From the NCBI GenBank assembly GCA_947586655.1, contig CANPXR010000003.1, positions 1-34,976 on the forward strand: a stretch of DNA of 34,976 bases, written 5' to 3'. Shown here piece after piece: positions 1-34,976 of the stretch (position 1 is the first letter of the stretch; the number at the start of each line of letters is the position of its first letter). Source of the stretch: an uncultured Bacilli bacterium. GTDB taxonomy: Bacteria; Bacillota_I; Bacilli_A; RF39; UBA660. The position numbers and the translations under genes are program-made. Under the pieces are notes generated by a model. It saw only the letters and a list, made by a program, of their open reading frames with translations, did not search any database and was not told the origin of the DNA.

Positions 1-158
1 GCTCCAGTTAAAATGCTACTTATGACGTTTTCCATATTTTTATTTTCTTGTTTTTTTCTTAATGAGTTCACCGCAACGGACGAAATCGATATTAAAATGC
101 CAAGAATAACTATTACTGCTAATAACTCAACAAGAGTAAAACCACTATTTTTTTTCAT
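1..158 (-). CDS. Type IV pilin-like prepilin with N-methylation motif (partial, runs off the left edge)
   Basis: Reverse translation from ATG at 158: MKKNSGFTLVELLAVIVILGILISISSVAVNSLRKKQENKNMENVISSILTGA; classic G|FTLVELL prepilin signal. Absent from ORF track because it is truncated. Confidence 0.85.
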   Translation of the reverse strand, partial: MKKNSGFTLVELLAVIVILGILISISSVAVNSLRKKQENKNMENVISSILTG

Positions 159-159
159 G

Positions 160-456
160 TTACTTCACCCATTCCTTCAATTCATCCTTAGTCATGAAGC
201 CAGTTTTTCTTCTTACTTCTTTTCCGTTTTCAAATATTATAAGCGTTGGAATTGAAAACACATTATATTTACTTGATAAGTTGGGAGCTTTATCAACATC
301 CACCTTAATAATTTCAATGTCTTCTTCTTTATCATACTTTTCCATTACCGGTTCAAGCATCTTGCATGGCCCACACCACGTTGCATAAAAATCAACTAAT
401 ATTCTATCTTTCTTTAACTCTTCGTTAAAGTTTTCTTCAGTTACATGTTTTATCAT
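160..456 (-). CDS. trxA: Thioredoxin
   Basis: WCGPCK active site, thioredoxin fold sequence, RBS upstream. Confidence 0.93.
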   Translation of the reverse strand: MIKHVTEENFNEELKKDRILVDFYATWCGPCKMLEPVMEKYDKEEDIEIIKVDVDKAPNLSSKYNVFSIPTLIIFENGKEVRRKTGFMTKDELKEWVK

Positions 457-610
457 TCTTACCTCCGACTTTTATTACAATACCATAATCTTATTATATA
501 TTATTTTAAATAAAAAATACATATTTATACAAAATTAAACTTTTATTTTACACTAATTCGAAGCAGTTTATTTTAAATCAATTACTTTTATGTTAGAATA
601 TCTATAGGAA

Positions 611-1561
611 GTGATTATAATGGTAGTAGTATTTAAAGTAAGTGATAATACCAAGGAAAAAATGATTAATTATTACCAAGATAAAAAAAGAGAAAAAACG
701 CCACCATACTCTGTTTTCCAAGCAGAAGAAGGAGGTACCATAATTACTCTTTATGAATCTGGCAAGGTAATGTTTCAAGGAATAAGCGCAGACGTTGACG
801 CTAACATGTGGCGAGATATGGAAGCCCATTTAAATAATGGTAAAGCACCTGAAGAAAGTAAAAAAAGCAAGAAGGAAAAACCGGATGAAAAAACGCTTTA
901 TGAAGAAAGAAAAACATACTACTACATAAATTCCATTGGTTCTGATGAGGTTGGAACCGGAGATTATTTTGGCCCAATCGTTGTTACTGCATCATTCGTT
1001 GATAAAAGTAAAATTTCATTCTTAGAAGAACTAGGAGTAAGGGATTCAAAAAAGTTAACTGACCAGAAAATATTAGAAGTAGTTCCTAAGATAATAAAAC
1101 AAATTCCCTATGAGACGGTTATATTTACCAATGAAGAATATAACGCCCAAAAGGAAACCAACATGAATAAGATTAAGGCAATATTACATAATAAAGCTAT
1201 TTTAGGATTAATGAAAAAGGATAATTATAACTATGATAAAGTCGTAATTGATCAGTTTTGTTACCCTAAAAATTATTTTGGATACCTTAAGGAATCTAAT
1301 AACGTATTTAGAAAAATAAGTTTCACAACCAAAGCAGAAGACAAATGCTTATCGGTTGCTTGTAGTTCTTTAATAAGTAGGTACGTATTTATTAAAGAAA
1401 TTGATAAACTCTCAAAGATAACTAACGAAAAAATTCCAAAGGGTGCTGGTATAAACGTTGATTCATTTGGTAGAAAACTAGTGAAAACCCAAGGAAAAGA
1501 CATATTAAAAAAGATAGCTAAACTTAATTTTAAAAACACTGATAAAATATTAAAGAGCTAA
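611..1561 (+). CDS. rnhC: Ribonuclease HIII
   Basis: N-terminal TBP-like domain plus GSDEVGTGDYFGP catalytic motif and DSKKL; true start probably ATG at 620. Confidence 0.93.
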   Translation: MIIMVVVFKVSDNTKEKMINYYQDKKREKTPPYSVFQAEEGGTIITLYESGKVMFQGISADVDANMWRDMEAHLNNGKAPEESKKSKKEKPDEKTLYEERKTYYYINSIGSDEVGTGDYFGPIVVTASFVDKSKISFLEELGVRDSKKLTDQKILEVVPKIIKQIPYETVIFTNEEYNAQKETNMNKIKAILHNKAILGLMKKDNYNYDKVVIDQFCYPKNYFGYLKESNNVFRKISFTTKAEDKCLSVACSSLISRYVFIKEIDKLSKITNEKIPKGAGINVDSFGRKLVKTQGKDILKKIAKLNFKNTDKILKS

Positions 1562-1580
1562 AAAACATTAGCTCTTTTTT
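1552..1580. terminator. Intrinsic terminator between convergent rnhC and glycosyltransferase genes
   Basis: AAAGAGCTA-loop-TAGCTCTTTTTTTT. Confidence 0.8.
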
Positions 1581-2809
1581 TTCTTACCATGCTCTACTTT
1601 TTTCCAAGTAACTTCCCTAGTGATTAACGCCTTTATGGCACAAAAAACATAAGTAATCATAAAAATAGGATTATAAAATAAAGCCTTGATTTTTGATTTA
1701 GTACTTAAATTTAAATTATTTTCTTCTAAAATAAGCATGATAAACGTAATTATCATAAGAATAATATATATAATTAAAAAACACGTTGTTAATTCTGCTA
1801 GGGTATAAACCCACTTGTCATATCCTTTTATAAAGTTATAAATGGTAAAAAATAAACATCCAAAAAGCCACGTAACTAATCCTAAAATAATAAATATGTA
1901 TGGGATAATACCAACTGATTCGTCTATTTTAGACCCATTATTTAACCCTTTTTTATCCATTGACTTAAATATTTTTTTAGTATATATCCTTCTTACGTCA
2001 AAATATCCTTTAATCCACCTTATTCTTTGGTTTATGGTATCTTTAAACATCGTTGGTTGCTCGTCATAGAAAATAGATTTAGTGTTATAATACGTAGTTA
2101 AGTTATTTAACGTCGCATAAGAACTAAGTTCATAATCCTCTGTTAAGCTATGAAACGGATAACCGCCCCACCTTTCAATTAGATATCCTTTTATATAAAA
2201 CCCAGTTCCTGAAAACGTTATGTTTCTAGTTTGCCTACTTTTTATATTATTAAAAACCGTGTTTACTAAAGAAAAAGTAAGACTTGAACACGCCGCAACA
2301 ACACTATCATTACCATTTTTACAATTTCTATATCCACAGGCTAAATCATATCCCTTATCAAAGATTGGTATCATGTTTTTTAAATAATCCTTATCTAAAA
2401 CATTATCAGCGTCAAAAATAAAATACGCATCATAACGTTTTTTTTCACTTATGATATATTTAATTGCGTCATCTAAGGCATAACCTTTTCTTTGCAAACG
2501 TAAATTTTTTCTTAATACTAAGGTAGCATCATATCTTTTGCATATACTTACCGTTTTATCTTTTTTTGACTCAACGATTACATAAACATCCTTCATATTT
2601 ATGCTATAAGATTGATGTTTAATACTTTTTAAAAGATCTTCTATAACGGATGACTCATATCTAGCGGGAATAAGAATACAAAAATTATGATTATTTTTTG
2701 TTTTTACTGGTTTATTATTATTTTTTCTAACTAAAAAACTACTTATAATAGTCATTACAACGCCAATAAAAATAAGGGCTATTGCTATCAATCTAAACGC
2801 TAACATCAC
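1568..2809 (-). CDS. Glycosyltransferase family 2, membrane-bound (cellulose synthase/NAG transferase-like)
   Basis: IPARYESSVIEDLLKSI, DADNVLD, QRIRWIKGY motifs plus C-terminal TM segments. Confidence 0.88.
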   Translation of the reverse strand: MMLAFRLIAIALIFIGVVMTIISSFLVRKNNNKPVKTKNNHNFCILIPARYESSVIEDLLKSIKHQSYSINMKDVYVIVESKKDKTVSICKRYDATLVLRKNLRLQRKGYALDDAIKYIISEKKRYDAYFIFDADNVLDKDYLKNMIPIFDKGYDLACGYRNCKNGNDSVVAACSSLTFSLVNTVFNNIKSRQTRNITFSGTGFYIKGYLIERWGGYPFHSLTEDYELSSYATLNNLTTYYNTKSIFYDEQPTMFKDTINQRIRWIKGYFDVRRIYTKKIFKSMDKKGLNNGSKIDESVGIIPYIFIILGLVTWLFGCLFFTIYNFIKGYDKWVYTLAELTTCFLIIYIILMIITFIMLILEENNLNLSTKSKIKALFYNPIFMITYVFCAIKALITREVTWKKVEHGKKKKS

Positions 2810-2819
2810 TATTTTTCCT

Positions 2820-3953
2820 TTACATAAAATATGATAAATAAGTAAGTAATATAACTAATATTATGGAACATATCCATCCGTTTATTTTTTCGAACTTAGA
2901 GGTTTTATACTTTATACCAACCGCACTTGAAATTAACATTCCACCAATTAAACCACCAACGTGAGCGTACATATTAATTCCAGTTACCATAAAACCTAAT
3001 AAAATATTAATTATAATAACTGGTAATATTTCTCTTTTTAAAGCTTCTGCCATATAGGTTCTTTGGTTAATAGCAAAGTACAAAAGAGCACCCATAAGAC
3101 CAAATATAGCTCCCGAAGCACCTGCCGATATAACGTTATCATTCATTAAGATAACAGAAACCAAATTACCTACCACTCCACTATAAAGAAAAATTAATAG
3201 CATCTTAATATGTCCATAAAACTTCTCTACTTGTTGTCCTAAAAGTTTAAGTGACCACGTATTCATTAAGTAATGAATTAATCCAATGTGAAGAAAAATA
3301 CTAGTTAATAATCTTATTGGATTTCCATCTTTAACTAAAGCTCCAAACGCATACAAAGTATTAACGTTAGTTGATCCATTACCTAATAAGTACGTTAAGA
3401 TCATAAAAATAGTTATTATACTAATTAAGATGTTAGTTACAATTGGTGTTTTAGGACTAAACAAGTCATTTATCTTCTCACTTTGATCCATGTTTTTCCT
3501 TAAAATATCATTATTTATTCTTTTATATAATAAGGCTCCTTCTTCGGTAAACTTTAGTTTAGAAGGCATATCTGGAAAGAATTCTTCTATCGTCTTATTC
3601 TTCTTTAAAGAATTTTCGTTTTTTACCCTAACGGGATAATTAAGCTTAGTATTTGCTATTTCAACGTTAGAATTTAAATCTAAATAAAAGGTTAAAACCT
3701 TCATCTTAAAAGTAAAGGTCTTTAACTTTATTTGCCTTACTAACCTATCAACCTTATAATTATCAAATTCCAATTGATCCTTATTATGAATGTATCCCGT
3801 TACTATTCTTACGATTCTAAAATCACTATCCATGTTTTCTAACCATATCTCATTTTGAACACCATGGACAACGACCGGATTATAGTTCATTTCAGTTATG
3901 AAATAATGAAGTAGTTTCATTATTAATAAATCTTTTTTTTCAGTTGTTACCAT
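2820..3953 (-). CDS. Rhomboid family intramembrane serine protease with YqgP-like N-terminal domain
   Basis: GASGAIFGLMGALL (catalytic Ser) and HVGGLIGG (catalytic His) motifs, multiple TMs. Confidence 0.9.
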   Translation of the reverse strand: MVTTEKKDLLIMKLLHYFITEMNYNPVVVHGVQNEIWLENMDSDFRIVRIVTGYIHNKDQLEFDNYKVDRLVRQIKLKTFTFKMKVLTFYLDLNSNVEIANTKLNYPVRVKNENSLKKNKTIEEFFPDMPSKLKFTEEGALLYKRINNDILRKNMDQSEKINDLFSPKTPIVTNILISIITIFMILTYLLGNGSTNVNTLYAFGALVKDGNPIRLLTSIFLHIGLIHYLMNTWSLKLLGQQVEKFYGHIKMLLIFLYSGVVGNLVSVILMNDNVISAGASGAIFGLMGALLYFAINQRTYMAEALKREILPVIIINILLGFMVTGINMYAHVGGLIGGMLISSAVGIKYKTSKFEKINGWICSIILVILLTYLSYFM

Positions 3954-3964
3954 AGATAAACCTC

Positions 3965-4876
3965 CTACTCATTTTTATATTCTTCTAGTATTTTGTTAAA
4001 TTCTTCTGGAACTTTACAAGAGAAAGTCATTTTTTTATTCGTTACTGGATGAATAAAACTTATTTCTTTAGCGTGCAACATCTGTCCAAAAGACGTTGAT
4101 TTTTTTCCACCGTAAACTGGGTCGTTTATGATTGGATGTTTTATGTAAGCCATATGAACCCTTATTTGATGTGTTCTTCCGGTTTCTAACTTAAGTTCAA
4201 TTAAGGTGCTATTTTTATACCTATCAAGTACCTTAAAATGTGTAACGGCCTCTTTACTATTTTCATCGGTTACACACATTTTCTTTCTATCATAAGGATC
4301 TCTTGCTATTGGAGCATCAATTGTTCCCGTATCATGATTTATTCTTCCACTTACCAAGGCAACGTATATCCTAGATAAAGTTTTATCTTTAAGTTGTTTT
4401 GATAGCATTTCATGTACCTTATCATTTTTAGCAATAACTAAAAGCCCAGAAGTATCCTTATCTATTCTGTGCACAATACCTGGTCTTAATTTCCCATTAG
4501 ATGAGCTTAAGTTTTTAGTATAGGAAATAAGACCATTAACTAAGGTCCCAGAAAAATGTCCTGCAGCAGGATGAACAACTAAACCACTTGGTTTATTAAT
4601 AACCATTAGACTGTCATCTTCATATACTATATCTAAATCCATCTTTTCCGGTTTTGCGTTTGATTCTTCTTCTAACTTTCCTAAAATTTTAATTTTATCA
4701 TTAGTCTTTAGAAGGTAGCTACTCTTTAAATTTTTATCATTTACCGTAACTAAACCTTGTTTTATCATCAGCTGCACCTTACTTCTTGAAATTTCTAATT
4801 TATCAATTAAAAATTTATCCAACCTTTGGTGCTCATTAGTTTCAATAGTAAACTCCATAAAAACATTCCTTCCCAA
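3965..4876 (-). CDS. rluD: RluA/RluD family pseudouridine synthase with S4 domain
   Basis: S4 domain N-terminus; HRIDKDTSGLLVIAK and GRTHQIRVH motifs; likely start at 4858. Confidence 0.9.
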   Translation of the reverse strand: MGRNVFMEFTIETNEHQRLDKFLIDKLEISRSKVQLMIKQGLVTVNDKNLKSSYLLKTNDKIKILGKLEEESNAKPEKMDLDIVYEDDSLMVINKPSGLVVHPAAGHFSGTLVNGLISYTKNLSSSNGKLRPGIVHRIDKDTSGLLVIAKNDKVHEMLSKQLKDKTLSRIYVALVSGRINHDTGTIDAPIARDPYDRKKMCVTDENSKEAVTHFKVLDRYKNSTLIELKLETGRTHQIRVHMAYIKHPIINDPVYGGKKSTSFGQMLHAKEISFIHPVTNKKMTFSCKVPEEFNKILEEYKNE

Positions 4877-4937
4877 TTAACTAAACAATATTATACCATG
4901 TTATTTTAAAAGTCAAATATAAACTATAGTAAATAAC

Positions 4938-5402
4938 TCATTTTTTAGTATCTTCATTTAACCAATATGTTGCCATTAATATGACACCAATTGTAATAAA
5001 GACATCTGCTAAGTTAAAAATAGGAAATGAATAACCAAACAAATTAAACGATAAATAATCAACCACGTATCCCCTTGTAATTCTATCAAACAAATTACCA
5101 AAAATTCCCCCAATTAGAAGTCCAAAGGTCCAATTAGTAATGTTACTATTTTTTTTGTATTTTAAGTAATTATTATTTAACGTAAAAAGAAGAAATATAA
5201 CCAGTAAAATTGAAATGGTAATTATAAGCCACCTATTACCCCAAAGCATGCTAAAAGCTACTCCCTTATTTTTTGTATAAATAAAAGATAAAAAACCTGG
5301 TATTAACTTAATTGAGGTTAAATACTTTGTTACTAATAGTTTTATTGTTTGATCCATAAAAAAAGAAACAATTACTATTATAGCTATTCTTTTCTTCATC
5401 AT
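4938..5402 (-). CDS. lspA: Lipoprotein signal peptidase (signal peptidase II)
   Basis: NKGVAFS, GGIFGNLFDRITRGYVVDY, FNLADVFI motifs; next to rluD as in many Firmicutes. Confidence 0.93.
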   Translation of the reverse strand: MMKKRIAIIVIVSFFMDQTIKLLVTKYLTSIKLIPGFLSFIYTKNKGVAFSMLWGNRWLIITISILLVIFLLFTLNNNYLKYKKNSNITNWTFGLLIGGIFGNLFDRITRGYVVDYLSFNLFGYSFPIFNLADVFITIGVILMATYWLNEDTKK

Positions 5403-5484
5403 ATCACCATTAAGATTATAACATGTATATTTTTAGATGTAAATTAACAATAATCCTATAATAAAATTATTGGCATAAAAATTT

Positions 5485-6471
5485 CTAATATAATAAAATT
5501 ACTAATATACCCGCTAAAAAGTTCTGTATAAAGTGCATTGATATTGAAACAAAAATATTATCTGAATCCTTATAAGCCTTGGCTAAACACATGCCTAAAG
5601 CTGAGTATTGAAATACATAAAGTAAATCACTAGGTGATGATAAGTTGTTTATTACGTGAAGTCCTCCAAATACTAAACCACTTACAATAATAAATGTTGT
5701 TTTATTATTAAATAATTTTGATAAAGATAGCCTAAAAATAGTTTCTTCCGCTAAAGGGGCATAAAAACAAGATAATAAAAGTGTTGCAACGGGAATGTTT
5801 TTAAACATGATATTTATGACTTCTTGATTACCAGAAGGTCGACCACTATTTATGATTACAACGGGTATCGCAACAATAAGCATAATACCAAGCATCATTA
5901 AATACCTTTTGATTATAAACGGAAAATAAACTTTAAAATTCTTTAAAAATACTTTTAAATTTCCTATTAGTTCCTTATGATATAAAATAATTATACCAAT
6001 TAATATAAATACGTAAATGAAATAAGAAGAAACGTTCTTTAAGATCTTAACGTTAGGTATTAAAAATAAAATCATAATAAATAACGTAAGCGTTATAAAG
6101 GATTTTATTTTTTCTTTTTTACTAGTAGTTTTAAGTTCTATTTTAGGTAACTTAACTTCTTTTTTATCTTTTAATGAAGCTAGAAAGAAGAAACCTAAAA
6201 TACCTGGAATTATTGGTTCAAAAAACATCCAAATACTAGATAATAATATTCTTATGTTATTATTTTTTAAATAACTTAAATCTTTTTTTGATTCATTATA
6301 TAGTATAACAGTAAAAAATATACTTATTGATAACATGAATAAACCAGCTATAGTGCTTTCGTTAAACTTTTCAATAAATAAATAATGTATTAACATGTAA
6401 ACTATATAAATAATTTCTATTAAAATCGCAATCCTTAAATAGTTTTTCTTATTTTTCATTTGTTCCTCCAT
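5485..6471 (-). CDS. CPBP family intramembrane metalloprotease
   Basis: EETIFRLSLSK motif, FGGLHVIN, SMHFIQNF; multiple TMs. Confidence 0.85.
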   Translation of the reverse strand: MEEQMKNKKNYLRIAILIEIIYIVYMLIHYLFIEKFNESTIAGLFMLSISIFFTVILYNESKKDLSYLKNNNIRILLSSIWMFFEPIIPGILGFFFLASLKDKKEVKLPKIELKTTSKKEKIKSFITLTLFIMILFLIPNVKILKNVSSYFIYVFILIGIIILYHKELIGNLKVFLKNFKVYFPFIIKRYLMMLGIMLIVAIPVVIINSGRPSGNQEVINIMFKNIPVATLLLSCFYAPLAEETIFRLSLSKLFNNKTTFIIVSGLVFGGLHVINNLSSPSDLLYVFQYSALGMCLAKAYKDSDNIFVSISMHFIQNFLAGILVILLY

Positions 6472-6472
6472 T

Positions 6473-6503
6473 TTTTAAGAAGCCATTCTTAGGCTTCTTA
6501 AAA
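6473..6503 (-). terminator. Hairpin/terminator after the DUF5684-like gene
   Basis: Perfect 12-bp inverted repeat TTTTAAGAAGCC-attctta-GGCTTCTTAAAA. Confidence 0.7.
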
Positions 6504-6926
6504 TAAATCATTTAAATCAATATCACCATTAACCGACGGACCAACGTATTTAATGTCATTACTAAAAGCAATTATCGCGGTAAATATCGGATTTAAAAAC
6601 CAAAGACCAATACCGAAAGCTGCTTGTTGCCCGAATGATTTAGCAAGTTTAATATTGTATGAGATTGCAAATATCATGGATAAAACCATACCTATTATAG
6701 GTATTATTCCTATGAATATAAAGAATATGTAATACCATTTATATCCAATTATATCAAATAAAACAATGGTATTATAAACGGGTACTATTGATGCCCATCC
6801 CGGTTTTCCGGCCTTTTTGTATAATTTCCATCTTGCGATTATAACAAATATAACCAACGCTAAGCAAATAACCCAAACACCAGAAAAAATAGCAAAAAGT
6901 AAGGCAATTACATTATTGTCACTCAT
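6498..6926 (-). CDS. DUF5684-like small multi-TM protein
   Basis: RWKLYKKAGKPGWASIVPVYNTIVLFDIIGYKWYY pattern typical of this family. Confidence 0.75.
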   Translation of the reverse strand: MSDNNVIALLFAIFSGVWVICLALVIFVIIARWKLYKKAGKPGWASIVPVYNTIVLFDIIGYKWYYIFFIFIGIIPIIGMVLSMIFAISYNIKLAKSFGQQAAFGIGLWFLNPIFTAIIAFSNDIKYVGPSVNGDIDLNDLF

Positions 6927-6959
6927 TTTTAATCCTCCTTTATTTTAGTATATCATAAT

Positions 6960-7202
6960 CTATAAATTTCTACTAACTAAAATAACATCAGCACCAATTT
7001 TTTTTATTTGTGACCAGGTTATTGACACTTCCTCTGTGCCCCTTAACATATTAATTATTCCTTTTTTTTCATAAATAAGCATCTTAATAATATTCCCATC
7101 ATCTGATATTTCTACGTCCACTACGTTCCCAATTTTTTCACCGGTTAAAATATCTACCACATCCTTGCTCTGTAAATCAGATAAACGCATAATAATCACC
7201 AA
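6960..7202 (-). CDS. YlmC/YmxH family PRC-barrel sporulation protein
   Basis: MRLSDLQSKDVVDILTGEKIGNVVDVEI, next to sigG as in other spore formers. Confidence 0.88.
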   Translation of the reverse strand: MVIIMRLSDLQSKDVVDILTGEKIGNVVDVEISDDGNIIKMLIYEKKGIINMLRGTEEVSITWSQIKKIGADVILVSRNL

Positions 7203-7264
7203 TTAAATATATGCAAACATGTATAAAAAAACACCTTCCGTAACATTACAAATTATAGAAAGGT

Positions 7265-8050
7265 GTGGTTATTATAGCAAAACATAAAGTAGAAATAACT
7301 GGAATTAACACAAGTGAAATTAAGGTTCTTTCAGAAGAAGAAAAGACAAAACTTTTCATAAGACTTAAAAATGGTGACGTAAGTGCAAGAAATGAACTTG
7401 CCGAAGGAAATCTAAAACTTGTACTATCAATTCTTAGAAAGTATCAAAATAGAACTGACAACATGGATGATTTATTCCAAATTGGATGTGTGGGCCTTAT
7501 GAAGGCTATTGATAACTTTGACTTGTTACATAACGTTAAATTTTCAACCTACGCCGTACCACTTATTTTAGGAGAAATAAGACGGTATTTAAGAGATAAC
7601 AGTAATCTTAGAATCTCAAGAAGCATAAAAGACTTAGCATATAAAATATTAAAGTTAAAGGAAGAGCATTTTATGACAACTGGTCATGAATTAAGTAATG
7701 AACTTATTGCAAAAAAATTAGGCGTTGACGAAATAGACGTGATAATCGCACTAGATGCGATGAGGGACCCAGTTAGTATGTTTGAACCCATTTATAATGA
7801 TGGAGGTGATACCATTTATCTTGAGGATCAACTTGAATCCAAGAAAGAAAAAAGTTCTAACTGGGACTTGGTAATATCTTTAAATGATGCGATTGATAAA
7901 TTAAAAGAAAAAGAAAAAAGGATAATAACTGATCGATATCTTTTTGGTAAAACCCAAATGGAAATAGCAGAAGAAATAGGAATATCTCAAGCTCAAGTAT
8001 CTCGATTGGAAAAAGGAGGAATCGAGAACATTAAGAAAAATATCTTATGA
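7265..8050 (+). CDS. sigG: Forespore RNA polymerase sigma factor SigG
   Basis: KHKVEITGINTSEIKVLSEEE N-terminus, sigma-70 regions 2-4; start codon ambiguous (GTG 7265 overlaps the SD-like AAAGGTG). Confidence 0.93.
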   Translation: MVIIAKHKVEITGINTSEIKVLSEEEKTKLFIRLKNGDVSARNELAEGNLKLVLSILRKYQNRTDNMDDLFQIGCVGLMKAIDNFDLLHNVKFSTYAVPLILGEIRRYLRDNSNLRISRSIKDLAYKILKLKEEHFMTTGHELSNELIAKKLGVDEIDVIIALDAMRDPVSMFEPIYNDGGDTIYLEDQLESKKEKSSNWDLVISLNDAIDKLKEKEKRIITDRYLFGKTQMEIAEEIGISQAQVSRLEKGGIENIKKNIL

Positions 8051-8060
8051 TAAAACCAAA

Positions 8061-8087
8061 AAGCAATCCCAAACCACAGGATTGCTT
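8061..8087 (+). terminator. Terminator-like hairpin downstream of sigG
   Basis: AAGCAATCC-caaaccaca-GGATTGCTT; short U tract only. Confidence 0.55.
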
Positions 8088-8098
8088 GTACTACTTTT

Positions 8099-8175
8099 CC
8101 AATTACATACTTCATAATTGGTTTACTACCAATGAAAGTACTTTCTTTTACTACGTCAGTTAATACATAACTGAC
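8099..8175. other. Run of consecutive perfect inverted repeats (possible structured RNA or small repeat element)
   Basis: CCAATTA/TAATTGG (8099-8121), ATTGGT/ACCAAT (8117-8133), palindrome GAAAGTACTTTC (8134-8145), GTCAGTT/AACTGAC (8155-8175). Confidence 0.45.
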
Positions 8176-8279
8176 AATTAAATAATACCATAATCGACAA
8201 ATTATTACAATACTTTACAACAAAAAATTTATATTTTTTATAACTAATGATAAATTATAAAAAGACCTAATATGGCCTT

Positions 8280-8483
8280 TTATTTACATTTACCTTCGCC
8301 TGGGTTAGCTCCTTTAACATAAGTTTCTCCAACAAGCTCACAAGATGTCTTTGTAATCGAGTCTTTTAGATACCCTCCAAAAACCTTTATTAAGCTTACC
8401 GCAATAACCGTAACTAGCGCGATAATTAAAACGTATTCAACCAAGGCTTGCCCTTTATTTTGCATCTTTTTCATATGTTTCAC
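8280..8483 (-). CDS. Flp/Fap-type small pilin
   Basis: MKKMQNKGQALVEYVLIIALVTVIAVSLIKVFGG; class III-like prepilin G|QALVEY motif. Confidence 0.85.
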   Translation of the reverse strand: MKHMKKMQNKGQALVEYVLIIALVTVIAVSLIKVFGGYLKDSITKTSCELVGETYVKGANPGEGKCK

Positions 8484-8617
8484 ACCCTTATTTTATACTA
8501 ATATTAGTTTAACATTTTATATCTTATTTTGTCAATGTAAAAACTCGGTATATATACAATTTAAAGATATAATTTGTATTATTAACTTATATATGATAAT
8601 ATTTAACTGGTGATAAT

Positions 8618-8890
8618 ATGTTAGTTTTTAGTAATATAAAAGTTAAAGAAGCTAAAACATTTAAAGAGCGACTTTTTGGATTAATGTTTAAAAAGAATAT
8701 TAACTACGGTCTTTTATTTAAGAACTGCAGATCCATACATACCTTTTTCATGAAAGAAAAAATAGAAATTATAGCAACCGATGCTAATGATAAAATAATT
8801 AAGAAATATAAAAGCGTACGGCCATGGAGAATAATAATAGCTCCTAAAAATACTAAAAATATATATGAGCTACCAGAAAATACGATATAA
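8618..8890 (+). CDS. DUF192-family protein (copy 1)
   Basis: KVKEAKTFKERLFGLMFKKNINYGLLFKNCRSIHTFFMKEKIEIIATDAN fits the DUF192 pattern; identical to 19227-19499. Confidence 0.8.
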   Translation: MLVFSNIKVKEAKTFKERLFGLMFKKNINYGLLFKNCRSIHTFFMKEKIEIIATDANDKIIKKYKSVRPWRIIIAPKNTKNIYELPENTI

Positions 8891-8905
8891 CCAATCGTAT
8901 TTTTT
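8877..8905 (+). terminator. Intrinsic terminator after DUF192 gene copy 1
   Basis: AAAATACGAT-ataacca-ATCGTATTTTTT. Confidence 0.75.
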
Positions 8906-8927
8906 AAATATCACTTTGCTTAACGAA

Positions 8928-9092
8928 ATGAAACAAAAGAAATGTTGTTGCACAAAGTATATTTTGGGGCCAACTGGACCAACCTGTCGATTGTATAAAT
9001 CTTCTAATAAAATTATTCATAATTTCAAGCAACTTCCAATTAAGTCCACACAAAAACAAGTCATAGACCTGTTTTGTTTTTTTAGACTTTAA
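8928..9092 (+). pseudogene. Truncated copy of the collagen-like Cys-rich gene
   Basis: MKQKKCCCTKYILGPTGPT then unrelated residues and early stop; full-length homologue at 19537-20106. Confidence 0.75.
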
Positions 9093-9134
9093 ACAAAGTA
9101 AAATTTGCATAAAGTTAAAAGGATTGTTTTTATT

Positions 9135-10061
9135 TTAATAAACTTTAGTTATTTTTCCATTAGCAATAATTCTTCCGCCTTCTCTAATAGAAAACTCTGT
9201 CCCGACATCAAGAGCTATGGATTCTGCCAAAGTTACAGTAGCTGAAACATTTTCTCCTGGATTTACCATTTCTTTTCCTTTTGGTAAATTAATTGTTCCT
9301 GTTATGTCTGTTTTAAAATAAAATTCAGGACTGAAACCATCAAAAAATGGAGTGCTCCTACCACCATCTTCTGTGGAAACAACTAATAAATCTGCATCAA
9401 ATTTTTTAATAGCGGCAATAGAATTTGGTTTAGCAACTACTTGTCCTACTTGTACTTTGCCTTCTTCTACTCCCTTTAATAATAATCCAACATTATCTCC
9501 TATTTTTGCATAATTTGAATTTGATTTAAATGCTTCAACTGCAGCAACAGTAGTAGTAATTATTTCTTTATCTAATCCGATTACTTGGACTTCATCATTT
9601 ATTTTTATAGTACCTCTATCTATTGTACCAGTAACAACAGTTCCTCGTTCAGATACCGTTGACACACTTTCAATTCTTAATAAGAAAGCACCATTTTCAT
9701 CATAGTTTGTATTAGTATTTTTATCAACTGTTCCTGATGTATTTAAATTATTGTTCTCTGTTGAAGAATTTTCATCATTATTTGTATTATTGTTTGTATT
9801 ATTTTGATTATAAATTAAAACAATTCCGACAACAACTACTATTATAGCAATAGCAATTATTATTAATAATTTAACATTAAAGTTTTTCTTTGGTTGCTGT
9901 GGCTCAGTAGGTTGTTGATATGTATTCACAGTTGATGTTGATTGCATTGGTTGAGAATACATATTAGTTGTGGCTTGATTTTGTATTGGTTGTTGTTGAG
10001 ATTGTTGATTTATTGGTTGACCTGTCGTTGTGTCGAATTTATAATTGTTATTCTGATCCAT
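9135..10061 (-). CDS. Membrane-anchored GTPase-less EF-Tu-like protein (EF-Tu domains II and III after Q/P-rich tail and one TM)
   Basis: FLLRIESVSTVSERGTVVTGTIDRGTIKINDEVQVIG..KIGDNVGLLLKG..GQVVAKPNSI (domain II) and EDGGRSTPFFDGFSPEFYFKTDITGTINLPKGKEMVNPGENVSATVTLAESIALDVGTEFSIREGGRIIANGKITKV (domain III); no P-loop, DxxG or NKxD; TM KLLIIIAIAIIVVVVGIVLIY. Confidence 0.9.
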   Translation of the reverse strand: MDQNNNYKFDTTTGQPINQQSQQQPIQNQATTNMYSQPMQSTSTVNTYQQPTEPQQPKKNFNVKLLIIIAIAIIVVVVGIVLIYNQNNTNNNTNNDENSSTENNNLNTSGTVDKNTNTNYDENGAFLLRIESVSTVSERGTVVTGTIDRGTIKINDEVQVIGLDKEIITTTVAAVEAFKSNSNYAKIGDNVGLLLKGVEEGKVQVGQVVAKPNSIAAIKKFDADLLVVSTEDGGRSTPFFDGFSPEFYFKTDITGTINLPKGKEMVNPGENVSATVTLAESIALDVGTEFSIREGGRIIANGKITKVY

Positions 10062-10085
10062 TTTTATTATCCTCCTATCTAGATT

Positions 10086-10742
10086 TTATTTGGAAGTTAA
10101 ATCAACACTTATAACTCTTATTCCCTTAGTTGATCTGATTAATTCATCAAGTGAATTAGATATATGATCTTCTAATTCAAGATTTGGCATAAATTCAGTA
10201 TTTTTTGTGTCTAAATATTCGATTATAATATCATTTAAATTTTCTTCTAAAATATCCTTTAAAGAATTATTAAATAAATCTTTTGCAGTAAATCCGCCGA
10301 ACAAATTATTTGTTGTATCTGTATTTAAAACATTTGCAGTTTCAAAGAATTTAACTGGATCTGCAATAGATAAATGTAATGAAATTTCATAATTATTATC
10401 TTTGTTTTTATAATTAATAGAACTTTCAACATTTACATGAAATTCTGAAAGTGACATTTTATAAAACTTATAATTAGAATTTGTAACAGTATAATCTTTT
10501 TCTAAATTAACATAGTCAACTATTTCTTCATTATCAACTGCTATTAAAACAAAAGGGCTACTATTACTTGCTTTTATTACTCCGTTATCTGAGGTAGTTT
10601 CACTAACTATATTCCAGCTGTTATCTTCTATATATGTAATTGAATTTGAACCTTTTGAAGTATTATTACTTTTACTATCACATCCACTAGTAAAACCTAA
10701 TATTAAAAAGCTACACATTAAACCTATTAAAATTTTTTTCAT
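10086..10742 (-). CDS. Putative lipoprotein with SPFH/Band-7-like domain
   Basis: MKKILIGLMCSFLILGFTSGC lipoprotein-type signal; YEISLHLSIADPVKFFETAN...LKDILEENLNDIIIEYL...STKGIRVISVDL resembles SPFH domain pattern. Confidence 0.6.
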   Translation of the reverse strand: MKKILIGLMCSFLILGFTSGCDSKSNNTSKGSNSITYIEDNSWNIVSETTSDNGVIKASNSSPFVLIAVDNEEIVDYVNLEKDYTVTNSNYKFYKMSLSEFHVNVESSINYKNKDNNYEISLHLSIADPVKFFETANVLNTDTTNNLFGGFTAKDLFNNSLKDILEENLNDIIIEYLDTKNTEFMPNLELEDHISNSLDELIRSTKGIRVISVDLTSK

Positions 10743-10850
10743 AAACTCACCTCACTTATCTTTAAATATATTTCATTAACTATTTTTTTACAATATTTAT
10801 AATCTTACTTTGACCTTATTATTAATGATTCTTATAACCGCATATTAATT

Positions 10851-13313
10851 TTATTGTACTTTTGCATTATCAATAATACTTTGTGGTATTTCCACATCAC
10901 CAGCATTATCATAATTAGAATACTTGATTGTTGTTGTAAATTTTTCAAATCCTTTAATCATATTTGTAAAATCATATTCGAGTCTAGTTATATATCCATT
11001 ATCTGTATATACTTCAACATAAATATCGCCACTTATAGCAGATGTGTTTGTATTACCTGAAGACATTAGACCTTTAACATCATTTTTAGTCATTTTTACT
11101 TTATATTGATTATCTGCTATTTTAGTAACATTTTTCATACTAATTAATTTATCTAAAATAACACCTAAATCTACAATTTGTGATGCAGATTTTTCTTTCC
11201 ACCAAACATCACCACCATAAGGTTGTGTCATATAACTATAACCTGTATTAAAATCGTGATATATTTTATTGTTTACAGATACAAATCCCATTGAAGTAGT
11301 TGTAATATCTAGATATTCTTTTTGGTGTAATTCGTCCATAACTCCGGTTGATACAGTATTAGTTTCAACACCAGCAATAGTAAGATCCATTTCTATTTCT
11401 ATATTATAATTATTAAATGTCGTTACAAATTCTGAATTTTCAGCAAAATCACTACCTTTTACTTTAATTGTGTATGAATTTGAATTTGTAATATCAGCAT
11501 TATAAACAGCAACATAAAATTTATCATATCTAACATAATATGTTAAATCTTCTTCAATTTTATCCATACTTGATGATAATTCAGTATAAACACCATCTTT
11601 ATAACCATAAAATTTCAAACCGACATAATCTTTGTTTCCACTAATAACTTCTATGGTATTATCACCTGATACTTCATAATAATCTACTGCACCAGCATTT
11701 ATTGTTTGATTTAAAATTTTTGATGTATTAATTGTATCTTTTAAATTAACATTTTTATCAGTATATAATGATTTATTATCATATTTTTTTGCTAAAGTAT
11801 TATAAGTAATTGTTTCACTTACTTTAACTAAATCTTCTCGTGATGTATTATTTTTTATGTAATCAGTTGGATTACTTTCATTAAGTGCTGATGTTAAAAT
11901 AGAAACCCAATCATTAACTACTTTTGTATATGTATAATAATAAGGAAATTGTCCATATCCATCTGCCAAATCAGACAATTTACCACTTAACTCTTGGGTA
12001 TATCTACCAGCCCATCCATTTAAAAAATTATTTGTTGAAGTAACTTCACTAACTAAAACACTAGCTAAATTTGCAGTTGCCTCTGTATAATATCCATTAG
12101 GACATCTATGTTGTTCAGTTCCCTCACAATATAAATATTGAAAATGATGGAATAATTCATGATTTGCAACTGTCTTTATATTTTCTGTTGATTGTTGAAT
12201 TGTTCCTTTATCTATTACAATATATGGATAAGAAACTATTCCACTTTCACCCATAAATAAATCATCAATGCCTAAAAGAATAATTGTCTCAATTAAAACA
12301 CCTGTATCAATAGGATTATAATATGTAGCTAGAGTTCCATTACTGCCTGTATCATAAATATAAACATTCATAGCTGTATCAATTTTAGCAGCATTTATTC
12401 CATTTACTTTAAGCGATTCGCGAGCATTAAAATAATTTTTATTTATTAATTCATCATAATATGGTTTATACAAATATTCTGTATTAAATATTTTTTCATA
12501 ATCACCAATCGAGTTTTCTAACTCATTAGCAATATCTTGTACCTGTTCTAAAGTAACTTTATCCGTTCCATAATCAGTATACCAAATTATAAATCTCTCA
12601 TTTTTAGATAAGTATGCTTTATTCAATTTATGACTTGCAATTTTATCTTTATTATTAGTATCGTTTAATGGAACTACTCTAACATTATTATTAATATTTG
12701 CTTGAGAGTCTATACTAACTTCGTTTCCAACTCTAACATCTTGTAGTGTTGCTTTTTCAATTAGTTTTTTTATTGATTCTTCTGACAATTCAGATCTATG
12801 ATTTTCCAATAATTCAATAATTTCTGAAATATTACCAGTTGTATAAATAATTTCATCTGTTTTATATTTATTATCTAAACTATCATAATCATAATCATAA
12901 TTAACTAGTTCTGTAAAATATTTATTGACATCTATTTTTCCACTTTCATAATCAGTTTTTAATTTTTTTAATGTACTTTCAGTAATTTCTTCTTCCTTTA
13001 TATTTGGAATTTGTTCATTATTTGATTTATTATTATCTTTTTTATTAAAGATAAAGAATAAACTTACTCCAACAATAACAACAACTAAAACGCCAAGAAT
13101 TATTAATAAATCTCTTTTACTTTTATTTGGTTTTTTAGAACTATTGTTGTTATTTTGAACGGAATTATTAAAACTATTTACTGGTATTGTATTTACAACT
13201 GGTTTTACTGATTGTTGTTCTATCATTTTTCTTAGTTCTTTTATATTAGTTCCACAATTAGGACAAAAATCTACATTATCGTCCACTTGGTTTCTACAGT
13301 TTGGACAATACAA
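10851..13313 (-). CDS. Zinc-ribbon, single-TM protein with large exported region containing a putative HEXXH zinc metallopeptidase
   Basis: CPNCRNQVDDNVDFCPNCG zinc ribbon; TM LLIILGVLVVVIVGVSLFFIF; VANHELFHHFQYLYC plus downstream YYTEATANLAS. Confidence 0.75.
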   Translation of the reverse strand: MYCPNCRNQVDDNVDFCPNCGTNIKELRKMIEQQSVKPVVNTIPVNSFNNSVQNNNNSSKKPNKSKRDLLIILGVLVVVIVGVSLFFIFNKKDNNKSNNEQIPNIKEEEITESTLKKLKTDYESGKIDVNKYFTELVNYDYDYDSLDNKYKTDEIIYTTGNISEIIELLENHRSELSEESIKKLIEKATLQDVRVGNEVSIDSQANINNNVRVVPLNDTNNKDKIASHKLNKAYLSKNERFIIWYTDYGTDKVTLEQVQDIANELENSIGDYEKIFNTEYLYKPYYDELINKNYFNARESLKVNGINAAKIDTAMNVYIYDTGSNGTLATYYNPIDTGVLIETIILLGIDDLFMGESGIVSYPYIVIDKGTIQQSTENIKTVANHELFHHFQYLYCEGTEQHRCPNGYYTEATANLASVLVSEVTSTNNFLNGWAGRYTQELSGKLSDLADGYGQFPYYYTYTKVVNDWVSILTSALNESNPTDYIKNNTSREDLVKVSETITYNTLAKKYDNKSLYTDKNVNLKDTINTSKILNQTINAGAVDYYEVSGDNTIEVISGNKDYVGLKFYGYKDGVYTELSSSMDKIEEDLTYYVRYDKFYVAVYNADITNSNSYTIKVKGSDFAENSEFVTTFNNYNIEIEMDLTIAGVETNTVSTGVMDELHQKEYLDITTTSMGFVSVNNKIYHDFNTGYSYMTQPYGGDVWWKEKSASQIVDLGVILDKLISMKNVTKIADNQYKVKMTKNDVKGLMSSGNTNTSAISGDIYVEVYTDNGYITRLEYDFTNMIKGFEKFTTTIKYSNYDNAGDVEIPQSIIDNAKVQ

Positions 13314-13330
13314 AATATCTCCTCCTTCTA

Positions 13331-13363
13331 AAAAAGTAACTAATGGTTATATAGTTACTTTTT
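13331..13363 (-). terminator. Strong intergenic hairpin inside the island operon (terminator or attenuator)
   Basis: AAAAAGTAACTA-atggttata-TAGTTACTTTTT just upstream of the RBS of the gene starting at 13313. Confidence 0.7.
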
Positions 13364-13370
13364 TGATTTA

Positions 13371-15116
13371 TTATCCTTCATAAAATAACTTGCCAGTAGT
13401 ATAAGAATAATATTGTGTTTTTGAATTCACTGATGTAGTAAAATAATTTGGATATGTATTTGGTTTTGAATCAACAGTAACAATATCTTTTTCTTTTTTC
13501 AAATCGCGAATTGTATATTTTCCATCATTTTCTATGATAGCATAAATAACATTATTAGATAATTGTGTTTGTATATTTTGACCGGTAACAAGTTTTTTGC
13601 CATTGATTTTAAATATTGTTGTAGTTCCATCTTCATTTGTTCCATAATATAAATCTTCAGTTCCATTAACATTATAAATTTTTTCAGCACTGCTATTATT
13701 ACTATAATAATCTGATACTTTTTCACCTTTTAAGTTAATTACATAAAAGTTTTTAGCATCTTCGCTAACTGACGCATACCCATTTTCATCAAATTCATAC
13801 GCTCTTTCATAAGATTTATCATTAATTCTTGTACCGTCATAGTTCAAATATATTTTATTACCTTTACCATATCCACTACAATGATCTAGAAGATATACCC
13901 CGTGTCTTGCATAGCCACCTTGTATGTTATCACAATTTAACTTTTCTTTTAAAGCTCCATTAACATAAAGTTCAGCACCATTTAATATTCCATCAGCTTG
14001 TTTTACATAATTATTATAATCTTTATAAATTATATATGAATTGGCTTTAGTCTTTTCATTTCCATTTTCATCTAATAAATATGTATCTCCTGATTGATAT
14101 ACAACAGTACTTCCATTAAACTTCATAGATCCATATTCACTTTCTTTGGAATAAGCAACTTTGCCATTTCTTACTACTTTAGATCCTTCTTTATCATAAG
14201 AAGATTCACAAGTGTTCAAAATAAATTCATCTGGATTTTCATCATTTATATCTGATATACAGAAAATTCTTGAATCTGGGATAGTTAAAAGAAGTTTTCC
14301 TTTTGAAATATCAATTATATAATTTATATTATTATAAAATATAGAAACATAATTTTTTTTACTATTTCCCTTTGGACTACTAATATCAGAATCATCTTTT
14401 GAAACGGCAAATGATGTTATTTCCTTTCCGTTATAATCGATTACTTTATATTCAGTATCTGATTCTATTAAGGCATAAGTATATTCACCAATATATGATC
14501 TTATATCTTCATCTTTTTCTAATTGTCTTATAAATTTTCCAGAACTATCATATAAATACTTATTATATTCTTTATCTGTCATTTCATATACTGCATATTG
14601 TTGTGAAATATAGTCATACTTACCAAATTCAATTATCATTTTACCAGATGAAGAAATAAGCCCATACTCATTATTTTTGTTTTCAACATTTGCTGTACCA
14701 TTAATGAATTCTGAATTTACACTTGTATAATCGAATCCTGTAAGTTGTTTCCCATCAATATCAAACATCGCATATAAATTTTCACTATTTCTTACCCAAA
14801 AAGAAGTAGAATCAGTAAGTGATTTTGACACATTATCTTTTTCATTATTACCAAATAATTTAGGAATAAAAATAATTCCAACGATAACTATTATTATAGC
14901 GATAACAATTATTATCAATAATTTTGGATTTATTTTTTTCTTTGGTTGCTGTGACTCAGTAGGTTGTTGATATGTATTCACAGTTGATGTTGGTTGCATT
15001 GGTTGAGAATACATATTAGTTGTAGTTTGATTTTGTACTGGTTGCTGTTGTGGTTGTTGATTTATTGGTTGACCTGTCATTGGATCATACTGCACATTAT
15101 TAAAATTATTATTCAT
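13371..15116 (-). CDS. TM-anchored WG-repeat-like protein with Q/P-rich N-terminal tail
   Basis: N-terminus YDPMTGQPINQQPQQQPVQNQ..., TM KLLIIIVIAIIIVIVGIIFI, degenerate repeats such as NEYGLISSSGKMIIEFGKYDYIS, NKIYLNYDGTRI. Confidence 0.7.
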   Translation of the reverse strand: MNNNFNNVQYDPMTGQPINQQPQQQPVQNQTTTNMYSQPMQPTSTVNTYQQPTESQQPKKKINPKLLIIIVIAIIIVIVGIIFIPKLFGNNEKDNVSKSLTDSTSFWVRNSENLYAMFDIDGKQLTGFDYTSVNSEFINGTANVENKNNEYGLISSSGKMIIEFGKYDYISQQYAVYEMTDKEYNKYLYDSSGKFIRQLEKDEDIRSYIGEYTYALIESDTEYKVIDYNGKEITSFAVSKDDSDISSPKGNSKKNYVSIFYNNINYIIDISKGKLLLTIPDSRIFCISDINDENPDEFILNTCESSYDKEGSKVVRNGKVAYSKESEYGSMKFNGSTVVYQSGDTYLLDENGNEKTKANSYIIYKDYNNYVKQADGILNGAELYVNGALKEKLNCDNIQGGYARHGVYLLDHCSGYGKGNKIYLNYDGTRINDKSYERAYEFDENGYASVSEDAKNFYVINLKGEKVSDYYSNNSSAEKIYNVNGTEDLYYGTNEDGTTTIFKINGKKLVTGQNIQTQLSNNVIYAIIENDGKYTIRDLKKEKDIVTVDSKPNTYPNYFTTSVNSKTQYYSYTTGKLFYEG

Positions 15117-15124
15117 TTTGACTC

Positions 15125-16063
15125 CTATTTAAACATATTTAAATAATCACTAATTTGATTAGTAATACCACTTGTTAAAACTTTCATATATACATAATAT
15201 CCAGCTGTACTTAAAATAGTCATACAAACTAAATGGAAATATGCACACATATCTTTTTTATCAAATTTAATATTATCATTTATCAACAACACAAATATAA
15301 TTATAGAATAAATTGCACCAATTATAGTAGCAACTATTGATAATGGTGCCCATATTTTTCCTAAAAGTGGAGATACAATCATTCCCATAATTACATAAGG
15401 AATTATTGAACTCGCACTTATTGATAATGTCTTTATGAAATTAGTAGATTTTTTTACTACTAAAGACGCAAGATAATAGACAACAGTAATTGCTAATATT
15501 ATGCACACATATATCAATAAATTTTTACCAATTAAACTTAAATAATCTAAATCTTTTAATCTAGCAAAATCAATTTTTGTTTTATAATCAAAAGTTGAAT
15601 AATCCATTGTTTTAACAAATATCACAGAAATCATAGATGTTAAAAGTTGAATAATCATCATTGCCCCAGCAACAATTCCACTTAATATCATACCATTTTT
15701 AACATTTACTAATTTTCCTTCTTCTTTCTTATAAGTTTCAAAAGGTTTTATTATAAATGAAATAATATACTTAATAAAATTAAATGTTTTACCATCAACA
15801 AAAGTTGTATTTTGTTGAGATGGATTCACAGTTGGTGTTGGTTGAACATTGTTTATTGGTTGTTGCATTTGTGGTTGTGCTGGTTGAACATTGTTTATTG
15901 GTTGTTGCATTTGTGGTTGTGCTTGTTGTTGATAGTTTTGTTGTGGATTAATATTTTGGTTTAATTCATTCTGATTTAAATTATCAGCATTTAAAGCATT
16001 TCCACATTTAATACAAAATTTTGATTGTGGGTTATTATATGTACCACAGTTTGTACAATTCAT
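15125..16063 (-). CDS. Zinc-ribbon plus Yip1-like multi-TM protein
   Basis: CTNCGTYNNPQSKFCIKCG; Q/P repeats; five or more hydrophobic helices; 'IIKPFETYKKEEGK' Yip1-like entry. Confidence 0.7.
   Translation of the reverse strand: MNCTNCGTYNNPQSKFCIKCGNALNADNLNQNELNQNINPQQNYQQQAQPQMQQPINNVQPAQPQMQQPINNVQPTPTVNPSQQNTTFVDGKTFNFIKYIISFIIKPFETYKKEEGKLVNVKNGMILSGIVAGAMMIIQLLTSMISVIFVKTMDYSTFDYKTKIDFARLKDLDYLSLIGKNLLIYVCIILAITVVYYLASLVVKKSTNFIKTLSISASSIIPYVIMGMIVSPLLGKIWAPLSIVATIIGAIYSIIIFVLLINDNIKFDKKDMCAYFHLVCMTILSTAGYYVYMKVLTSGITNQISDYLNMFK
15840..15923. repeat. Two tandem 42-bp units encoding QPQMQQPINNVQPA
   Basis: ggttgaacattgtttattggttgttgcatttgtggttgtgct repeated twice. Confidence 0.9.
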
Positions 16064-17574
16064 TATTCTCCTCCTTTTTGATTTGTAACATCTCTTACTA
16101 AACTAGCAACTGAGTTTTGATCAACTAATGAGTTTAATAATTGATTACCTAATCCTTGACCACTAATTGAAGTATTATTTGCTCCATTTATTTTTGAATT
16201 AGTCAATCCTGTTTCAGTTTTAATAAAATTATCAATTTTTCTTAAATTAGTTATATTTGTTTTGGTTTCAGTTTCATATTTATGTCTAGCATTTGAATTA
16301 CGATAACGAGCAAACATTACAAAGAAATAAATAAATCCTGCTAGTAAAAATGCCCAATTATAATCAAAATTTATAAATAGCATAGCTAGAACACCTAAAA
16401 TTTCTACTAAGAAGGAAATTCCTAATAATTTCGGAATATGAATAGGTACACTACCCATTGTTTCTTTAGTTCTTGCATTCACTGCAACATAATGTAATAC
16501 TTTATTTTCACCACTTACTTGTAAATAGCTATATAGCCATACAGGTAAATAAGCTGCCTTCCATTGTTGTCCTTTAACATCTAGTTGTTCATTGCTCCAG
16601 GCAACCCCTCGATCATAATTCTTTAAAGTATCATTAGCTGCAAATTTTGCTATATCTTTAGATTGTTTATCTACCAAAGGTCTTAATTGATCAATGTTTG
16701 TATCACGCTTTTCTGAAGTATAACCCTTCAAATAATTAGCATTAAATTTAACACAATTTTCTAAGTCGAATGGCATTATAGCATTGATAACATTATTTGT
16801 TGCACTTGATGAAGAATTATTTAATTTGTCTGCACTAGATTCAACCGTTAATCCCTGTATAACTAAGTCAAATTCTCTTTCTACATGATAAAGATCTGCA
16901 TCATAATAAGTTTTTCTGTTTTCTCCACTACCAAGATAATATGTTCTCGTTAAATGCTCTCCATTACCAACAAGATTAACATGGGCATTTGCATCAACTA
17001 ACATATAAGGCAAATACACGCCCATAATGTTTTCAGTAGTAAATTCTTGTCTAAATTTAGGATGAGCAAAAAATTTTCTTTTGCCTACAAACTTTTCGAT
17101 TTCAGTTTTAGCCACATCTTTAGATATACTAAATGGTAATACAACATCTGGTATACTTCCATTTGGAATTTGTTGATTTACTGATAGTGTATTTCTACAC
17201 CAGTGACATCTTGCTTGAGTAGAAGAAGCTGTATCAACTACTACCTCAGCACCACAACTACTACATTTAAAAGTTACAATATCTTTCGTATCTGCTACAA
17301 TATCTTGTGCTCCAGATCCAATAACTTGACCTTGTAATTGGTTAATATCAGTTGCCATACCAACAACTTTTTGAGGTTCAAATTCGTGTCTACAAAAATT
17401 ACATCTTAATTTTCCACTATTTGTGTTAATAGCAATATCTGTTGAGCCACATTTAGGACATTTGTCTTGTCCGTCTTTTGCACCTACATCAGTTTGAATA
17501 ATTGTAGGTCCATTAGTAACATTATTACTATTGTTTATAGGTTGAGTTATATTTGAATTATTACTATCTTGCAT
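16063..17574 (-). CDS. TFIIB-type double zinc-ribbon membrane protein (YdjG-like)
   Basis: CPKCGSTDIAINTNSGKLRCNFC and CSSCGAEVVVDTASSTQARCHWC; VLPFSISKDVAKTEIEKFV; WKAAYLPVWLYSY; two TMs; adjacent to SPFH gene. Confidence 0.8.
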   Translation of the reverse strand: MQDSNNSNITQPINNSNNVTNGPTIIQTDVGAKDGQDKCPKCGSTDIAINTNSGKLRCNFCRHEFEPQKVVGMATDINQLQGQVIGSGAQDIVADTKDIVTFKCSSCGAEVVVDTASSTQARCHWCRNTLSVNQQIPNGSIPDVVLPFSISKDVAKTEIEKFVGKRKFFAHPKFRQEFTTENIMGVYLPYMLVDANAHVNLVGNGEHLTRTYYLGSGENRKTYYDADLYHVEREFDLVIQGLTVESSADKLNNSSSSATNNVINAIMPFDLENCVKFNANYLKGYTSEKRDTNIDQLRPLVDKQSKDIAKFAANDTLKNYDRGVAWSNEQLDVKGQQWKAAYLPVWLYSYLQVSGENKVLHYVAVNARTKETMGSVPIHIPKLLGISFLVEILGVLAMLFINFDYNWAFLLAGFIYFFVMFARYRNSNARHKYETETKTNITNLRKIDNFIKTETGLTNSKINGANNTSISGQGLGNQLLNSLVDQNSVASLVRDVTNQKGGE

Positions 17575-17576
17575 AA

Positions 17577-18794
17577 TTATATACCCAATAATTGTGCCTT
17601 TATTTTATCATAATCTTCTTGAGTGATTAATCCAGCATCTAATAATTTTTTCTTTTCAGTTAATACTGTCATTGGGTCTTGTCCAGCTGGTTGATTAGGT
17701 TGTGATTGGTTTACTTCTTGTGCTGGTTGTTGTCCAAAAGCAGGTTGATAACTTGATTGAGTATTAGGTTGTTGCATACCTCCCATCATACCACCAGCGG
17801 CATTCATTCCCATTCCCATAAATGCCATACCAGAGCCTCCACCATTTTCACCAGCAGCTTGCATTCCTCTTGCAACAGATTGTTGCATAAACGAATTTCC
17901 TCTTGCTCCTGATAAAGCATCTGCCTTTTTAACATCCTTCATTAATTCCTTAGTATCTTCATCATATTCAATAGATAAAATTGCTGTTTTTACAATTTCT
18001 AATCCACGATTAGTTTTCCATTGATAAGCATCTTCAACTGCTTGGGCCATAGCTTGGGCAAAACCGATTTGATCTCCTTGAATTTTAGACATACGATTAC
18101 CTTTGCTTGGATCGTTTGTATAATTTGAAAATGCTGCTGATAGAGTACCAACTACTTCATTAAATAATTGATTACCGGCATCATTATCCATATCTGCAAA
18201 ATCAAATATTGGTGCATTTGGTTGCAAATATTTTGCAGGCACAAAATTTTTAACAAATAGTAATGGATCAACGATTTTTAATGTATATGTACCTCTTGTT
18301 ATTGCTCCAACTTGTGTACCAAAAAATGCATCATCCCAATAAATTTCAGATTGAGTTCCAAATTTATTGTTAGGTATTTCTTTTAAATTAACATAAAATG
18401 CTAATTGTTGGCTTCCTGGTTGTCCACCAAATTTAACTTTTTCCCAAGTTGATTTAATTGTTTGTCCAAATATTCCATCACCGGCAAACATTGATTGTGA
18501 ATTAGGGTCATCAGATTTAAATTCATATCCTCCTGGTTCTGCAATAATACCTGTAATTTGTCCATCTTGCAATGTAATAAGTGCAGTCCCTTCTGGAACG
18601 ACCATCTTACTCCCGTTAGAAATGATATTTTCATTTCCTTTCCAATTTTCCCCACGGCCATTGTTTTGTGATTGTGGAACTGCTTGAAATACAGCAGCAG
18701 TGCCTGGAACATCAGCTCTAGGAACATAAAAATCTTTCCATTGATCAGCAAAAGTACCACCTAATGCTCCAGAAAATGCTTTAATAAATCCCAT
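17577..18794 (-). CDS. SPFH/Band-7 domain protein with C-terminal SHOCT-like segment (YdjI-like, often annotated 'virion core protein')
   Basis: QSEIYWDDAFFGTQVGAITRGTYTLKIVDPLLFVKNF; C-terminal LTEKKKLLDAGLITQEDYDKIKAQLLGI. Confidence 0.88.
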   Translation of the reverse strand: MGFIKAFSGALGGTFADQWKDFYVPRADVPGTAAVFQAVPQSQNNGRGENWKGNENIISNGSKMVVPEGTALITLQDGQITGIIAEPGGYEFKSDDPNSQSMFAGDGIFGQTIKSTWEKVKFGGQPGSQQLAFYVNLKEIPNNKFGTQSEIYWDDAFFGTQVGAITRGTYTLKIVDPLLFVKNFVPAKYLQPNAPIFDFADMDNDAGNQLFNEVVGTLSAAFSNYTNDPSKGNRMSKIQGDQIGFAQAMAQAVEDAYQWKTNRGLEIVKTAILSIEYDEDTKELMKDVKKADALSGARGNSFMQQSVARGMQAAGENGGGSGMAFMGMGMNAAGGMMGGMQQPNTQSSYQPAFGQQPAQEVNQSQPNQPAGQDPMTVLTEKKKLLDAGLITQEDYDKIKAQLLGI

Positions 18795-18813
18795 AAAATA
18801 TAACCTCCTTCTT

Positions 18814-18830
18814 ATGTAGTCATACTACAT
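18814..18830. promoter_or_regulatory. Perfect palindrome upstream of the SPFH gene RBS (candidate operator or leader hairpin)
   Basis: ATGTAGT-cat-ACTACAT immediately 5' of AAGGAGG and the start codon at 18794. Confidence 0.45.
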
Positions 18831-19226
18831 TTGTAATTTTAAAAATTTAATAAAGACTTTGAATAGTTTAAGGGTTAGCAAATTTAGGTATCTTGAAATT
18901 AATTTATTATAAATGTTATAATTTTACTTTTTACCGTAATTACCTGTAAGATTTCTTGTAAAAATCAACAGTAAAGTTGAGGTGCTAACACGAAGTGAAA
19001 TTCAACATCATCTTGCTATTCTTATCTAGAAATAATACAATAACCATTTTAAAATACAATAATTTCTATAACTACTACCACTAAACACTCCTATTCTTAA
19101 TAAGTATAACATATTATTTCATCTTTGACCATAATTTTATAACATGTAAAAACTCGGTATATATACAATTTAAAGATATAATTTGTATTATTAACTTATA
19201 TATGATAATATTTAACTGGTGATAAT

Positions 19227-19499
19227 ATGTTAGTTTTTAGTAATATAAAAGTTAAAGAAGCTAAAACATTTAAAGAGCGACTTTTTGGATTAATGTTTAA
19301 AAAGAATATTAACTACGGTCTTTTATTTAAGAACTGCAGATCCATACATACCTTTTTCATGAAAGAAAAAATAGAAATTATAGCAACCGATGCTAATGAT
19401 AAAATAATTAAGAAATATAAAAGCGTACGGCCATGGAGAATAATAATAGCTCCTAAAAATACTAAAAATATATATGAGCTACCAGAAAATACGATATAA
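19227..19499 (+). CDS. DUF192-family protein (copy 2)
   Basis: Identical 90-aa product to 8618-8890. Confidence 0.8.
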   Translation: MLVFSNIKVKEAKTFKERLFGLMFKKNINYGLLFKNCRSIHTFFMKEKIEIIATDANDKIIKKYKSVRPWRIIIAPKNTKNIYELPENTI

Positions 19500-19514
19500 C
19501 CAATCGTATTTTTT
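19486..19514 (+). terminator. Intrinsic terminator after DUF192 gene copy 2
   Basis: AAAATACGAT-ataacca-ATCGTATTTTTT. Confidence 0.75.
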
Positions 19515-19536
19515 AAATATCACTTTGCTTAACGAA

Positions 19537-20106
19537 ATGAAACAAAAGAAATGTTGTTGCACAAAGTATATTTTGGCTCCAACTGGGCCTACCGGACCCG
19601 CGCCTTTAACTACTTCCTGCTTTTGTGTTGATCAAATGAGAAACGTGATACAACAAATAATATCATTATATCCAAACGATAACTTAATAGTTGCAATGGA
19701 AAGTGGTAATAACGCCAGCGGAAGGCCAGGATCATTATTACCAGGCCCAAATAATAATCCTAATTCTGGATTATTTCAACTTGTTAATAATCAAGGAGTT
19801 CCTCAAGAAGCACTATCAATATGTAGAATAGCTTCAATAACAGTTACAAGTAGTACGTATAATGATACAATTACTTACTTACCTGCTCCAGTTTTAACAC
19901 CAACTGGATGTGATGCAAATTGCGAGGCTGCTGCAAGATCATACCTCCCGGTTGGTACAACAAACGTTGATATAAATGCAGGTGGTCAAACGGTAGCGCA
20001 AGGAACCATATTAAAAAGCGAATATGGTATGGTTGTTGTCGTCGGTAATAATAATAGCAACCCATCATTTGTATCCTTATGCAAAGCCGAAATAATTAAC
20101 AAGTAA
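19537..20106 (+). CDS. Cys-rich protein with short collagen-like GPTGP motif (possible spore-surface protein)
   Basis: MKQKKCCCTKYILAPTGPTGPAPLTTSCFC...; ORF track start at 19474 lies inside the DUF192 gene and terminator, so ATG 19537 preferred. Confidence 0.65.
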   Translation: MKQKKCCCTKYILAPTGPTGPAPLTTSCFCVDQMRNVIQQIISLYPNDNLIVAMESGNNASGRPGSLLPGPNNNPNSGLFQLVNNQGVPQEALSICRIASITVTSSTYNDTITYLPAPVLTPTGCDANCEAAARSYLPVGTTNVDINAGGQTVAQGTILKSEYGMVVVVGNNNSNPSFVSLCKAEIINK

Positions 20107-20135
20107 AAAGATGCATGAAAAACATGCATCTTTTT
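20105..20135. terminator. Bidirectional terminator between collagen-like gene and sortase gene
   Basis: AAAAAGATGCATG-aaaaa-CATGCATCTTTTT. Confidence 0.9.
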
Positions 20136-20139
20136 GTTT

Positions 20140-20763
20140 TTACTTTGCTCTTGCTTTTACGTAGTACCTTTCCTTACCACCTTTAGTACAAGTTACCAAT
20201 GTTATTATTCTATCTTCTTGATTCTCTGGTTGAGCTAGATAACTAGCATCATCAACCGTAGTAACGCCATATTTATAAACGTAGTAGTCTATTGACCTAC
20301 CAGATAAATCAGTAATCGTTACCTTATCGCCATTTACCAAACGATTAATCTTGATAAAGAAATTTCCACGCATAAAGTTATGTCCACCAATCGTAACGTT
20401 ACCTTTTTCATTTAAATTTGGTCCAGAAATTTTAACTACCGATGCATCATAAGCTTTTTTTGTATTTTCCTTTAATATCGGTTGATATATGTTAATCTTC
20501 TTAATTCTTATCTTACCTAGTACGGTATAATTAACACCACTATACTTAACCGAAACCTCTGGTACTGGTTTATCAACGTTTTCATTGTCAAGGATTTGTT
20601 CATCTACCTTTTCAATGATTCCATCAGCAATTTCTTGTCTTTTTCTTTCTCTAAAATTACTATATATGAAAAGTCCAACCGAAACATAAAGACCAATTAC
20701 TATTAATACGATTATTACGTTCAATAGTTTTTCTTTATTAATCTTATTAATTATTTTCCCCAT
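20140..20763 (-). CDS. Sortase family transpeptidase
   Basis: IGGHNFMRGNFF (catalytic His), ITLVTCTKGGKERYYVKAR (TLVTC...R). Confidence 0.9.
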   Translation of the reverse strand: MGKIINKINKEKLLNVIIVLIVIGLYVSVGLFIYSNFRERKRQEIADGIIEKVDEQILDNENVDKPVPEVSVKYSGVNYTVLGKIRIKKINIYQPILKENTKKAYDASVVKISGPNLNEKGNVTIGGHNFMRGNFFIKINRLVNGDKVTITDLSGRSIDYYVYKYGVTTVDDASYLAQPENQEDRIITLVTCTKGGKERYYVKARAK

Positions 20764-20772
20764 GGTAACCTC

Positions 20773-20937
20773 CTAAACCTTAATTATTGGCTTTAAAACT
20801 TCATAACCAAAGAAATAGGTAATTAAACCAAGCACGACTAATAAGATAAGTAAAAAATAAATAACCATCATAAATCTATCATTTTTTTTATTTACTTTTT
20901 CTTCCGATACATCAATTAATTCCAAATCATTATTCAC
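20773..20937 (-). CDS. 54-aa single-TM small protein (missed by ORF track)
   Basis: GTG start at 20937: MNNDLELIDVSEEKVNKKNDRFMMVIYFLLILLVVLGLITYFFGYEVLKPIIKV*; fits between flanking co-oriented genes. Confidence 0.7.
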   Translation of the reverse strand: MNNDLELIDVSEEKVNKKNDRFMMVIYFLLILLVVLGLITYFFGYEVLKPIIKV

Positions 20938-20940
20938 CTT

Positions 20941-22773
20941 TTAGTCACCACTTTCTTTTCTTGCATTATCTACGTAAATTAGTTTACCACTATAGTTATA
21001 ATACTCATTTTTAACTATTATATAATTATCATACGCTTTATATTCAGTATTAAACGACGTAAGATTAATCTCATTTAATCCATCGGATGCTATTATAACA
21101 TCCTTGGTATCAGTTGCGGCTTTAATTAGTGCCTGCCTATCATCAAATACAACGTCGTTATAATAATTTTTATTAACCTTTTTACCACTAGAATTATAAA
21201 GAGCATACTTGTTATCTTTCTTAACGGCGTAAAAAACATTTCCTCCACTAGCTCTATTTTTTTTCTTTACCTCATCACTTGCCATCATAACGTCTTCGTT
21301 TTCAAACTTAATTATTTCTTTACCATCTTTATTTATAACTCCATATCCGTTGGAAGTTTTACATATCGCTTCACCATATGAGTCAAATTCTCCTACCTGT
21401 ATAAAACGTTGATCTGAAATTAATTTTCCATCTTCATTTAAGTATCCATAAGTATCATCATTAAATTTAACTATTGCGATTCCGTTTTTAAACGCTTTAT
21501 AAATGGTAAAATCATCCTCAATGGTTTTATAGGCCTCACCATTTTTTACAAGAACAAGTGAGTTCTTATTCTTTTTGTAGTTATGATTTACGTAAACGAA
21601 TACTTTATCACCATAATAAGTTTCACTTTCTTTCAAGCCTTTTTTTAATTGCTCCATCGTTTTAGTACTAATAAATTCATAGGTATGTGACGATGTTAAA
21701 GCCTTTAATACCCCAGTTTCAATCGAATCAATTTTTAGGCTAGTATAATCATCTGACTCCAATAAAACCTTGTTATCTTGCACGTAAATATACCTTTTGC
21801 CACCATTTGAATTAAGCTCATAAAAAACGTTATTTTCCTCTGCATTGATTTCGTTAAGAGTTGCACCTTTAACCACGGTGCCATCATTAATGTTAACAAT
21901 TTGAGAAGATGAGTTAACTTTTACTACGGCATATCTTTGATAATTTTCATCAGAAACCGAAGAAGCCGAAACTTCTATTGTTTTATCAGCATTATCCGTT
22001 AGTTTATAATTAAATATTTCTTTACCATCCATGCTAATAAGACCAACAGAGTTTGCTTTAGTATAAGTATAAACGTCATCAGAATAAGAAATCATGTCAT
22101 AAATAAACTCTGTTTTCTCTTTTAAATCAGCATCTAAAATACCATATTTTAAACCTTTTTTAGTAACCTTAGACGCAATTATATCAGTTTTAACACGATA
22201 AACCGAAAAGTAAGTGCCCGTTGGAACAACTTCTTTTCCTCCTTTATCAATTATCAGTGGTAAATTAGAAGAATCTTTGACGATTGCATATCCTTTTATA
22301 AATTCTTCGCCATATGAATACTTCGGATTTACAATCTTCTTTCCCGTATAATCAATATAACCATACTTATTATTCTGAATTATCCTAATTGGCTGATTAT
22401 TACTTGCATACACCCTTAAATTATTTAATACGTCCCCCGTTTTATTAATAAAAAACTCAAAGCCTAATAGCATTACTATAATTACGTATAACATTGCTTT
22501 CTTAACTATTTTTCTTGTTTTTGCACTTTTTATGTTAAAGTCCTTTATTGATGGTTTATATTCATCTAGTTTTTCCTTCGAGGCATCTATTTCCACTCTT
22601 GATTCATCCTTAGAGGAACCATCTAGTAACTCCTCTAGTTGCTTATCGTTATTAGAATTATCTGAAACGTCAGAAAGGTCTATAAAATCGAGCATTTCAT
22701 CTATTTGGTTTGAAACTTCTTCGTCAGCGTCAAAATCAAGCATTTCTACTTCTTCTTCATCGCTCTTCATCAT
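20941..22773 (-). CDS. Membrane-anchored WG-repeat protein
   Basis: Acidic N-terminus, TM AMLYVIIVMLLGFEFFI, repeats NNKYGYIDYTGKKIVNPKYSYGEEF, GYGVINKDGKEIIKFENE; start chosen at ATG 22773 after GGAGG. Confidence 0.8.
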   Translation of the reverse strand: MMKSDEEEVEMLDFDADEEVSNQIDEMLDFIDLSDVSDNSNNDKQLEELLDGSSKDESRVEIDASKEKLDEYKPSIKDFNIKSAKTRKIVKKAMLYVIIVMLLGFEFFINKTGDVLNNLRVYASNNQPIRIIQNNKYGYIDYTGKKIVNPKYSYGEEFIKGYAIVKDSSNLPLIIDKGGKEVVPTGTYFSVYRVKTDIIASKVTKKGLKYGILDADLKEKTEFIYDMISYSDDVYTYTKANSVGLISMDGKEIFNYKLTDNADKTIEVSASSVSDENYQRYAVVKVNSSSQIVNINDGTVVKGATLNEINAEENNVFYELNSNGGKRYIYVQDNKVLLESDDYTSLKIDSIETGVLKALTSSHTYEFISTKTMEQLKKGLKESETYYGDKVFVYVNHNYKKNKNSLVLVKNGEAYKTIEDDFTIYKAFKNGIAIVKFNDDTYGYLNEDGKLISDQRFIQVGEFDSYGEAICKTSNGYGVINKDGKEIIKFENEDVMMASDEVKKKNRASGGNVFYAVKKDNKYALYNSSGKKVNKNYYNDVVFDDRQALIKAATDTKDVIIASDGLNEINLTSFNTEYKAYDNYIIVKNEYYNYSGKLIYVDNARKESGD

Positions 22774-22901
22774 AACAACCTCCTTTCTAACATCTATCAT
22801 AATTTTATAATAAAAACATATAAAACACAAGAAAGATAATCATAAATGTAAAACTTTCTATTTAATTTAAGCCTATAAAAAAAGTGAAAAATATAATTAT
22901 T

Positions 22902-24179
22902 TCACTCTTTAAACTCGAATATCATGTCCATTATTTGAACCTTATCACCATATTTAACACCCATTTCAAGAAGTTTATCATCAATTCCCATGGCTCTTAA
23001 TTTTCTTGCAAAACGAACGGCTCCCTCATCAGTAAACTTAGTCATCTTAAATAACTTTTCTATTTCTTTACCCTTAACTACGTAGATATCATTATCTTTA
23101 GTTATGGTAAATGGTTGTTCTTTTTTAAATTTATATAGTACGTGGGATTCAAACTCACCTTCTTCAAATAATGGTTCCTTTTTTATCTTATCTAACTCAT
23201 CGGCAATGGCAACAAGAGCTTTATCTAATCCAGTGTTTGTAATAGCACTAGTTTCATAAACGGGCACATTGTACTTTTTCTTAAATTCTTCTAGGTTTTC
23301 TTTTGCACCTTCTAAGTCCATTTTATTAGCAATAACAATCTGTGGCTTTTTAATTAACTTAGCATCAAAGTCTTCTAATTCTTTGTTAATTATTTCATAA
23401 TCTTGGGTTGGGTTTCTTCCTTCTTTACCTGACATATCTAAAATATGTGCAATTACCCTCGTTCTTTGGATGTGTTTTAGAAACTTATCACCCAAGCCTT
23501 CTCCTAGTGATGCACCTTTTATTAGTCCTGGCAAATCAGCTGCTACAAAAGTTCTTCCATCGATTGTTTTAACGACTCCTAAATTAGGATTTAAAGTGGT
23601 AAAATGATAATCCGCAATCTTTGGTTTAGAAGCAGAAATTTTAGATAGTATGGTTGATTTTCCAACCGATGGCATACCGACGAAACCAACGTCCGCTAAT
23701 AACCTTAACTCAACCTTTAAGGTTTTTTCTTCCCCAGGTTCACCATGCTCCGAAAAATTAGGTGCAGGGTTACTATTAGTTGCAAAGGCGGTATTACCAC
23801 GTCCACCACGCCCACCGTAAGCAACTATTACCTCATCATCTTTCTTCGTTAAATCTGCGATTATTAACCCGGTATCAAGGTCTTTAACGGTCGTACCAAC
23901 GGGAACTTTAATCACCACGTCCTTAGCACTTCGTCCGTTTTTATTTTTACCTTCTCCGTTAGCTCCCTTAGGGGCTTTAATAAGCTTATTATACCTTAAA
24001 TCAAGAAGCGTTCTAAGGCCTAAATCTGTCTTAAAAATGATGTTAGCTCCCCTACCACCATTACCTCCAAAAGGTCCACCATCTGGGATAAACTTTTCCC
24101 TTCTAAAGGCGGTACAACCATCACCACCATTACCAGCTTTTACCTTTATTATAACCTCATCTACAAACAAATAAAGCAC
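22902..24179 (-). CDS. obg: Obg family GTPase CgtA
   Basis: Gly-rich OBG fold, GMPSVGKSTILSKIS, NKMD, C-terminal OCT domain. Confidence 0.96.
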   Translation of the reverse strand: MLYLFVDEVIIKVKAGNGGDGCTAFRREKFIPDGGPFGGNGGRGANIIFKTDLGLRTLLDLRYNKLIKAPKGANGEGKNKNGRSAKDVVIKVPVGTTVKDLDTGLIIADLTKKDDEVIVAYGGRGGRGNTAFATNSNPAPNFSEHGEPGEEKTLKVELRLLADVGFVGMPSVGKSTILSKISASKPKIADYHFTTLNPNLGVVKTIDGRTFVAADLPGLIKGASLGEGLGDKFLKHIQRTRVIAHILDMSGKEGRNPTQDYEIINKELEDFDAKLIKKPQIVIANKMDLEGAKENLEEFKKKYNVPVYETSAITNTGLDKALVAIADELDKIKKEPLFEEGEFESHVLYKFKKEQPFTITKDNDIYVVKGKEIEKLFKMTKFTDEGAVRFARKLRAMGIDDKLLEMGVKYGDKVQIMDMIFEFKE

Positions 24180-24329
24180 CCTCTTTCCCTAATAGTATAA
24201 CACGCAACTTTAAATTAAAAAAGTAAAAAAGGACAATGTCCTTTATCTTTTAATTATTGTAATATTATTTTTATTAATTAATTATTCATACTTTTATCTA
24301 TTTCAAAACGAAAAATTAGTGAAGAACTA

Positions 24330-25043
24330 CTAATTGGTTTTTTGAGTAAATAATAATTTATACTGACATTCATGAGTAATTAGAAATGAACCAGCTTTGT
24401 AACTTAAACTATCATCAAGGTCCGCACTAGCCAAAAAATACAAACTTTCACCTGATTTTAATACTAAATTACCTTCTTCATCTATTGCACCTTCTAATTC
24501 TTCAAAATTACTAGTTATTGTTCCATCTAATTTTTCATATGCAATAGGAAAAAAATGAACAGGACCATAATCAGGTACAAAAAAAGGGCCATCATCATTA
24601 TAGTTCGTACACTCATTTTCTTCTATGGTACCATTTGTTGTTCCATTTTTACCATCAATACAAAGTTTATTTTTTATTACTTCACTTCCATTTTCTATAT
24701 TCCAATAAGCATCAATTGAGCCGGTATTAGTGATTTTAATGGTAAAATATCTACCAGCTCCGGGATATTTAAGATCTGCGTGAAAACTAACGTTTGTTTC
24801 ATTTACCGAACATGAATCATTTTCATATCCTTCTTCTTTTGGTAATTCCATATCCTCTGGCAAAAGTTCCTCTGGCACAAGCTCTGATTTTAATCCTTTT
24901 TCACAAGTTACTTTTAAAGAAAAGTCACCTTTTGCGGTTGCTGTACCAGTTATGTTTATATTTTGACTGAATAACGCATATCCTACTGTTAACACTAATA
25001 TTAGCGTTATTACCCCTAAAATTATTTTATTTTTATTTTTCAT
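24330..25043 (-). CDS. TasA/CalY-like exported protein with SipW-type signal
   Basis: MKNKNKIILGVITLILVLTVGYALFSQNINITGTATAKGDFSLKVT. Confidence 0.6.
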   Translation of the reverse strand: MKNKNKIILGVITLILVLTVGYALFSQNINITGTATAKGDFSLKVTCEKGLKSELVPEELLPEDMELPKEEGYENDSCSVNETNVSFHADLKYPGAGRYFTIKITNTGSIDAYWNIENGSEVIKNKLCIDGKNGTTNGTIEENECTNYNDDGPFFVPDYGPVHFFPIAYEKLDGTITSNFEELEGAIDEEGNLVLKSGESLYFLASADLDDSLSYKAGSFLITHECQYKLLFTQKTN

Positions 25044-25168
25044 TTATACTTCTCCTTTACTATCATATATATAACATACCTAATAATACCTGTCAATATT
25101 CATCTTTTATTATGTAAAATCAAAGATAAAAAACAATCAATTTTTATAAATATATTTATTATTCAAGA

Positions 25169-25807
25169 TTAATTTTTAAAAGATGCATCTAAATAATAAA
25201 TCTTTCTATGTTCTTTAAAATATTGTTTTTCAAAATCGGTTAAAACGTTTTCTATGTTTCTTTCATCATTATGTAAGTCTAGGCTTACCTTATCAAATAC
25301 GTACCAATACTTACTTAAACTTTCTAAGGCTGATGAAAATAATATCTTATTATCAGTCTTTAGTATTATGTGTTTATTTTTCCTAAAGATTCTATCATAT
25401 AGTTTTAAATAACTTTCATGGGTAAACCTTTTTTTCTCATCTTGTTTTTTTGGCCAAGGCTCAGAAAAAGTTAAATAAATTGTATCAATTTCTTTTCCAA
25501 AAAAATTAATTATGTCCTTAGCATCACCACAAATCATTTTTAAGTTATTAATTTTTTTGTTTCCTACCATTTTTACCGCGGTTGCCGTTTGAGACTTATC
25601 TAATTCTAACCCTACGTAATTAACGTTAGGGTGAAGCCTAGCCATTTCTATAATAAAGCTTCCTCTTCCCATACCAAGCTCTAGGCAAATCGGATTATTA
25701 TTACCAAATAAACTAGCCCATCTATTTTTATAACTTTGTGGGTCTTTAACAAGGTACGTACTATTATCAATAATTTTTTGGGCATCCTTAATAACGTTAT
25801 AACGCAT
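25169..25807 (-). CDS. trmB: tRNA (guanine-N7-)-methyltransferase
   Basis: LELGMGRGSFIIEMA, TFSEPWPKKQDEKKRFTHESYL. Confidence 0.95.
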   Translation of the reverse strand: MRYNVIKDAQKIIDNSTYLVKDPQSYKNRWASLFGNNNPICLELGMGRGSFIIEMARLHPNVNYVGLELDKSQTATAVKMVGNKKINNLKMICGDAKDIINFFGKEIDTIYLTFSEPWPKKQDEKKRFTHESYLKLYDRIFRKNKHIILKTDNKILFSSALESLSKYWYVFDKVSLDLHNDERNIENVLTDFEKQYFKEHRKIYYLDASFKN

Positions 25808-25868
25808 ATTATCACCTCATATAAAATTTTACCATAACCAAAGAAAAAATACCATCCATATGGTGGTA

Positions 25869-26159
25869 TTATTTTACTTCATATACACTAACTTGTTTTC
25901 TATCTCTACCCAAACGTTCATACCTAACGTATCCAGTTATCTTGGCGAATAACGTGTGATCCTTACCCATTCCAACGTTTATTCCAGGATATATTTTAGT
26001 CCCTCTTTGACGATAGATGATTGAACCAGCGTTAATTAATTCTCCATCAGCGGCCTTTGCGCCTAATCTTCTACCCTCACTATCACGACCATTATGAGTT
26101 GAACCTTGAGCTTTAACGTGTGCAAATAATTGAATGTTTAACTTAAGCATTAAAAGCAC
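25869..26159 (-). CDS. rpmA: 50S ribosomal protein L27 with Prp-cleavable N-terminal extension
   Basis: [29 protein letters not shown]. Confidence 0.96.
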
Positions 26160-26164
26160 CTCCT

Positions 26165-26479
26165 CTATATAATTTTAACGTTTTTTCCATATTCTTCTGA
26201 GAGCTCTTTTAACATGTCCATCATGTTTACTAAAACCTCATTAACGGTTTTATCTTCCTTTAGAACCGATAAATCTATTAATCCTTCTTTTTGGATAACC
26301 CTAACGTACTTATCATGCGTCTTTAAAATTAGATTTATACTTGTTATAATAACGGAAGATACTGCCGCACAAACTATATCTTTTCCGTACTCATCGTAAC
26401 CGGCATGTCCGGTTACCTTTACTCTTTTAATATAATCATCATTTTTTTCTACTTTTACTTTTATCATGCTAATCACCAA
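26165..26479 (-). CDS. prp: Ribosomal-processing cysteine protease Prp
   Basis: [20 protein letters not shown] motif; between rplU and rpmA. Confidence 0.95.
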
Positions 26480-26484
26480 CGTAA

Positions 26485-26784
26485 TTAAGCGTTAATCTTA
26501 GTTATTGTAAGTTTAGTATATGGTTGGCGATGACCTTGCTTTTTATGAGAACTTTTCTTTTGTAAGTACTTGAAAATAACTATTTTCTTTTGCTTACCTT
26601 GTTTTTCTACTTTAGCTGTAACGGTTGCACCTTTTACGTATGGAGTTCCAACCTTATCACCGGCCATAATTACCTTGTCAAAAGTATAAGTTTTTCCAGC
26701 TTCTACGTCTAACTTTTCAACGTAAATTACAGAACCTTCTTCAACGCGGTATTGTTTACCACCAGTTTCAATAACTGCTTTCAT
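26485..26784 (-). CDS. rplU: 50S ribosomal protein L21
   Basis: [17 protein letters not shown]...[19 protein letters not shown]. Confidence 0.97.
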
Positions 26785-26905
26785 CTTTTATTCCTCCTTC
26801 TTATTTAATAGACTCACCATTAAGGCACATAAATTATGTTTACTTTAAACCTTTTCTGTGTGGTTGAAGAACAAGAAGTTCATTCAAACGAATTAATTTT
26901 ATCAT
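26785..26905 (-). promoter_or_regulatory. Candidate L21 leader upstream of rplU
   Basis: ~120-nt untranslated leader in the position of the Firmicutes L21 leader; assigned by position and sequence feel, not by covariance model. Confidence 0.4.
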
Positions 26906-26916
26906 ACATACATAAA

Positions 26917-27720
26917 TTAGTCAAACACTTTTGATAGTATTTGCCTTTCTTTATAACGCTTTTTTTCTATTATAAACTCATTTATTTTTTGTCTTTTCAT
27001 TTTATCTAAGTAATATCCATTGATAATGTTAGTTTTTTTACTCTTAATAGGATTAGCGTACCTTTCAAATAAAAACTTATTAAACAAATACGGAATATCT
27101 TTGTAAAATGATATGACTTTTTTTATTAGAAAACAAAAAATAATTACATAACTACACTCTATTTTAGGGCTTAAAGTAACAAGGTAAATAGCTATTACAA
27201 ACATTACTAAAAGTGATATAAAAAAAGTAATTTTAAGTGATTTTTTATAAGGTATAAAAAGATTTAACAAAACACTTATTACCCTAAACCCATCTAATGG
27301 AACAATAGGAATTAAATTAAAAAGAAAAATTGAATAATGGTATTTTTCTATTAGAACCATTATCTTTACGTCTATTACGTTATGTTTATATAGTAAAAAA
27401 CTAAATAAATAAAAAAGTAACTGAAATAAAAAGCCAGATATTGAAATTATAAATTCTTCATTAAAAGGTTTATCTATGTTTTCATCATAAGTAATAAAAC
27501 CCCCACATATTCCAAAGCTTATCTTTTTTATGTTCCAACCATAAAGTAAAGAGCTGGTAACGTGCCCTAATTCATGAACAAAGATAACTAAAAAAAAGGT
27601 TAAGATATCCTTAAATAACCCAGATATTAACGCGAAGAAAAAAACTATTAATAACTCCCATTTAATTTCTATTTTTTTATATATACTCCTCATAAGACAA
27701 ATACTTATTATCCTTTTCAA
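26917..27720 (-). CDS. spoIVFB: SpoIVFB-like site-2 metalloprotease
   Basis: FVHELGHVTSSLLYG and VPLDGFRV motifs; downstream of spoIVFA-like gene. Confidence 0.85.
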   Translation of the reverse strand: MKRIISICLMRSIYKKIEIKWELLIVFFFALISGLFKDILTFFLVIFVHELGHVTSSLLYGWNIKKISFGICGGFITYDENIDKPFNEEFIISISGFLFQLLFYLFSFLLYKHNVIDVKIMVLIEKYHYSIFLFNLIPIVPLDGFRVISVLLNLFIPYKKSLKITFFISLLVMFVIAIYLVTLSPKIECSYVIIFCFLIKKVISFYKDIPYLFNKFLFERYANPIKSKKTNIINGYYLDKMKRQKINEFIIEKKRYKERQILSKVFD

Positions 27721-28291
27721 AAATTAAGTATAACTGTTTATTAGCTACCGCCAATACTTCTCCTTTTAAGACGTAATCGTAAAGTTTAACGCTTACGTCA
27801 TCTAAATAACCATAAGTAATATTAAGCCCGTTCTTATCTTGGATGGTTATAAGCGTTTTATAGTCATCTTTTTTTTCTTTTTTAATTACGATTCCACTTT
27901 TAATCGCAGATACAGTATAATTACTAGCAACAGATAACACGTAGCCATTACCTTTCTTTTCTATTTTTTCATAGGTTAGTTTTTCTTCTGAAACAAGTTT
28001 AGTATTATCTTTAAATATATTCTTAAAAGGAATGACATCTCCTAGATACCTTTCATAAACGTCATATATTTTAGCAAAAGAAAGTGAGTTGTTATAAACT
28101 AACTTTTGGTACTTTTGCTTGTTTTTATCACTTTGCTTTATGTATATAAGAGAAGCTAAAAAAAGTACGATAACGATTAATATTTTAATTAAAGTGGTAA
28201 AAAAAAGCTTATTTAAATAACTATTACCTTTTTCTTCTTTTTTACTTTTATTTACCTTACTAAATGAATCAGGAGTTATCATTATCATCAC
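27677..28291 (-). CDS. spoIVFA: SpoIVFA-like M23/LytM-fold regulator
   Basis: TM plus degenerate M23 domain (SGIVIKKEKKDDYKTLITIQDKNGLNITYGYL); overlaps spoIVFB. Confidence 0.75.
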   Translation of the reverse strand: MMIMITPDSFSKVNKSKKEEKGNSYLNKLFFTTLIKILIVIVLFLASLIYIKQSDKNKQKYQKLVYNNSLSFAKIYDVYERYLGDVIPFKNIFKDNTKLVSEEKLTYEKIEKKGNGYVLSVASNYTVSAIKSGIVIKKEKKDDYKTLITIQDKNGLNITYGYLDDVSVKLYDYVLKGEVLAVANKQLYLIFEKDNKYLSYEEYI

Positions 28292-28299
28292 CTATTTCA

Positions 28300-28785
28300 T
28301 TAATATGAGCTTTTTTTAAATCTATTCTTAAATACGTAATTTGTGACATTATACGTCAAATAAACGATTAAAAAGTAAATCACATTTATAATTAAACCAT
28401 CATATAATATATGAACTACGTCATACATATTATATGAATTATAAAAAACAGTAAATAAAATAACTATTAAAAGATAAGTTATTATTAATATAAAATAACA
28501 TAAAAAAGTCTTTATGAAATTACCCTTTTTAGCTAAAAAAGTAAGGGATAACCATGATAAAAAAAGATAAATAAAACCATGTAAAAAAACGGTGTTAGTA
28601 TACGTCAAATCATATATTACCCCAAAAATAAAACTAGATAAATAAAAAGCATTTTTGTTGTTTACGTTTGCACTTGCTACCGCAATCACACAAATAACAA
28701 AAAAAGGAGTAATATTTCTTAAAACGTTTGGCACTACTACCTCTAGTAAAACGGAAATAATAAAAAGTATAATCGTTGTAATCAT
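28300..28785 (-). CDS. mreD: Rod shape-determining protein MreD
   Basis: Multi-TM, directly downstream of mreC. Confidence 0.8.
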   Translation of the reverse strand: MITTIILFIISVLLEVVVPNVLRNITPFFVICVIAVASANVNNKNAFYLSSFIFGVIYDLTYTNTVFLHGFIYLFLSWLSLTFLAKKGNFIKTFLCYFILIITYLLIVILFTVFYNSYNMYDVVHILYDGLIINVIYFLIVYLTYNVTNYVFKNRFKKSSY

Positions 28786-29564
28786 TTCGTCTCCTTTATT
28801 ATCGTAACAAATAATAAGTCATTAAAATTAACTCCTGGTTCAACCCAAATGGTTTTACTAAGTCCATAATTACTTACTTCTTGTTTTACTACCTTACCAA
28901 CATATATTCCTTTGTATGACGCATTATCATATCCTGATAAAACCACTTTATTTCCTTCTAAAACTTGATTCTTACTCATTACGTCAGTTACCTTAAATAA
29001 ACCAGTTTTAGAATCATACTTTTTAAGTACACCCGATACGTTTCCTAAATTGGTTTCGATAATAACCGATAACATGTTATTATCATTTACACCCGTTATT
29101 AACCTTACTTCAGATGCCTTTTTTGCAACCTTACTTACGAACCCAACTAAACCATCTTTTGATATTACGGCGTCATCCTTTTTTATCCCACTATCATAAC
29201 CCTTTGAAACCTCTAATTTATTAAACCAGTTTTTCATGGTGTGATTAATTATTTCTGCCGCTTCGTACTCGCTTTTCTTTTCACTTAACGAAAGACTTTT
29301 TCTAAGTTCATTATTTTCCTTTTCAAGATAATTTATCCTAGAAGATGATAAGTTTTTACTTACATCACAAGTAGAATAAACGTTTGAAATAACATAAGAG
29401 TTAACCATGCTAGACATATTTTTAAATACCTTTTCAGCGAAAAAATAATTTCTGTTTATTAAAGCCAAAGAAGTACACGTAAATAATAAAAACACTATTA
29501 AGATAATTACCGTAATTATGTTTTTCATAATTTTTTTATTATTAGAATTTAGCTTTTTTCTCAT
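28782..29564 (-). CDS. mreC: Rod shape-determining protein MreC
   Basis: N-terminal TM, coiled coil, DAVISKDGLVGFVSKV, GDVMSKNQVLEGNKVVLSGYD-like core. Confidence 0.9.
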   Translation of the reverse strand: MRKKLNSNNKKIMKNIITVIILIVFLLFTCTSLALINRNYFFAEKVFKNMSSMVNSYVISNVYSTCDVSKNLSSSRINYLEKENNELRKSLSLSEKKSEYEAAEIINHTMKNWFNKLEVSKGYDSGIKKDDAVISKDGLVGFVSKVAKKASEVRLITGVNDNNMLSVIIETNLGNVSGVLKKYDSKTGLFKVTDVMSKNQVLEGNKVVLSGYDNASYKGIYVGKVVKQEVSNYGLSKTIWVEPGVNFNDLLFVTIIKETK

Positions 29565-29569
29565 TTATA

Positions 29570-30265
29570 TCACCTTTCTAACATATTATTTTCATAGAAA
29601 CTATAATAATTATTATTTCCTATAATCACGTGATCAATAACATAAATACCTTGTAATTTTCCTATTTTAACCAAGGCGTCAGTTACGTTAATATCCTCAC
29701 TAGATGGTAAAACGTTACCAGAAGGATGATTATGAACACATATAATGTACGCCGCGGAAGATAAATAAGCCTCTTTAAACACTTCTCTTGGATGAATCAG
29801 ACTCTTATTTAAGGTGCCTTTAAATAATAATTTTTTATCAATTAAACGTTTATTCTGATCTAAGTACACGCAAAAAAAGTACTCTTGATTAAGGCCAGAT
29901 AATTCTGATTTAAAGTGCATATAAATTTTTTTCGCACTGTTACATCTTAAATTGTTTTCAAGGGGTACTTCTTCATAAACCCTTCTTCCTAGTTCTAAAG
30001 CAGCCATAAGTTCGATTGCCTTAACCGCACCTATTCCATTTATCTTTATTAAACTCGCTAAAGTTATATTTTTTAAATCACTAACGCTTTTTACCAACTT
30101 TAATATTTGTGATGCTAAATATTTTGATGAAAAATCCTTCGTTCCAGTTTTCATTATAATGGCAATTAAGTCCTCCGTAGATAAACTTCTAGCACCATAC
30201 TTAATTAGTCTTTCCCTCGGTCTTTCACTAACTGGAATTTCTTTAATTAGCGTGTTACTCATCAC
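29570..30265 (-). CDS. radC: RadC family JAB-domain protein
   Basis: VHNHPSGNVLPSSED; helix-hairpin-helix N-terminus. Confidence 0.95.
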   Translation of the reverse strand: MMSNTLIKEIPVSERPRERLIKYGARSLSTEDLIAIIMKTGTKDFSSKYLASQILKLVKSVSDLKNITLASLIKINGIGAVKAIELMAALELGRRVYEEVPLENNLRCNSAKKIYMHFKSELSGLNQEYFFCVYLDQNKRLIDKKLLFKGTLNKSLIHPREVFKEAYLSSAAYIICVHNHPSGNVLPSSEDINVTDALVKIGKLQGIYVIDHVIIGNNNYYSFYENNMLER

Positions 30266-30722
30266 TTATAACCGTCTTTTCATAGCATGATAGGATTTGA
30301 TTTTCAATTATTAAAAGGGATTTTTCGTCAAAGGTTGCCTCTAATAATTTTTCATATTCATTAAGATTCTGAATAAATTCATCATTATTAATGGTAATTT
30401 TTTCAACCTTTAGATTAATTTTTTTAGAATCATATAAATTCTTAATCTTATTAATGTTTTTTTTAGTGGTAGAAAAAGCAACGTATGCTTTTACCTTATC
30501 ATCTTTCTCTACGTAAACATATCTATCAACTTCCGTTACGTTAGATTGCATCTCATCTAAATCATGGTAAGTACCATATTTTAAAGCATAAATTTCATCA
30601 TTAATACTTATAACGTTTTGCACTTCTACGTTTTCGTATCTATCAAAGGTTACTTTCCCCAAAAAAGCACCAGATATAATTGCAACAAGCACCCAAAATA
30701 AAGTTTTTTTCATATGCATCAC
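30255..30722 (-). CDS. SpoIIB-like TM protein with SPOR-like C-terminus
   Basis: N-terminal TM; DEIYALKYGTYHDLDEMQSNV.... SPOR-like; position upstream of radC as spoIIB in B. subtilis. Confidence 0.55.
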   Translation of the reverse strand: MMHMKKTLFWVLVAIISGAFLGKVTFDRYENVEVQNVISINDEIYALKYGTYHDLDEMQSNVTEVDRYVYVEKDDKVKAYVAFSTTKKNINKIKNLYDSKKINLKVEKITINNDEFIQNLNEYEKLLEATFDEKSLLIIENQILSCYEKTVISDE

Positions 30723-30763
30723 CTAATTACATATTAAGCCAATATATTTAAAATTAATGTCGA

Positions 30764-30800
30764 AAAAAAAGGCTTAGTAAATTTTTACTAAAACCTCTTT
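30764..30800 (-). terminator. Terminator downstream of yqeH
   Basis: TTAGTAAA-tt-TTTACTAA with T-run on the minus strand. Confidence 0.7.
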
Positions 30801-30808
30801 TTGATTAT

Positions 30809-31819
30809 TTATATCATATTATCACGACTATAAACCTTCACGTTTTCCTTTACGTAAACATTTACCATTGCATGGTTCGTTATCTTACAAAAACAAAGTC
30901 CACTAATTACAACGTCTTGTTTATCTTTTAAATCAAAACTATTTAATTTTAAGTCTCTTAAGTAATCATTAGTATTAAGATTTATCCTTTTTACTTTAAT
31001 CTCATTTGATAAATACAAAGTAAAACTATTTTTTGTATTGCTTAAGTAATCTATTCTTGCGTAACTTCCAATAATAAGAGATTGGTTTGGTTTCATTTGA
31101 TAAGTTCTTGGTTTTATCTCTTTTTTAGCAGTTATGTTTTTTACCACCCCTGGTTTTTCACCAAATGAAAAATTACCTTCATCTATAACACCAGGAGTAT
31201 CAATTAAAGTTATCTTATCATTTATTTTTACCTTAATAAAGTTAAGGGTAGTAGCAGGAAGAATGGAAGTTGTAATAGAAAAATCAACTTTTTTTGTAGC
31301 TCTAACCAAAGCGTTTATCAAACTACTTTTACCAGCATTTGTATGTCCAACTAAATAGACGTCTTTTTTATTATTATTTTTTTCTATTAACTTTAATAGC
31401 AAGTCCACGTTATAATTCTTCATACTACTTACAAAGATTATATCAAATACGTTCAACTTGTAATTATTAATTATATAATTTTTAATTTTATCTAGTTTTA
31501 CTGACTTTGGTAATAAGTCTACCTTAGTAATAATCAAAATAACTAGTCCTTTAAAGGAATTAAGCTCAGTTATACCATCATCTAAGTTTAATATGTCACA
31601 TAAAAATAAAACAAGATTATTTTTTTTCTTAACGGTATCATACATTTTTTTATAATCGTAACTACTCTTATTTATTACCTTATAATCACCATAATTCTTA
31701 ATTCTAAAGCATCTTTCACAAACCTTAGCGGTGTTGTAAAATTCACTTTTTACGTATCCTTCTTTTTGTGGATCCCTAGTTTGAAATATAGCTCCACACC
31801 CGCTGCACTTTTTAGTCAT
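30809..31819 (-). CDS. yqeH: Circularly permuted ribosome biogenesis GTPase YqeH
   Basis: CSGCG..CERCF zinc site, TKVDLLP before VGHTNAGKSSLINAL, DTPG. Confidence 0.93.
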   Translation of the reverse strand: MTKKCSGCGAIFQTRDPQKEGYVKSEFYNTAKVCERCFRIKNYGDYKVINKSSYDYKKMYDTVKKKNNLVLFLCDILNLDDGITELNSFKGLVILIITKVDLLPKSVKLDKIKNYIINNYKLNVFDIIFVSSMKNYNVDLLLKLIEKNNNKKDVYLVGHTNAGKSSLINALVRATKKVDFSITTSILPATTLNFIKVKINDKITLIDTPGVIDEGNFSFGEKPGVVKNITAKKEIKPRTYQMKPNQSLIIGSYARIDYLSNTKNSFTLYLSNEIKVKRINLNTNDYLRDLKLNSFDLKDKQDVVISGLCFCKITNHAMVNVYVKENVKVYSRDNMI

Positions 31820-32333
31820 AATACTTTCCCTTTTTTAAATAGTTCTTTTTTTTAAAAACGTTAAATATTCTTTTTTCTATTTGCCTATTAAGCCAAGTTT
31901 CGGTTTCATCAACCTCACTTAATGGATTAACTAAAATGGTTTTTAATCCCATTTTATTACCACCTTGAATATCAGTTAATAATTGATCCCCAATCGCTGC
32001 AACTTCCGTTTTTTTTAAATTATATTTTTTTAATATATACCTATACTTATAAGTAAATGGTTTTAAAGAAATACATGCTATATCAACCGAGTAATAATCT
32101 CCAAACTTTGATACTCTTTTTCTAAAGTTATTTGAAAATAAAACTATCTTAAAATCTTTTTTTAACTTATCAAATAACTTTTTTGTTTTTTCACAAAGTA
32201 CAACTTCCTTCGCGGGAGAAATGGTATTATCAAGGTCAAACAAAAGACACTTGATACCGTTTTTCTTAAGTTTATCATAATTAATGGTAAATATACTTTC
32301 CTGGTAAACATCAGGCAAAAACCTTTTTATCAC
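31812..32333 (-). CDS. yqeG: YqeG family HAD IIIA-type phosphatase
   Basis: LLFDLDNTISP, IGDQLLTDIQGGNKMG. Confidence 0.93.
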   Translation of the reverse strand: MIKRFLPDVYQESIFTINYDKLKKNGIKCLLFDLDNTISPAKEVVLCEKTKKLFDKLKKDFKIVLFSNNFRKRVSKFGDYYSVDIACISLKPFTYKYRYILKKYNLKKTEVAAIGDQLLTDIQGGNKMGLKTILVNPLSEVDETETWLNRQIEKRIFNVFKKKNYLKKGKYYD

Positions 32334-33232
32334 TTTATATCATCCTCTTTATTTTTACTTATTAAATTCGTCTTATCATATAGTTTAATTCTTTTTAACC
32401 TAGAGTTACTACTTAAATAATCTTCCCTCGTCATTAAATAACTATATTTTTTATCGTAAGGTCCATTAGAAATAAATATTTTATTAAGGTTTACTAACCT
32501 TCTTGAAAATTTATAAGCAACGTAAAAAAGTATTCCCATAATGATTAATAATGGTAGAATTTCAAAAATTAAAAGTAAACCAACGTTATTATAATTTATC
32601 TTTACGCTTCCTAGTAAACTCATTAAAGAGTTAAAAGTACCATGAATTAGTGATGGAATTAAAATTGATAATCCGAAATTTATGTATTTTTTATTTTTAT
32701 CTTTTGAAAAGTTTCCAAGTGAAAGGAAGTAAGCAATTACTATACCACATATTACGTGAAGTGGTACGGTGGTAAAATCCCTCATTAACGCTAAACTTAT
32801 ACTATTTGATACCGTACTTTCTGAAAAAGCGTACATAATGTTTTCTAACCCAGCGAAAGAAAGGGCAATTATCGTCATGTAAACAAGTCCATCATATATG
32901 TCATCATAATGTTTGTTATCAAAGATGAACAAAAAGAAAATTGCAATCTTAGAAAGTTCCTCAATAAACGCCCAAACATAAATTAAAATAATATTATTTG
33001 AAAAATAAGGCATAACAAGATTTTCTAGGTAACTTGCTAGTGTAATTGTTAAAATACCAGATAAAAAACAAATTAAAATATTTTTAGTAGGTTCCTTACT
33101 TTTTCTATCGGTATACAAAACAAAGCCAATTAAAAAAAGTGTTGGTACTAACGAAAAAATAAGAATTAATAACCGTTCATAAAAATAATAGTAATTATTA
33201 AACAAATTAAAATCAAAACTTATATTTATCAT
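32330..33232 (-). CDS. prsW: PrsW family intramembrane metalloprotease
   Basis: EELSKIAIFFLF, ENIMYAF, LHVICGIVIAYFL motifs. Confidence 0.85.
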   Translation of the reverse strand: MINISFDFNLFNNYYYFYERLLILIFSLVPTLFLIGFVLYTDRKSKEPTKNILICFLSGILTITLASYLENLVMPYFSNNIILIYVWAFIEELSKIAIFFLFIFDNKHYDDIYDGLVYMTIIALSFAGLENIMYAFSESTVSNSISLALMRDFTTVPLHVICGIVIAYFLSLGNFSKDKNKKYINFGLSILIPSLIHGTFNSLMSLLGSVKINYNNVGLLLIFEILPLLIIMGILFYVAYKFSRRLVNLNKIFISNGPYDKKYSYLMTREDYLSSNSRLKRIKLYDKTNLISKNKEDDIK

Positions 33233-33248
33233 AAACTTTCCCTTCTAG

Positions 33249-33488
33249 TTAATCTAAAAAAAATAATTTTAAACTAACTGTTCTTGTGTTTTTTTCTTTT
33301 AGAACCGTTATCTTATAAAGCAACTGATTATATGTTACCATATCACCTTTATTTACCATACCTAAATATAGCTTTGGCTCTTTGTTATTAGAAATCATTT
33401 CATATGAAACGTAGGAAATAATAGTGTTAACTATTACAAAGCAAAAAATAATCATAAGGATAATACTACTAACTTTATTTTTTTTCAT
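33249..33488 (-). CDS. Hypothetical small exported/TM protein
   Basis: ORF with N-terminal hydrophobic helix, co-oriented with prsW. Confidence 0.6.
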   Translation of the reverse strand: MKKNKVSSIILMIIFCFVIVNTIISYVSYEMISNNKEPKLYLGMVNKGDMVTYNQLLYKITVLKEKNTRTVSLKLFFLD

Positions 33489-33556
33489 TTCGCATCACCT
33501 TTATCTTTTTTATTATAACATAAATAAGCATTATTTTTTCATATAATTTATTAGGA

Positions 33557-34261
33557 GTGATAAATTTGTTTTTAAGTATTATTACGCAAATTATTAAAGG
33601 TTTCATAGTTGGTACGGGAAGCTATGGAAGTAAAACTTTTCCCGATCCTCTTACAAAAGAAGAAGAGGATAAACTAATTGAGCAAATGCTAAAAGGAGAT
33701 AAAAACGCAAGAAATAAATTAGTTGAACATAACCTACGTTTAGTCGCTCACATCGTAAAAAAATACGACAATGGTAAGGATGACATAGATGATCTAATTA
33801 GTATTGGAACAATTGGTCTTATAAAAGGAATTGATACGTTCTCAAATAAAAATGGCACTAAACTTACCACTTATGCCGCAAGGTGCGTAGAAAACGAAAT
33901 ATTAATGTTTTATAGGTCAAATAAAAAAAATTCTAAAAATATTAGTATAAACGAATCAGTCGGATTTGATAAGGATGGTAACGAAATATCGTTTCTAGAC
34001 ATTTTAAAAACTCCTAATCCAGATTACATAAATGACATAGACTTACAAGATAACATTAAGATGTTATATAAATTCATAGACGTATTAACTGATAGAGAAA
34101 AAGAAATAATAATAAAAAGATATGGGCTTTATAATCAAAAAGAACAAACCCAAAAGGAAATCGCAAAGGAATTTGGGATATCAAGAAGCTACGTATCGAG
34201 AATAGAAAAAAGAGCCCTTACAAAAATCCTAAGGGAGTTTATTAGAAATAATAAAAAGTAA
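33557..34261 (+). CDS. sigK: Mother-cell RNA polymerase sigma factor SigK (uninterrupted)
   Basis: FPDPLTKEEEDKLIEQMLKGDKNARNKLVEHNLRLVAHIVKKYDN, RNKLVEHNLRLVAHIVKK and QKEIAKEFGISRSYVSRIEKRAL. Confidence 0.92.
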   Translation: MINLFLSIITQIIKGFIVGTGSYGSKTFPDPLTKEEEDKLIEQMLKGDKNARNKLVEHNLRLVAHIVKKYDNGKDDIDDLISIGTIGLIKGIDTFSNKNGTKLTTYAARCVENEILMFYRSNKKNSKNISINESVGFDKDGNEISFLDILKTPNPDYINDIDLQDNIKMLYKFIDVLTDREKEIIIKRYGLYNQKEQTQKEIAKEFGISRSYVSRIEKRALTKILREFIRNNKK

Positions 34262-34284
34262 GAAAAATTTTTTTCTTACTTTTT
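34254..34284. terminator. Bidirectional terminator between sigK and convergent gene
   Basis: AAAAAGTAAGAAAAA/TTTTTTTCTTACTTTTT. Confidence 0.85.
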
Positions 34285-34976
34285 AATTACGTATATAATT
34301 GCTCCAATAAGTCCAAACCCAACCATCGAAAGTGCCATGATAACCAAAGGATTTTTTTCTGCCGTTACATTAACACTAACTTTCTTAGTTGTTTTTGTTT
34401 CCTTTACGATGTTTAACACATATTCTTTTTTAGTTCCATCTTCAGCGGTAACTAATATTTTAACTTTTGATCCATTCTTTAAGTTCATATTACCATTAAT
34501 ACTAACCACCGCATCTTCTGATGATGTTTCATAGTCAAGGGTTAACCTATTAACAGAACTTGCTACCTTTACGTTATACGAAAACTTATCTTCCTTAAAT
34601 TTAAAATCCTTACTTTCCTTAACTGTTAATGATTTTAAGAAAGCATCCGCGGTTAAGGCTTCCCTTTTAACATTAACAACATATGCCTTTTTAGTTCCAT
34701 CCTCAGCCGTTACCGTAATCGTTATTTTGTTATTTTCACCAGCCTTTAACTCATCCATTGCGTTATTACTAATTACAACGTTAGCTTTACTATCCTCAGG
34801 TGTCGGATTAATTAGGATAGTCTTAACGGTAGCATCCACGGTTGCTTGATATTCATACACACTACTAGAAAAGTTTGGAGATAAAATAACTTCACTATCA
34901 TCGTTACCCCTTATTTCTAAAGCTTTTAAGTTAGCATTATTTGACTTAGGTGCCTGAGTTGTTGTAGTGGTAGTTG
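34276..34976 (-). CDS. Cadherin-like beta-sandwich domain surface protein (partial, open to the right edge)
   Basis: Repeats ITVTAEDGTKKAYVVNVKRE and ILVTAEDGTKKEYVLNIVKE; C-terminal TM; the frame stays open upstream of 34860 (NNANLKALEIRGNDDSEVILSPNFSSSVYEYQATV). Confidence 0.85.
   Translation of the reverse strand, partial: TTTTTTQAPKSNNANLKALEIRGNDDSEVILSPNFSSSVYEYQATVDATVKTILINPTPEDSKANVVISNNAMDELKAGENNKITITVTAEDGTKKAYVVNVKREALTADAFLKSLTVKESKDFKFKEDKFSYNVKVASSVNRLTLDYETSSEDAVVSINGNMNLKNGSKVKILVTAEDGTKKEYVLNIVKETKTTKKVSVNVTAEKNPLVIMALSMVGFGLIGAIIYVIKK

What the first reader, a model, noticed from the sequence alone, without database searches (positions are those of the whole stretch)
9135..10061. 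GTPase-less EF-Tu domains II+III fused to a transmembrane anchor, probably outside the membrane
Seen: residues after the TM follow EF-Tu domains II and III closely (RGTVVTG, GDNVGLLLKG, GQVVAKP, GGRSTPFF, FYFKTDITGTINLPKG, IREGGR) with no G-domain motifs. The segment before the TM is basic (QPKKNFNVK) and the linker after it is Asn-rich and uncharged to acidic, so the positive-inside rule predicts N-in/C-out. Established: EF-Tu domain II/III folds bind aa-tRNA, and EF-Tu is repeatedly reported as a moonlighting surface protein. Inference: a dedicated membrane-tethered EF-Tu C-terminal module, perhaps an adhesin, decoy or scaffold part, not a translation factor.
Basis: partly seen in the sequence, partly recalled or inferred. 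Interest (0 to 1): 0.87.

Follow-up and report, generated by a model that had tools for sequence, protein, structure and literature searches.

The report
Membrane-anchored EF-Tu domains without GTPase
Some uncultured gut bacteria carry an extra gene in which the two barrel domains of the translation factor EF-Tu, without its GTPase part, are fused to a membrane anchor and probably displayed outside the membrane, a patchily distributed gene family that I found no description of.

Summary
The minus-strand gene at 9135-10061 encodes QP-rich tail, one TM helix, Asn-rich linker and EF-Tu domains II+III (Pfam D2 2.6e-12, D3 9.9e-24; predicted fold matches EF-Tu D2-D3 chain 5i4q_C, TM-score 0.86). 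There is no G domain. The genome has a normal EF-Tu elsewhere and no separate G-domain gene. It is a real but rare family: seven genomes found (5 of 379 sampled in the host's family), one origin on the tree (100/100), purifying selection (dN/dS about 0.1 between two relatives), strong ribosome sites. Heads vary: zinc ribbon in four, QP-rich in three. One relative has a neighbouring second gene: the same anchor type fused to EF-Tu G domain + domain III, so both kinds of EF-Tu piece are membrane-tethered there. The window gene ends a YdjI/YdjG (SPFH, zinc-ribbon) envelope operon whose gene order that relative largely shares. C-out topology is likely, not proven. Five relatives keep 17-18 of 18 tRNA-surface residues; the window copy lost 8 and is the most diverged. 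Best guess: an accessory extracytoplasmic binding module; a decoy for EF-Tu-directed toxins or drugs, or a tethered split EF-Tu, remain possible.

The parts
9135..10061 (-). TM-anchored EF-Tu II+III gene (308 aa, P0001)
   Evidence: AGGAGG ribosome site upstream
9876..10061 (-). QP-rich N-terminal tail with FDTTTGQPIN motif and basic PKKNFN, residues 1-62
   Evidence: related tail in the WG protein 13371-15116 and in L066/L067 relatives
9810..9875 (-). single TM helix, residues 63-84
9687..9809 (-). Asn-rich linker, residues 85-125, ending in GTVDKNTNTNYDENGA, which aligns with the end of EF-Tu domain I and its linker (DAVDxWIxTPxRDxxKP)
   Evidence: alignments
9435..9686 (-). EF-Tu domain II (residues 126 to about 209)
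9138..9422 (-). EF-Tu domain III (residues 214-308)
10086..10742 (-). lipoprotein-like gene immediately upstream (24 bp gap), same direction
   Evidence: no Pfam or NCBIfam match
10851..13313 (-). zinc ribbon-TM-large C-terminal region, weak match to an HExxH metalloprotease model
   Evidence: NF045524, 9.3e-4, below cut-off
13371..15116 (-). QP-rich-TM-WG-repeat protein; its head and TM are 88% identical in DNA to those of the EF-Tu-barrel gene (9808-10030 vs 14860-15082)
15125..16063 (-). zinc ribbon + Yip1 membrane protein
   Evidence: 3.7e-8
16063..17574 (-). TFIIB-type zinc-ribbon membrane protein, YdjG-like
   Evidence: homologs in G331 and G712; YdjG assignment is inference
17577..18794 (-). 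SPFH/Band_7 protein with SHOCT tail, YdjI-like
   Evidence: Band_7_1 1.2e-8
8535..8967 (.). left copy of a 433-bp identical direct repeat (DUF192 gene plus 5' end of a collagen-like gene) bounding the segment
19144..19576 (.). right copy of the same 433-bp repeat

Best explanation
[quoted passage not shown] The family has one origin, is under purifying selection and is scattered over genera of one family of gut Bacilli. Inferred: the protein sits N-in/C-out, its zinc-ribbon or QP-rich head in the cytosol (perhaps associating with the YdjI/YdjG-type SPFH stress complex encoded beside it in two genomes), and its D2-D3 barrels face outward as a protein- or ligand-binding module. It would be a hard-wired version of the surface EF-Tu that other bacteria display without any export signal. 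It is not a translation factor.
For: Architecture and fold. Seven genomes with it: 5 of 379 sampled genomes of the family, in 5 genera; absent from the other 17 genomes of the genus; only the window's own genome in 397 class-level and 279 phylum-level genomes. The six members in the tree form one group against EF-Tus with 100/100 support. dN/dS 0.10 between P0002 and P0007, like EF-Tu itself (0.13); P0001 about 0.3 against relatives. AGGAGG-type ribosome sites at the genes. Hosts have their own EF-Tu. C-out: N-terminal zinc ribbons in four members; L067 operon protein with zinc ribbon-TM-TSP3-VWA; positive-inside bias in P0001, P0005, P0006. Operon order ydjI-ydjG-Yip1-WG ... TM-EF-Tu shared by window and L067 genome. 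D2-D3 alone binds proteins: 5i4q_C co-crystal with CdiA/CdiI (PMC9086364). Surface EF-Tu binding fibronectin is established elsewhere, with domain III involved (PMC5593925, PMC6822514).
Against: Topology is not measured; K/R counts are balanced or reversed around the TM in P0002, P0007, P0008. No ligand is known. If it were only an adhesin barrel, retention of 17-18 of 18 tRNA-face residues in five members would need another reason. Mobility-associated contexts in some genomes (recombinase, defence genes) suggest other roles.
Confidence: 0.42

Rival explanations
1. Decoy: an extracytoplasmic (or membrane-proximal) D2-D3 trap for agents that act on EF-Tu, such as interbacterial toxins that dock on EF-Tu D2/D3 or elfamycin-type antibiotics that bind near the tRNA pocket.
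For: Five of seven members keep 17-18 of 18 tRNA-face sites while other deeply invariant sites changed (1 of 18 vs 32 of 89 changed in any of the five, p=0.011). CdiA-CT NC101 and its CdiI bind EF-Tu D2 and D2-D3 (PMC9086364; 5i4q_C is a top-20 fold hit). Accessory gene near defence genes in some hosts: CBASS cyclase-E2-S_4TM beside it in L065, PDC-S02 nuclease and a resolvase in G187.
Against: The five-member test excludes P0001 and P0008 after the fact; with P0008 included p=0.29. The window copy lost 8 of 18 sites. Known elfamycin sites involve clefts with domain I (PMC10653918), absent here. The defence neighbours may only reflect an integration hotspot.
Confidence: 0.2
2. Membrane-tethered split EF-Tu: D2-D3 and a G-domain partner reassemble on the same side of the membrane and handle aa-tRNA or another RNA.
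For: In L067/L068 the gene just upstream (8425-9660) encodes the same anchor type + EF-Tu G domain (Pfam 6.3e-47) + domain III (2.2e-24), no D2; head regions 79% identical to the partner. GTP motifs nearly intact: GHVDHGKS, DMPGH, SKCD, GSALK. Partner D2-D3 (P0006) keeps 17 of 18 tRNA-face sites.
Against: The partner was found in only one genome of those searched; G4 Asn is Ser and its domain III lost the FYFRTTD and REGG motifs; C-out topology would leave it without GTP; GTP-motif retention is not significant (p=0.11).
Confidence: 0.13
3. Non-functional chimera made by recombination between low-complexity QP-rich heads and an EF-Tu copy, decaying in the window genome.
For: The anchor is a near copy of the neighbouring WG gene's (88% DNA over 223 nt); P0001 has a long branch and lost 8 of 18 tRNA-face and 37 of 89 other deeply invariant sites.
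Against: Open frame with a strong ribosome site, core fold kept, dN/dS about 0.3 for P0001 and 0.1 between relatives, found in seven genomes.
Confidence: 0.1
4. Cytosolic-facing (N-out) tethered module that holds aa-tRNA or EF-Ts at the membrane.
For: tRNA face kept in five members.
Against: Basic side and zinc ribbons precede the TM; anchor type shared with VWA/TSP3 and WG proteins; the window copy lost the face.
Confidence: 0.08

Closest known systems
Elongation factor Tu (TIGR00485, Pfam PF03144 + PF03143)
   Same: D2 and D3 by sequence (50-72% identity to host-family EF-Tus over D2-D3) and predicted fold
   Different: no G domain; fused to a TM anchor; class-specific changes at T. aquaticus positions 254, 262, 264, 308, 310, 312, 313; scores far below the TIGR00485 cut-off (206 vs 522 bits)
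Moonlighting surface EF-Tu (Mycoplasma, Staphylococcus; PMC5593925, PMC6822514)
   Same: EF-Tu barrels outside the cell would be the shared idea; domain III takes part in fibronectin binding there
   Different: that EF-Tu is the single housekeeping protein, exported without a signal and sometimes cleaved; here a separate gene carries its own anchor and no G domain
Zinc ribbon-TM proteins of the TcaA type (NF053815)
   Same: four members have the same kind of head: zinc ribbon, disordered stretch, TM (P0002 matches TcaA positions 4-70, 2.3e-6)
   Different: C-terminal part is EF-Tu D2-D3; score far below the family cut-off; the window copy has no zinc ribbon
B. subtilis pspA-ydjGHI operon (PMC8581546)
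   Same: SPFH YdjI-like and zinc-ribbon YdjG-like genes head the window operon
   Different: no PspA seen beside it; Yip1, WG, lipoprotein and EF-Tu-barrel genes instead

Membership tests
Elongation factor Tu | GTP_EFTU G domain with GxxxxGK, DxPGH, NKxD | tested here: not met
   no PF00009 match in P0001; no separate G-domain gene in G000
Elongation factor Tu | domains II and III | tested here: met
Elongation factor Tu | aa-tRNA contact residues on D2/D3 | tested here: not met
   P0001 keeps 10 of 18; five relatives keep 17-18 of 18 (contact list recalled from the ternary-complex structures)
Moonlighting surface EF-Tu | exposure on the outer face of the membrane | not testable with these tools
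   only indirect: TM, flanking charges, zinc-ribbon heads, VWA/TSP3 neighbour
Moonlighting surface EF-Tu | same gene product serves translation | tested here: not met
   separate tuf gene at G000:C1:2-1186
TcaA-type zinc ribbon-TM proteins | N-terminal zinc ribbon followed by one TM | tested here: not met
   window copy has a QP-rich head instead; met in P0002, P0007, P0009, P0010
Split, reassembling EF-Tu | complementary G-domain protein with matching anchor in the same genome | tested here: not met
   absent in G000; met only in L067/G712

The most novel reading that the evidence does not exclude
Gut Bacilli have moved EF-Tu to the membrane in pieces: a TM-anchored D2-D3 protein and, in one lineage, a TM-anchored G-D3 protein from the same operon that could reassemble into a membrane-tethered EF-Tu working outside translation, possibly outside the membrane.
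Probability: 0.13. Interest if true: 0.88.

Novelty: new variant of a known kind. Interest (0 to 1): 0.63.

Why it matters
Surface EF-Tu has long been debated because it has no export signal. Here bacteria appear to have built a dedicated, anchored version of just the barrel domains, with its own gene and under its own selection. That lets one ask directly what EF-Tu barrels do outside the cytosol, by deleting or expressing a gene that is not needed for translation. The one genome with a second anchored piece (G domain + D3) makes reassembly testable.

Tried and rejected
Carriage by phages or plasmids: only ordinary EF-Tu found, none in viral contigs. Complementing G-domain gene in the window genome: none. 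Fragment of a frameshifted full EF-Tu: rejected, complete ORF with TM and ribosome site, seven genomes. Single-sequence AlphaFold2 of the TM-G-D3 protein gave no usable model (mean pLDDT 43), so its fold rests on Pfam alone. Reading the near-identical copy in L064 (98.55% over 4.2 kb to L063 while host EF-Tus differ by dS 0.70) as clear gene transfer: held back, since a 4.3-kb contig could be mis-binned. Literature searches for membrane-anchored or split EF-Tu paralogs gave nothing relevant. Known phage-defence assignment: P0001 matches only low-complexity/TM stretches of unrelated models.

Full report
The gene. The finding is correct in sequence, but the gene lies on the minus strand. It encodes 308 aa: a QP-rich tail, one TM helix (63-84), an Asn-rich linker, and EF-Tu domains II and III. 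PDB matches are all EF-Tu-type factors, most starting at residue 120-125. The AlphaFold2 model, built from six relatives, has disordered tail and linker, a TM helix and the beta-rich D2-D3 part at block-mean pLDDT about 61-88; Foldseek returns EF-Tu for all listed hits, with TMt 0.86 to 5i4q_C, the EF-Tu D2+D3 fragment crystallised with CdiA/CdiI. An AGGAGG site precedes the start.

The genome. The window is contig C3 of a 990-kb assembly. Its ordinary EF-Tu is on contig C1 and is 51-52% identical to the new protein over D2-D3. A search with a G-domain query found only EF-Tu and other, longer GTPase ORFs in this genome, so no partner G gene.

The family. Relatives were found by profile and pattern searches: G187 with two identical copies, L064, L065, L066, L067/L068, and G725. 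In the host's family 5 of 379 sampled genomes carry it, in 5 genera; no other genome of the genus does, and beyond the family none was seen in the samples taken. These searches favour close relatives, so more distant forms may exist. Public titles of the carriers read Bacilli, Bacillales, Tenericutes and (probably mislabelled) Actinomycetes; the samples named in them are pig, goat caecum and 'Lapin'. On a tree of D2-D3 the six TM forms included are on one side of a fully supported branch from EF-Tus. P0001 is on a long branch. dN/dS is 0.10 between P0002 and P0007 and about 0.3 for P0001 against the others. All share a linker of the type GTVDxNTNxxYDxxGAFL, which aligns with the end of EF-Tu domain I (DAVDxWIxTPxRDxxKPFL), so the cut was probably made once, near the end of domain I (inference).

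Heads are swapped. Four members have an N-terminal zinc ribbon, three a QP-rich head with a GQPI motif. In the window the head and TM are 88% identical in DNA to those of the WG-repeat gene 5 kb away; in L066 the head shares 92% over 73 nt with the window's Yip1 gene.

A second anchored piece. In L067/L068 the gene directly upstream encodes the same anchor type joined to an EF-Tu G domain and domain III, without domain II. Its head is 79% identical to its neighbour's. GHVDHGKS, DMPGH and GSALK are present; NKCD is SKCD. Its domain III has lost typical motifs. It is absent from the other carriers searched and from 388 further family genomes. L067 and L068 are near-identical contigs of one assembly.

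Surroundings. The window gene is the last of seven minus-strand genes: YdjI-like SPFH, YdjG-like zinc ribbon, Yip1, WG, zinc ribbon with a weak HExxH match, lipoprotein, TM-EF-Tu. L067's genome has the same YdjI, YdjG, Yip1, WG start and the TM-EF-Tu gene further along. In B. subtilis YdjI, YdjG and YdjH anchor PspA to the membrane under envelope stress (PMC8581546). The segment is bounded by a 433-bp identical direct repeat, so it was probably inserted or rearranged recently; a genus-mate has only the first two genes, in another setting. Elsewhere the gene lies by a CBASS operon (L065), a PDC-S02 nuclease and resolvase (G187), or a seryl-tRNA synthetase-like gene (G725; assignment by eye).

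Topology. Positive-inside bias is clear for P0001, P0005 and P0006 and weak or balanced for the rest. Zinc ribbons with free cysteines argue for a cytosolic N-terminus (inference). A zinc ribbon-TM-TSP3-VWA protein in the L067 operon is an expected outward-facing relative of this anchor type. I put C-out at about 0.75.

Function. Against 107 deeply invariant D2-D3 sites, five members changed 1 of 18 tRNA-contact sites and 32 of 89 others (p=0.011), but leaving out P0001 and P0008 was decided after seeing them; with P0008 the contrast fades (p=0.29) and the window copy shows none (8 of 18 lost). The contact list is recalled from the ternary-complex structures, not re-derived. So the tRNA/antibiotic/toxin face may matter in most members and has been let go in this one. 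Surface EF-Tu is a known binding protein in other bacteria (PMC5593925, PMC6822514), and D2-D3 alone can hold protein partners (PMC9086364). An outward-facing binding module is the simplest reading; a decoy and a tethered split EF-Tu are live rivals.

Limits. All carriers are draft or metagenome-assembled genomes; no expression data; the literature library is open-access only, so an earlier description elsewhere cannot be excluded.

Noticed in passing
window 8535-8967 and 19144-19576: 433-bp identical direct repeat 10.6 kb apart carrying a DUF192 gene and the 5' end of a collagen-like gene; the left collagen copy is truncated. Possible insertion footprint or assembly effect.
   Followed up: partly
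window 9808-10030 and 14860-15082: Head plus TM segment shared at 88% DNA identity between the EF-Tu-barrel gene and the WG-repeat gene: anchor swapping inside the operon.
   Followed up: yes
L067 8425-9660: TM-anchored EF-Tu G domain + domain III without domain II, next to the TM-D2-D3 gene.
   Followed up: partly
L065 2055-4666: CBASS operon (cyclase, E2, S_4TM effector) directly downstream of the TM-EF-Tu gene.
   Followed up: partly
L063 7532-11729 vs L064 54-4252: 4.2 kb 98.55% identical between two genomes whose EF-Tus differ by dS 0.70: recent transfer or mis-binning.
   Followed up: partly
L067 4938-7799: Zinc ribbon-TM-TSP3-VWA protein in the same operon; supports outward display by this anchor class.
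   Followed up: no
EF-Tus of the host family, T. aquaticus position 387: Ser in all 43 family EF-Tus checked, where T. aquaticus has Ala (E. coli A375 by offset, a kirromycin-resistance site as recalled).
   Followed up: no
L063 6831-7385: Aminoacyl-tRNA editing domain gene (Pfam tRNA_edit) between the two TM-EF-Tu copies of G187.
   Followed up: no
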